Source of the DNA: Robiginitomaculum sp. | GTDB lineage: Bacteria > Pseudomonadota > Alphaproteobacteria > Caulobacterales > Maricaulaceae | Assembly (NCBI GenBank): GCA_021776515.1 | Contig: JAJFFS010000009.1 | Span: 1 to 49,499, forward strand | Direction: 5' to 3' | DNA: 49,499 nt | Shown: piece by piece, positions 1-49,499 of the stretch | Numbering within the stretch: position 1 is the stretch's first letter | Layout: every line of letters begins with the position of its first letter | The notes under the pieces: generated by a model | The model's database searches: none | Told to the model about the DNA's origin: nothing | The model's input: the letters and a program-made list of their open reading frames with translations, nothing else | Program-made: the position numbers and the translations under genes

Positions 1-98
1 ACTGGCTCTGGACTTACAATAACGAAAGACCCAATATGGCTATCGGCGGTATCACGCCAAAACAGAAATCGGCCATGGACATGTCCATAGCCGCATAA
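1..98 (+). CDS. IS3-family transposase (OrfB), C-terminal end only
   Basis: Only the last 31 codons are inside the window. The frame beginning at base 3 reads WLWTYNNERPN then GGITP and stops at TAA 96-98. This is the conserved tail of IS3-family DDE transposases, which cut and join insertion-sequence ends. The rest of the gene lies to the left, so it cannot be said whether the element is complete. Bases 99-134 should contain the right terminal inverted repeat, but its partner is out of view and I cannot delimit it. Confidence 0.85.
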   Translation, partial: WLWTYNNERPNMAIGGITPKQKSAMDMSIAA

Positions 99-134
99 CC
101 GTTCTACTTACGATGCCCTCTATAAAGGGGGGTA

Positions 135-779
135 TTACCGCAGCACTTCGTCCAATTCTTCGGTTAGTTTTGGCAAAACCAAAAGCCTATGGATAAGGCT
201 CTCAACAGTATCTAAAATAGTAGTCAGCATTTCCTTAGATGGTGCCCACGCTCTATGTGCTGCTGCGTGTCCGGCTTCTAGAACCGGCTTGAGAATTTCG
301 TGTTCGTGTTCTGATAACTTGCCTTCATCAATCAAAGCCTGCTTGCCTCGGAAGAAATTACCTTTATCGCCAACCGTTAGAACTATCAGCCGGTCAATAA
401 GAGTACGCGAACCGAATGTTGCCAGATAATGAGATTCAGTTTGCAGCGACTTGTAGATTTCTTTGAGAATTTCTTGCAATGTTGGGTCTGGCAAATCATC
501 AAACCACGCAGGAATTGTCCGATAGCTAACCGGTGGGTAAATGGAAGTATCCCAATCGCCCTGCCGCTCGTTTTCACCAACTTGATAAACATCTTCGGAA
601 AACAGCGTTTTCTTGACAAGGGCTAAGTTCTCGCAACCGCAGCATTCAATGATAAGTAAATTGTTATCTAGCCAAAAATCATTTTCAACAATCAGCTTTT
701 CATAAAACCCACGAACAAAATGGTTGGTTTCACCTTTGCATGCATTACAATAGAACTTCTCAATTTTGTCGTCTGTCAT
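135..779 (-). CDS. DUF4145 domain protein with N-terminal zinc-ribbon motif
   Basis: A 214-residue soluble protein. Residues about 11-15 form a C-x2-C pair (YCNACKG) and a second cysteine pair lies near residues 47-49 (CCGC), which together suggest a small zinc ribbon. The C-terminal half (about 125-205) is helical and matches DUF4145, with LIDRLIVLTVGD and the GHAAAHRAW segment typical of that family. DUF4145 is known as a helper domain in restriction and other defence proteins and also as a stand-alone gene; its activity is not established. The gene is visibly AT-rich compared with the housekeeping genes and sits beside an IS3 end, so horizontal acquisition is likely (inference). It starts at ATG 777-779 and no partner gene is visible. 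Confidence 0.7.
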   Translation of the reverse strand: MTDDKIEKFYCNACKGETNHFVRGFYEKLIVENDFWLDNNLLIIECCGCENLALVKKTLFSEDVYQVGENERQGDWDTSIYPPVSYRTIPAWFDDLPDPTLQEILKEIYKSLQTESHYLATFGSRTLIDRLIVLTVGDKGNFFRGKQALIDEGKLSEHEHEILKPVLEAGHAAAHRAWAPSKEMLTTILDTVESLIHRLLVLPKLTEELDEVLR

Positions 780-997
780 GCCACCAACCCGCTCCGCTAA
801 CCCATAACACCTTGTATTATAGCGGATAATTTTTTATTATGATGACTGTAAGCGAATTAATGATGTTGTTCAACACATTGCGTAATCTATATCTAGGAAC
901 AAATTAGCATACATAGTTTTTCCCTCATCTAAATCTATGTCACCTAAGAACAAGCCTATTTTACTGTAGCCATTGTGCACCCTTAACTGCACCATAG

Positions 998-1018
998 ACC
1001 CCGGATCAAGTCCGGGGT
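998..1018. repeat. REP-like palindrome, family A
   Basis: The core is accccgga, a 5-base loop, then tccggggt, followed by gacac. The same design recurs at 46319-46340, 48123-48143 and 48182-48202. Short dispersed palindromes of this type are common between genes in alphaproteobacteria. Confidence 0.75.
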
Positions 1019-1148
1019 GACACGTTTGTTTAGTATGCAATAATGCCACAAAAGGGTATTGGCTAAGTCATTTCTTTTCCCGCCCGCATATTACAGCCCA
1101 TCATACTTGCGCTTGTCCAGACGTGAGGGTATAAGCCCCGCTTCTTGA

Positions 1149-1178
1149 GAGGGTACGCCCTCCAAACTGCCAGTTTTT
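1149..1178 (+). promoter_or_regulatory. possible structured leader of rpmE
   Basis: A perfect hairpin, GAGGG-tacg-CCCTC (1149-1162), is followed at once by a weaker one, AAAC-tgcca-GTTT, running into five T residues (1174-1178). It ends 11 bases before the rpmE start, and there is no clear Shine-Dalgarno sequence between. In other bacteria L31 is controlled through its own 5' leader. Whether this structure does the same is inference. Confidence 0.35.
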
Positions 1179-1189
1179 GGATTTAAGTG

Positions 1190-1411
1190 ATGAAAAAAGA
1201 TACGCACCCGGACTATCACATGATCAATGTGGTTATGACTGATGGCACCACCTACCAGACCCGTTCTACCTACGGCGAGGAAGGGGCGACCCTTAATCTG
1301 GATATTGATTCAAAAACCCACCCGGCATGGACCGGCGGCAACCAGCACCTGATCGACCGTGGCGGACGCCTCAGTCGTTTCAAGGACAAGTTTGCAGGTT
1401 TTGTAAGCTAA
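1190..1411 (+). CDS. rpmE: 50S ribosomal protein L31
   Basis: A 73-residue protein beginning [10 protein letters not shown] and containing HPAWTGG and a C-terminal RFKDKFAGF, the family pattern of bacterial L31, a protein of the large subunit that bridges to the small subunit. The cysteines of the zinc-binding type are absent, so this is the zinc-independent form. ATG 1190 is preferred to the GTG one codon upstream because family members start MKK. It converges with the DUF1465 gene, leaving only 5 bp between stop codons. Upstream lies a hairpin leader that may mediate autoregulation. Confidence 0.95.
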
Positions 1412-1416
1412 TAGCT

Positions 1417-1908
1417 CTAACTGCTAAAGGCAGCGTTCAGCCGGGCCATCTGGTCCGAGACGGCTTTGGCCCCGGTATTTTCCTGACCGTCACCATATAA
1501 CTTTTCATCCAGGCGACGCGTGCGCTCGTAAATTCTGGCTGCGCGGGTAATAATGTCTTGCAAGGCAGAGGGTAATTCCTCATTACCGGCAAGGCTGCGG
1601 TTTAAATTGGCATCGTTGATACGGTATTTATCAGCACGGGCATCTTCGGCTGTCATGTCTTCTTCGCGCACCGCCCGTTGCACCAGTAACCATGATGCCA
1701 CCTGCATCAAGCGTGTGGTCAGGCGCATGCTTTCACCGGCATAGGCCAGCGCACCGGAACGAGACAGGGCACGGGATTCTTCACGTCCAGGCCCATCAAG
1801 GTAGGCGGCGGTTTCCTCAACCAGGTCCATACCTTCTCGAAAAGTACGCTGGAACAATTCTGATCCGGCAAAATCTCCGAGGCGTGCTGTAAAGAGTTCA
1901 TTGCTCAT
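1417..1908 (-). CDS. DUF1465 family protein, RcdA-like
   Basis: A 163-residue all-helical protein of the DUF1465 family. The Caulobacter member is RcdA, an adaptor that helps the ClpXP protease degrade cell-cycle regulators such as CtrA at the swarmer-to-stalked transition. Visible family features are the long amphipathic helices, the ESMRLTTRLMQVASWLL segment at about 61-77 and the KYRINDANLN stretch near 94. The protein has no catalytic motif, as expected for an adaptor. It lies 64 bp downstream of the DUF1192 gene on the same strand, and the two probably form an operon. That this copy acts in CtrA turnover is inferred from the family only. Confidence 0.85.
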   Translation of the reverse strand: MSNELFTARLGDFAGSELFQRTFREGMDLVEETAAYLDGPGREESRALSRSGALAYAGESMRLTTRLMQVASWLLVQRAVREEDMTAEDARADKYRINDANLNRSLAGNEELPSALQDIITRAARIYERTRRLDEKLYGDGQENTGAKAVSDQMARLNAAFSS

Positions 1909-1972
1909 GTTTCATCTCGCATCACTTTGACTGATTCGTACTGGTCCTATGCAATGGTCTTGCCGTTTTGTT

Positions 1973-2161
1973 TTAAGATTTCCCGAAGATTGCTGCAGCA
2001 TCATCCAATCCACGGCGTTTTTTATCCCGTGCGCCCTGCACCCGTATGATTTCCTCTTTCAAGTCAGAAATGCGTTCTGACAGGTCTTCAACGGAAAAAT
2101 CATAAAGATCTTCACCCAATACAATCTCACCTTTTGGGCTCTGTTTTTCCTCGTCAAACAT
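1973..2161 (-). CDS. DUF1192 family small protein
   Basis: A 62-residue protein with an acidic first half and a coiled-coil-like second half (VEDLSERISDLKEEIIRV, then DKKRRG). It belongs to DUF1192, a small alphaproteobacterial family of unknown function that is usually found next to DUF1465 and DUF1013 genes, as here. A Shine-Dalgarno-like ggag lies a few bases before ATG 2161. It is likely cotranscribed with the RcdA-like gene downstream, and it is divergent from the TrcR-like gene with 228 bp between their starts. Confidence 0.8.
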   Translation of the reverse strand: MFDEEKQSPKGEIVLGEDLYDFSVEDLSERISDLKEEIIRVQGARDKKRRGLDDAAAIFGKS

Positions 2162-2283
2162 CTGGCGCTCCGTAATTATCGGGTTATTTTACGCTTTTGC
2201 TGACATTTATGCCAGCCCGCTTGTCAAACAGGGTAAAACTGCTGCTGTTTCCCTGATGAAGGGGTGTTTTCTTTATCTCAAAA

Positions 2284-2346
2284 GCCGACTATATACGGCC
2301 TAACAGGTCTGGAACGTGTACGCACAATCAGACCGGCAAGACGTCC
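2284..2346 (+). promoter_or_regulatory. two hairpins in the leader of the TrcR-like gene
   Basis: Hairpin one is GCCG-actatata-CGGC (2284-2299); its loop could also serve as a -10 box. Hairpin two is GGTCTG (2306-2311) paired with CAGACC (2329-2334), with an inner GTG-tacg-CAC stem. Together with the terminator that follows they make a compact, RNA-like leader. A regulatory RNA is inferred; only the base pairing is seen. Confidence 0.5.
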
Positions 2347-2376
2347 GCCCGACGCCTCGCGCGCCGGGCTTTTTTT
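2347..2376 (+). terminator. intrinsic terminator inside the 5' leader of the TrcR-like gene
   Basis: GCCCG (2347-2351) pairs with CGGGC (2365-2369). An inner CGC/GCG stem closes a 5-base loop after one A-C mismatch, and seven T residues follow (2370-2376). The start codon is only 13 bases further on, at 2390. No plus-strand gene lies upstream within 900 bp, so this looks like an attenuator or the end of a short RNA rather than a normal gene end. Confidence 0.65.
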
Positions 2377-2389
2377 ATGGAGTAGATAA

Positions 2390-3103
2390 ATGGCCACCAT
2401 CCTGATGCCCAAGGCAACTGCCGTCTGGCTAATTGACAACACATCGCTCAGCTTTGACCAGGTTGCCCGGTTTTGCCAATTACACGCCCTTGAGGTCAAA
2501 GGCATTGCCGATGGTGATGTTGCCGCTGGCGTGCGCGGGCTGGACCCTATTGGCGCCGGGCAATTAACCCGCGACGAGATTGAGAAAGCCGAAGCAGACC
2601 CATCTTATGATATGCAAGCAGTTACGCCCAAGCACGCCGACAAAATGGAACAAAAACGCAAAGGTCCGCGTTACACCCCGCTGTCGCGCCGCCAGGAACG
2701 CCCGGATGCCATTGCCTGGATGCTGCGTAATCACCCCGAAGTTCCTGATAGCCAGATCGGCAAATTGATTGGCACAACCAAAACCACCATTGATGCGGTC
2801 AGAACCCGCAATCATTGGAACAGCAATAATATCAAACCCGTTGATCCGGTCAGCCTGGCGCTGTGTACGCAAATTGATCTGGATGCCGTGGTTGTCAAAG
2901 CCGCTGCGAAAAAGCGCAAAGCAGACGAAAAAGCAGCGCTGGAGCGCGGCGAAGATCTGGATACCTTGCGCGCAGCCGCCGAAGCAACCGCACAGGAAGA
3001 AGCGGCCAAGAACGAAGAGGAAAAAATACGGGAAATGGCAAACAAACCTGTTGATGCCGCCTCTGTTTTTGGCTCGTTCAAGGAAAAGCCCGAAGAGGCC
3101 TAA
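2390..3103 (+). CDS. trcR: DUF1013 family, TrcR-like cell-cycle transcriptional regulator
   Basis: A 237-residue protein starting MATILMPKATAVWLID, the signature opening of DUF1013, annotated in alphaproteobacteria as the cell-cycle regulator TrcR. The middle (about 100-150) contains RPDAIAWMLRNHPEVPDS and QIGKLIGTTKTTIDAVR, which reads as a helix-turn-helix and fits DNA binding. The C-terminal 60 residues are highly charged (KKRKADEKAALERGE) and probably coiled-coil. A ggag Shine-Dalgarno sequence precedes ATG 2390. The gene stands next to the RcdA-like and DUF1192 genes, so this corner of the window looks devoted to cell-cycle control. The stop overlaps the convergent SDR gene by 4 bp. Its leader contains a terminator. 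Confidence 0.8.
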   Translation: MATILMPKATAVWLIDNTSLSFDQVARFCQLHALEVKGIADGDVAAGVRGLDPIGAGQLTRDEIEKAEADPSYDMQAVTPKHADKMEQKRKGPRYTPLSRRQERPDAIAWMLRNHPEVPDSQIGKLIGTTKTTIDAVRTRNHWNSNNIKPVDPVSLALCTQIDLDAVVVKAAAKKRKADEKAALERGEDLDTLRAAAEATAQEEAAKNEEEKIREMANKPVDAASVFGSFKEKPEEA

Positions 3104-3903
3104 TCTGCATCCACAGTATAGTTCAGCGCCAGACGGCCACCATCGGCATAGAGACATTGTCCGGTGATATAACTGGCGTCCTTGCTGGCCAGAAAGCTGG
3201 CTATCGAGGCTATTTCATCAGGATCGCCAATATGGCCCAAAGGTGTACGGCTCAGTATTTTACGTTGCGCCTCCGGATTATCGACAACAGCCTTTAACAT
3301 ATCTGTGTTTATGCTGCCGGGTCCGATAGCATTGACCCGGATACCATGGGGGGCCAGCGCCAAAGCCATAGTCTTGGTCAACTGGTTAAGTCCGCCCTTG
3401 GAAACGACATAAGCTGTATGATTGGCAATAGCCATCACTGCATTTATAGAGGTCATATTGATGATGGCATAGCGGCGGCGGGCTTCGCTGGCGCGCCCTT
3501 CTGCTTCTTTTATTTGGGCAACCATCTGCCTGGCGGCCTCGCGGGCGACCAAAAACGCGCCGCGCAAGTTAACCCCCAGAACCGCGTCAAAGTCCTCAAC
3601 ACTAAGGTCGAGAATGTTTCCGGCGCGGACCATACCAGCATTGTTGACGAGTACGTCAACACGCCCAAAGGCAGATCGGGTTTCGGCAAACAAATTACGT
3701 ACCGACAGGGGGTCGGCAACATTGCAATCAACAAACAGGGCCTTGCCATTGGCACTACCCAGATCCTCGGCAGCCTGCTTTCCCGCTTCGGTATCAATAT
3801 CTGCAAGTACAAGCTTGCATTTTTCCTCGGCAAAGCGCCGCGCACAGGCCAACCCTATTCCGTTAGCTGCACCTGTAACAATAACAACTCGTTGGTCCGC
3901 CAT
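3100..3903 (-). CDS. SDR family NAD(P)-dependent oxidoreductase
   Basis: A 267-residue classical short-chain dehydrogenase. The cofactor loop TGAANGIG is at 10-17, an acidic residue pair at D35/D37 after the second strand favours NAD(H), NNAG is at 87-90, and the catalytic residues are S152, Y165 and K169 (YVVSK). The C-terminal ITGQCLYADGG closes the fold as in most of the family. Family members oxidise or reduce hydroxy/keto groups on many substrates, and the substrate here cannot be read from sequence. A 15-residue basic insert (about 130-145, EAEGRASEARRR) before the active-site strand is unusual. The upstream neighbour on the same strand is a DUF465 gene 94 bp away. Confidence 0.85.
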   Translation of the reverse strand: MADQRVVIVTGAANGIGLACARRFAEEKCKLVLADIDTEAGKQAAEDLGSANGKALFVDCNVADPLSVRNLFAETRSAFGRVDVLVNNAGMVRAGNILDLSVEDFDAVLGVNLRGAFLVAREAARQMVAQIKEAEGRASEARRRYAIINMTSINAVMAIANHTAYVVSKGGLNQLTKTMALALAPHGIRVNAIGPGSINTDMLKAVVDNPEAQRKILSRTPLGHIGDPDEIASIASFLASKDASYITGQCLYADGGRLALNYTVDAD

Positions 3904-3997
3904 AAACTTTCCTTTGCAATAGAACAGCCTTGCCTACGCTGGGCAGGCTTTATTTCAGATTATAAAGGAAGCGGAGGTCGATGCTAGGGGGCGAACC

Positions 3998-4165
3998 CTA
4001 TGTCTGTCGAAGACTTTGCATTTCTTCTTTGAGCTTAAGTTTTTGTTTTTTCAGAAGGGATATGTGCAGTGGATCATGGGCAGGGTGTTTAAGCTCTCTT
4101 TCGATTTCATGTTCAAGGTGAGAGTGTTTGTTACCTAATTCGCGAATACGCGCATCCACAGCCAT
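3998..4165 (-). CDS. DUF465 (YdcH-type) small protein
   Basis: A 55-residue protein, MAVDARIRELG through KKQKLKLKEEMQSLRQT, with the two-helix charged hairpin of DUF465. The motif HPAHDPLHISLLKKQKL is characteristic. Function of the family is unknown. ATG 4165 is chosen over the ATG four codons upstream because GGAGGAG lies 5 bases before it, while the upstream ATG has no ribosome binding site. It is divergent from a second DUF465 gene. Confidence 0.8.
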   Translation of the reverse strand: MAVDARIRELGNKHSHLEHEIERELKHPAHDPLHISLLKKQKLKLKEEMQSLRQT

Positions 4166-4251
4166 AAGCTCCTCCATGTTTTTGACTGTTGCAGTATGTC
4201 ATATTTACACAGCGGCGTCACCTCACTTATTTTTCCAAGGTGAATGAAACC

Positions 4252-4281
4252 TTGCCTACCCTGGTTTTCTGCGCCCATAAT
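4252..4281 (+). promoter_or_regulatory. possible sigma-70 type promoter
   Basis: TTGCCT (4252-4257) and CATAAT (4276-4281) are separated by 18 bp. They lie 59 bp before the start of the rightward DUF465 gene, in the region between the two divergent DUF465 genes. This is a match to consensus only. Confidence 0.35.
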
Positions 4282-4340
4282 GCCGGGCAGAACGGTGAGT
4301 CATTACAATGGGAACGTCCCGGTCACCAAGGAGTAAACCC

Positions 4341-4547
4341 ATGAGCTTTAATGGCGACGAAACTCTAAGGGCGCGCCTGTTACAATTGAGTGAAGAGCAT
4401 CGAGACCTGGACGCCGCTATAAACGCCCTGATTGATTCAAAAAATAAAGACCAGCTAAAAATTGCCCGTCTGAAAAAAAGAAAATTGTCCTTGAAAGACC
4501 ATATTCACCGTCTTGAAATTCAGCTCACACCAGACATCATCGCGTAA
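4341..4547 (+). CDS. DUF465 (YdcH-type) small protein
   Basis: A 68-residue protein with LSEEHRDLDAAINALI and DQLKIARLKKRKLSLKD, again the DUF465 helical hairpin. It is more typical of the family core than its divergent neighbour. ATG 4341 is chosen because aaggag lies 6-7 bases upstream and the family begins close to this point; the longer frame to 4308 has no such support. It converges with the alkaline phosphatase gene, with only 3 bp between stops. Confidence 0.8.
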   Translation: MSFNGDETLRARLLQLSEEHRDLDAAINALIDSKNKDQLKIARLKKRKLSLKDHIHRLEIQLTPDIIA

Positions 4548-4550
4548 TTG

Positions 4551-6218
4551 TCATTCGTCAGGCATGTATCCAGCAAGACCGCCGGCATACGCCATGATAT
4601 GAAACAGTGTGTTTTCTTCTATGGCACCACGAACCAGCCAGGCTGAGGGACCATCAGCAAAAACCGGCACATCCTCACCCGTGTGCATACTATAACGCGC
4701 CGGGATCAGGGCTTGTTGCGCATAATCATGATCGTGGCTGTCACTATCTTGCGGGTCGGGGCGTGTCACCAAACCACTGGCATCTTTTTTGTCATCTGCG
4801 TTTAGCGAATATTTTCCGGGAACAATAGTGCGGTATTGATCCGGTGTGGCAAACATTGAGCCCGGCCCGGTGGAATAAAGCAATGTTGTATAAGCCTTGC
4901 CATCGGCACCTTTCATAGGGTTACCATCCAGCGCAGTTGTCAGTCCTAAAATCGGGTTGTTACGTTTGGGGTAGCCATTAATGGTCAGACCATGACTGTG
5001 ATCGGCGGTGACAATAATCAGTGTTTCGCCAGGGTCTGTCATCTCGCGGGCCATTTTAACTGCGGCATCAAAAGCCATAACATCTTCCAGAGCCCGGGCA
5101 GCATTATTGGCGTGATTGGCAAAATCGATAAGGCCGCCTTCGACCATCAGCACAAAACCATCCTCATCCTGCGACAGCCGGGTTATGGCGGCACGTGTCA
5201 TCTCTGCCAATGATGGCTCCCCTGCTCCATCTTCAGGACGATCCCCATCATATTGCATCCGTGATGGCTCAAACAGACCCAGCACTTTTTGCGGCCCGGA
5301 AAAATCAATGTCAGCAAACTGGGCGCTGTTCCATATCCATTGATGGTCAGGTTTTTGCGCCCATTCATCCGCGATATTGCGCCCATCACCACGTTTACCG
5401 CTTTTGCCGTCATATTCCGGATCAGGGTTTGCCTCAGGCAGGAAATTTTCCCGCCCGCCCCCAAGAGCAATCTCCAACCCGTCGCCATGGGGCCATTCAA
5501 CAAGTTGGCGCGCCAGGTCAATGCAGCCTGCGGTCTTGGCTTCCGCCCCCATCAGGCTGTCGCGTTCCCAGCCACGGTTGGCCACATGGCCATAAACCCC
5601 GGCAGGCGTTGCATGAGTAATACGTGCCGTGGTGACCATGCCAGTGGCACGGCCAGCGTCTTCGGCCAACTCGAATAGCGTGGTTAGCTCATGGCCCTTC
5701 GAGGCAGCGCAATCATCATAAGGTACAGTTTGATCCACGCCGATGGTGCGTATGCTGGTTTTGGCCCCGGTGGTCAACGCGGTAACGGTTGAGGCAGAAT
5801 CTGATACTTGCGCATCATGGGCATACGTGCGCGACAGGGCCGTATAGGGCAGCTTTTCCATTTCCAGAATATGGCTTTCACCATCCAGACCTTTCGCCTG
5901 GCCGGTAAAAATACGCCCGGCAGTAACCGTAGACATGCCCATACCATCGCCAATCATCAAAATGATATTTTTAGCACGGCCTTTGGTCGCACGCTGATCA
6001 AGCGCGGCGTTCAGCTGTGCAGCACCTGTTTGGTAATAATCATCGGCTGTTTGCACAGGTTTTGGAGTAACAGCGGGCTGAGCATTGGGCTCCACGCTCT
6101 GCGGCGCAAACGTATCAGTTATAAACTTTGGAGTTTTCATACCCAGTGATGAGCACGCATTAAGAACGAGAGAGCTGGCTGCCAGAAAAAGAATTTTTGC
6201 CGGGATGTATTTTGTCAT
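4551..6218 (-). CDS. alkaline phosphatase, lipoprotein form
   Basis: A 555-residue PhoA-superfamily phosphatase, which releases phosphate from phosphomonoesters outside the cytoplasm using two zinc and one magnesium ion. The N-terminus is a lipoprotein signal with lipobox LNAC and lipidated C22. A low-complexity proline/glutamine linker follows to about residue 60. Metal ligand D91 is in LMIGDGMG, the catalytic serine is S141 in DSASTVTAL, and further ligands are in LIDFANHAN and VTADHSHG. A C-terminal DSDSHDHDYAQ also fits metal binding. ATG 6218 is preferred to the TTG three codons upstream. The gene is divergent from the symporter gene, and no Pho-box-like repeat is evident. Confidence 0.9.
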   Translation of the reverse strand: MTKYIPAKILFLAASSLVLNACSSLGMKTPKFITDTFAPQSVEPNAQPAVTPKPVQTADDYYQTGAAQLNAALDQRATKGRAKNIILMIGDGMGMSTVTAGRIFTGQAKGLDGESHILEMEKLPYTALSRTYAHDAQVSDSASTVTALTTGAKTSIRTIGVDQTVPYDDCAASKGHELTTLFELAEDAGRATGMVTTARITHATPAGVYGHVANRGWERDSLMGAEAKTAGCIDLARQLVEWPHGDGLEIALGGGRENFLPEANPDPEYDGKSGKRGDGRNIADEWAQKPDHQWIWNSAQFADIDFSGPQKVLGLFEPSRMQYDGDRPEDGAGEPSLAEMTRAAITRLSQDEDGFVLMVEGGLIDFANHANNAARALEDVMAFDAAVKMAREMTDPGETLIIVTADHSHGLTINGYPKRNNPILGLTTALDGNPMKGADGKAYTTLLYSTGPGSMFATPDQYRTIVPGKYSLNADDKKDASGLVTRPDPQDSDSHDHDYAQQALIPARYSMHTGEDVPVFADGPSAWLVRGAIEENTLFHIMAYAGGLAGYMPDE

Positions 6219-6412
6219 TATTTTCAATCTTGGTTTTATAAAAAAAGTGGTTTTCTATAAAAGCCATAGATAGTTAACATACCGTGTGGCGCATTTTCAG
6301 GAATGAAGCGTTTGGGGATGCTGTTATCATCCAAAAGGTAACTTGCTCCTGCTTGGCACAGCGTCTAGGGTCGCGCCCAATTAAACGCCACAAAGAAAGG
6401 CCACGGGGAAGC

Positions 6413-7843
6413 ATGGAAAACATTTTAGCCGCACTTGATACTGTAGATGGATGGATTTGGGGACCCCCACTGGTCATTTTACTGTTTGGTACGGGAACTT
6501 ACCTCACCATCGGCTTGCGTTTTATGCCGATCCGCCGCTTGCCTTATGCCATCTCCTTGTTGTTTGCAGGCAAGAAAAAAACCTCTGGTGAAAAAAGTGA
6601 GGGTGAAATTTCGCCCATTGCGGCGCTGTTTACCGCGCTGTCAGCCACCATCGGCACCGGCAATATTGCCGGTGTGGCTATCGCCATTTCCCTTGGCGGG
6701 CCTGGCGCGGTGTTCTGGATGTGGATGACCGCTGTTGTCGGCATGGCCACCAAATACTCGGAGGCATTGCTGGCGGTGCGTTTTCGTGAAGTTGACGAAC
6801 GGGGCATGCACGTTGGTGGCCCGATGTATTATATCAAAAACGGCATGGGTAAAAACTGGGTCTGGCTGGCCTTTGCCTATGCCATTCTCACGTCTATCGC
6901 AGCACCCGGCACAGGTAATCTGGTGCAGGCCAACGAGGTGGCGGCGCTGTTGCATGAAAATATTGGTATTGCCAAATGGGTCAGTGGTCTGGTGATGGCA
7001 TCTTTGGTGTTTATGGTGATTATGGGCGGCGTGCGCTCTATTGCTCGTGCAGCCTCGTTTCTGGTGCCGATCATGGCGCTTTTCTACATTGGCGGCGCAC
7101 TCATCGTGCTCAGCATGAATGCTGACCTTATTCCGGCAGCGTTCGGGCAAATTTTTCATGGTGTTGTCTCGCCTTCTGCCGCTGTCGGCGGTTTCCTTGG
7201 TGCCTCTGTCATGATGGCCATCAGTCAGGGTGCCAATCGCGGCTCGTTCTCTAATGAGGCCGGGCTTGGCTCAGCCGCTATCGCTCACGCAGCAGCCAAG
7301 ACCAATGACCCGGTACGTCAGGGCACCATCGCCATGCTGGGTACCTTTATTGATACGCTGGTGGTTTGCACCATGACCGCACTGGTTATCCTCACCGCGC
7401 CCATGATGTTTGCCATCGGTGGTGCAGAGGGTGGCGTCTTGCCTATATGGCAGACCGGCATTGCCTCTGGCGCAACAATAACCGCCAGCGCCTTTGGTGC
7501 GGCTATACCGGGCGGTGAGTGGATTGTTACCATTGGTCTGGCCGTATTTGCCTTTACCACCATTCTGGGCTGGGCATATTACGGGGAACGCTCAATGGAG
7601 TTTTTGTTTGGCGTAAAAGTTATCCCGTTTTATCGCGTTGGCTGGTGCATTGTGGTGTATTTGGGTGCCGTTTATACCAGCGATCTGGCCTGGACTTTGG
7701 CCTCTATTGGCAATGGCATGATGGCCGCGCCTAACTTGATTGCACTTCTGGGATTGTCAGGAATGATTTTTGCCATGACCAGAAAAGATCAACAAAAGCG
7801 ACGTGACGAAAAAGCCGGAGAAAATACCGAGGCTGCCGAATAG
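6413..7843 (+). CDS. sodium:alanine symporter family (AGCS) transporter
   Basis: A 476-residue inner-membrane protein with about ten hydrophobic helices. The family imports alanine or glycine together with sodium. Recognisable segments are GTGTYLTIGLRF near the N-terminus, TALSATIGTGNIAGVA at about 75-90, KYSEALLAV, GPMYYIKNG, and the signature GANRGSFSNEAGLGSAA near 270. The open frame extends upstream to 6284, but that part (SCLAQRLGSRPIK) is not transporter-like. ATG 6413, preceded by ggggaag, gives the usual family length. The C-terminus is a charged cytoplasmic tail (RKDQQKRRDEK). It converges on the response regulator gene 14 bp away. Confidence 0.92.
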   Translation: MENILAALDTVDGWIWGPPLVILLFGTGTYLTIGLRFMPIRRLPYAISLLFAGKKKTSGEKSEGEISPIAALFTALSATIGTGNIAGVAIAISLGGPGAVFWMWMTAVVGMATKYSEALLAVRFREVDERGMHVGGPMYYIKNGMGKNWVWLAFAYAILTSIAAPGTGNLVQANEVAALLHENIGIAKWVSGLVMASLVFMVIMGGVRSIARAASFLVPIMALFYIGGALIVLSMNADLIPAAFGQIFHGVVSPSAAVGGFLGASVMMAISQGANRGSFSNEAGLGSAAIAHAAAKTNDPVRQGTIAMLGTFIDTLVVCTMTALVILTAPMMFAIGGAEGGVLPIWQTGIASGATITASAFGAAIPGGEWIVTIGLAVFAFTTILGWAYYGERSMEFLFGVKVIPFYRVGWCIVVYLGAVYTSDLAWTLASIGNGMMAAPNLIALLGLSGMIFAMTRKDQQKRRDEKAGENTEAAE

Positions 7844-7857
7844 AATAAACGAAAGAT

Positions 7858-8412
7858 TTAGCCCTCAATGACGATCGGGCGGGTGCCAGAACCCTTGCGC
7901 TCGCCCTCTTTGTTGATCCCCTCGGGGGGATCGTCCTTGCGCCGCCATGGTCCCCGATAAATAGCATCCTGCCGCCGCCGGCGATCTGGGCCAAAATATG
8001 ATTTTGTGCGTACAAATTGACGGGGACGGTCAATACAGGAAACCAGCTTCTTGAATAAATCCATGGGCGTTACCGGCTTGACCATAAATTCATTGGCCCC
8101 GGCACGCAGCGATTCCATCACCGTTTTGCGATCACCATGAGCCGTCACCATGATGATCTGAATATAAGGGTTAGGGCTGTCTTCGGCGGTGCGTATAAGT
8201 TGCACAAACTCGGTACCATCCAGATCACCCAAGTTCTGATCCACCAATGCAATATCGATATGATTATCTTTGATAATCTCAAAAGCAGTGGCCGCATCAC
8301 GGGCTTCACGAATGTCCCGCAGACCAAACCCGCGCATGATCTCGCGCAGGATAAGCGCCATGTGGGAGTTATCCTCAAGTACCAGAATAGTCACTTTTTC
8401 AAGACTGGACAT
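7858..8412 (-). CDS. single-domain response regulator with basic tail
   Basis: A 184-residue protein. Residues 8-125 are a CheY-like receiver with acidic pair E13/D14, phosphoacceptor D58 (LVDQN), T90 (MVTAHG) and K112 (MVKPV), so phosphorylation should work. The remaining 60 residues are basic (FGPDRRRRQD, PWRRKDD) and contain no DNA-binding domain or enzyme that I recognise. This tail type is common in alphaproteobacterial stand-alone regulators. ATG 8412 was chosen over a TTG three codons upstream. No histidine kinase is in the window, so the signal is unknown. An AT-rich 123-bp gap separates it from the gene before it on the same strand and probably holds its promoter. Confidence 0.85.
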   Translation of the reverse strand: MSSLEKVTILVLEDNSHMALILREIMRGFGLRDIREARDAATAFEIIKDNHIDIALVDQNLGDLDGTEFVQLIRTAEDSPNPYIQIIMVTAHGDRKTVMESLRAGANEFMVKPVTPMDLFKKLVSCIDRPRQFVRTKSYFGPDRRRRQDAIYRGPWRRKDDPPEGINKEGERKGSGTRPIVIEG

Positions 8413-8535
8413 AGGATACAAAAACTCTCTCTATTGCCGTGCGATGAGCACCCACCCATTTTTTATATCTTAATAGTATTAACTGATAGTCACTATAATA
8501 AACGCATTTAGTTTAGGGTTAATAAAGGTAAGTTT

Positions 8536-9774
8536 TCAGGATTTACCGGCCCAGGTTAAATGACGCCGGGGAATAGAGGTGCCCGAAAAAGGTGTGTTAT
8601 ATTCAGAGGTAACCGCGGCAGGTACTTCGCCCGATAGAATACGGGATATGATCTCACCTTCCCGATAGACAGGGTGCTGAGGCAGGAACTTACCCTTCGT
8701 TATACCAACAGTTTCATTATTCATGCTCGCATTGGCATAAGCTTCAACGTGAGCAAAGCTGCGCACCGGCTCGCTGCGACCTTCACGCAACGCACCAACG
8801 GTATCCAGGGATAAATACCCACCATGAGGGATGCCAACAGCGTGTTGATAATCCCGAATGGCGTTTTCAGTAGAAAGGCCAAGGCGTCCGTCAAGCTGAC
8901 CACGGTAATAGCCAAGCTGTTGCAACTGGGTTTGCACACCCGTAATGGCACCAACCGTTGCATTGGTTTTACACAACACCTTGATCCACTCATACCTTTC
9001 AGGCGCAACAAGCGTTCGGTTAGCAACTTTCTTGTGGCGGGCCGGGATGGCAATGCTGTGCTGGCCTGCTTGCTGCGTCAAAACCTGCGTTGCAAAACTG
9101 GCATATTGTCCCGGCACCGGAATTTCCTGTACGCCGCCCGGATCAACCAGTATCTGGCGGGCAATATTACGATAAACAGGCGGCACAGAAACCGAGCGGA
9201 CAATCTCAGGGCGAACCTGAACTCTTTTGCTGACAGTTTTGCTCTCTGGTGGAATTTCAACCAGGCAATAAACCTCGCCATGATTATTTTTTGTAGCCTT
9301 TACACCAGACCAGTCAGTCAGAGATTTGCCCGGCTTCCAGGCTGTGCGCGCCGGCGCCGTTTGCACCTGTTCGGTTACCATGCGGTATTGTGCCTGTTCA
9401 ACAACAAGGCGCTCATACCCCGGGCTGACCAGAACCTGTTCCTGCACCATTTTGTAAACCGGCTGGCGTACAACATAACGCACCCCCGCATCACGAACTA
9501 AAACCTGTTGTGTTTGCGTTGCAAACTGCGCTTCGCTAACCTCTATACGGTTTCCCCCCTCATCCACCACCACATCCCGATAGCTGGTTTCATACTGCGC
9601 AGGCACCATAACGCGGGCAAAACATTCACCGGCGCGAGCATCAGGTATGTCATCAAACGGCGAAGCACCCGGGGAGCCAGCCATTGCCGGAGCAATACCA
9701 CCCAGGCCCAGTGCCATTATTGAACAAATGGCCGTGACATGACGAAAATGCTTGCAAATGACTGGATTAACCAT
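8536..9774 (-). CDS. exported peptidoglycan-binding protein with repeated VPAxY-type units
   Basis: A 412-residue protein with an N-terminal signal peptide ending near PAMA. About residues 45-275 consist of degenerate repeats of roughly 35 residues, each with a VPAQY / QPVYKM / PPVYRN / VPGQYAS / IPARHK core followed by a QVLV-type strand. A peptidoglycan-binding type 1 domain follows (about 280-335: GVQTQLQQLGYYRGQLDGRLG, then TENAIRDYQ). The last 70 residues are unassigned. The repeats suggest a long beta structure anchored to the cell wall. ATG 9774 is favoured because AGGT lies 6 bases upstream; ATG 9780 is possible. No enzymatic motif is visible, so a structural envelope role is inferred. 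Confidence 0.75.
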   Translation of the reverse strand: MVNPVICKHFRHVTAICSIMALGLGGIAPAMAGSPGASPFDDIPDARAGECFARVMVPAQYETSYRDVVVDEGGNRIEVSEAQFATQTQQVLVRDAGVRYVVRQPVYKMVQEQVLVSPGYERLVVEQAQYRMVTEQVQTAPARTAWKPGKSLTDWSGVKATKNNHGEVYCLVEIPPESKTVSKRVQVRPEIVRSVSVPPVYRNIARQILVDPGGVQEIPVPGQYASFATQVLTQQAGQHSIAIPARHKKVANRTLVAPERYEWIKVLCKTNATVGAITGVQTQLQQLGYYRGQLDGRLGLSTENAIRDYQHAVGIPHGGYLSLDTVGALREGRSEPVRSFAHVEAYANASMNNETVGITKGKFLPQHPVYREGEIISRILSGEVPAAVTSEYNTPFSGTSIPRRHLTWAGKS

Positions 9775-9845
9775 GTTCATACCTGAAATGTCGCGCACTT
9801 GTGCCCATTACGGCACAGTTTACGTTTTCGCTGCAATATTAATGC

Positions 9846-10082
9846 CTAAGGTTTAATCTGGCCAGATGAGCAACAGGCTGCTTCGCCGGTATCGCGTTGC
9901 AACTGTATGGGCGGACAGGGGTGCGTTCCATAAGAACAAAATACACAACAATCACCAGCCAGAGGTTTAAGCACCACCGCGCAATGTTTGCAGTCGTAAA
10001 AATACTGGCAAGCGTTGGAGGGCATGGTCTCGGTTGTTTCTTGTCCGCACTTTGGGCAGGTGATGGTCGATTGGGTGTGCAT
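9846..10082 (-). CDS. GDCCVxC-domain small cysteine-rich protein
   Basis: A 78-residue protein with CPKCG at about 9-13, a second C-x2-C (DCKHC) near 31-34 and GDCCVFCSYGTHPCPP at about 44-59. These match the GDCCVxC-domain family, some members of which are selenoproteins. Here every position is encoded as cysteine, so no selenocysteine is implied. The motif suggests metal binding or thiol redox chemistry, but the function is unknown. ATG 10082 was chosen because it gives MHTQSTITCPKCG, with the zinc-ribbon motif close to the N-terminus. The gene is divergent from carB, about 140 bp between starts. Confidence 0.8.
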   Translation of the reverse strand: MHTQSTITCPKCGQETTETMPSNACQYFYDCKHCAVVLKPLAGDCCVFCSYGTHPCPPIQLQRDTGEAACCSSGQIKP

Positions 10083-10221
10083 AATTATTGGGTGCCTTGA
10101 ATTGGATCTGCACAATGATAACGCACTTCACGCCAATAAAGAAGCGCAGCAATTTATGTATCTGCTCTTGGCTTTGCGGGGTGGGACAGGTAAACACGCC
10201 AAAATCTGAGCGGTGCTTCTC

Positions 10222-13200
10222 ATGCCAAAACGAAATGATATTTCCTCTATCCTCATCATCGGGGCAGGACCGATTGTGATCGGTCAGGCCTGTGAGTTTG
10301 ATTATTCGGGAGTTCAGGCCTGCAAAGCCCTCAAGGAAGAGGGCTATCGCGTTATTCTGGTCAATTCCAACCCGGCCACGATTATGACCGACCCGGATAT
10401 GGCTGACGCCACCTATATCGAGCCGATAACGCCGCAAATGGTGGCCCGCGTTATTGCCAAGGAACGCCCCGATGCGCTGCTTCCCACCATGGGTGGGCAG
10501 ACGGCGCTCAATACGGCGCTAACACTGAACAAGGATGGCACGCTTGAAAAGTATGGCGTGAAGCTTATTGGCGCGCAGGCTGATGTTATCGACAAGGCCG
10601 AGGACCGCGAGAAGTTTCGCGCCGCCATGAAAACCATTGGGCTGGCGACCCCGCGCTCTCATCTGGCGCATAATCTGGATGAGGCGATGGCGGTGTTTGA
10701 CGACATTGGCCTGCCCACCATTATCCGGCCCTCATTCACGCTGGGCGGCACCGGCGGCGGGATTGCCTATAACGTGCAGGAATATCGCCAGATTGTATCC
10801 AGCGGCATTGAGGCCTCGCCGACCAATGAGGTGCTTATTGAAGAATCAGTTTTGGGCTGGAAAGAATATGAAATGGAGGTGGTGCGCGACAATGCCGATA
10901 ATTGCATCATTATTTGTTCCATCGAAAACATTGACCCCATGGGCGTGCATACCGGCGATTCCATCACCGTGGCCCCGGCGTTAACGCTGACGGACAAGGA
11001 ATTTCAGATCATGCGCAACGCCTCGATCGCGGTGCTGCGCGAGATCGGCGTAGAGACCGGCGGCTCAAACGTGCAATTTGCCATCAACCCGGCGGATGGC
11101 CGCATGGTGGTTATCGAGATGAACCCCCGTGTGTCGCGCTCTTCGGCGCTGGCCTCCAAAGCCACAGGTTTCCCCATTGCCAAAATTGCCGCCAAACTGG
11201 CCGTGGGCTATACGCTGGACGAGCTGGAAAACGACATCACCAAAGCCAGTCCGGCCAGCTTTGAGCCCAGCATCGACTATGTGGTGACCAAAATACCCCG
11301 CTTTGCCTTTGAAAAATACCCGGGTGCAGAGCCAGTATTATCCACCGCGATGAAATCAGTGGGCGAGGCTATGGCCATTGGCCGTACCTTTGCAGAATCC
11401 CTGCAAAAGGCGCTGCGCTCTCTGGAAACAGATCGGACGGGTCTGGATGAAATACATATTGAGGGCATGGGCGAAGGCGATGATATACGGGCGCTGGGTG
11501 CCGCGCTGGCCAAAGCGACACCGGATCGTTTGCTGGTTATCGCCCAGGCATTTCGGGAAGGCTTCAGCGCCGAGGAAATACATGCCATCTGTTTTTATGA
11601 CCCGTTCTTTTTGCGCCAGATCGAGGCGATCATCGGTGAGGAAGCGCGTGTTCGCAAAAATGGCCTTCCCAAGACAGCGGCGGGATGGCGGGCGTTAAAA
11701 TCCCAGGGTTTTTCGGATATGCGCCTGGCGCTTTTGGCTGATGTATCCGAGGCCGAGGTGCGCAAGGCGCGGCGTGCGCAAGGTGTGCGCCCGGTTTATA
11801 AACGCATAGACACCTGCGCTGCCGAGTTCGAGGCCATAACGCCTTATATGTATTCAACCTATGAGACGCCGTTCTTCTCGCGTCTGGATGTTCCCGCCCT
11901 TCGAGGCTCCCCGCCAAAGAGCGGGGCGCACCTCAGGACGAGGGCTGAGGAAGAACAAGATATGCTTTCCTTAACGCCTCATCCTGAGGTGCGACGGCAA
12001 GGAGCCTCGAAGGGTGGGAACATAGAACTTGGCATGTCTGCCTGCGAATCCGACCCCGGCACCCGCAAAAAAGTGATGATCCTTGGCGGTGGTCCCAACC
12101 GTATCGGGCAAGGGATCGAGTTTGATTACTGCTGTTGCCATGCCGCCTTTGCGCTGGAAGATGCCGGTATTGAATCAATTATGGTCAATTGCAATCCGGA
12201 AACCGTATCGACCGATTATGACACCTCTGACCGGCTGTATTTTGAACCTTTGACCGAAGAAGACGTGCTGGAAATATGTGCTGTGGAGCAATCCAAAGGT
12301 ACATTGCTGGGCGTAATTGTGCAGTTTGGCGGGCAGACGCCCTTGAAACTGGCCGAGGCACTGGAACGTGATGGTGTAACCATTTTGGGTACATCCCGCG
12401 ACGCTATTGATCTGGCCGAAGACCGGGAACGATTTAAGGCATTGCTGGAGGATATGGGCCTGACCCAGCCACCAAACGCCATTGCCAAAACCGAAGAAGA
12501 AGCCCTGGCGGCGGCCGAAAAGCTTGGCTTTCCTCTGGTACTGCGCCCGTCTTATGTTTTGGGTGGCCGGGCCATGGAGATTGTTTCCGGCATGGATGGC
12601 CTGCGCCGTTATGTGCGCGAGGCGGTGCAGGTGTCGGGTAAAAGCCCGCTTCTGCTGGATCGCTACGTTAATGAAGCCATTGAAGTGGACGTGGACGCCA
12701 TTGGCGATGGCGATGAGGTCTGGGTCGCCGGTATTATGGAGCATATTGAGGAAGCGGGCGTGCACTCAGGTGATAGCGCCTGCGCCTTGCCGCCCTATAC
12801 GCTGGATGCGCCGATGATGTCGCGGCTTCGTCAACAAACCGTCCAGCTTGCCAGGGCGCTTGGCGTGCGCGGTCTGATGAATGTGCAATACGCCATTCAG
12901 GGCGATATTATTTATGTGCTGGAGGTTAACCCCCGGGCTTCGCGCACGGTGCCGTTTGTGGCCAAGGCCATTGGTGCACCGGTGGCGGGCATTGCCGCCC
13001 GCATTATGGCCGGTGCCAAATTGGTGGATTTTGACCTGCCCGCAATGCCGGACACCCATGTGGCGGTTAAGGAAGCGGTATTTCCGTTTGCCCGTTTTGC
13101 CGGGGTGGACCCGGTGCTGGGGCCAGAAATGCGCTCGACCGGCGAAGTGATGGGGCTGGACACCAGTTTCGCCCGCGCCTTTGCCAAATCCCAATTGGGC

Positions 13201-13614
13201 GCCGGGGTGAACTTACCCTTAAGCGGTACGGTATTTATCTCGGTAAAAGATTCAGACAAAAAGGCGATGATTACCCTTGCCCGCGATCTGGTAGCGCAAG
13301 GTTATAGCCTGATGGCCACCGGCGGTACGGCCAGTGCCATTGATGATGCGGATATAAAAGTACGCCGCGTTAACAAGGTTTATGAGGGCCGCCCGCACAT
13401 CGTTGATGCGATGAAAAATGGCGAAGTGCAGCTGGTCTTTAATACCACTCAGGGCCAGCGCGCCCATATCGACAGCTATTCCATCCGCCGTACGGCGCTG
13501 GAAATGGGTATTCCGTATTTCACCACAGCGGCGGCGGCTTCGGCAACGGTGCAGGCCTTGCGCGGTCTTGCCGAGGGTGAACTGGATGTGCAGGCGCTGC
13601 AGGAGTATGGGTGA
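10222..13614 (+). CDS. carB: carbamoyl-phosphate synthase large subunit with in-frame repeat insertion
   Basis: A 1130-residue enzyme that makes carbamoyl phosphate from bicarbonate, two ATP and ammonia supplied by the small subunit, for pyrimidine and arginine synthesis. The two synthetase halves begin with [17 protein letters not shown] and [16 protein letters not shown], each holding an ATP-grasp fold, and the C-terminal 130 residues are the MGS-like allosteric domain (MATGGTA). The usual length is about 1075-1110. The excess lies at about residues 557-600, between the first half's [10 protein letters not shown] and the second half, where the DNA is a repeat insertion (11891-12020) read through in frame. 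ATG 10222 fits the family start; a GTG at 10213 is less likely. carA is not in the window. Confidence 0.97.
11891..12020. repeat. inverted pair of family-B palindromic repeats inside carB
   Basis: Left arm 11891-11943 starts ttcccgcccttcgaggctcc and ends cctcaggacgagg. Right arm 11977-12020 is its inverted copy, starting cctcatcctgaggtgc and ending gcctcgaagggtgggaa. The arms differ at few positions apart from a short gap, and about 33 bp separate them. Single relatives occur at 48851-48892, 49006-49038 and 49227-49256. The insertion keeps the carB frame open and adds about 43 codons. Confidence 0.85.
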
Positions 13615-13713
13615 GGCGCTTATCTACGTTTCCAGAAACTGAACTTTTCTAAATTTGAAAATTTGATTAAACCTGCGCTTTATCTGTCTGCAAACTGATT
13701 TTGGGGACAAACC

Positions 13714-14463
13714 ATGACCATGCGTACATTATTAGTCATTATTTTCACCGCTTTATTGATACCGGGTGTTGCCAGTGCCAATCCCGCCATTGCCGAGCGA
13801 ATAGAGACCGCACTAGCCGCGCCGGACCGGCCTGAAAGACAGACCCAAAGGGATGCTGCGCGCCAGCCCGCCAAAGTATTAGCCTTTAGCACCATCAAAC
13901 CGGGCGATGCGGTTGCTGATCTGGGTGCCGGCGGCGGGTATTTCACCCAGTTGATCTCCAGCATTGTAGGCGAGAATGGCACGGTGATTGCGCAAAACCC
14001 GCCAGAATGGGTAGAAAAATACAAAAGCATTGCGCCCGCATTAGAAATTCTGACCAAAGACCGGGCCAATGTGCAGGCATTAACTGCAGGGTTTGATGCA
14101 CTCGGGTTTGATGATGCCTCTTTGGATGTGGTGACAATGGCGCTAATTTATCATGATGTTGTGCTTGCAACAGCTGATCGCACAACAATGAATGCTGACC
14201 TTTTCACAGCACTAAAACCTGGCGGTGTATTATTAATTACCGACCATTATGCGACAGACGGCAGCGGCGATACCACGATCGATGATTTGCACCGCATTGA
14301 TGCGGCAATGGTGCGCGCCGAAGTGGAAGCTGCCGGTTTTATTCTGGATGGACAATCCGATGCCCTGAGCCATCCGGACGATGACCGGACGAAAAACGTA
14401 TTTGACCCGGCGGTGCGCGGTAAAACCGACCGCTTTGTCTATCGGTTTCGCAAGGCGAAATAA
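13714..14463 (+). CDS. exported class I SAM-dependent methyltransferase-like protein
   Basis: A 249-residue protein with a signal peptide (MTMRTLLVIIFTALLIPGVA, cleavage probably after residue 22, ASA/NP). The mature part has a Rossmann methyltransferase fold: motif I DLGAGGGYF at 69-77, then LDVVTMALIYHD, and LKPGGVLLITDHYA as the post-motif strand. Such predicted exported methyltransferases (COG4798 type) are widespread, but their substrate and their source of S-adenosylmethionine outside the cytoplasm are unknown. A ggggac Shine-Dalgarno precedes ATG 13714. It lies 100 bp after carB and 50 bp before another exported protein, and it may be cotranscribed with the latter. Confidence 0.8.
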   Translation: MTMRTLLVIIFTALLIPGVASANPAIAERIETALAAPDRPERQTQRDAARQPAKVLAFSTIKPGDAVADLGAGGGYFTQLISSIVGENGTVIAQNPPEWVEKYKSIAPALEILTKDRANVQALTAGFDALGFDDASLDVVTMALIYHDVVLATADRTTMNADLFTALKPGGVLLITDHYATDGSGDTTIDDLHRIDAAMVRAEVEAAGFILDGQSDALSHPDDDRTKNVFDPAVRGKTDRFVYRFRKAK

Positions 14464-14513
14464 AAATATTTTTTTGATCTAACGCGCTGACATACTTGGA
14501 AGGCCAGATTGTC

Positions 14514-15035
14514 ATGAGAAAAATGTTATTGTTCATTTCTGCTTCGTTAATGGCAAATTCTGCCTACGCGCAACAAACTCAGGCACCACCGCCTCCCTGT
14601 CAGGCAGACATATATCACGCCTTTGATTTCTGGGTTGGCGAATGGGACGTTTTTAACAAAAAAGGTAAAAAAGCGGGTGAGAACTCTATCACTGTGCAGG
14701 AAAATGGATGTTTATTACTGGAAAAATGGACATCAGCAGGTGGCGGAACCGGACAGAGTTATAATTTCTACGACTTAACTGTTGATAAGTGGAGACAGGT
14801 TTGGATCAGCCAAAGCTCTGTCATTGATTACACGGGCGGCATTAATGCAGATGGTGCCATGGTGTTAAAAGGCACGATAAGTAACCGTAACGGGACCAAA
14901 TCCCCTTTCAAAGGGGTTTGGACACCAAATGAAGAGGGGACGGTCACCCAGCACTTTCAGCAATATAATTCCAAAACGGAAACATGGAATGATTGGTTTG
15001 TCGGCACCTACAAGAGAAAGCCTATAACCGATTAA
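14514..15035 (+). CDS. exported DUF1579-like protein
   Basis: A 173-residue protein with a signal peptide (MRKMLLFISASLMANSAYA, cleavage before QQT). The mature N-terminus holds FDFWVGEWDVF, the hallmark opening strand of DUF1579-like lipocalin-type beta-barrels. The remainder alternates strands with NGCLLLEKW and WQ/W-rich segments up to WFVGTYKRK. The fold would suit binding a small hydrophobic ligand, but none is known. ATG 14514 gives a compact signal peptide; the frame extends six codons upstream without benefit. It follows the exported methyltransferase by 50 bp on the same strand. Confidence 0.75.
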   Translation: MRKMLLFISASLMANSAYAQQTQAPPPPCQADIYHAFDFWVGEWDVFNKKGKKAGENSITVQENGCLLLEKWTSAGGGTGQSYNFYDLTVDKWRQVWISQSSVIDYTGGINADGAMVLKGTISNRNGTKSPFKGVWTPNEEGTVTQHFQQYNSKTETWNDWFVGTYKRKPITD

Positions 15036-15205
15036 TCAATCTTCACCATAGCAACAGGTCGGCGTTTGTTTCATAGAATAATATAATCCTGTTCACCTAC
15101 CATCTTGAACCTTTTGCCTTTGATGGTTATATTGACGCCTTCGGTGAGGATCAGGGCTGGCGTGTTGCGGTTCTACCCACGTGAACACAAGAGAATTCTG
15201 ATACT

Positions 15206-15679
15206 ATGAATAAAGTCCCCATGACCGCCGAGGGCCGCGACGCCCTTGACGAAGAACTTAAATTTCTCAAAACCAATGAGCGCCCGGCTATCATTCAGGC
15301 AATTGCCGAAGCACGCGAGCATGGTGATCTGAGCGAGAACGCCGAATACCATGCCGCCAAAGAGCGTCAGGGTTTCGTTGAAGCTCGTGTGAAAGATATT
15401 GAGAGCAAACTGGCCCGCGCGCAGGTGATTGACATCCGCGAACTTGGTGGCGATTCCGTCAAGTTTGGTGCAACGGTACGGGTTATAGACGAAGATACCG
15501 AGGAAGAGGTCGCCTATAAAATAGTTGGCGAAGACGAGGCAGAAGTGGCCAAAGGCAAGGTCTCTGTGACCTCGCCTATTGCCCGCGCCTTGATCGGCAA
15601 GGAATGCGGCGATGTGGTCGAAGTGGTGGCCCCCGGCGGGGCACGTTCCTTGGAAGTTCTCGCTGTTGACTGGGTGTGA
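15206..15679 (+). CDS. greA: transcription elongation factor GreA
   Basis: A 157-residue protein of normal length. The N-terminal coiled coil (about 1-75) contains [17 protein letters not shown], whose acidic tip residues reach into the secondary channel of RNA polymerase and stimulate cleavage of backtracked RNA. The C-terminal FKBP-like domain includes [14 protein letters not shown]. It follows carB, though here two exported genes lie between. Its TGA overlaps the GTG start of the ELM1 gene by 4 bp (GTGA), so the two are translationally coupled. The 170-bp gap upstream probably contains its promoter and includes a GACGCC/GGCGT hairpin near 15134-15164. Confidence 0.97.
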
Positions 15680-16653
15680 GCCCCGCATCAGGAAAACTGA
15701 ACATCTGGACGGTCGATGATGGCCGGGCAGGCCTTGCCGCTCAAACTCTGGGGCTGGCCGAAGCCGTCAATACACTGGTTGCAGCCAATATTCGCACCCA
15801 TGTGGTCAGGCGAAAATTATTCACCTTTGGTCAGGTACGCAAACCCGCCGCTGGCATGAACGCACCCTGGCCGGATATTTGTATTGGTTGTGGCCGTGCC
15901 AGCATTCCTTATCTTCAGGCCGTGAAAGAATGGTCTGAAGGGCGCACCTTAACAGTTCAACTTCAGGATCCACGGCGTAAGTCTGCCTTGTTTGATCTGG
16001 TTATCCCGCCCGAGCATGATCGCCTTGAGGGTGAAAATGTTTTTCCCATTCTGGGCGCCCCCACACGGGTGAACTCCGGGACACTGGCCGACGCAGCGAA
16101 AGAATTTTCCAAAGACATGGCACGCTTTCCCCGCCCCCGTCTCGCCGTGATGCTTGGGGGCAATTCACACCACCATAAATTTACAAAAAAAAATTGCCAG
16201 CGTTTGATTAAATCCCTGCAAAACCTTCATGGCAGCAAAGTTTCCTTGCTCATTACCACCTCCCGGCGCACGCCCAAGCATGTGATTAAATCTTTGCGCC
16301 GCCAGTTTGGTAAAAAGGATCAGGCATGGCTATGGACCGGTGCAAGCAAAGACGGGCCAAATCCGTACTTTGCCTTTTTGCAAGCCGCCGATGCGGTACT
16401 GGTAACCAATGATTCGACTAATATGCTGGCAGAAGCGGCCAGCGCAGGCAGACCAATCCTTCTGTTCTCCCTAAAAGGCAAAGATACAAAGTTTAACCGG
16501 CTTTACGAATCTCTGGCTGGCAAAGGCCTGGCACGACCCTTTACCGGCAGTCTTGCCACCTGGCCTGTAGAGCCATTGGATGAGACTACACGGGCGGCAA
16601 AGGAAGTGGTGCGCCGCCTTTATTTGCGCTGGCAGGAAAGTGGGAAAACCTGA
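15676..16653 (+). CDS. ELM1/GtrOC1 family putative glycosyltransferase (DUF1022)
   Basis: A 325-residue protein of the family named after plant ELM1, a mitochondrial fission factor; bacterial members resemble GT-B glycosyltransferases. Visible pieces are [18 protein letters not shown] at the N-terminus, [13 protein letters not shown] near 65, [13 protein letters not shown] near 155-167 and [17 protein letters not shown] near 245, the last resembling a nucleotide-sugar site. There is no signal peptide. It starts with GTG inside the greA stop and has been linked to envelope biology only by family context. The bacterial function is not established. Confidence 0.8.
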
Positions 16654-16713
16654 TGCTGCGCCAGATGCTCTCCAAATCATCATACCTTTTTGTAAAAAAT
16701 ATGGATCACACTC

Positions 16714-17667
16714 ATGTCTGAAGTTAAGCACCACCGCATTGCCATTATCGGTTCTGGCGCGGCCGGTTATACCGCCGCCATTTATGCCGCGCGCGCCATG
16801 TTAACCCCTGTGGTTTTTGCCGGACTGCAACCGGGTGGGCAATTAACCATCACCAGTGAAGTGGAAAATTACCCGGGCTTTGCCGAGCAAATTCAGGGCC
16901 CCTGGTTGATGGATCAAATGCGCGAACAGGCACTGGCTATGGGCACGCAAATCATCGAAGACACCATCGTCAAGGTTGAGCTTGATAAACGGCCTTTCAC
17001 ACTGCACGGCGATAGCGGGCAGGTGCACACCGCCGATGTGGTCATCATCGCCACCGGGGCGCAAGCCATGTGGCTGGGCCTGCCGTCCGAAGAAAAATTT
17101 CAAGGTTTTGGCGTTTCCGCTTGCGCCACATGCGACGGGTTCTTTTATCGTGGCAAAGAGGTGGCCGTTATCGGCGGTGGTAATACGGCGGTTGAAGAAG
17201 CGCTGTTTCTCACCAACTTTGCCTCAAAAGTAACGCTGGTGCATAGGCGCGATGAATTGCGGTCAGAAAAGATTTTGCAGGACCGGCTTTTCAAAAACCC
17301 CAAGGTAGAAATTCTCTGGGATCATGTACTGGAAGAAATACTGGGCGACGACAATCCGCCGGGGGTTACCGGCATGCGGGTGAAAAATGTCAAAACCGGC
17401 AAGGCAAGCGAACGCAAGCTTGATGGCGTCTTTATTGCCATTGGCCACAAGCCCGAAACCAGCCTGTTCGATGGCCAGCTGGAAATGAAACAAGGCGGTT
17501 ATCTGGTCACCGCACCCGATAGCACTGCCACCCAAATTCCCGGGGTTTATGCCGCCGGTGATGTCACTGATGACAAATACCGCCAGGCCGTCACCGCCGC
17601 CGGCATGGGGTGCATGGCTGCGCTGGAAGCGGAGCATTTTTTAGCGTCAATGGATGATGAAGGCTGA
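16714..17667 (+). CDS. trxB: thioredoxin-disulfide reductase
   Basis: A 317-residue flavoprotein that passes electrons from NADPH through FAD to thioredoxin. The FAD-binding GSGAAGYTAAIYAAR is at 13-27, the redox-active pair C137/C140 is in CATCDG, the NADPH-binding GGGNTAVEEA is at about 154-163 followed by VHRRDELR, and the second FAD segment YAAGDVTDDKYRQ is near 280. Length is normal. It follows the ELM1 gene by 60 bp and may share its transcript. No thioredoxin gene is in the window. Confidence 0.95.
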   Translation: MSEVKHHRIAIIGSGAAGYTAAIYAARAMLTPVVFAGLQPGGQLTITSEVENYPGFAEQIQGPWLMDQMREQALAMGTQIIEDTIVKVELDKRPFTLHGDSGQVHTADVVIIATGAQAMWLGLPSEEKFQGFGVSACATCDGFFYRGKEVAVIGGGNTAVEEALFLTNFASKVTLVHRRDELRSEKILQDRLFKNPKVEILWDHVLEEILGDDNPPGVTGMRVKNVKTGKASERKLDGVFIAIGHKPETSLFDGQLEMKQGGYLVTAPDSTATQIPGVYAAGDVTDDKYRQAVTAAGMGCMAALEAEHFLASMDDEG

Positions 17668-17778
17668 TACAGGTATTGGTCGGTTTGGGCGTTGAGGGCG
17701 ATGCGACAAAGCCGCACATTTTGTTGACTGCGCTTGCCCAGAGTAACAGTATTCCTTATGTGAATGCCCTGACCATAA

Positions 17779-18864
17779 ATGGATGTTACTCCCATGCCTA
17801 TTGAGCGCGATAACAACGCCTTTCCCATGAGCGAAGCCAATAAACTGGTGGCGGATCTGATGAAACCGGACCCGCGCATTTACTGGCCGGATTTTCTCAT
17901 CTCGGTCACACTGGGCTGGGCCGCCTTTGCCGTTGCCGTCATTTCCCCGACATTTTCTTTTGCCGGGCTAGCCGCCGTGCTGATCTCAACGCTGGCGCTT
18001 TATCGGGCTGTATTATTCACTCATGAGCTGGCGCATTTGAAAACCGGCACATTCAAACTTTTCCGCCTTGTGTGGAATCTCCTGTGCGGTTTTGCCATGC
18101 TGATCCCCAGCTTCACCTATCACGGCGTGCATCGGCACCATCATGTACACAGTGTTTATGGCACGTCCGAAGATGGCGAATATCTGCCCTTTGGCGCGGG
18201 TAATCCTTTTGGCATTATTGGTTATATGTTTTTGATCTTTATCCTGCCGGCTTTTTTTGTGGTCAGGTTTTTGGTGCTGGCTCCGCTCGGCTGGTTGTTG
18301 CCACCCTTGCGTAAACTGGTTTGGGGGCGGGCATCATCGCTCACCATTGATCTGACTTACGTGCGCGCTACACCAAAGGAAGGCGATCCCAAAACCCTGT
18401 GGTTTGCCCAGGAATTTATGGCCTTCGCCTATGGCTGGACCGCCCTGGCGCTGGTCTGGCTGAATATTCTTCCGATAAAGGCGCTGGCCATCTGGTACAC
18501 GGTGGCCGTGCTGATTTTCCTGTTTAACTCTTTGCGCACTTTGGCCGCCCACGCCTATCGCAATCCGGGTCCCGAAAAATTAAGCATGGCCGAGCAATTT
18601 CTGGATAGTGTTGATGTACCGGGTCACCCGGTCATCACCACCCTTTGGGCGCCGGTGGGTTTGCGCTTTCACGCCACCCACCATCTATACCCGCGCATGC
18701 CCTATCATAATCTACCCCACGCCTATGTGCGCCTGCGCGACGGGCTAAGCGATAATTCTATCTATTTACGTGCCAGCCGGAAAAATCTGGCTGATGCTTT
18801 GGTGCGCTTATGGGGCGATGCGGCGGCGGTGGAACGTGATAAACACGCCCACCCGGCGGAGTAA
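17779..18864 (+). CDS. membrane fatty acid desaturase family protein
   Basis: A 361-residue integral membrane di-iron enzyme. Three histidine clusters are present: HELAH at 82-86, HGVHRHHH at 115-122 and HATHHLYP near 297, which bind the two irons and act with oxygen to desaturate or hydroxylate lipid acyl chains. Four to five hydrophobic helices separate them. The substrate is unknown, though LPHAYVRLR after the last box and the overall length resemble the uncharacterised alphaproteobacterial group rather than acyl-lipid delta-9 enzymes. It is followed 2 bp later by the convergent GNAT gene. Confidence 0.85.
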   Translation: MDVTPMPIERDNNAFPMSEANKLVADLMKPDPRIYWPDFLISVTLGWAAFAVAVISPTFSFAGLAAVLISTLALYRAVLFTHELAHLKTGTFKLFRLVWNLLCGFAMLIPSFTYHGVHRHHHVHSVYGTSEDGEYLPFGAGNPFGIIGYMFLIFILPAFFVVRFLVLAPLGWLLPPLRKLVWGRASSLTIDLTYVRATPKEGDPKTLWFAQEFMAFAYGWTALALVWLNILPIKALAIWYTVAVLIFLFNSLRTLAAHAYRNPGPEKLSMAEQFLDSVDVPGHPVITTLWAPVGLRFHATHHLYPRMPYHNLPHAYVRLRDGLSDNSIYLRASRKNLADALVRLWGDAAAVERDKHAHPAE

Positions 18865-18866
18865 AC

Positions 18867-19439
18867 TCAAGCCTTTAGCCGCGCCTCTAGCCCGACTTTC
18901 ACCCCCGGCCATTCCTCACGCAGGATTGAGAAAAACACTGAATCTCGCCAGGAACCATCCCACAGCCTGACATGGTGGCGCAGTGTGCCTTCACGCACAG
19001 CACCCAATTTGATCATGGCATTTTGGCTGTGCACATTTTTAATGTGGGTTTTTAACTCTACGCGTTCTGCACCACATGCAAACGCGTGATCCAGTAATAG
19101 CAATTTACACTCCGGGTTGACCATCGTGCCGCGATGGTCCGTCACATACCAGGTCCAGCCAATTTCCACGCGGTCAAATTGAGGTGTGATGACCAGATAG
19201 GCGCTATGGCCTATCACCTCATCACCAATAATAACCGCATGGCTGATGGCACTGCCTCGGGCTTGCTCTGCCAGACGGTCATCAAACCAGGCATCAAAGT
19301 GTTCACCATCACCGCGAATAGTCATTAACCGCCACATGTCAGGCACATCTGCGGCTTCGCGCATGGCCTCACGATGCGCCTCAACCAAAGGCTCAAGGCG
19401 CACGGTGTTTCCAATCAGGGTTTCGGCAACAAGCTCCAT
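18867..19439 (-). CDS. GNAT family N-acetyltransferase (RimJ/RimL type)
   Basis: A 190-residue acetyl-CoA-dependent acetyltransferase. It has the RimJ/RimL opening GNTVRLEPL, the central strand VEIGWTWYVTDHRGT where the acetyl-CoA pyrophosphate loop forms, and the closing NVHSQNAMIKLGAVREG typical of amine-acetylating members. The target cannot be assigned. Its start overlaps the stop of the glycosyltransferase gene by one base (TAATG), so translation is coupled; it is the last gene of the ychF operon. Confidence 0.88.
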   Translation of the reverse strand: MELVAETLIGNTVRLEPLVEAHREAMREAADVPDMWRLMTIRGDGEHFDAWFDDRLAEQARGSAISHAVIIGDEVIGHSAYLVITPQFDRVEIGWTWYVTDHRGTMVNPECKLLLLDHAFACGAERVELKTHIKNVHSQNAMIKLGAVREGTLRHHVRLWDGSWRDSVFFSILREEWPGVKVGLEARLKA

Positions 19440-20197
19440 TATGCCTTATCTTTCTGTGCCCATAACTCAAACAACCGTGCCTCTTTCAAAAAAGCATAAT
19501 GGCCGTTCATAACGCTTAAGATAAAGCCGCCCAGTCCATTTAAACAATGGCGGCGAAAGAGATATGTCTTTACGAAAATCAACGGGCCGACAAGAACGAG
19601 TTTTAGTAGATTTGGGCGTTTGCCTGCCTCAAATTTTTCCGCCGCCCTTAGCCTTGAATAGCTCTCTATTTTACCCAAACGCAAACCAATTTCATCATCA
19701 CCATAATGAATGATCGCACCCCTGGCATCGCGCACCTTACCTTTCATACTAATGGATTCATGCACCAGCTTTGGCGCAAAACGGGCTACATCTTTGCGAA
19801 AGAAACGAATTTGCCTTTGCCCGTGTGTCCAGGGATGAGGGCGTTTACCCAGCACCATATCTCTGCGCGGAATGCTCAAACCGGCACAATCCGGCGCCGT
19901 TATGAACTCACGTAGTTCTTCGCGTAATTGCGCCGTCACTTCCTCATCGGCATCAAGGGTGAGCGCATAATCTTTTTCGCAAAGACCCAGAGCATAATTT
20001 TTCTGCGCGGCAAAATTTTCAAAACCATGATGCACCACATGAGGGGTGAATTGCCGGGCGATCTCAAGGGTTTTGTCTGTACTGCCAGAATCCACCACCA
20101 CCACATGGGCAAAATCCGCAACACTGCGCAAGGCGCGGCCAATATGGCGCTCTTCATTCAAGGTGATGATAAAGACGCTGGCGTCAATTTTGGTCAT
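19439..20197 (-). CDS. glycosyltransferase family 2, WaaE/KdtX-like
   Basis: A 252-residue GT-A fold enzyme. The N-terminus SVFIITLNEERHIGRAL and VVVDSGSTDKT are GT2 nucleotide-sugar motifs, followed by the metal site LDADEE near 82-87. PHPWTHGQRQIRFFRKD resembles WaaE-type transferases that add a sugar to the lipopolysaccharide inner core. A hydrophobic stretch near the C-terminus (LVLVGPLIFVKTYLF) suggests membrane association. It lies 22 bp after ychF and overlaps the GNAT gene. A core lipopolysaccharide role fits the lipid A genes further right but is inferred. Confidence 0.85.
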   Translation of the reverse strand: MTKIDASVFIITLNEERHIGRALRSVADFAHVVVVDSGSTDKTLEIARQFTPHVVHHGFENFAAQKNYALGLCEKDYALTLDADEEVTAQLREELREFITAPDCAGLSIPRRDMVLGKRPHPWTHGQRQIRFFRKDVARFAPKLVHESISMKGKVRDARGAIIHYGDDEIGLRLGKIESYSRLRAAEKFEAGKRPNLLKLVLVGPLIFVKTYLFRRHCLNGLGGFILSVMNGHYAFLKEARLFELWAQKDKA

Positions 20198-20219
20198 GAG
20201 CGACCCATCTGGTTAAACG

Positions 20220-21317
20220 CTATACATTAAAGCGAAAATGCAACACATCGCCATCGGCGACGATATACTCTTTGCCTTCGGCGCGCATTTTTCCCGCTTC
20301 CTTGGCACCCAGTTCGCCATCACAGGCAACAAAATCTTCATAGGCGATGGTTTCAGCGCGGATAAAGCCTTTTTCAAAATCTCCATGGATGACCCCGGCG
20401 GCCTTTGGCGCATTAACGCCTTTTTTAATGGTCCAGGCACGGGCCTCTTTTGGCCCGACGGTGAAATAGGTTTGCAAGTCCAATAGCTCATAACCGGCAT
20501 GGATAAGGCGATCCAGTCCCGGTTCCTCCAGTGCCAGCTCAGCCAGATATTCGTCTCGTTCCCCGGCTTCCAGCACAGCAAGCTCGGCCTCGATCTGCGC
20601 CGAGATCACCACCACCGGCGCGCCCTCGGTTTTGGCAAATTCCTCGACGGTGCGCGAATAGGCATTGCCGGTACCGGCACTGGCCTCGTCCACATTGCAC
20701 ACGAACATGATGGGTTTTGCGGTCAGCAATTGCAAAGCGCGCCACGCCTTGCGGTCATCATCGGGCACTTTGGCACGCCGCGCCGGATTGCCTTCGCGCA
20801 ATTGTTCCAGCGCCAAATCCATCAACGCAATGGCAGCCTTGGCTTCCTTATCGCCAGAGCGGGCCTTTTTTTCGGCACTGGCCACGCGCTTCTCCAGACT
20901 TTCAAGATCGGCCAGCATCAGTTCCGTTTCCACGGTTTCCATATCGCTTAGGGGGTCGATCTGACCGTTAACATGGGTGATGTCGTCATCATCAAAACAG
21001 CGCAGCACATAAAGCACCGCATCCACTTCGCGGATGGTAGCCAGAAACTGATTGCCCAGCCCCTCGCCCTTGGATGCGCCCTTAACCAGACCGGCAATAT
21101 CGACAAAATTCATCCGTGCCGGGATCAGTTCTTTTGAACCGGCAATGGCTGCCAGTTTGGCAAGGCGCGGCTCCGGCACAGCCACTTCACCCACATTAGG
21201 CTCGATAGTACAAAACGGATAATTTGCCGCCTGCGCCGCCGCCGTTTGCGTCAGTGCATTAAACAGTGTCGATTTGCCTACATTAGGTAGACCAACGATG
21301 CCGCATTTAAATCCCAT
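20220..21317 (-). CDS. ychF: redox-regulated ATPase/GTPase YchF (OLA1 type)
   Basis: A 365-residue P-loop protein of normal length. G1 is GLPNVGKST at 8-16, NYPFCTIEPN follows, and the DxxG switch is DIAGLVKGASKGEGLGN. The nucleotide-specificity motif is NVDE instead of NKxD, as is usual in YchF, which hydrolyses ATP. A coiled coil and the C-terminal TGS domain (QTYFTVGPKEARAW) complete it. The protein associates with ribosomes. ATG 21317 (MGFKCGIVG) is the family start; the frame extends 21 codons upstream without homology. It heads the operon ychF, glycosyltransferase, GNAT. Confidence 0.95.
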   Translation of the reverse strand: MGFKCGIVGLPNVGKSTLFNALTQTAAAQAANYPFCTIEPNVGEVAVPEPRLAKLAAIAGSKELIPARMNFVDIAGLVKGASKGEGLGNQFLATIREVDAVLYVLRCFDDDDITHVNGQIDPLSDMETVETELMLADLESLEKRVASAEKKARSGDKEAKAAIALMDLALEQLREGNPARRAKVPDDDRKAWRALQLLTAKPIMFVCNVDEASAGTGNAYSRTVEEFAKTEGAPVVVISAQIEAELAVLEAGERDEYLAELALEEPGLDRLIHAGYELLDLQTYFTVGPKEARAWTIKKGVNAPKAAGVIHGDFEKGFIRAETIAYEDFVACDGELGAKEAGKMRAEGKEYIVADGDVLHFRFNV

Positions 21318-21488
21318 GGTCGCGCTCCGGTTGAAGGTGCGGTTCTTTTCAGACAGCGCCAGTGTCGTCAAGCAGGGCAACCGCCATTCATATTTGTTTG
21401 GTGCCTATTACTTGACGATTGCGCACAGGCACGACAATGATCCTACCTTGCATAAAATGCCGGACCAAACCGGCAGGGGAGATAATAT

Positions 21489-21896
21489 ATGTTTGACTTT
21501 ACGGCACACGAAGCGGCAGGGCTGTACCTGGCACTTAACCTGATTTTACTTTTTATTCTGGGCTTTCGTGCCATCAAGGCACGGCAAACCACCGGTATTG
21601 GCCTTGGCCATGGCGATAATGAAGACATGATGCGGGCCATGCGCATCCATGCCAATTTTGCTGAATATGCACCTTTGCCCCTCATTGGGCTTTTTGCGCT
21701 GGGCGCTCTGGGTGCCTCCGCTATGGTCATCCACGTATTCGGCATCGTCTTTACACTGGCCCGTTATGCGCACGCCTTTGGCTTTACCTCAGCGGGTGAA
21801 GGCAGACCTCTTGGCCGGTTTTATGGTATAATTTTTACTGGCCTCACGATTTTAGCCGAAGCGCTGGCGCTGCTGTATTTCATCTTCCTCGGCTAA
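21489..21896 (+). CDS. MAPEG family membrane protein
   Basis: A 135-residue protein with four hydrophobic helices. The N-terminal loop contains RAMRIHANFAEYAPLPLIG, the MAPEG signature with its conserved asparagine and glutamate, and RYAHAFGF follows near 92-99. Eukaryotic MAPEG enzymes transfer glutathione or isomerise eicosanoids in membranes; bacterial substrates are mostly unknown. A ggggag site precedes ATG 21489. It is divergent from ychF (171 bp apart) and 42 bp upstream of pmbA. Confidence 0.88.
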   Translation: MFDFTAHEAAGLYLALNLILLFILGFRAIKARQTTGIGLGHGDNEDMMRAMRIHANFAEYAPLPLIGLFALGALGASAMVIHVFGIVFTLARYAHAFGFTSAGEGRPLGRFYGIIFTGLTILAEALALLYFIFLG

Positions 21897-21910
21897 AGCT
21901 GATTGCGAGA

Positions 21911-21942
21911 CCATGGGCGCGGGGTTACACCTTCGCCCATGG
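21911..21942 (+). promoter_or_regulatory. perfect inverted repeat covering the pmbA start codon
   Basis: CCATGGGCG (21911-21919) pairs exactly with CGCCCATGG (21934-21942), with a 14-base loop. The ATG of pmbA is inside the right arm, so the hairpin would hide the start codon. No other ribosome binding site is obvious. Confidence 0.45.
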
Positions 21943-23303
21943 ATGATATAAATGATCAGTCGCCGGAAACGGCGCAGTTTGCCCCGCTTGTCAAAGAGCT
22001 TGTTGGACTGGCCCTGAAAAATGGTGCGACAGCCGCCGAAGCGGTCATTGTACAATCACGCGCCGTGGATGTTTCTGTGCGCGAAGGTGTGCGCGAAGAA
22101 GTGGAAAGCGCGGAAAGTCAGGACCTGGGCCTGCGGGTGCTGATCGGTAAACGTCAGGCGGGTATTTCATCCTCTGATCTTTCTTCTGCCGGTCTTGAAA
22201 AACTGGCCGGGCGTGCCTGCGCCATGGCCAAAGCCGCCCCGGAAGACCCCTATTGCGGTCTGGCGGACCCGGAGCAACTAGCGGCAGAAAATCAGGATTT
22301 TGATCTTTTTGATCCCGGTGTGCCCGATATTGAACACCTGACCGAAACCGCCCTTGCCACCGAGGCGGCAGCATTGGGCGTCAAAAAAGTCAGCAAGTCC
22401 GGCGGTGCTTCATCTGGCTGGAGTGCAACGGCAGTTAATGTATATGCCAGCAACGGGTTTGAGACGGCACGGCGCAAAACCTCGCATGGGCGCAGCGTTA
22501 TGGTACTGGCCGAGCAAGATGGTGCCATGGAGCGCGACTGGGCGCAAAGTACAGCCCATTGGGCAGAAGATTTACGCACATGCGAAGATGTCGGCCTGGA
22601 GGCCGGAATGCGCACTGCGGCACGCCTTGGCGCTGTTAAACTGCCCAGCGCCAGTATGGCGGTGATGTTTGAGCCACGCACCGCACGCGCTCTGCTGGGC
22701 ATGTTGTTGGGGGCCATATCCGGCCCCGGTGTTGCCCGTGGTATTTCATTCCTCAAAGATAAAATGAACGCACAGGTTTTTGCACCGGGCTTTGAAATCA
22801 TCGAAGACCCGTTTCGCCATCGCGGGCTTGGCTCTTCCGCCGTAGATGGCGAAGGACTGGCAAGGCAAAAGTGGCAATTGGTCCAAGATGGTCATTTGAC
22901 CACATGGCTTCACTCGCTGTCTTCAGCCCGGCAATTGGGCGAAACACCAACAGGCCACGGCGCACTGGGCCTGGGCGGACCACCAGGGGTGGGCACCACC
23001 AATGTGCATATTGTTGCCGGGGTTAAAACACCGGAAGAGCTAATGGCGGATATGGGCAAGGGTATTTTGGTCACTGACGCTTTTGGACCCTCATTTAATG
23101 CTGGCACGGGCGACTGGTCGGTTGGTATTGCCGGGTTTGAGGTCAGGAACGGGGTTCGTGCCGGGGCGGTCAATGAGATGACGGTTGCCGGTAATTTGAT
23201 GGATATTTATGCGCGTCTTATTGCCGCTTCTGATCTGGAATTTCTTGGCAGCACCAACACACCTTCGCTAATGGTCGAAGACCTTAGCGTCGCCGGGCAA
23301 TGA
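21939..23303 (+). CDS. pmbA: TldD/PmbA family metalloprotease component
   Basis: A 454-residue protein of the PmbA half of the TldD-PmbA (TldE) protease, which degrades unfolded peptides and matures some modified peptides such as microcin. Family segments seen are AEAVIVQSRAVDVSVREG near the N-terminus, SSDLSSAGLEKLAGRA, and FEPRTARALLGMLLGAISG near 245. Towards the end are GTGDWSVGIAGFEVRNG and MTVAGNLMDIYARL. The HExxxH zinc motif belongs to TldD and is absent here as expected; no tldD is in the window. Its ATG lies in an inverted repeat, and its TGA overlaps the next gene by 4 bp. Confidence 0.92.
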   Translation: MDDINDQSPETAQFAPLVKELVGLALKNGATAAEAVIVQSRAVDVSVREGVREEVESAESQDLGLRVLIGKRQAGISSSDLSSAGLEKLAGRACAMAKAAPEDPYCGLADPEQLAAENQDFDLFDPGVPDIEHLTETALATEAAALGVKKVSKSGGASSGWSATAVNVYASNGFETARRKTSHGRSVMVLAEQDGAMERDWAQSTAHWAEDLRTCEDVGLEAGMRTAARLGAVKLPSASMAVMFEPRTARALLGMLLGAISGPGVARGISFLKDKMNAQVFAPGFEIIEDPFRHRGLGSSAVDGEGLARQKWQLVQDGHLTTWLHSLSSARQLGETPTGHGALGLGGPPGVGTTNVHIVAGVKTPEELMADMGKGILVTDAFGPSFNAGTGDWSVGIAGFEVRNGVRAGAVNEMTVAGNLMDIYARLIAASDLEFLGSTNTPSLMVEDLSVAGQ

Positions 23304-24106
23304 ACGCGGACAACATATCTGACCTGACATTGTTGCACGAGGCGGCACGGCACGGCGGTGCCTGCGCCATGAGCTGGTTCTCAGACCCTGGCGAAATTAC
23401 CCAGAAAAGCCATAACCATCCGGTGACCCAGGCCGATCTGCAAACTGACGCCCTGCTACGTGATTTTTTAAGCGCTGCACGGCCAGACTATGGCTGGCTA
23501 TCCGAAGAAAGCCATGACGATGGGTCCCGGTTAATCGCAAGGCGCAGTTTCGTGGTGGATCCCATTGATGGCACGCGTGCGTTTATTCAGGGCAAGCCGC
23601 ATTTTACCGTCTGTATTGCCGTGATTGAGGCTGGGCGCCCAATTGCCGCCGTGGTTTATAATCCGGCTTTGGATGAAATGTATTGCGCACAAACGGGCAA
23701 AGGGGCGACGTGTAATGACACCCCTGTTGCTGTCAGCAACACCTGCGAACTGGAAGGCATAAACATGCTGGCCAGTGATGGTTTGTTCGCTCATAAAAAC
23801 TGGGCGCAACCCTGGCCAAAAATGCACACCGGCACACGCAATTCCATGGCCTATCGCATGGCATTGGTTGGTGCCGGGCAATGGGATGCTACCTTGACCT
23901 TGCGGCCAAAATCGGATTGGGACATTGCCGCCGCCGAGCTGATCGCAACAGAGGCCGGGGCCATAATTACTGACCCGGCGGGGCAAGCCTTTCGTTATGA
24001 CCTGCCAAAGACTGTAAAAGATGGCGTGATTTGCGCTGGCCCCGCTTTGCACACCCTGATATTAGAACGCGTTCGTAATTCAAAAAAATCGAGACAAACC
24101 CCATGA
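23300..24106 (+). CDS. inositol monophosphatase family, CysQ-like 3'(2'),5'-bisphosphate nucleotidase
   Basis: A 268-residue magnesium-dependent phosphatase. The signature VVDPIDGTRAF is at 85-95 (D87, D90 and T92 bind metal and water), with E69/E70 upstream in LSEES and SDWDIAAAEL near 210 carrying the last metal ligand. Family members remove phosphate from 3'-phosphoadenosine 5'-phosphate or inositol phosphate. Family context in alphaproteobacteria, between pmbA and DUF4170, usually carries the CysQ label. Its start overlaps the pmbA stop and its stop overlaps the DUF4170 start, each by 4 bp (ATGA). Confidence 0.85.
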   Translation: MNADNISDLTLLHEAARHGGACAMSWFSDPGEITQKSHNHPVTQADLQTDALLRDFLSAARPDYGWLSEESHDDGSRLIARRSFVVDPIDGTRAFIQGKPHFTVCIAVIEAGRPIAAVVYNPALDEMYCAQTGKGATCNDTPVAVSNTCELEGINMLASDGLFAHKNWAQPWPKMHTGTRNSMAYRMALVGAGQWDATLTLRPKSDWDIAAAELIATEAGAIITDPAGQAFRYDLPKTVKDGVICAGPALHTLILERVRNSKKSRQTP

Positions 24107-24360
24107 ACACTCCGCGTCAGCGCACAGATGAAAAACAACTCCTGCACATTGTCATTGGCGGCGAGCTGAATGACGTCAACAAGGTTTATTTCAAGGACTT
24201 GAGCAAACTGGATTTTATCGGTGCCTACCCCGATCATGCCAGCGCCTATGCCGCCTGGAAATCTGCCGCCCAGCAAACCGTGGATAACGCCCATATGCGT
24301 TATTTTATTATCCATGCCCACCGCCTGATTGACCCGGAACACGACCATCACGACAACTGA
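24103..24360 (+). CDS. DUF4170 family protein
   Basis: An 85-residue protein containing LHIVIGGELND, FIGAYPDHASAYAAWK and MRYFIIHAHRL, which define DUF4170, an alphaproteobacterial family of unknown function. The compact alpha/beta pattern suggests a small regulator or binding protein. It is found again and again between cysQ-like and lipid A genes, so a link to lipopolysaccharide synthesis is plausible but unproven. It overlaps the preceding stop by 4 bp, and the next gene starts 32 bp before its end. Confidence 0.82.
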   Translation: MNTPRQRTDEKQLLHIVIGGELNDVNKVYFKDLSKLDFIGAYPDHASAYAAWKSAAQQTVDNAHMRYFIIHAHRLIDPEHDHHDN

Positions 24361-26083
24361 TAGAAATTCCTCTCTTCGCTTCTGGCGGCAATGGGTAGCG
24401 CCACATTGGCCACAACTGGTTCTGGCGGGTACCCTTATGGTGTTGGTTGCCGGGGCAAACTCGCTTTACCCCGTTATCGTCCGCTGGGCGGTTACCCTGC
24501 TGTCGGCAAATGATCCGCGCATACTGGGTGTGGTTCCTCTTGGTATTATAGCACTGACACTTTTCAAGGCGGCCTCGCTTTACGGGCAAACTTTGGTCAC
24601 TAATGCGCTTGGTCTGCGTATCGCCACGCACTTGCAAAATGTGTTGTTTGGGCATTTGCTGGGCGCGGACTTTGGCCAGACCAGCCGCGTTCCAACGGGG
24701 CAGTGGGTGTCACGCCTGACCAATGATATTAATCTGGTGCGCGAGGCTTCATCCCGCGCCTTGACCAATCTGGTGCGCGATGCCCTGACGGTTATCGGTA
24801 CAATTGCCGTCATGATCTGGATAGACTGGTTGTTGGCGGCACTGGTGTTTGCACTTTATCCACTGGCGGCATTGCCGGTGATACATATTGGCAAGACCGT
24901 GCGCCGCCTTTCAACGCGAGGGCAGGCCCAGCTTGGCCGGTTAACTGCGCTTTTGACCGAAAGCCTTTCAGGAACACGTATGGTCAAAACCTATCAGTTG
25001 GAAGACCATGAACAACAACGTGCCGACAACAGCTTTGAGGAACGCCGGATACTTGGCTTTAAGGTTATGGCCAAAAAAGCCCAAGTGGACCCGCTATTGG
25101 AAATCGCCGGTGGTATCGCCTTTGCCGCCGTTCTGGCCTTTGCCGGATGGCGGGCCAGCACTAATGGTGCGCCCATTGCCAATCTTATCGGCTTTATAAC
25201 GGCGTTGGCGGTGATGGCCCCGGCGGTACGGGCCATTGGCACGCTAAATGCGGTCTGGCAGGAAGGGGCGGCAGCGCTTGACCGGGTATTTGCGCTGCTT
25301 GATGAGAAACCGGAAATAACCGAAAGCCCCGATGCAACGCCCCTGAACGTGACCAAAGGCGAGGTGCGTTTTGATGATGTGAGGCTTTCCTATGACGGCG
25401 GCAATGCCGTACTGACTGACATCAGCTTTTGCGCCCCGGCGGGCAAGACCCTGGCGCTTGTGGGGCCATCAGGGGCAGGAAAGACCAGCATCTTTAATCT
25501 TATCCCCCGGCTTTATGATCCCGATGCGGGCAGTATTTGCATTGATGGCACGCCCATAACCGATGTCACATTGGCCTCATTACGCGAAACAATTGCGCTG
25601 GTGTCGCAAGATGCAGTTCTGTTTGACGGCAGCATCTATGAGAACATCGCCTTTGGGCGCCTTGGTGCCTTGCAGGATGATGTGATTGACGCAGCCAAAA
25701 AGGCAGCCGCCCATGAGTTTATTCAAGACCAGCCCGAAGGTTACCAAACGCAGGTTGGCGAACATGGCCACCGGCTTTCAGGGGGGCAGAGACAGCGCAT
25801 AGCCCTGGCCCGTGCGCTGCTTAAAGACGCGCCCATTTTATTACTGGATGAAGCCACAAGCGCGCTGGATGCAGAAGCGGAGGTCAAGGTACAAAAAGCG
25901 CTGGCGGTGTTAAGCCAGGGCCGCACGACCATTATGATCGCCCATCGTCTGGCCAGCGTCCGCAAGGCAGACCATATCCTTGTTCTTGACGAGGGGCGCA
26001 TAGGGGAAGAAGGCAGTCACGACGAATTGCTTGCCCGCGGCGGGCTTTATGCCCGTCTGGCAAAGGAACAGTTCAGCGATTAA
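24329..26083 (+). CDS. ABC exporter, fused membrane and ATPase domains (MsbA-like)
   Basis: A 584-residue half-transporter. Residues about 20-310 hold six membrane helices; the C-terminal ATPase has Walker A GPSGAGKTS near 380, signature LSGGQRQR near 483, Walker B ILLLDEATSALD near 503 and the H-loop IMIAHRLAS. The nearest family is the lipid exporters typified by MsbA, which flips lipid A-core to the outer leaflet of the inner membrane. The neighbouring KDO-lipid A genes support this. The start is uncertain: a stop codon directly precedes TTG 24329 and there is no in-frame ATG before codon 37, so TTG is the most plausible start. It overlaps the convergent lipoprotein gene by 4 bp. Confidence 0.88.
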   Translation: MTRNTTITTTDRNSSLRFWRQWVAPHWPQLVLAGTLMVLVAGANSLYPVIVRWAVTLLSANDPRILGVVPLGIIALTLFKAASLYGQTLVTNALGLRIATHLQNVLFGHLLGADFGQTSRVPTGQWVSRLTNDINLVREASSRALTNLVRDALTVIGTIAVMIWIDWLLAALVFALYPLAALPVIHIGKTVRRLSTRGQAQLGRLTALLTESLSGTRMVKTYQLEDHEQQRADNSFEERRILGFKVMAKKAQVDPLLEIAGGIAFAAVLAFAGWRASTNGAPIANLIGFITALAVMAPAVRAIGTLNAVWQEGAAALDRVFALLDEKPEITESPDATPLNVTKGEVRFDDVRLSYDGGNAVLTDISFCAPAGKTLALVGPSGAGKTSIFNLIPRLYDPDAGSICIDGTPITDVTLASLRETIALVSQDAVLFDGSIYENIAFGRLGALQDDVIDAAKKAAAHEFIQDQPEGYQTQVGEHGHRLSGGQRQRIALARALLKDAPILLLDEATSALDAEAEVKVQKALAVLSQGRTTIMIAHRLASVRKADHILVLDEGRIGEEGSHDELLARGGLYARLAKEQFSD

Positions 26084-26694
26084 TCGCTCTCGGCTTTAGC
26101 CAGTTCATCAGCGGCCCATTCTCCAAGCTCACGCCCGGCACTATGCGCGGCTTCATCTATTGCCGCCGCAATGGCACTGAGCTGGTTCTCCCTAGCCCGT
26201 ACGGTAGCGTTAAACTGTTTTTGGGCAATCAAGGTACGAGAACGCCGGTTAATCAACTTGGCACGGATGGTCACCCGACCAAGGGGTGCGGCCTCATCAC
26301 CGTTATCGTAGACAATTTCAAAATGACGGATCTCAGCCATCATACCAAAGGCCGGATGCACCCCCTCTTGCGGGGCAACCACATTCAGCCTGCCCGTTGC
26401 CAACAGCGAATCCCCCAATAACTCAGCCATAATTTGTGGTACCGGTGCAGCCCAGCGTGCGCCGGCGGTATAGGCAATGCCCTGCTCGCCCTGCACAACG
26501 GCAATGCGATTATTGCGCAAGGCCTTGGGCGTACGTGGTAATTCGACCAGCACCACAGGTGTGGCAGCCAAATCTTCGGGCAAGGTTATTTCGCTAAGCC
26601 TGAAAATATCCGGATCCGGCCCCGGTTTGGGCAAGACCGAAATACACGATGCCAGCATTATTGATGCTGCTAAAACTGTTATGTACCCCCTCAT
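26080..26694 (-). CDS. ABC-type transport auxiliary lipoprotein (PqiC/DUF330-like)
   Basis: A 204-residue lipoprotein with lipobox LASC (C17). The mature part includes IFRLSEITLP, IAYTAGARWAAPVPQIMAE and a C-terminal helix, matching the outer-membrane lipoprotein partner of Mla/Pqi-type lipid transporters. It is the last gene of a four-gene operon: permease, ATPase, MCE protein and lipoprotein. Its start overlaps the MCE gene's stop by 4 bp. It probably anchors the MCE protein bridge at the outer membrane (inference from the family). Confidence 0.85.
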   Translation of the reverse strand: MRGYITVLAASIMLASCISVLPKPGPDPDIFRLSEITLPEDLAATPVVLVELPRTPKALRNNRIAVVQGEQGIAYTAGARWAAPVPQIMAELLGDSLLATGRLNVVAPQEGVHPAFGMMAEIRHFEIVYDNGDEAAPLGRVTIRAKLINRRSRTLIAQKQFNATVRARENQLSAIAAAIDEAAHSAGRELGEWAADELAKAESD

Positions 26695-27650
26695 CGTGGC
26701 ACCTCCACTTCTTTTATAGGCTCGCCGGAAATAAATTCACCCGGATTACGGTCGATCTCCTCCATAATCTGCTCAAGCGTTTGGGTAAGAGAGCGCAATT
26801 GCGATAATGTCAGGGTCAGTTCGCTTAGCCCTTCCTTGCTGAATTCCGTCAGCGGTTCGCCAACATTATCCATGAAGGCATTGGCTTTAGTGGAGGCTTC
26901 TTCCAATTGTATGGCTGCATCAGTAAAGGCCAAAATCATCGCCTTGGCATCTTCAGATATGACCTTGTTACCACTTATCAAAATATCCTGAACCGTCACG
27001 GCCGCTTTGGCCGCCTCGTCCGCTGCTGTGCCCGCTGATCGTATCATCGCTCCAAAATCTGCAAATAATGTCTCCTCATCGGCCAGCCGAGTGGTAACGA
27101 TTTCCATATTATCCAGCACATTAGATAATGCGGTCATATTCTTGGTACTGAAAAGTACGTTAATACGCACCAGGGCAGCGTTGGCCGCCAGCATCATGTC
27201 ATCAGCACCAGCAAACAATTCATCAAGCTGGGCCTGGCGAGACGGGATTTTTGCATAAAGCTCATCCGGTTTCATTTTCAATGCCGGGCTGGCAGCACTG
27301 CCCCCATTGATCTGGATATAGGAAAGGCCGGTAATACCTTGTGGCTCTAACTGGGCATAGCTGTCTTGCTTGATCGGTGTTTCTGCAAAAATTCTGATGC
27401 GGGCGACCACGATGTTATTGGGATCCACCCTATCAAGTCCCAAATTACTGACCTCACCAACCTTGATACCGTTAAAACGCACCTCACCAGATTTTGAAAG
27501 ACCACGCACTGGCCCCTCAAATACTACATCGTATTCGACAAATTCCTGATCGAAACTGACTTGCCCCAGCCACAGGGTAAAGAATGCCGCCGCCGCAATA
27601 ATAGCCAGCGTAAAGGCACCAACCAGCGCATAACGTGATTCAGCCTCCAT
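26691..27650 (-). CDS. MlaD/MCE family lipid-transport protein
   Basis: A 319-residue protein with one N-terminal membrane helix (YALVGAFTLAIIAAAAFFTL) and an MCE domain at about 35-115 (VFEGPVRGLSKSGEVRFNGI, then QGITGLSYIQINGG). The C-terminal 190 residues are helical and coiled-coil-like. MCE proteins form hexameric rings that carry phospholipids across the periplasm. The single MCE domain plus long helical tail is like the needle-forming architecture of the family. It overlaps the ATPase gene by 11 bp. Confidence 0.9.
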   Translation of the reverse strand: MEAESRYALVGAFTLAIIAAAAFFTLWLGQVSFDQEFVEYDVVFEGPVRGLSKSGEVRFNGIKVGEVSNLGLDRVDPNNIVVARIRIFAETPIKQDSYAQLEPQGITGLSYIQINGGSAASPALKMKPDELYAKIPSRQAQLDELFAGADDMMLAANAALVRINVLFSTKNMTALSNVLDNMEIVTTRLADEETLFADFGAMIRSAGTAADEAAKAAVTVQDILISGNKVISEDAKAMILAFTDAAIQLEEASTKANAFMDNVGEPLTEFSKEGLSELTLTLSQLRSLTQTLEQIMEEIDRNPGEFISGEPIKEVEVPR

Positions 27651-28428
27651 TATTTAGTCTCCCCTCACCTTTGGCAGCCCGACTGCGTTTGCCATGAAAG
27701 TACGATCGTATCCACGGATGTTCAGACAGTAACACGTCTTCTATGGGTGCCACAATTTCCACCCTTTTATCAGCCAGCACCGCTATACGGTCGCAAATTG
27801 CATACAGACTATCCAGATCATGGGTTATCATAAAGACGGTCAGATCAAGCGTGGACTGTAAATCAGCGATCAGTTCATCAAAGGCGGCGGCGCTAATAGG
27901 GTCCAGTCCCGAGGTTGGCTCATCCAGAAAAACAATTTCAGGGTCCAAAGCCAAGGCGCGGGCCAGTGCGGCACGTTTCAGCATACCCCCTGAAAGCTCG
28001 GACGGTTTTTTAGCCCCGGCTTCGGCCTCCAGCCCGGCCAGCATAATTTTCATATCGGCCAGCTCGCTCATCAGTGTTTCAGACAGGTTTGTGTGCTCGC
28101 GCAGAGGCAGCAACACATTTTCCTTCACCGTCAGGGATGAAAACAGTGCACCATTTTGAAAAAGAACGCCCCAGCGACTTTCCAGTCCACGGCGCGCTTG
28201 TGTACTTCGGGTGCTGTGCCCCAACACTTCAATTGTGCCTCCCTGCGGGGACCGTAAACCCAGTATAGTATTCATCAACACTGATTTTCCGGTGCCGGAA
28301 CCGCCCACCAGCCCCAGCACCTCGCCGCGATGAACATCAAGATCAAGGTTTTGATGAACCACATGCTTGCCAAACGCATTGGTAACACCGCGCACTTCAA
28401 TCACGTTTTGCTGTCCCAAAGTGTTCAC
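27640..28428 (-). CDS. MlaF-type ABC transporter ATP-binding protein
   Basis: A 262-residue cytoplasmic ATPase. Walker A GGSGTGKS is at 42-49, the signature LSGGMLKRAALARAL near 143, Walker B IVFLDEPTSGLDP follows, and the H-loop is MITHDLDSL. The unusual LSGGMLKR signature (M in place of Q) is standard in the Mla branch. It powers the MlaE permease encoded just upstream, which overlaps it by 4 bp. The direction of lipid movement cannot be told from sequence. Confidence 0.93.
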   Translation of the reverse strand: MNTLGQQNVIEVRGVTNAFGKHVVHQNLDLDVHRGEVLGLVGGSGTGKSVLMNTILGLRSPQGGTIEVLGHSTRSTQARRGLESRWGVLFQNGALFSSLTVKENVLLPLREHTNLSETLMSELADMKIMLAGLEAEAGAKKPSELSGGMLKRAALARALALDPEIVFLDEPTSGLDPISAAAFDELIADLQSTLDLTVFMITHDLDSLYAICDRIAVLADKRVEIVAPIEDVLLSEHPWIRSYFHGKRSRAAKGEGRLNNGG

Positions 28429-29576
28429 CAGTCCAACTCCAGATAAATCATGGCAAAGACGGCATCAATAAAGATAACGGTGAAAAGTGCCTGCACCACA
28501 GACGCCGTTGTGCGCTCACCCAGCGATTGCACGCTGCCGCCCACCAAAAGGCCCTGACGGCAACCGATGAGGGAAATGGCCAGAGCAAAAACCGGTGCCT
28601 TGGCAATGCCGACCCAAAAGTGAATAAGCGGCACATTTTCCTGCATACGGGCTACAAATAACGAGGGGGAAACATCCAGTACCGCCCAGGTCACCAGACC
28701 ACCACCGACCAGCCCGGCCATAGTGGCGGCAAAGGCCAGCACCGGGGCCATAATAATACAGGCGATGACACGAGGCAGAACCAGCACCTCAAACGTATCC
28801 ATGCCCAACACCTGCATGGCATCAATTTCCTGGCGCATTTTCATGGCCCCGATATGGGCGGTAAAGGCAGAGTTGGAACGCCCGGCCAGAATAAGCGCCA
28901 TCATCATCACGCCAAATTCACGCAAAACCGCCAGCGCCACCAGATCCACAGTAAATAGCGAAGCGCCAAAACGGCCCAAAAGGTTAGCCCCCAGAAAGGC
29001 CACCACAGCACCAATAAAAAATGCAAGAAGCGCAATGATCGGCAAGGCGTTTACACCAGCCTCCTCGGCAACGGTAATAATGCCGTTCCAGCGAATGCGG
29101 CGCGGGTTCATGATCACGCGCCCAAACGTCATTAGCAATTGCCCGAAAAAGGCTGCCGTCTCCACGCCTTCATGCAAGGCATGCATAACCGCCCGGCCAG
29201 AGCGTGTAAGGATAATATCCAGAAGCGTGCGCGGCGGATGCGATGAGGGACAAACTTCGGAATTGGCATCTGCTTCGGCCATCAGCTTTTGCGCAACACT
29301 GTGTTCGCCAATAAATTCAAAATGCACATGGGGCCGGTCGCAGGAACGCACGGTGCGGCCCAAAACAAAGGCACCAGCCAGGTCAATCCGGCCCAGCCGA
29401 CGCACATCAAAAACCGCCGACCTTTCACCAATTTGAGCTTCCAGCGCCCGCAGGCGTTTGTCCACTTGCGCCAGATTATCTGTCACCCAGTCACCAATGG
29501 GGGTCAGAACAACACGCCCGTCTTCCCTGCTTACAGAGATGTCGATAGGGTCTCTATCTGTTCGCCTTGCTCCCAT
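28425..29576 (-). CDS. MlaE-type permease with N-terminal STAS domain
   Basis: A 383-residue protein. Residues about 10-95 form a STAS domain (VVLTPIGDWVTDNLAQVDKR, then FDVRRLGRIDLAGAF), and about 130-380 are the MlaE permease with five to six helices (NALPIIALLAFFIGAVVAFLG, MRQEIDAMQVLGMD). In enteric bacteria the STAS protein is separate (MlaB); here it is fused, as in many alphaproteobacteria. It is the first gene of the operon. ATG 29576 is preferred to the TTG four codons upstream. The epimerase gene is divergent, 53 bp away, so both promoters must be close. Confidence 0.92.
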   Translation of the reverse strand: MGARRTDRDPIDISVSREDGRVVLTPIGDWVTDNLAQVDKRLRALEAQIGERSAVFDVRRLGRIDLAGAFVLGRTVRSCDRPHVHFEFIGEHSVAQKLMAEADANSEVCPSSHPPRTLLDIILTRSGRAVMHALHEGVETAAFFGQLLMTFGRVIMNPRRIRWNGIITVAEEAGVNALPIIALLAFFIGAVVAFLGANLLGRFGASLFTVDLVALAVLREFGVMMMALILAGRSNSAFTAHIGAMKMRQEIDAMQVLGMDTFEVLVLPRVIACIIMAPVLAFAATMAGLVGGGLVTWAVLDVSPSLFVARMQENVPLIHFWVGIAKAPVFALAISLIGCRQGLLVGGSVQSLGERTTASVVQALFTVIFIDAVFAMIYLELDW

Positions 29577-29629
29577 TGGTCCACGCAATCAGGCCAGAGA
29601 CGAAGCGTCAAGCAAAAGGAGTAGATATA

Positions 29630-30613
29630 ATGCGCCGACTTGAGCTTATTCAGGAAAGCTGGCCCATCATTGGCGACTTTCGTATTGCCCGAGGTTCCAA
29701 AACTCACGCCCATACCCTGACCGCCTTATTGCAGGAAAACGGGACAACCGGGCGCGGCGAATGTGTCCCCTATGCCCGTTATGGCGAAAACATGGATAGC
29801 GTCACCGAACAGATAGAAACCGTACGCGCGGCGTTGGAAAACGGGCTGACACGCGAGGCATTACAAACTGCCCTTCCCGCCGGGGCTGCGCGCAATGCCC
29901 TTGATTGCGCACTATGGGATTTGGAGGCCAAACAAAGCGGTATTCCTGTGTGGCAGCGCGCCGGGTTAGCGGGGCCAAAGCCAGCACCAACCGCACTAAC
30001 CATTTCAATTGCTGAACCTGCTGTCATGGCAAAAAAGGCACAAGCGGCAAAGGCGTTTCCACTTCTGAAGTTGAAACTGGCAGGTGATGGCCAGGATCTG
30101 GCGCGACTTTGCGCCATTGATAACGTGCGCAGCGATGCGAAGCTGATACTGGATGCCAATGAAGGGCTGAATATGACCCAGCTTGAAGAGCTGCTGCCAA
30201 AACTGGCAGAGTTTAATATCGCCCTTATCGAGCAGCCTTTACCTGTGGGTGAGGATCATGCGCTGGCCGGACTGCGTTCGCCCATTCCCCTTTGCGCCGA
30301 TGAAAGCCTGCATACCAGCGCGGATCTGAAACACCTTGCCGGGCTTTATGATGCGGTAAATATCAAGCTGGATAAAACCGGCGGCCTCACCGAAGCCATC
30401 GCTTTGGCAAAAGAAGCCAAGGCGATGAACTTACAGATTATGCTGGGCTGTATGGTGGGTACATCGCTGGGCATGGCCCCGTCCCTGATGCTGGGGAGTA
30501 TGGCAGATTTTATCGACCTTGACGGGCCGCTATTGCTGCAAAGCGACCGGGAAAACGGCCTGCATTATGATGGCGCTCTGGTGCATCCGCCCACGGCGGA
30601 GCTGTGGGGTTGA
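29630..30613 (+). CDS. dipeptide epimerase, enolase superfamily
   Basis: A 327-residue member of the muconate-lactonizing subgroup. The acid/base lysine is K149 in LLKLKLAG, metal ligands are D175 (DANEG), E201 (IEQP) and D224 (CADES), and the second lysine is K246 in NIKLDKTGG. These residues fit L-Ala-D/L-Glu type dipeptide epimerases used to recycle murein peptides. ATG 29630 follows aaaaggag at good spacing. It is divergent from the Mla-type operon. Confidence 0.9.
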   Translation: MRRLELIQESWPIIGDFRIARGSKTHAHTLTALLQENGTTGRGECVPYARYGENMDSVTEQIETVRAALENGLTREALQTALPAGAARNALDCALWDLEAKQSGIPVWQRAGLAGPKPAPTALTISIAEPAVMAKKAQAAKAFPLLKLKLAGDGQDLARLCAIDNVRSDAKLILDANEGLNMTQLEELLPKLAEFNIALIEQPLPVGEDHALAGLRSPIPLCADESLHTSADLKHLAGLYDAVNIKLDKTGGLTEAIALAKEAKAMNLQIMLGCMVGTSLGMAPSLMLGSMADFIDLDGPLLLQSDRENGLHYDGALVHPPTAELWG

Positions 30614-30719
30614 TCTGCGCGCCTTCTTCCACAAACACCTGCGCCAATCGCCCGCCAAGTTGGGCGCGCACGAGAAAGACGCCAAGCACCAGGGTGAAGA
30701 GCGCCAATACAGCGGTCAT
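30510..30719 (-). CDS. possible small single-helix membrane protein
   Basis: A 69-codon frame whose first 16 residues (MTAVLALFTLVLGVFL) would form one membrane helix, followed by RAQLGGRLAQVFVEEG. It overlaps the end of the convergent epimerase gene by 104 bp, which weakens the case, and only a weak Shine-Dalgarno sequence (tttgggg) is present. The open frame reaches further upstream without a start codon (to about 30788, basic RRRKIRRF), so a broken larger gene is possible. No family recognised. Confidence 0.25.
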   Translation of the reverse strand: MTAVLALFTLVLGVFLVRAQLGGRLAQVFVEEGAQINPTAPPWADAPERHHNAGRFPGRFAAIAARQGR

Positions 30720-30808
30720 ACCCCAAAGCGCACCGGCTGGGCAATTATCACCAAACCTACGAATTTTACGGCGGCGGTGTTCAATGGCTTAGGAGCGGAA
30801 AAGAGGCA

Positions 30809-31606
30809 TCAGCCTTTATCTTGCGAAACGTATACTCTATCTCCAATGACAAACCGGTGACCTTTTGGCCAAAGGCTATCTATCGCTTGTGTACATGACT
30901 CATAATCATCGGCACAAACTGATCCCTTGAATTTCAATTTATACATTTTTCTTAATTGCTTACTTGTAGGGAACCAAAAGTCATTTTCAAATTCCATTAT
31001 TTTCCAGGGACATTCGTTGGCACGATAATCAACGGTGAAGTCACTGCGCCCTAATTTGACCAGCACCTCTTTCCAAAACTCGTTATTGACACCAGCGTTT
31101 AATTGTAGCGCATTGAGGTTTTTTGAATCAGAAAAAGTACAATGTTCAAGGCCGTATTCAGCATTTTCCCTCATTAAATGCTCTATCATCATGGCGTTCC
31201 AGTGAAAGCCAATGAGTGGAGCATGAGGCGTGGGAACATTTTCCTTTGGCGCAGGATAACGAAATTCAATAGATTTTGCTGCAGGCAATATGTATTCTGC
31301 ACAAGCGGACAGACATAGCTGGCTAATAATGATTTTGTATTTTTTATCAATTATTTCGTTTGCAATCTCTAAGGCATCACTTGGCAGTCCACCTGGCGAT
31401 ATAAATATCAACTCTTTATATCCGTCCTCCAAAGAGAGAACCGAGTTTTTTACCCTCTCCCGCAATGGGCCCGCAAGATAGTACGAATTTATTTTTCCCT
31501 CTGCAGGAGAATTTTCTCCAGCTTTCTGTTTTTTTTCAACGCTACACGACAGAATGGAGAAAACCGCCACTATGAAAAATACTGATTTTCTGTATTTTAT
31601 AACCAC
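30809..31606 (-). CDS. AT-rich lipoprotein with ClpP/crotonase-like segment
   Basis: A 265-residue protein starting at GTG, with an aggaaaa ribosome site. The lipobox is ILSC with lipidated C21. ELIFISPGGLPSDALEIANE near 64-83 and ISQLCLSACAEYILPAA near 94-110 resemble the oxyanion-loop and serine region of ClpP/SppA-fold periplasmic proteins (COG3904-like). That suggests a protease-like or degenerate protease fold; a catalytic base is not obvious. The C-terminal half is cysteine-containing and unassigned. Base composition is clearly richer in A and T than its neighbours, which points to transfer. It is bounded by short, possibly broken frames on both sides. Confidence 0.6.
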   Translation of the reverse strand: MVIKYRKSVFFIVAVFSILSCSVEKKQKAGENSPAEGKINSYYLAGPLRERVKNSVLSLEDGYKELIFISPGGLPSDALEIANEIIDKKYKIIISQLCLSACAEYILPAAKSIEFRYPAPKENVPTPHAPLIGFHWNAMMIEHLMRENAEYGLEHCTFSDSKNLNALQLNAGVNNEFWKEVLVKLGRSDFTVDYRANECPWKIMEFENDFWFPTSKQLRKMYKLKFKGSVCADDYESCTQAIDSLWPKGHRFVIGDRVYVSQDKG

Positions 31607-31711
31607 TGATTTTCCTGAATATACGGATTGTTAAAACCCTGTAACCCTTGCCATCAATACACCGAGCACTCGTCGGTGCTCACCACATATATCTGAATAC
31701 TCAAATATAAA

Positions 31712-31849
31712 CTACCCACCGATAGGATTGGTATGAGGCCAATTGGGGCATCCAGGATCTAACAAGTCATTGATTATTCCTCCTGCAAGTGCCCCTGCGC
31801 CACCGTCTGCAATCCTTGTATGACCATACCCGTTTAACGATGCTTGCAT
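31712..31849 (-). pseudogene. short glycine-rich frame, possible gene remnant
   Basis: Forty-five codons from ATG 31849 to TAG 31712 contain DGGAGALAGGIINDLLDPG and end PNWPHTNPIGG. The frame is open a further 11 codons upstream (KSGFSSFGD), up to a TGA inside the phosphatase gene, and has no ribosome site. The composition is protein-like and resembles the C-terminal end of a larger secreted or toxin-type protein, so it may be a surviving 3' fragment. Nothing else is recognisable in 31607-31882 apart from a CGAGCAC/GTGCTC-type hairpin near 31662-31680. Confidence 0.3.
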
Positions 31850-31882
31850 ATCGCCAAAGCTAGAAAACCCAGACTTTGCGGA

Positions 31883-32557
31883 TCACTCCCGGCGCAGCAC
31901 TTTATCAACCAGCGTATTGCCAAGCCATGATGCCATAAACGCATCCTTCACCGCCGGGGGGTCGTAAACATCACGCACCCAGTCGGCAAAGCTGATCGGG
32001 TTTTCCTGAGCATAATCCAGATAGCCTTGAAAGAAAAAATCCAGCATGCCGGTTTTACCCTGGCGTACATGAAGGTATTTCAAGCTAAGCTGCTGTGCAG
32101 CCACTTCTATGCGTTCGTTTTTACGAAAGTGCATATATAATGCCGCCATAAATCCGGCCCGGTCAGCGCCGGATTTACAGTGCATCAAAGCCGGGTATTC
32201 GATATTTTCAAATAAGTCACGGGCAGCAAAGATCACCTCTGCTGGATGCACATCGCGGGATTTAACCGTAAAATTGACCAGCTTTATGCCATGGCGTTCA
32301 CAGGCCTCTCGCTCCAGCGCATGAAACCCTGACGTGGTGCCACCGCGTAAATTGATGATGGTTTTAATGCCACGCTCTGCCCAGTGGGCAATCTGGCGGG
32401 GGCTTGGTTGATTGGACCGCACCATCTCATCGGAAATCCAGTGGATGTTTTGAAACCAGATGCGTAAAAAGCCATGATCGCGCCACAGCAGATCATGATT
32501 TGCCCGGCGACGGCCCTTTGGGGTAGAAAGATCAAAACGCATCAGGTCACACTTCAT
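31883..32557 (-). CDS. tyrosine/dual-specificity protein phosphatase family
   Basis: A 224-residue cytoplasmic protein. The catalytic P-loop is HCKSGADRAG at 126-135 (nucleophile C127, R133), and the upstream D102 in KSRDVHP is a candidate general acid. INLRGGTTSGFH near 68-79 is typical of the bacterial dual-specificity branch. It stands divergently 43 bp from the DUF374 acyltransferase gene at the head of the KDO/lipid A operon. A role in envelope polysaccharide or lipid phosphate metabolism is therefore plausible but inferred; the substrate may be protein, lipid or sugar phosphate. Confidence 0.8.
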   Translation of the reverse strand: MKCDLMRFDLSTPKGRRRANHDLLWRDHGFLRIWFQNIHWISDEMVRSNQPSPRQIAHWAERGIKTIINLRGGTTSGFHALEREACERHGIKLVNFTVKSRDVHPAEVIFAARDLFENIEYPALMHCKSGADRAGFMAALYMHFRKNERIEVAAQQLSLKYLHVRQGKTGMLDFFFQGYLDYAQENPISFADWVRDVYDPPAVKDAFMASWLGNTLVDKVLRRE

Positions 32558-32600
32558 ATAAACACAAAACGTGTCATAACCTGTGTAAACGGGCTAATCC

Positions 32601-33314
32601 ATGCTGAAACAGATTTTTAGATCCGCAATAGTGCAAAACCTGCTGGCCGTATTGCTGGCGGGGTACATGCGTCTGGTCAAGGCAACGACGCGCTGGGAAG
32701 TGCGCGGGTTAGAGCACGTCACACCGATTTGGGACAAGGACGAGGGTGTCATTGGCGCACTTTGGCATGGCCGGGTGCTCATGAGCATGGCGGCATGGCC
32801 CGAAGATAAACAAGCCCCGGCATTTTTAATCTCACGCTCCCCTGATGGTAGGTTTATCGCCCGCGCAACAACAATGCTGGGGGCAGAGGTTATTCGCGGC
32901 TCAGCCAAAAACCAGCGTAAAGACAAGGACAAGGGCGGCAGCGCGGCTTTTCGCCAAATGATAAAACATGTGCAAAGCGGCGGCTGTATGGCGCTGACCC
33001 CGGACGGGCCGCGTGGCCCGCTTATGCACGCTGGCATGGGGGCTGTGCGACTGGCCAGACTAACCGGCGCGCCGATACTGTGCCTTTCCTGGTCCACCCG
33101 TTGGCGCAAAGTGTTTTCCAGCTGGGATCGTTTTGTACTACCCTTACCATTTGGGCGCGGCGTGATTGTCTGGAAAGAAGCCATCACTGTCCCCAAGAAT
33201 GCAGATGATGAAATGCTGGAGGAAGGACGGCAACAACTGGAAAACTTCCTGCGAGACGCCACCTGTGAAGCCGACAAAGCCTGCGGACATGCCCCGCTTG
33301 AGGTGACGTCATGA
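32601..33314 (+). CDS. DUF374 lysophospholipid acyltransferase family protein
   Basis: A 237-residue membrane-associated protein. EGVIGALWHGRVLMS at about 49-63 provides the histidine, SRSPDGRFIA and ALTPDGPRGP are the following conserved blocks, and LTGAPILCLSW is the fourth. DUF374 members are linked to lipid A or phospholipid acylation and in alphaproteobacteria normally lie directly upstream of waaA, as here with a 4-bp overlap. The classical HX4D box is modified, as usual for DUF374. First gene of the operon DUF374, waaA, lpxK, lpxL-like. Confidence 0.87.
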   Translation: MLKQIFRSAIVQNLLAVLLAGYMRLVKATTRWEVRGLEHVTPIWDKDEGVIGALWHGRVLMSMAAWPEDKQAPAFLISRSPDGRFIARATTMLGAEVIRGSAKNQRKDKDKGGSAAFRQMIKHVQSGGCMALTPDGPRGPLMHAGMGAVRLARLTGAPILCLSWSTRWRKVFSSWDRFVLPLPFGRGVIVWKEAITVPKNADDEMLEEGRQQLENFLRDATCEADKACGHAPLEVTS

Positions 33315-34606
33315 GACCTTTGGGGCTGAACCTTTATCGCGCAGCTACGGGCCTGCTGTCACCTCTGGCACCATTATGGCTAAAACACCGGGCCAAGCAC
33401 GGCAAGGAAGACGCAGAACGCCTTGGAGAAAGAACAGGCAAGCCCGGCGCTGGCCGCCCCGATGCCTTCCCCGATGGCCCGCTTGTCTGGCTGCATGGTG
33501 CCAGTGTTGGCGAAGCAGAAATGGCGCTTAACCTGATGCAGGAAATAGGCGCAGCGCGTACTGATGTGCGGTTTTTACTGACCAGCGGGACGCGGACCTC
33601 GGCCACACTGATTGCCAAACGGCTGGGCAAAAATGCCCGGCACCAATATCTGCCTTTGGATACACCCGGTGCGGTGCGGCGGTTTTTATCTCATTGGCAC
33701 CCGGAAACAGGGGTGTTTATCGAATCAGAACTTTGGCCCAATCTCATTCTGGCCGCGCAAGAAAGAGGCATAAAGCTGGCATTGGTCAATGCGCGCATGA
33801 ATGCCCGTTCTTTGCACCGCTGGAAACACGCACCGGCAAGCGCAGCTCATTTACTGGGTGCCTTTGACTGGATCGGTGCTGCCGATGAACAAACCACACA
33901 AGGCCTGCAAGGCCTTACCAGCCAGACCATCACCAACACCGGCAATTTGAAACAGGCAGCACCCGCGCCCCCCGTTAATAAAAGCACGCTAGTCCATCTG
34001 AAAAAAGCATTTGGCGCGCGGCCTGTCTGGCTGGCGGCCTCCACCCATGAGGGCGAAGAGGAAATTGTGCTCGCCGCGCACCGGAAAATTTGCACTGATC
34101 ACCCCGGTGCCGCCCTCATTCTGGTTCCCCGGCACCCGGAACGGGCAGAGCGCATTGCCGCCTTGTGCAAACAATCAGAACTACCCTGCAACCGCCACAG
34201 CACCAGCAAAACACCTGATAAGAAAGCCAGCGTTTATATCGGCGACAGCATTGGCGAGATGGGGTTATGGCTACGCCTTGCCAGCCCGGCCTTTATTGGC
34301 GGCTCTCTCTTGCCAGCCCTTACCGGCCATAATCCTCTGGAAGCTATCAAACTGGGCGCACCTGTTTTAACCGGGCCATATCATACCAGTTTTGCGACCC
34401 TTTATACGGACCTGCTAAGAGAGAAAGGGGCGCTTGAGGTCAATACATCCAAAGATATTGCACAGGCTGTTCTCAACATCTGGGACGATACCAATTATGC
34501 CAAAGCCATGACCGATGCTGCGCAATCACTTACCGAACAAAACGTCAAAGCACCGCTGGCAACAACACTGGCCGCCGTTTTACCCCTCATTGGGGAGACG
34601 TCCTGA
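33311..34606 (+). CDS. waaA: 3-deoxy-D-manno-octulosonic acid (KDO) transferase
   Basis: A 431-residue GT-B glycosyltransferase that adds KDO from CMP-KDO to lipid IVA. Seen are the membrane-anchor N-terminus, LHGASVGEAEMALNLM near 59-74, LLTSGTRTSA, VFIESELWPNL near 137-147, WLAASTHEGEEE near 238, LVPRHPER near 270 and SLLPALTGHNPLEA near 335. It overlaps DUF374 by 4 bp and lpxK by one base (TGATG), so expression is coupled. Whether it adds one or two KDO residues cannot be told. Confidence 0.95.
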   Translation: MRPLGLNLYRAATGLLSPLAPLWLKHRAKHGKEDAERLGERTGKPGAGRPDAFPDGPLVWLHGASVGEAEMALNLMQEIGAARTDVRFLLTSGTRTSATLIAKRLGKNARHQYLPLDTPGAVRRFLSHWHPETGVFIESELWPNLILAAQERGIKLALVNARMNARSLHRWKHAPASAAHLLGAFDWIGAADEQTTQGLQGLTSQTITNTGNLKQAAPAPPVNKSTLVHLKKAFGARPVWLAASTHEGEEEIVLAAHRKICTDHPGAALILVPRHPERAERIAALCKQSELPCNRHSTSKTPDKKASVYIGDSIGEMGLWLRLASPAFIGGSLLPALTGHNPLEAIKLGAPVLTGPYHTSFATLYTDLLREKGALEVNTSKDIAQAVLNIWDDTNYAKAMTDAAQSLTEQNVKAPLATTLAAVLPLIGETS

Positions 34607-35574
34607 TGCGTACACCAGAGTTCTGGAACCATAAAACCGGATCGTTAAGTGCGCCGCTCACCCGCGCCTTGCTAACCCCGTTATCATGGCTGGTGACACT
34701 GGTAGGGCGCGGACGGCAACGGGCTGTAAAATCAACACGCGCCCCGGTGCCGGTGATCTGTCTTGGTAATGTCACCCTGGGCGGAACCGGCAAAACCCCC
34801 TTGGCCATAACACTGGGGCGGATGTTGCAAGAAGCAGGGCATAGCCCAGCCTTTCTCACCCGTGGTTATGGTGGCCAGACACGTGGATCGGTGTTGGTTG
34901 ATGCGTTGCGCCATAGCGCCCGTGATGTGGGCGATGAAGCCTTGCTGCTGGCGCGTATCGCGCCGGTTATTGTCGCCCGTGACCGTGTTGTTGGCGCACA
35001 GCTGGCCGCAGCGCAAGGGGCAAGCGTTATCATTATGGATGACGGCTTTCAGAATCCGCACCTGTTCAAGGATTTCTCATTGCTTGTATTGGAAACCGGC
35101 AGCGGACTTGGCAATGGACGGGTGTTCCCGGCGGGGCCATTACGCGAGCCGCTAGCCGACGCCCTTGGCCGTGCCGATGCAGTGATTGCTATGGGCGAGG
35201 GAAGGTTTGAAACGGTCACGAACCTACCGATTTTATCGGCGCAATTGCTCAACCTGGCACCACCGCCCGGCGGGTCATTAATTGCCTTTGCCGGCATTGG
35301 CAGGCCAGGCAAGTTTTTTGATGCGCTACGCGCCGGCGGCGCAGAATTAAAACAGGAAATTTCCTTTGATGATCATCATGTCTATAGCGCAACCGAGGTG
35401 GCAAGCCTTCATAACTGGGCCGCAAAGGAAAAAGCCAAACTGATCACCACGGAAAAAGATTTTGTGCGCCTGAGGTCAAACCAGCGCGACAACATAGAGG
35501 CTTGGCCGGTAGAAGCCCGCTTTGCCAACCCAGAAACACTTATGGCCATGCTGGCACAGGTGCTGTCCTCATGA
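34606..35574 (+). CDS. lpxK: tetraacyldisaccharide 4'-kinase
   Basis: A 322-residue membrane-associated kinase that phosphorylates the 4' position of the lipid A disaccharide to give lipid IVA. The Walker A region is CLGNVTLGGTGKTP at about 48-61, then FLTRGYGG, and the family block IIMDDGFQNP near 142-151. RLRSNQRDNIEAW near the end fits the lid region. It is coupled to waaA by TGATG and to the next gene by ATGA. Confidence 0.95.
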   Translation: MRTPEFWNHKTGSLSAPLTRALLTPLSWLVTLVGRGRQRAVKSTRAPVPVICLGNVTLGGTGKTPLAITLGRMLQEAGHSPAFLTRGYGGQTRGSVLVDALRHSARDVGDEALLLARIAPVIVARDRVVGAQLAAAQGASVIIMDDGFQNPHLFKDFSLLVLETGSGLGNGRVFPAGPLREPLADALGRADAVIAMGEGRFETVTNLPILSAQLLNLAPPPGGSLIAFAGIGRPGKFFDALRAGGAELKQEISFDDHHVYSATEVASLHNWAAKEKAKLITTEKDFVRLRSNQRDNIEAWPVEARFANPETLMAMLAQVLSS

Positions 35575-36521
35575 CCGCACACAAACCATTATGGCAACGT
35601 ATTGGCTGGCGGCTGGAGGCTCTGCTGTGGGACATAATGATGGGTGTATTTTCAGCCCTGCCTGTTGAAAAGGCTTCGGCCCTTGGCGGCTGGTCCTTGC
35701 GCGTTCTTGGCCCGCTTCTGCCCGCGCACCGTGCCGCGCTTATCAATGCCAAACTGGTGTTTCCCGAAATTGATGATGTGAGAGCAAAGGCACTGGCCAT
35801 GGCCGCCTGGGATAATCTGGGGCGTCTGGGGGGCGAGTTTCCACACCTGCACGAAATGCGACCATACGAGGCCGATGGCCGGGTTGAGGTGCGTGGACGC
35901 GAACATCTGGATGCCATTATCGCCTCTGGCAAACCGGCGGTCATTGTTACCGGGCATTTTGCCAATTGGGAGGTCATGGCCGCCGCTATATGCCTTGGCG
36001 GACTGAACGCCCGTGTCTCCTACCGCCATGCCAACAACCCGCATATCGACAAACGTATCAATACTATCCGCCATGGTTATGGCGTCCCGGAACTAAGCGC
36101 CAAGGGGGAGACCGGCGCACGGGAAATGCTAATTGCCATGCAAAACGGCCAGAGCGTGACGTTTCTGAACGACCAGAAATTTAACCGGGGTATTGAGGCC
36201 CCGTTTTTTGGCCATCAACTTATGACGGCGCCCGGACCGGCGCGACTGGCCCGGCGTTTTAATGCGCCTTTGCTGCCGGTTTCTGTAACGCGCTTGCCCG
36301 GCACCCGCTTTGCAGTAACGTTTCACCCCCCCCTGCACGCCGATAAAGACCCCGATAAAACCAAAGCCATCGCCAAAACAGTTGTCGCCATAAATGGCTT
36401 CTTGGAAGAACAAATTCGCGCCCACCCCCAAGACTGGTTCTGGGTGCATCGGCGCTGGCCCAAAGAGATTTACCGCAAAGGCGATAAATCCAAAGACAGC
36501 GCTGCATCCGGATTGACGTAG
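35571..36521 (+). CDS. LpxL-type lipid A acyltransferase (lauroyltransferase family)
   Basis: A 316-residue single-anchor membrane enzyme of the LpxL/HtrB family, which adds a secondary acyl chain to KDO-lipid A. The catalytic HX4E box is GHFANWE near 129-135, and later blocks are FLNDQKFNRGIEAPFFG near 197-213 and WFWVHRRWPKE near 293-303. ATG 35571 overlaps the lpxK stop, although the frame is open further back to 35502. Its 3' end overlaps the convergent M23 gene by 52 bp. No second acyltransferase (LpxM) is in the window. Confidence 0.9.
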   Translation: MTAHKPLWQRIGWRLEALLWDIMMGVFSALPVEKASALGGWSLRVLGPLLPAHRAALINAKLVFPEIDDVRAKALAMAAWDNLGRLGGEFPHLHEMRPYEADGRVEVRGREHLDAIIASGKPAVIVTGHFANWEVMAAAICLGGLNARVSYRHANNPHIDKRINTIRHGYGVPELSAKGETGAREMLIAMQNGQSVTFLNDQKFNRGIEAPFFGHQLMTAPGPARLARRFNAPLLPVSVTRLPGTRFAVTFHPPLHADKDPDKTKAIAKTVVAINGFLEEQIRAHPQDWFWVHRRWPKEIYRKGDKSKDSAASGLT

Positions 36522-37306
36522 TATCGGTTGCGCCATTTTAACGACCAGTGCAAATGCGCCCCCGTGGCGCGGCCCGTGGCCCCCACTTTGCCCAGCACTT
36601 CGCCTTTTTGAACACGCTGACCGTCCTTCACATCCAGTGCACTCATATGCATAAATACGCTGACCAGACCTTGCCCGTGGTCAAGAAACACCGTGCCCCC
36701 TTCAAAATATAAATCCGGGGCGGCCAGTGTCACCACACCGTCCGCCGGGGCGGCAATGGGTGTGCCTTTGGGCACCGCAAAATCCATGCCCATATGCGGG
36801 CGTTTTGGCTCGCCATTAAGCACCCGTTGCGAGCCGTAGAAACCGCTAATGCGAGCGCCCTCAACCGGCCTGGAAAACCCGGCAAGAAAATCATCCACAG
36901 ACACTTTGGTGGCGAAAGCGGTTTTTTTCCGGACGCTGCTTTTACGGATATGGGCCAATTGCGTTTCGGTAAAACTGGATACCTTCCCGGGTGGCAAACC
37001 ATCTATGCGCTCGATCTTGTAATCATGCGCCGCAATGGCCAGCGGCAGAGACGCGCAAGAGCCACCGGGTGCGCACACACGCAAGGTCATGTTGGGTGCG
37101 GCATCGCGCGAAAACCCCAGCACAAAGCGCCCCTTCGCATCCGCTGTCAGGTGCGCCTGAAAACCCCTGGCATCACTGATGGTAATCGTGGCGTCGGGCA
37201 AAGTGCGGCACGCCAATAGCGCGCCTTGTTCATACGCACCATGACAAACCGGGGTCGGGTCGGCACTATTGGCAATAAACATGGCCAGCGCGGCAAGCAG
37301 GGACAT
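36470..37306 (-). CDS. M23 family metalloendopeptidase (LytM-type)
   Basis: A 278-residue exported protein with an N-terminal hydrophobic signal (MSLLAALAMFIANSADP). The middle has a beta-rich domain with paired cysteines (CHGAYEQGALLAC). The catalytic domain has PHMGMDFAVPKGTP (H and D zinc ligands) and GAHLHWSL (HxH), so the active site is complete and it should cut peptidoglycan cross-links. ATG 37306 is coupled to the DUF2093 stop by TGATG; the frame is open 27 codons further upstream inside DUF2093 but lacks a signal there. It overlaps the LpxL-like gene tail to tail over 52 bp. Confidence 0.9.
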   Translation of the reverse strand: MSLLAALAMFIANSADPTPVCHGAYEQGALLACRTLPDATITISDARGFQAHLTADAKGRFVLGFSRDAAPNMTLRVCAPGGSCASLPLAIAAHDYKIERIDGLPPGKVSSFTETQLAHIRKSSVRKKTAFATKVSVDDFLAGFSRPVEGARISGFYGSQRVLNGEPKRPHMGMDFAVPKGTPIAAPADGVVTLAAPDLYFEGGTVFLDHGQGLVSVFMHMSALDVKDGQRVQKGEVLGKVGATGRATGAHLHWSLKWRNRYYVNPDAALSLDLSPLR

Positions 37307-37524
37307 CAGGATGTTTTCTGAACTGTGCGCCAGCGCGTGACCGCGGCAGTGCAATCCACATAGGCTTCTTGCAGCTCGGCACTCCAATAGCGCAGCTCAT
37401 CTAAAGGGATCTGCTTGCCGGTTTCGGCACACACGACATAAGCCCCGGCCTTCAAAATCAGAAACTCACCATCCCCGTAAGTCAGGTCCGCTTCACCGCT
37501 AAAACTTTTGCCAAATCTGTTCAT
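37306..37524 (-). CDS. DUF2093 family protein
   Basis: A 72-residue protein with LTYGDGEFLILKAGAYVVCA and GKQIPLDELRYWSAELQEAY, the conserved core of DUF2093, an alphaproteobacterial family of unknown function. The two cysteines in VVCAETGKQ and YVDCTAA may bind metal. In rhizobia the family is commonly found near lpxK; here it sits just beyond the lipid A operon on the other strand. It is translationally coupled to the M23 gene. Confidence 0.85.
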   Translation of the reverse strand: MNRFGKSFSGEADLTYGDGEFLILKAGAYVVCAETGKQIPLDELRYWSAELQEAYVDCTAAVTRWRTVQKTS

Positions 37525-37561
37525 AGGTGCTGATTACCATAATGAGTGTTTAAATTCTAAC

Positions 37562-37591
37562 AAAAAAGCCCGGCTTCTCGACCGGGCTTTT
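37562..37591 (-). terminator. intrinsic terminator after the Bax inhibitor-1 gene
   Basis: GCCCGG (37568-37573) pairs with CCGGGC (37582-37587) around an 8-base loop. Runs of A on the left and T on the right let it work in both directions; on the minus strand it ends the gene at 37614-38342 with six U residues. Confidence 0.85.
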
Positions 37592-37613
37592 CATGAAAAA
37601 ATGAAAGTGGACC

Positions 37614-38342
37614 TTAGCCGCGGCTGCCACCCATAAAGCGCAGCAGAAACAGGAACAGGTTGAGAAAATCAAGATAGAGGCTCAGCGCCCCCATAATCGC
37701 AACCCGGCCCGCCATTTCGGCATTAGCCCCGATTTGGTAATAGCTGTGTTTGAGGCGCTGGGTATCCCATGCGGTCAACCCGGCAAACACCACAACACCA
37801 ATGGCCGAGATGGCAAAATCCATGGCCGAGGATTTAAGGAAGAGATTAACCACCATAGCAATGATAAGGCCAAAAAGCCCCATCATCATGAAGCTGCCCA
37901 TAGCGGATAAATTCTTTTTGGTCGTATAGCCCCACAGGCTTAACGCACCGAAGGATGCCGCCGTGATAAAGAATACCTTGACGATGGAAAGCCCGGTATA
38001 GGCAAGAAAAATATAGGAAAGCGAAAGCCCCATCACTGCAGAAAAAGCGAAAAACCACATGCGCGCCGTACCCGGGGACATCTTCATCACCCGTGCGGAC
38101 AGATAGATCACAAAGCCGAGCGGAGCCAGCATCACCACCCACCTTAGGGGCGTACCATGCACCATTTGCATGAGGGGCTGACTTTGCGATGCAAAAAATG
38201 CCACCAGCCCGGTGATAGCCAGACCAATGCTCATATTATTGTAAATGCCCAGCATAAAGGTGCGCAAACCTGCGTCCACGCTGGTGTCCATTGTCTGTAC
38301 GCCTGTCATTGTACGATTTGGGGCACGATTGAAATCGTTCAT
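37614..38342 (-). CDS. Bax inhibitor-1/YccA family membrane protein
   Basis: A 242-residue inner-membrane protein with seven hydrophobic helices. Family landmarks are MSIGLAITGLVAFF near the N-terminus, FFITAASFGALSLWGYTTKK near 125-144 and GLTAWDTQRLKHSYY near 189-203; the aspartate in AWDTQ lies in the proton/calcium sensing site known from homologues. Bacterial members act as calcium leak channels or interact with FtsH. ATG 38342 follows aggaagatcacc; the track of open frame continues five codons upstream. A terminator follows it. Confidence 0.92.
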   Translation of the reverse strand: MNDFNRAPNRTMTGVQTMDTSVDAGLRTFMLGIYNNMSIGLAITGLVAFFASQSQPLMQMVHGTPLRWVVMLAPLGFVIYLSARVMKMSPGTARMWFFAFSAVMGLSLSYIFLAYTGLSIVKVFFITAASFGALSLWGYTTKKNLSAMGSFMMMGLFGLIIAMVVNLFLKSSAMDFAISAIGVVVFAGLTAWDTQRLKHSYYQIGANAEMAGRVAIMGALSLYLDFLNLFLFLLRFMGGSRG

Positions 38343-38564
38343 GGTGATCTTCCTCATATGGTGCTGCCCTGTGGCAGCTTTGTAACAATATCGGTGTTTT
38401 TAGCACCAGATTCAAGGCTTCAAGCCTCACTTTTCTGTAATGCCCGGCAACGCAGGGTCAGGCGTGCCAAACACACGGATTAGCCATGCCCTGTCAGACT
38501 GGCTTGCCCGCCAGCTGAAAACACCACACAATCTCCCTCTACCCGATACGAAACAGGAAATTTT

Positions 38565-39605
38565 ATGCAATACCGTCCGCTTGGCCGCACCGGCCTGAAT
38601 ATCTCCTCAATTGGTCTTGGCACCATGACCTGGGGCCAGCAAAATTCCGAGGCCCAGGGCCACGAACAAATGGATTATGCCGTAGCGTGCGGGGTGAATT
38701 TTTTTGACACTGCCGAGCTTTACGCCGTACCGCCAAAGCCGGAAACCCAAGGAAGCACCGAAACCATTATCGGTACCTGGTTCAAGGCGCGGCAAAATCG
38801 TGATAAAATTATTCTGGCGACCAAGATTGCCGGGCGTTCACCGATGAACTGGTTTCGTGAGGATGGCGGCAAGACCCGCCTTGTCCCTGCACAAATTGAC
38901 GAGGCCGTGGAAAAAAGCCTGAAGCGATTACAAACCGATTATATCGACCTTTATCAACTGCATTGGCCTGACCGCAAACTGGCACTTTTTGGGGGCCATG
39001 GGTACACGGACTACCCGGAGGACTTTACCGCCTTTGCGGTAATTCTGGAAGCGCTGGAGCGCCATGTGCAAAAGGGTAATATCCGCCATATTGGTGTTTC
39101 CAATGAAACCGCCTGGGGGGTGATGCGTTATTTGAATGAGGCAGAGAAGCGCGGTTTGCCCCGCATTGCCTCTATCCAGAACGCCTATAATCTTCTTAAC
39201 CGTTCGTTTGAAACCGGCCTTGCAGAAACATCATTACGCGAAGATGTGGGCCTGCTGGCTTATTCGCCGCTGGGGCAAGGCGTGTTAAGCGGAAAATATC
39301 TGGACGGTGCCAGACCGGAAGGCGCACGCGGCACCTTGTTTGGACGGCTGGAGCGTTATCAGGGGCCGGGTGCCGAGACGGCGATCAAGGCCTCTATGGA
39401 TTGCGCCCGCAATCATGGGCTTAGTCCAGTGCAACTGGCGTTGAAGTTTTGTGACACACGCCCCTTTGTCACCTCAACCCTGATCGGGGCAACAACCATG
39501 GACCAGCTCAAAGAAAACATCGAGGCCTTTGATGTGACCTGGAGTGATGAACTGGAAGTGGCGGCAAACGCGCTCAATGTCGCTCACCGCTCGCCCTGCC
39601 CTTAA
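38565..39605 (+). CDS. aldo/keto reductase, Tas-like
   Basis: A 346-residue NADPH-dependent reductase with a TIM-barrel fold. The opening MQYRPLGRTGLNISSIGLGT, the catalytic D/Y region FFDTAELYA near 47-55, K84-type lysine in ILATKIAGR, and the LHWPD histidine near 126 are all present. GATTMDQLKENIEA near 307-320 binds the cofactor adenine. The length and the long DRKLALFGG loop fit the Tas subgroup. The substrate is unknown. thpR follows after 18 bp. Confidence 0.9.
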   Translation: MQYRPLGRTGLNISSIGLGTMTWGQQNSEAQGHEQMDYAVACGVNFFDTAELYAVPPKPETQGSTETIIGTWFKARQNRDKIILATKIAGRSPMNWFREDGGKTRLVPAQIDEAVEKSLKRLQTDYIDLYQLHWPDRKLALFGGHGYTDYPEDFTAFAVILEALERHVQKGNIRHIGVSNETAWGVMRYLNEAEKRGLPRIASIQNAYNLLNRSFETGLAETSLREDVGLLAYSPLGQGVLSGKYLDGARPEGARGTLFGRLERYQGPGAETAIKASMDCARNHGLSPVQLALKFCDTRPFVTSTLIGATTMDQLKENIEAFDVTWSDELEVAANALNVAHRSPCP

Positions 39606-39623
39606 AAAGGAAAACCCACGCTG

Positions 39624-40163
39624 ATGCGCCTGTTTGCTGCCCTGCCAGTTCCTGATGAAATTGCCGAGCCGCTTTTGGGCCTTCAACACGGAGTGCCGGG
39701 CGCACGCTGGCGTCCCCGGGAAAACTTTCACATTACCTTGTGCTTTTTTGGAGACGTTTCTGACCCGGCCATCGCCAAAGAGCTGGACGAGGAACTAAGC
39801 CGTATCAATGCACCTGCGTTACATCTGGAACTGGGGGAAATCGGGGTTTTCGGGGGGCGCGAACCCCGCGCCCTGTGGATAGGGTTTGCACAAAACCCGG
39901 CGCTTGAAGAGCTGGCCGATGCCTGTAAACAGGCCGCGCAAAGGCTGGGCATAAAGATCGGACGCAAATCTTACCTGCCGCATATTACCCTTGCCTATTG
40001 TCGGGGGACCCTGGATGTGGATGCGGCACGGTTTATGGAACGAACGGCGGGCTTTATTGCTCCGGAATTTGAGGTGGATAGTTTCGCCCTGTACCGCAGC
40101 CATTTAGGCACTGACCCGGCGCGTTATGTCCCGCAAGCGCATTACATACTGAACAGCTTTTAG
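39624..40163 (+). CDS. thpR: RNA 2',3'-cyclic phosphodiesterase
   Basis: A 179-residue protein of the 2H phosphoesterase family. The two catalytic HxT motifs are HITLCFFG at 36-43 and HITLAYC at 120-126, and the opening MRLFAALPVPDEI is typical. The enzyme opens 2',3'-cyclic phosphates on RNA ends (formerly annotated 2'-5' RNA ligase). It probably forms a transcript with the aldo/keto reductase gene 18 bp upstream. Confidence 0.93.
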   Translation: MRLFAALPVPDEIAEPLLGLQHGVPGARWRPRENFHITLCFFGDVSDPAIAKELDEELSRINAPALHLELGEIGVFGGREPRALWIGFAQNPALEELADACKQAAQRLGIKIGRKSYLPHITLAYCRGTLDVDAARFMERTAGFIAPEFEVDSFALYRSHLGTDPARYVPQAHYILNSF

Positions 40164-40220
40164 GTTTTTCTGGCTTTTTGTTCGGCGCGGTTCCACAATG
40201 CCCGGGAAAGGGGATTAAAG

Positions 40221-41438
40221 ATGAACATTGTGCGTCTGTCTATCGGGTTTGCCGCCCTGGCCTTAATAGCGGCGGGATGCGGGGAGCAATCTGCCAAAGC
40301 GCCCGTAAGTTCTGAAAGCGCTGCCTTTCAGAAAAAATTACAAACGCAATTACTGGATGCCAAACCCGGTGATGTCATCACTATTCCTGAAGGTACATTC
40401 ACCTTTGATCGTTCGTTATCACTAACCGTTGACGGGGTGACTATTCGCGGCGCGGGCCATGACAAAACCATTTTATCGTTCAAGGGCCAGATCGCCGGTG
40501 CCGAGGGACTTCTGGTCACCGCCAGTGATTTTACCATAGAGAACCTTGCCATTGAAGACACCAAAGGCGATGCCCTGAAAATCAATGAAGGAAAAAATAT
40601 TGTTATTCGCGCCGTGCGTACCGAATGGACGAACGGACCGGACGTGAACAACGGGGCCTATGGTATTTATCCGGTGCAGACGCAAAACGTGTTGATCGAA
40701 GACAGCATAGCTATTGGCGCTTCGGATGCGGGCATTTATGTGGGCCAGTCGAAAAACATCATTATGCGGCGCAACCGGGTAGAACAAAACGTCGCCGGGC
40801 TGGAGGTCGAAAACTCTATCAATGCCGATGTTTATGATAATATCGCCACCAATAACACAGGCGGTATTTTAGTTTTTAACCTGCCTAATCTGGAACAGCG
40901 TGGTTACCAGACCCGGGTGCATGACAATCAGGTTTTTGCCAATAACCTCAAAAACTTTGCCCATAAAGGGGCCATTGTCGCCAGCGTTCCGGCGGGCACC
41001 GGCATTATCATCAGCGCCAATGACGAGGTGGAAATTTTTAATAATGTCATCAAGGACAATAAAACCTCTAACATTGTTATTTCCAGTTATTTCTCCATTG
41101 GCTCGATGAACAAAAAAGGCATTAAGGGCAGCTTTGATCCCTACCCTGAGGGCATATTTATTCATGATAATATCTTTGAAGGCGGTGGCAATGCGCCCGC
41201 CCCGCTGGAGTTAAAAGCCTTAAAACTGGCCATGTTTGGCCTAAAAGGCCGCCTGCCGGATATTTTGTGGGACGGCTATATCAATGAAAAACTGCCCGCG
41301 GATACCAAGCGCCTGTGTGTGCAAAATGGCGCGGCGCAAGTTATCAATGCCGATGGCCCGGGCGGGTATAAAAAACCCAATATGAAACAAGCCGCCTACG
41401 CCTGCACCCTGCCTGCCCTGCCCGAAGTCAAACTTTGA
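40221..41438 (+). CDS. parallel beta-helix lipoprotein (SO_2929 / TIGR03805 type)
   Basis: A 405-residue exported lipoprotein, lipobox LIAAGC with C20. Residues about 55-310 form a right-handed parallel beta-helix with recurring turns such as GVTIRGAGHDKTIL, FTIENLAIEDT, GIYVGQSKNIIMRRN and EIFNNVIKDNKTSNI. The family is known as the partner of the diheme cytochrome encoded 1 bp downstream, and the pair recurs in Shewanella and Hyphomonas. Beta-helix proteins often bind or cleave polysaccharides, but no lyase residues are recognised. A gaaaggggat site precedes ATG 40221. Confidence 0.85.
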   Translation: MNIVRLSIGFAALALIAAGCGEQSAKAPVSSESAAFQKKLQTQLLDAKPGDVITIPEGTFTFDRSLSLTVDGVTIRGAGHDKTILSFKGQIAGAEGLLVTASDFTIENLAIEDTKGDALKINEGKNIVIRAVRTEWTNGPDVNNGAYGIYPVQTQNVLIEDSIAIGASDAGIYVGQSKNIIMRRNRVEQNVAGLEVENSINADVYDNIATNNTGGILVFNLPNLEQRGYQTRVHDNQVFANNLKNFAHKGAIVASVPAGTGIIISANDEVEIFNNVIKDNKTSNIVISSYFSIGSMNKKGIKGSFDPYPEGIFIHDNIFEGGGNAPAPLELKALKLAMFGLKGRLPDILWDGYINEKLPADTKRLCVQNGAAQVINADGPGGYKKPNMKQAAYACTLPALPEVKL

Positions 41439-41439
41439 T

Positions 41440-42555
41440 ATGCGGCTTTGGCTGACCCTGTTGGTATTTGTGGTGGCTTGTTCCGAAGCGCCGCCCACCG
41501 TCACGCCTCACATGGAGGAAAACCCTGAAAGGTTAAGCGCCTGGGGTATTGTCGCGGTACGTGGTGATGAGCTGGCGCTTGGACATGATGTTGTACCTTA
41601 CGATCTCAATACGCCGCTTTATACCGATGCAGCGCACAAGCTGCGCAATTTGTGGATACCACCCGGTAAGTCGGCGCAATATCAAGAAGGGCAGGCACTT
41701 GATTTTCCGCATGGCACCATCATTTCCAAAACATTTTATTACCCCAAGGACGATGCTGGAACGCTGCTTAACACCTATGACATGAGCACAGATTTTGCTG
41801 GTGAAGGGCTAAACCTGCGCGCCGTCCGCCTGATTGAAACCCGGCTTCTGGTTCACCGCGAAACGGGCTGGGTGGCCCTGCCCTATATCTGGAACAAGGC
41901 ACAAACCGATGCTGTACTGGAACGCACTGGCGGTGCCATGGCTTTGCGCTTGCAAAAGGGTGATGGGCAAATGCAAGATTTTACCTATGTGGTGCCCAAT
42001 ACCAATCAGTGCGCCGGGTGCCACGCCCCCAACGCCACCACCAAGGCCATCAAACCCATTGGCCCGGCGACGCGCCATCTGAATAAACCCTATACTTATG
42101 CCGGCGGCGTGGAAAATCAGCTGGAACATCTGGCCCGGCTTGGATATTTGAGAGGTTTTGACAGTGCCGAGGCGGCACCGCGCAATGCAAACTGGCGCGA
42201 TGAAAACGAGACGCTGGACAGCCGCGCACGGGCTTATCTGGACATAAATTGCGGGCATTGCCACAACCCGGTGGGGGCGGCGGATACCTCGGCATTATAC
42301 CTTGACCGGCCAGAGCATACCTACCCCACCGGCAATACCGGCCTGTGCAAGCCGCCGGTTGCCGCCGGGCAAGGCACGGGCGGTTATCGTTTCTCCATTG
42401 TGCCCGGCAAGGCAGAACAATCTATCCTTGTCTACCGTATGGCCTCCACCAACCCGGCGGCGATGATGCCAGAACTGGGCCGCTCTACCGCCGACACAGA
42501 TGGCGTGGCGCTGATTACCGCCTGGATAAACGCCATGGAAGGGGGGTGTGAATAG
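41440..42555 (+). CDS. SO_2930-family diheme c-type cytochrome lipoprotein
   Basis: A 371-residue exported protein starting with a short lipoprotein signal, lipobox VVAC with C14. The two heme-binding sites are CAGCH near 191 and CGHCH near 271; methionines such as MMPEL may be axial ligands. The N-terminal half is a beta-rich domain with YDLNTPLYTDAAHK. The family (TIGR03806, HNE_0200) is always found beside the beta-helix partner. Its role is unknown; an extracytoplasmic redox step at a surface polymer is one guess. Gap to the beta-helix gene is 1 bp, so they are cotranscribed. Confidence 0.88.
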   Translation: MRLWLTLLVFVVACSEAPPTVTPHMEENPERLSAWGIVAVRGDELALGHDVVPYDLNTPLYTDAAHKLRNLWIPPGKSAQYQEGQALDFPHGTIISKTFYYPKDDAGTLLNTYDMSTDFAGEGLNLRAVRLIETRLLVHRETGWVALPYIWNKAQTDAVLERTGGAMALRLQKGDGQMQDFTYVVPNTNQCAGCHAPNATTKAIKPIGPATRHLNKPYTYAGGVENQLEHLARLGYLRGFDSAEAAPRNANWRDENETLDSRARAYLDINCGHCHNPVGAADTSALYLDRPEHTYPTGNTGLCKPPVAAGQGTGGYRFSIVPGKAEQSILVYRMASTNPAAMMPELGRSTADTDGVALITAWINAMEGGCE

Positions 42556-42568
42556 GTAGGTTCAGTCC

Positions 42569-43468
42569 CTAACCGGCATGTGGATTGTGAAACATATTCT
42601 GGATAATTTTTCCGGACACCAGTTCAAACTCCCAATACCGTTTGTGCGGGCCATCCACCTCGCTGTGATCATCCCAATGAATTTCCACATTTCCGTGTAG
42701 CTCGATCACATTGCCTTTATCCCACTGCACAAACAAAATGGAGGCGCGCTTGTTGGTTTGTAAATTACCAAAGGTGTTAAAGAAATAATTGCCCCGGTAA
42801 TCAGGCACGCGAAACTTGCGGTCGCTCATTATTTCGATAAACCCCGGCGGGCCGCCGCGATGCGATATGTCAGCGGCACCATCATGTTCGGGGTCCATAG
42901 CCTGACACGCCGAAGCGATAAAAAAAGTGTCGGCCTTGGCAATGATCGCTTTAACCTCGGCAGGAAAGGTCTCAAAACTTATCCCGGATGTCATGGACTG
43001 CGATGCGGGCAGGGGAGAAAACTCACGCGGCACAATATATTTGGGGCAATTGCCATAGGCCTGATCAATCTCGATTTGCAGAAGATCCGGTGTGTTTTTG
43101 ACCACTTTGCCAAAAAACCTGTTGCGGCGCTTTACCGAGGCCAGCAAACCAAGGCCGCCAACGTTTTGGCCAATGAAAAGCGCGTTCGAGAGATGCTCGC
43201 CCGGAGACTGAATGTTCACAAACCGGGCGGAGCTGATGCTGACAAATCCCGGCTTGCCAACCAGAAGTTTGGCGACGGGGGAGCCGTCTTTTTGAGCAAA
43301 CCCCAAATAAAGGCTGGATAGCAAAGGGTAAAATTCCTGATGCTGTTCAGGCATTTCTGTTTTGACAAAATTGTGCGCAACATCAGCCAGAATTTCGCGC
43401 GCGCCCGCACGGGTTTGTAAAAACTTCTCCCCGTCATGAAACGGATCTTTTATACCGTTAAGTGTCAT
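42569..43468 (-). CDS. pyridoxamine 5'-phosphate oxidase family flavin-binding protein
   Basis: A 299-residue protein with split-barrel sequence: LLVGKPGFVSISSARFVNIQ near 69-88, FIGQNVGGLGLL, and a second barrel half with FFIASACQAMDPEHDGAADI near 184-203 and GNYFFNTFGNLQTN near 230-243. This resembles the larger COG3576 type, which binds FMN; the exact reaction is unknown. It is convergent with the diheme cytochrome gene, 13 bp apart, and the start at 43468 is followed upstream by a 206-bp gap with no other gene. Confidence 0.82.
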   Translation of the reverse strand: MTLNGIKDPFHDGEKFLQTRAGAREILADVAHNFVKTEMPEQHQEFYPLLSSLYLGFAQKDGSPVAKLLVGKPGFVSISSARFVNIQSPGEHLSNALFIGQNVGGLGLLASVKRRNRFFGKVVKNTPDLLQIEIDQAYGNCPKYIVPREFSPLPASQSMTSGISFETFPAEVKAIIAKADTFFIASACQAMDPEHDGAADISHRGGPPGFIEIMSDRKFRVPDYRGNYFFNTFGNLQTNKRASILFVQWDKGNVIELHGNVEIHWDDHSEVDGPHKRYWEFELVSGKIIQNMFHNPHAG

Positions 43469-43674
43469 TCTGTCCTCCGCGCTGACCTGTATCCGCTACA
43501 ACAGAACCCAGATTATATTCAAAAACACTGCCTTGCTCCATAAAATGACGCTGTGCATGAAAGCTATTCAATTATGAGGCCTGCCACCGCATTATAGTGC
43601 ATGAGCGGGATGACAGAGCGCGCTGGGAAGGCCATATAACGCAGGTGAAACATGTGGGTAAGGGAAGCACCATC

Positions 43675-44259
43675 ATGACCATCGAAAAAGATTTTATCAG
43701 CGCGCAGGAACTCTTGCGGGATTCGTTCATATTGGCCGAAAAAATTGTGCTAAGCGGCTTTCACCCGGACTATATCGTTGGCGTCTGGCGCGGCGGCACG
43801 CCGGTCGGCATTGCGGTGCAGGAAGCGCTGGATTTTTGTGGCATTCCTTCGGACCATATCTCTATTCGCACCTCATCCTATCATGGCATAGAGCAACAGG
43901 ACGATAATGTGCGCGTACATGGCCTGCATTATCTGGTTGAAAACATGAGCGCTGAAAACAGCCTTTTGATCCTTGATGATGTGTTCGATTCGGGACGCTC
44001 TATTGATGCCATCATCAGCGAGCTGACCCGCCTTTGCCGGCGCAACATGCCCGCTGATGTGCGCACCGGCACGGTTTATTACAAACCGACAAAAAACAAA
44101 ACTGACCGCACACCGGATTATTACGTCCATGAAACCGAGACATGGCTGGTGTTCCCGCACGAGCTGGACGGCCTGTCGGAAGATGAGGTGCGGGATAATA
44201 AAGAAATGCCCGAAAGCCTGATTAAACTACACCGCGCCGCCAATGAAGGAAGCCAATAA
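43675..44259 (+). CDS. phosphoribosyltransferase (hypoxanthine/xanthine type)
   Basis: A 194-residue protein. The PRPP-binding loop is LLILDDVFDSGRSID near 97-111, with the upstream loop IVGVWRGGTPVGIAV near 37-51. It fits purine phosphoribosyltransferases, which salvage hypoxanthine, guanine or xanthine using PRPP. A C-terminal DYYVHETETWLVFPHE helps define the family. ATG 43675 has gggaag upstream and gives the family start; the frame opens 26 codons earlier without similarity. Its TAA overlaps the gabD ATG by one base. Confidence 0.85.
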   Translation: MTIEKDFISAQELLRDSFILAEKIVLSGFHPDYIVGVWRGGTPVGIAVQEALDFCGIPSDHISIRTSSYHGIEQQDDNVRVHGLHYLVENMSAENSLLILDDVFDSGRSIDAIISELTRLCRRNMPADVRTGTVYYKPTKNKTDRTPDYYVHETETWLVFPHELDGLSEDEVRDNKEMPESLIKLHRAANEGSQ

Positions 44260-45713
44260 TGACAGGTCTTGATCCCCGGTTTTTGCGCACACAAGGGTAT
44301 ATCAATGGTCAGTGGATTGATGCCAATAATGGCGCACGCTTTATGGTGCAAAACCCCGCCGATGGCACTGACATAACCCAGGTCGCCGACATGGGGGCCA
44401 GTGAAACCAAAGCGGCTATTGCCGCCGCCCATGCCGCCTTTCCCGCCTGGGCAAAACGCACCGCAGGGGAACGCTCTAAAATCCTGCGCAAATGGTTTGA
44501 GCTGATTGTGCAAAATGCCGATGCGCTGGCCGCGCTGCTTACCGCCGAGCAAGGCAAGCCATTATCAGAGGCGCGTGGTGAAGTGATCTATGGCGCCAGC
44601 TTTGTTGAATGGTACGCCGAAGAAGCCAAACGTATTTATGGCGACACTATCCCGGCCACCGGCGCGGACCGGCGTTTTTTGGTGCTTAAACAACCTATCG
44701 GCGTTATCGCTGCCATAACGCCGTGGAATTTCCCCTCCGCCATGATTACCCGCAAAGTGGCCCCGGCGCTGGCCGCCGGGTGCACTGCCGTTGTCAAGCC
44801 CGCCGAAGACACCCCATTAAGCGCGCTGGCGCTGGCGGTTCTGGCCGAAGAAGCGGGCATTCCGCCCGGCGTCTTTAATCTTGTCCCCACCAGCACGCCC
44901 GCCCCCGTTGGCGAAGCCATGACCTCTGATCCGCGTGTGCGCAAAATCTCGTTTACCGGCTCAACCGCTGTGGGCAAAATTTTGATGGCACAAGCGGCGC
45001 AAAACATCACCAAAGTGGCGCTGGAACTGGGCGGCAATGCGCCGTTTCTGGTGTTTGATGATGCAGACCTTGATGCCGCCGTGGAAGGCGCACTGGCCAG
45101 CAAATACCGCAATGCCGGGCAGACCTGCGTCTGCGCCAACCGGTTTTATGTGCAAGACGGTATTCATGACGAATTCGCCCAAAGACTGGCCACACGCACC
45201 GCCGAACTACTGGTCGGGCGCGGCGATCAACCAAACGTACAGATCGGCCCGCTGATTAATGCGCCAGCCATGGCCAAGGTGGAACGCCTGATGGCAGACG
45301 CAAAGGCCAAAGGCGCAAGCGTGCTCACCGGCGGCGACAAACACGGCCAGGGCGATCTTTATTTCACCCCCACGGTGATCACCAATGTCACACCGGATAT
45401 GGAAATTGCCAACACGGAAATTTTTGGCCCCATCTCGGCGCTGCGCCGCTTTGCCACCGAGGAGGACGCCATCGCGCTGGCCAATGATACGCCGTTCGGG
45501 CTGGCCGCCTATTTCTTTGCCCGCGATATGGGCCGCGTCTGGCGGGTGATGGAAGGTCTGGAAACCGGCATTGTAGCGGTGAATACGGGCCTGTTCACAT
45601 CCGAAGTTGCCCCCTTTGGCGGGGTCAAACAATCGGGCATTGGCCGCGAAGGTTCAAAATACGGCATAGAGGAATTTGTCGAGATCAAAAACGTCTGCAT
45701 CGCCGGAATCTGA
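44259..45713 (+). CDS. gabD: succinate-semialdehyde dehydrogenase (NAD(P)+)
   Basis: A 484-residue aldehyde dehydrogenase that oxidises succinate semialdehyde to succinate in 4-aminobutyrate breakdown. The cofactor site is ITPWNFPSAM near 153 and FTGSTAVGK near 232, the general base E in LELGGNAPF near 255, and the nucleophile in NAGQTCVCANR near 289. The double-cysteine TCVC is typical of GabD. Translation is coupled to the phosphoribosyltransferase gene (TAATG), an unusual pairing. A strong terminator follows. Confidence 0.93.
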   Translation: MTGLDPRFLRTQGYINGQWIDANNGARFMVQNPADGTDITQVADMGASETKAAIAAAHAAFPAWAKRTAGERSKILRKWFELIVQNADALAALLTAEQGKPLSEARGEVIYGASFVEWYAEEAKRIYGDTIPATGADRRFLVLKQPIGVIAAITPWNFPSAMITRKVAPALAAGCTAVVKPAEDTPLSALALAVLAEEAGIPPGVFNLVPTSTPAPVGEAMTSDPRVRKISFTGSTAVGKILMAQAAQNITKVALELGGNAPFLVFDDADLDAAVEGALASKYRNAGQTCVCANRFYVQDGIHDEFAQRLATRTAELLVGRGDQPNVQIGPLINAPAMAKVERLMADAKAKGASVLTGGDKHGQGDLYFTPTVITNVTPDMEIANTEIFGPISALRRFATEEDAIALANDTPFGLAAYFFARDMGRVWRVMEGLETGIVAVNTGLFTSEVAPFGGVKQSGIGREGSKYGIEEFVEIKNVCIAGI

Positions 45714-45718
45714 ACATA

Positions 45719-45749
45719 AAAAAACGGGCACCCGCAGGCACCCGTTTTT
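45719..45749. terminator. bidirectional intrinsic terminator after gabD
   Basis: AAAAACGGG pairs with CCCGTTTTT across 45720-45749, with a 12-base loop. It lies between the convergent gabD and small membrane protein genes and can stop transcription from both sides. Confidence 0.85.
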
Positions 45750-45767
45750 GTAAACCTGGTTTTTAAA

Positions 45768-46076
45768 TCAGGGTTTCAGGCGATCCACTGTGGTGCGCAC
45801 AATCGCCATAAGCGAAGCCGCAGCCAACAGGCCGCCATAGCTGGCCCAAATTGCCGAAAGATGACCACCAAGCGCCGGAATGGCACCCCAGGCGCTTGAA
45901 CTGGCAGCCAGAAAAATGGCTGCAACAATCATCCCTGTGCGGTGTTCCTTATCAACAAAGAAACCGCCCGCCGCGCCAAGCACGGCAATAATTGCGGCAT
46001 CATAGCCTGTATTGATAAAGGCCAATACGATCGCAGCCAGTGCGCCAACGATCCAGATTATTTTAGCTGTAGACAT
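45768..46076 (-). CDS. small four-helix membrane protein of unknown function
   Basis: A 102-residue hydrophobic protein with about four helices: IIWIVGALAAIVLAFI, AAIIAVLGAAGGFF, GMIVAAIFLAASS and GGLLAAASLMAIV. A charged loop (DKEHRT) separates the second and third. I do not recognise a family. The start is ATG 46076. Upstream, near 46148, is TTAACCAT, which equals the core of CtrA-type sites, but without a second correctly spaced half. Confidence 0.65.
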   Translation of the reverse strand: MSTAKIIWIVGALAAIVLAFINTGYDAAIIAVLGAAGGFFVDKEHRTGMIVAAIFLAASSSAWGAIPALGGHLSAIWASYGGLLAAASLMAIVRTTVDRLKP

Positions 46077-46318
46077 AGTGTACTCCCCATTATTGTTACC
46101 CCAAGGCGCGTATTTTTGGTATGTTTTGCACGCCTATGGTTAATTCCTTAACCATTTCTTACCGCTTGGCAAGCAGAAAATTGGATATTTTTTCCCGGCT
46201 GGCGCGTATTTACCCGGTTATATTGTGGTTTTTTATGGCCAGCCCCTACATGTTGATACGGGTTCAAACGTGTCGTCATTGCGGGGAAAACCGGCACCCA
46301 ATGGTGAGCCTCGACTAG

Positions 46319-46385
46319 ATCCCGGCGCAAAGGCCGGGATGACACGGAGGTGTTGGCGCTAAAGCGACGGTATCAGGCCAGATCA
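46319..46385 (+). repeat. family-A palindrome plus gene-tail-like flank (copy 1)
   Basis: The palindrome atcccgg...ccgggat (46319-46340) is followed by gacac and, at 46353-46382, by codons reading LALKRRYQAR. The same order, palindrome, gacac, tail, occurs at 48182-48245, on the other side of the pentapeptide gene and in the same orientation. Confidence 0.6.
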
Positions 46386-46405
46386 CGCCTCGCCTTGCCA
46401 CATAA

Positions 46406-46487
46406 TGTCATTACCGGACCTGTTCCGGTAATCCAGAACAGTGCCCCCAGGGAATACTGGATTGCCCGGATAAACCGGGCAATGACA
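46406..46487. repeat. two opposed palindromes (REP pair)
   Basis: ATTACCGGA/TCCGGTAAT (46410-46432) and ATTGCCCGG/CCGGGCAAT (46461-46483) each have 9-bp perfect arms and 5-base loops. Outer tgtc and gaca, and inner ccag and ctgg, put the two units in inverted orientation, as in paired REP elements. Confidence 0.75.
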
Positions 46488-46548
46488 CATCAGTTTTCCC
46501 TACACCCTGACCGTGCACCATGGTAACATGGCACGGAAAAGGAAACCC

Positions 46549-48102
46549 ATGAGCACAGATAGCCCAAAAATTTATCAATCTGCGGACGAACTGAATAAAG
46601 AGCAGGAAAAAATCAATTCAGACATTCGCTATTGGAACTGGTTTGATGCCTGGTGGGATCAAGATTTTTCCTGGGAGGGGCTGGAGAAACGGAAAATTGA
46701 GAGGTCGGACCAGACCTTGCAGGATTATTGGTACGCGGAAAATGACAAGCTGATCAATTTTGCCGGGCGCACATGGACCCGCTTTCATTTGCCCCCGCAT
46801 GATAGAGAAGGGAAGGTAAAGAGCGAGAAATTTGGGTTTAAGGATGAGACCTGGAACAAGTATAATTGGCCAGATTGGCATGCCGAAATTAATTGTAAAC
46901 TGGAGAATGCCGCTGCGTGCTCTGACCCCGGAAATTATGAGTGCGCCCAGTTTGATGGTGTCTGTTTTCCTGATTTTTTTGATTTATCTTCATACCCAAA
47001 GATCGACAATGAAAAAGAAGCGCTAACTATTCACATAAAGGCTAACTGGGCATGGTTTGGAAACCATGCTAATTTTGGAAATGCAATTTTCGGCTCCGAC
47101 ACCAACTTTCAATGTTCACTGTTTGGAAATAATACCACATTCCGTGATGCTACTTTCAAAAGACAAGCAGATTTTAGCCACACGATTATTGGAGATGAAG
47201 CAGATTTTATCAAAGCCAAATTTTTAGCTACTGGCCTTTTTTTTAGTGCGCGATTCGGCATTAATGCAGATTTTACTAAATCTTTGTTTAAAGAATATGC
47301 CGCATTTCATAATGCTGAATTTGGTGGAGCTGCCAAATTTAAAAATGTTGCTTTTTTAAGGAAATGCGGATTTACAAATACAAACGCAAAACTAAATACA
47401 AATGCGTTTGCAAGTATTTCCGGGATAGATTTTTCAAAGACTGGTTTTTATGGAGAAGCCGACTTCTCTGACAGAGAATTTCCAAAAAAAACCTATTTTA
47501 CTGGCGCGTCTTTTCATGAACTGGCAAAGTTTCAAGGTTGTACATTCCATCAGGATACCAGCTTTGCTGATACCGAATTTTCGCTTCCCCCCAAGAAAAA
47601 TACCCATGCAGAACAATACCAAAATGCATTTCGAACCTTGCGCCTGCACATGGAAAACTTGCGCGATCACGGACAGGAATTAAAATTTGCCAGACTTGAA
47701 ATGCAGGCGATGGAACGTAGAGTGGGTTCGATTGATGTGCCCTTTTGGGTTCGCACACAATCACGAATCTATGGCATTGTTGCTGGATACGGGCAAAGTG
47801 TTTGGCGGCCCTTTGTAGGGCTTTCATTGCTTTTGTTTATAGCAGCTTGCTCTTACGCCTTAATCGCTTGCGATTGGACCAATCTGGCTGCTGCGCTGGC
47901 TGTTGCCTTTCAATATTCCCTGCCGCCGGTTTCCACTTTTGCGGCTCAGTTTTTTGCTGGTGAGGTGGATCAGGCATTTATCAATGCCTTGCTGGATCAT
48001 CCATTTTTAACACGGCTGGTTATGGTCAGCCACGGGGTGTTGTCGCTTGCCTTGGTGTTCTTTTTGTTGCTGGCCCTAAAACGGCGCTTTCAGATCAGGT
48101 AG
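46549..48102 (+). CDS. pentapeptide-repeat protein with C-terminal membrane helices
   Basis: A 517-residue protein. Residues 1-160 are a tryptophan-rich, otherwise unassigned N-terminal region (YWNWFDAWW, FSWEGLEKRK). About 165-350 are pentapeptide-type repeats with a central phenylalanine every five residues, for example ANFGNAIFG, TTFRDATFK, ADFSHTIIG, AAFHNAEFG, TYFTGASFH; the right-handed beta-helix they form is square. Residues 365-405 are a charged linker (KFARLEMQAMERR) and about 425-515 hold three membrane helices ending LALKRRFQIR. The function of this architecture is unknown. The coding region is AT-rich. ATG 46549 is preferred, with aaaagga 8 bases before it. REP-like repeats lie on both sides. 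Confidence 0.8.
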   Translation: MSTDSPKIYQSADELNKEQEKINSDIRYWNWFDAWWDQDFSWEGLEKRKIERSDQTLQDYWYAENDKLINFAGRTWTRFHLPPHDREGKVKSEKFGFKDETWNKYNWPDWHAEINCKLENAAACSDPGNYECAQFDGVCFPDFFDLSSYPKIDNEKEALTIHIKANWAWFGNHANFGNAIFGSDTNFQCSLFGNNTTFRDATFKRQADFSHTIIGDEADFIKAKFLATGLFFSARFGINADFTKSLFKEYAAFHNAEFGGAAKFKNVAFLRKCGFTNTNAKLNTNAFASISGIDFSKTGFYGEADFSDREFPKKTYFTGASFHELAKFQGCTFHQDTSFADTEFSLPPKKNTHAEQYQNAFRTLRLHMENLRDHGQELKFARLEMQAMERRVGSIDVPFWVRTQSRIYGIVAGYGQSVWRPFVGLSLLLFIAACSYALIACDWTNLAAALAVAFQYSLPPVSTFAAQFFAGEVDQAFINALLDHPFLTRLVMVSHGVLSLALVFFLLLALKRRFQIR

Positions 48103-48122
48103 ACAGCTTTCCTAGCCGTGTC

Positions 48123-48143
48123 ACCCCGGATTTAGTCCGGGGT
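48123..48143. repeat. family-A palindrome
   Basis: accccgga-tttag-tccggggt, facing the opposite way to the copy at 48182. Identical arms to the copy at 998-1018. Confidence 0.75.
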
Positions 48144-48181
48144 CTATACGAACCTTAACCATACGCTGATCTGTATCATGG

Positions 48182-48245
48182 ATCCCGGACCAAGTCCGGG
48201 ATGACACAAAGGGTTAGCGCTAAGACGGCGCTTTCAGATCAGGTA
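48182..48245 (+). repeat. family-A palindrome plus gene-tail copy (copy 2)
   Basis: The palindrome atcccgga-ccaag-tccgggat (48182-48202, arms 8 bp) is followed by gacac and then by a near-copy of the end of the pentapeptide gene. Bases 48225-48245 repeat 48081-48101 exactly (21 bp), and the flanking similarity extends the match. In frame it reads LALRRRFQIR and stops at TAA. Confidence 0.75.
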
Positions 48246-48248
48246 ACC

Positions 48249-48269
48249 CCTTCTCCCATTGGGAGAAGG
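48249..48269. repeat. palindrome ccttctccc/gggagaagg
   Basis: Nine-base perfect arms with a 3-base centre, followed by ttgggatgagggg. This is a widely dispersed alphaproteobacterial intergenic repeat type. Confidence 0.65.
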
Positions 48270-48386
48270 TTGGGATGAGGGGATAGTGTTGAAGCCAATG
48301 TTGCATTCACCCGATAAAAAATGGGGTTTGACGCAGATCGCCCCGTCCTTTTATGCTGGGCGCAAATCATAAACTGGAGAAAACCC

Positions 48387-48794
48387 ATGCCCAAACTAAC
48401 CGGACAATGCCTTTGCGGTGGCGTTAGCTTTAGTGCCGATGGAGATGTTGCGTTTCAGGCCAATTGCCATTGCACAGATTGCCGGCAAACAACCGGGGCG
48501 ACGTTTGCCACATTGCTGTTTATGCAAAAATCAGATGTGGAAGTTTCCGGTGAGGTTAAAAGCTTTTCCCACACGGTTGATAGCGGCAATGTTTTGACCA
48601 AGCACTTTTGCCCGAACTGTGGGTCTCAAGTGTTTGGCACCGGCGCAAAACGCCCGGAAATGATTTCCCTGCGTGCTGGCTGTATCAATGAACAAGAGCA
48701 CGTCAAACCCCAGATCAATATCTTTTCGGGGAGCAAAATGAATTGCACTGTTATGGACCCGGACCTGCCCGCGCCGGAACGTATGCCGGGTTAA
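48387..48794 (+). CDS. GFA family zinc-binding protein
   Basis: A 135-residue protein of the glutathione-dependent formaldehyde-activating (GFA) fold. Zinc ligands are in GQCLCGGVSF at 6-15, NCHCTDCRQTTG at about 29-40 and KHFCPNCGSQVFG at about 71-83, seven cysteines in total, binding two zinc ions as in family members. Most GFA-type proteins have no demonstrated activity on S-hydroxymethylglutathione, so the reaction is open. ATG 48387 has ggag upstream; the open frame reaches back to 48321 without family similarity. Confidence 0.88.
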   Translation: MPKLTGQCLCGGVSFSADGDVAFQANCHCTDCRQTTGATFATLLFMQKSDVEVSGEVKSFSHTVDSGNVLTKHFCPNCGSQVFGTGAKRPEMISLRAGCINEQEHVKPQINIFSGSKMNCTVMDPDLPAPERMPG

Positions 48795-48825
48795 ATCAGG
48801 GGGTTAGCTTTTGACGCTCATATTT

Positions 48826-48892
48826 CATCCTTCGAGGGTACTTCGTCACCCATCCTTCGAGACGATTGCTGTGCAATCCCTCAGGATGAGGA
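48826..48892. repeat. family-B repeat with an adjacent partial copy
   Basis: A full unit from catccttcgagac (48851) to cctcaggatgagg (48892), preceded by a partial copy (catccttcgagggtacttcg) at 48826-48845. It is the same family as the carB insertion arms. Confidence 0.7.
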
Positions 48893-48929
48893 GGTATGCC
48901 CCTCTTAGGGCACGCTTAAATGAGCACAC

Positions 48930-48965
48930 AAAAAAACGCCCCGCAGGAAATCCGCGAGGCGTTTT
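48930..48965 (-). terminator. intrinsic terminator of the rRNA operon
   Basis: AAAACGCC (48933-48940) pairs with GGCGTTTT (48958-48965); inner stem bases extend it. On the minus strand the hairpin is followed by seven U residues, and it lies 110 bp beyond the 5S gene. It could also stop the GFA gene from the left. Confidence 0.75.
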
Positions 48966-49005
48966 CTAAAGTGATGTAAAGGAGGGTGTTATCAGCCTCG
49001 TCTTT

Positions 49006-49038
49006 CATCCTTCAGGCTTCGACAAGCTCAGCATGAGG
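49006..49038. repeat. family-B repeat between terminator and 5S rRNA
   Basis: Reads catccttcaggcttcgac then aagctcagcatgagg. It is a diverged member of the family seen in carB. The surrounding 48966-49074 shows no tRNA gene and no coding frame. Confidence 0.6.
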
Positions 49039-49074
49039 GTTGATAGTTGAGGCACATTCAATTCAGCCCTGCAG

Positions 49075-49190
49075 ACCTGGCGGCGACCTACTCTCCCGTG
49101 CCTTAAGACAAAGTACCATCGGCGCAAGGGGGCTTAACTGCCGAGTTCGGGATGGGATCGGGTGGGGACCCCCCGCCATAGCTACCAGGT
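49075..49190 (-). rRNA. rrf: 5S ribosomal RNA
   Basis: The minus strand begins acctggtagctatggcgggg, contains cgatcccatcccgaactcgg and ends aggtcgccgccaggt, the full conserved 5S pattern, about 116 nt. The 5' and 3' ends pair (acctgg/ccaggt). It is downstream of the 23S gene in the same operon. Confidence 0.97.
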
Positions 49191-49226
49191 CAGCGGGGAT
49201 GAATTGAATGTTGAACACATCGTTTA

Positions 49227-49256
49227 CCCTCGTCCTTCGACAAGCTCAGGATGAGG
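49227..49256. repeat. family-B palindrome in the 23S-5S spacer
   Basis: ccctcgtccttcgac-aagctcaggatgagg has inverted ends cctcNtcct/aggaNgagg. It lies in the transcribed spacer (49191-49356) and would fold into a hairpin in the rRNA precursor. Confidence 0.7.
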
Positions 49257-49356
49257 ATTATATTTAGTGCTGCGCCAACCCGCGTTGGCGTTATATGATG
49301 TTCGGGTGCTTGATATTTCCGAAGGGACGATGCAATCGCCGCCCACGAACATTGTT

Positions 49357-49499
49357 GGATCAAGCCAATCGAGCAATTAGTACTGCTAAGCTTCACATGT
49401 TACCATGCTTCCACACGCAGCCTATCAACGTGGTGGTCTTCCACGGCTCTGATAGGGAAATCTAGTCTTGAGGCTGGTTTCCCGCTTAGATGCTTTCAG
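49357..49499 (-). rRNA. rrl: 23S ribosomal RNA, 3' end only
   Basis: The minus strand from the right edge holds cctatcagagccgtggaag and caacgttgataggctgcg, and ends with agtactaattgctcgattgg followed by cttgatcc. This is the 3' terminal domain of 23S rRNA in alphaproteobacterial form. The rest is outside the window; the 3' end is placed to within a few bases. Confidence 0.95.

Follow-up and report, generated by a model that had tools for sequence, protein, structure and literature searches.

In a Robiginitomaculum genome, the carB gene for the large subunit of carbamoyl-phosphate synthase contains a pair of inverted palindromic units, here called family B, which form a 136-base hairpin and are read in frame. 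The insert is probably a non-autonomous palindromic mobile element that would come from a nuclease-linked source and be tolerated as a flexible linker in the protein. In sister species, one codon interval of this essential enzyme is found empty, occupied by family B, occupied by an unrelated palindrome (family A), or occupied by family A in inverted orientation, and this natural series makes the tolerance of in-frame mobile DNA directly testable. For each family there is also a nuclease gene flanked by the palindrome, which could be considered a candidate answer to how REP-like repeats move, in place of RAYT, the known mover of classical REPs.

The insert and its place in carB

The window, that is, the whole 49,499-nucleotide stretch of DNA that was analysed, is contig C20 (GenBank JAJFFS010000009.1) of a 2.57-Mb genome in 21 contigs, referred to here as G000. 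The features under discussion are the following.

10213..13614, + strand: carB, carbamoyl-phosphate synthase large subunit, an ORF of 1133 aa with CPSase domains either side of the insert
11888..12023, no strand assigned: whole inverted-repeat insert, in frame, with inverted arms that fold as one long hairpin
11898..11943, + strand: left family-B unit, 46 bp, with an enlarged apical stem CCCCGC..GCGGGG
11944..11976, + strand: spacer of 33 bp, the gap between the left and right units
11977..12013, - strand: right family-B unit, 37 bp
48854..48891, + strand: single family-B unit adjoining the rRNA genes (covariance model E 2.3e-7), absent from the model-building set

The first codon of carB is GTG, and homology to the E. 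coli CarB starts at the Met of codon 4. As the original prediction had it, the reading frame stays open past the insert: it is unbroken over all 1133 codons, insert included, with a CPSase domain downstream. The presence of two inverted family-B copies within the gene is borne out by the arms, which pair in two blocks (11888-11915 with 11996-12023 at 89%, and 11927-11943 with 11977-11993 at 94%), and by the covariance model, although the scores of the left and right units (E 1.0e-10 and 6.7e-14) are high by construction, since both are among the 30 units from which the model was built. The arms had been given lengths of 53 and 44 bp; they are indeed inverted, but these lengths take in, besides the units, about 8 bp of flank that pairs too. 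Independently of the model, a BLAST search with the insert DNA hit five further genomic sites (E 1e-3 or better). As RNA, positions 11888-12023 fold with -92.1 kcal/mol (z -12.6), a value reached by 0 of 200 shuffles.

The carB linker of G000 measures 237 bp, compared to 105 bp in the empty allele of the congener G002, so that the insert adds 132 bp, or 44 codons, close to the 43 or so residues first proposed. In the alignment with E. coli CarB (1bxr), residues 1-548 fall before the insert and residues 550-1058 after it, and this break places the insert at the junction of the two synthetase halves, the interdomain site expected for it. The AlphaFold model, built from a 36-row alignment, gives residues 555-608 a pLDDT below 50 (the mean for the whole model is 80.2 and the pTM 0.82) and leaves the insert as a disordered stretch. 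Between G000 and four congeners, dN/dS (Nei-Gojobori, with dS near 1) is 0.063-0.076 before the insert and 0.046-0.059 after it, and carB is under purifying selection in both halves, which lends indirect support to a protein made with the insert. Most probably, a family-B pair around its 33-bp spacer landed in carB and survives there by being translated, without loss of frame, as part of a flexible linker between the two synthetase halves, so that a working CarB would be made with about 44 extra disordered residues.

Palindromes in carB, glyS and other genes

The family-B unit has the consensus CCTTCGAGGC, a variable stem-loop, and GCACCTCAGGATGAGG (30 units), and the family-A unit consists of CCCCCTCCG, a hairpin, and ACCTCCCCCGC..GCGGGGGAGG (24 units). 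By eye, the two families have no motif in common. The hairpins of family A covary, with 38 double-change cells compared to 10.2 in shuffles, and in carB this family is laid out like B, as a unit, a 21-bp spacer and an inverted unit. Scoring the best 150 or 55 candidates per genome gave no fewer than 32 covariance-model matches to family B in G000, and matches in at least 14 of the 18 genomes of the genus and in at least 36 of 120 genomes of the order. Most of the unique elements examined lie outside long ORFs (58 of 69 for B, 43 of 53 for A), and the ORF-covered ones (11 of 69 and 10 of 53) include overlapping or likely spurious ORFs. Pfam confirmed eight host proteins from this ORF survey, and the carB domains were confirmed separately. 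Within G000, ORFs that cover the repeat were sought for 21 of the 22 family-B groups (C9:47070 was left out), and only carB and glyS hold the repeat deep inside long conserved ORFs; the copy in glyS is a coding copy of the kind that the original prediction proposed to look for.

A weak third match in this genome (C15:55204) falls in the linker of a TPR-protein-like ORF and by eye is another palindrome. The ORF in question (L301, G000:C15:53704-56746) resembles a membrane-anchored TPR protein, as does L240, which was checked with Pfam, and its linker contains several in-frame units, apparently of the third palindrome described below. Further palindromes are also present in the window itself. 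Inverted copies of GACCCCGGATCAAGTCCGGGGTGACAC are found at 994-1024 and 48117-48147, and a hairpin similar to it flanks a GIY-YIG gene on a Sphingobium plasmid (L401). The third palindrome, CTTCGACAAGCTCAGGATGAGG, lies at 49017-49041 and 49235-49259, either side of the 5S rRNA gene, with one copy changed.

The nearest named carB loci, in a listing that may omit very near genomes, are from Maricaulis sp. (69%), followed by Phenylobacterium and Caulobacter. In the genus set of 18 genomes, the carB linker is readable in 17, G009 being without a good carB match, and seven of these linkers contain a palindromic pair. Family B occupies the linker in G000, G004, G011 and G013, and family A in G001, G003 and G005, where each linker is 192 bp long; the other ten linkers contain no palindrome. 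All seven inserts except that of G013 are in frame. In G003 the family-A insert is reverse-complemented relative to G005 and G001, and its frame is still open. The flanks of empty and filled alleles differ. In G013, carB (L068) is split over three frames, with a shift of one base at the palindrome and another near codon 400, and represents either an assembly error or a broken gene. Apart from the other three B alleles, the carB of these congeners lacks the segment or has a different one, the pattern that had been sought. Unrelated extra DNA in relatives, which the original prediction counted against itself, is found in part, as three congeners carry such a segment; because this segment is itself another dispersed palindrome, the case for a mobile insert becomes stronger.

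Outside the genus the picture is different. Of 124 loci taken, one (L025, the same as G015) belongs to the genus, and one of the other 123 (L154) did not parse; there are no inserts in the 122 parsed, whose linkers measure 33-46 residues counted from DTCAAEF. The idea of a general alphaproteobacterial hotspot in carB was rejected on these grounds. The presence of family B does not suffice either, since family-B-rich genomes of other genera (G021, G023, G029, G030 and G046) have a carB without insert.

The glyS gene provides a second example. Its first site, after GRYYALA, is readable in 17 of the 18 genomes (in G002 a contig end interrupts the gene) and holds family B in G000, G004, G011, G012 and G013, family A in G003, G005, G009 and G014, and nothing in eight genomes. 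All nine inserts are in frame. Six genomes have both carB and glyS filled, always with the same family (four with B in both, including G013, and two with A), a match that is only suggestive, its chance being 1 in 15. The used frame was open in all 15 inserts tested (the carB of G013 was left out), compared to 10 of 30 for the other forward frames. Selection of a hydrophilic frame was considered and rejected, as the mean GRAVY is -0.75 for the used frame and -0.77 for the others.

A second glyS site, from VLENGVRL to FFHDRLKVYLR, is highly variable in length among congeners. Its inserts, which reach about 100 residues (L332, L334, L335, L337-L339, L341, L348 and L357), gave no match to the A or B models. 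The C-termini of glyS in G003 and G007 have a divergent allele in common.

Other host proteins, identified with Pfam, include E2 acyltransferases with a unit between the lipoyl and E3-binding domains (B in G013, A in G001 and G003). In G003 there is an A unit between the lipoyl and transketolase domains of PdhB (E1-beta), a B unit between the interaction and DNA-binding domains of UvrA, and a family-A pair in a DNA methylase-like protein. A TPR protein of G007 contains a family-B pair.

Nuclease genes and the possible movement of the palindromes

Two unrelated palindromes adjoin two unrelated small nucleases. The first nuclease has the PF04480 (DUF559) domain (E 1.1e-34 to 2.7e-35 in the copies of G000, G003 and G005) and matches the endonuclease-like protein 3hrl (1e-20) and, weakly, the mobile intron protein 3r3p (0.0017). 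Each of the four family-A matches listed for G000 has a DUF559 gene, one of two, no more than about 130 bp away. The second nuclease has the GIY-YIG domain PF01541 (E 1.2e-13 in the G012 copy, to which those of G000 and G004 are 66-67% identical). Both are comparable to free-standing homing endonucleases, of the Vsr-like/EDxHD and GIY-YIG classes. Ten of ten distinct DUF559 genes in the genus loci are enclosed by A hairpins to the left and right (found with a pattern that allows up to four mismatches), and the GIY-YIG gene lies between B units at all three genus loci (G012, G004 and contig C7 of G000), but both counts carry a bias, since the genus loci were mostly fetched for their A or B matches. 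For GIY-YIG, the pairing of the flanks was equalled by 0 of 200 shuffles in G012, 1 of 200 in G004 and 4 of 200 in G000, the last two being modest.

Plasmid loci were fetched by protein alone, and 16 of 36 DUF559 loci (for spread) and 5 of 23 GIY-YIG loci were chosen by the authors, some of them from the same strain or genus. Inverted flank copies that beat all 200 shuffles were found at 12 of the 16 DUF559 loci, in hosts that range from Azospirillum to Deinococcus and cyanobacteria, with one of the 12 (L382) passing only just; the other four of the 16 had no significant copies. Among viral contigs, a single DUF559 relative turned up (E 6e-8). Both Methylobacterium plasmid GIY-YIG genes have the family-B unit inverted on their flanks (scores 45 and 66; shuffles reach at most 22). 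The GIY-YIG gene of a Sphingobium plasmid is flanked by GTCACCCCGGGCTTGACCCGGGG (score 28; shuffles up to 16) and that of a Sphingomonas plasmid weakly by CTGAGCGAAGTCGAAG (score 22; shuffles up to 19), and one of the five GIY-YIG loci had no inverted flank copies. As a further control, the left and right flanks of 320-bp pseudo-genes were scored against each other. A score of 27 was obtained for 1 of 328 in A. lipoferum, 2 of 328 in Sphingomonas, 0 of 328 in Deinococcus and 0 of 512 in G000, and a score of 20 for 34, 24, 9 and 1, respectively. In view of these controls, the plasmid loci that score 20-22 (L382 and L399) are weak. For Sinorhizobium, Sphingobium, Novosphingobium, Methylobacterium, Qipengyuania and the cyanobacteria, shuffles were the sole control.

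Two DUF559 genes with hairpins lie less than 500 bp from carB, in Novosphingobium cyanobacteriorum (L109) and in an alphaproteobacterial MAG (L115), at loci that had been fetched for carB only. By pattern, the former has hairpins on both sides, with a left-right score that is not significant (9 of 200 shuffles matched or beat it), and the latter has one on a single side, next to a contig end.

As in MITEs, the palindromic pairs have terminal inverted repeats in common with a gene-bearing element, DUF559 for A and GIY-YIG for B. The DUF559 and GIY-YIG nucleases may move the palindromes. A complete element would consist of a hairpin, one small homing-type nuclease gene and an inverted hairpin, and the hairpin pairs would be nuclease-free derivatives moved in trans by the nuclease; on this reading, what sits in carB would be non-autonomous copies of two such one-nuclease elements. 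A broader reading, which has somewhat less than an even chance of being right, is that several common alphaproteobacterial palindromes are the ends of minimal mobile GIY-YIG or DUF559 elements, each nuclease lineage with its own hairpin. Their nuclease-free copies would spread through intergenic DNA and, within this genus, would time and again occupy the same interdomain linkers of the essential enzymes CarB, GlyS and E2, one family replacing another and being translated there.

There are other ways to account for the inserts. In the classical REP scenario, both families would be moved by a Y1 tyrosine transposase (RAYT). Y1_Tnp genes are indeed present in 6 of the 18 genus genomes, some of them RAYT-like by eye (L208-L215), and genomes with Y1_Tnp are richer in A units (p 0.048, one of two tests, uncorrected). 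However, none of the eight Y1_Tnp loci fetched holds an A or B unit within up to 1.5 kb on each side, G000 is without a Y1_Tnp match, and family B is unlinked to Y1_Tnp (p 0.89). RAYT was rejected as the mover because of the eight empty loci, and the scenario as a whole is very improbable. An assembly artefact or a decaying pseudogene is hardly conceivable: the assemblies are drafts and the G013 carB is frameshifted, yet six further congeners, assembled separately, have an insert at the same linker (five in frame), there is one full-length carB match among the G000 matches listed, and dN/dS is about 0.05 after the insert. It is most improbable that the palindromes are kept for a function in which a very stable mRNA or DNA hairpin at the domain boundary holds up the ribosome and gives the first domain time to fold before the second emerges. 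Seven carB and two glyS inserts were folded, with z from -4.0 to -12.6 compared to +1.1 for the empty G002 allele; two unrelated families provide like hairpins at one boundary, and the sites in E2, PdhB and UvrA are domain boundaries as well. Stable hairpins nevertheless follow from the elements themselves, most of which lie outside long ORFs, and 10 of 17 carB and 8 of 17 glyS congeners do without an insert.

An unlikely but less remote alternative is that each site received one ancient insertion, with the A, B and empty alleles differing only through recombination between species. All four carB B alleles have GGACGAGG in the left unit and lie at an equal distance from the PYMYS codons, which suggests one origin for them, and the A and B alleles of glyS have a common right flank, GLSDLPxADL (in clade-1 genomes), that is absent from the empty alleles. 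Codons 612-660 of carB group the empty G002, G007 and G008 against the whole-gene tree (support 0.80-0.85, in one of seven windows), suggesting recombination between species; the grouping was not recovered in the wider window 612-760. Long recombination tracts around the linker were also considered, but pairwise windows gave no clear tract. Three observations speak against a single insertion. Since A and B have no common motif, the core must have been replaced at least once; in G003 the A insert is reversed relative to G005 and G001; and the glyS inserts of G012 (B) and G014 (A) belong to the other carB subclade, while G009 (A) is off the tree, having no carB. In a carB tree built with the linker excluded (12 of 18 inner branches well supported), the A, B and empty states are interleaved and need six changes, where the least possible is two and shuffled labels need 6.7; 50 of 200 label shuffles were as low, so this interleaving is no less than random.

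The preferred reading, a mobile palindrome with a nuclease-linked source, would allow B and A alleles to replace each other at one linker by insertion into a hairpin tip, template switching or interspecies recombination. Units nested in hairpin tips are in fact found: an A unit of G010 (L205) has a B unit in its loop, and in the glyS of G013 one B unit encloses another. The third family, CCTTCGACAAGCTCAGGATGAGG, occupies A-unit tips at four places in G003 (L316, L322, L323 and L326), and its identical position in all four suggests that the composite spread as a unit. The history of the inserts would then be one of few insertions followed by tip insertion, template switching and allele exchange.

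Comparison with known systems

In-frame palindromes, even different ones near one site, are already on record in the Rickettsia palindromic elements (RPEs) and intragenic REPs. The cited passages describe RPEs as palindromic repeats of about 100-150 bp that lie in frame in conserved genes at exposed sites (PMC3767692, PMC10969869, PMC2229807), and orthologues of different Rickettsia species can hold different RPE groups near one site (PMC3767692). The carB and glyS inserts resemble RPEs, including RPE-4/6/7, in being palindromes of this size read in frame inside conserved ORFs, and the RPE-like entry of a dispersed repeat into a conserved protein, as first proposed for carB, is upheld by the empty relatives, the dispersed copies, the E. 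coli alignment and the model. They differ in that the host belongs to another group, not Rickettsia-like by carB similarity (Maricaulis, 69%), that empty, A and B alleles without a common A/B motif coexist in one genus, and that each family has a flanked nuclease gene. By description, the carB repeat looks like a family other than the RPEs.

REP dimers of the GTAG/CGTC type occur inside ORFs, including uvrA and tRNA synthetases, and the recB genes of two Xanthomonas have different REPs at about the same site, according to the sections cited (Di Nocera et al. 2013, PMC3733652). The A and B consensus sequences have no GTAG or CGTC end tag (by eye; 30 B and 24 A units), the partner nucleases here are DUF559 and GIY-YIG, and RAYT genes flanked by the repeats were found at none of the eight Y1_Tnp loci. 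The CcrM-associated CIR of Caulobacter are, like A and B, short palindromic repeats in Alphaproteobacteria, but in the cited accounts they are intergenic only and contain GANTC (PMC2229807, PMC10969869), whereas A and B occur in genes and their consensus is without GANTC.

Our literature search found no record of the A and B families in this group, of an A/B/empty series at two core genes or of a DUF559 link (a link between GIY-YIG and palindromes lay outside its scope and may be in print), and nothing fitting on carbamoyl phosphate synthase and palindromes. Two papers listed for DUF559 (PMC8861277 and PMC9454445) deal, by their titles, with CRISPR/T6SS and NAD metabolism. Finally, the matches of DUF559 to 3hrl and 3r3p and the catalytic domain of GIY-YIG are reminiscent of free-standing homing endonucleases. 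No intron or intein was seen, and the difference is that the nuclease gene here lies between inverted hairpins that also occur without it. The new lead is the likely source of the palindromes, a nuclease gene for each family.
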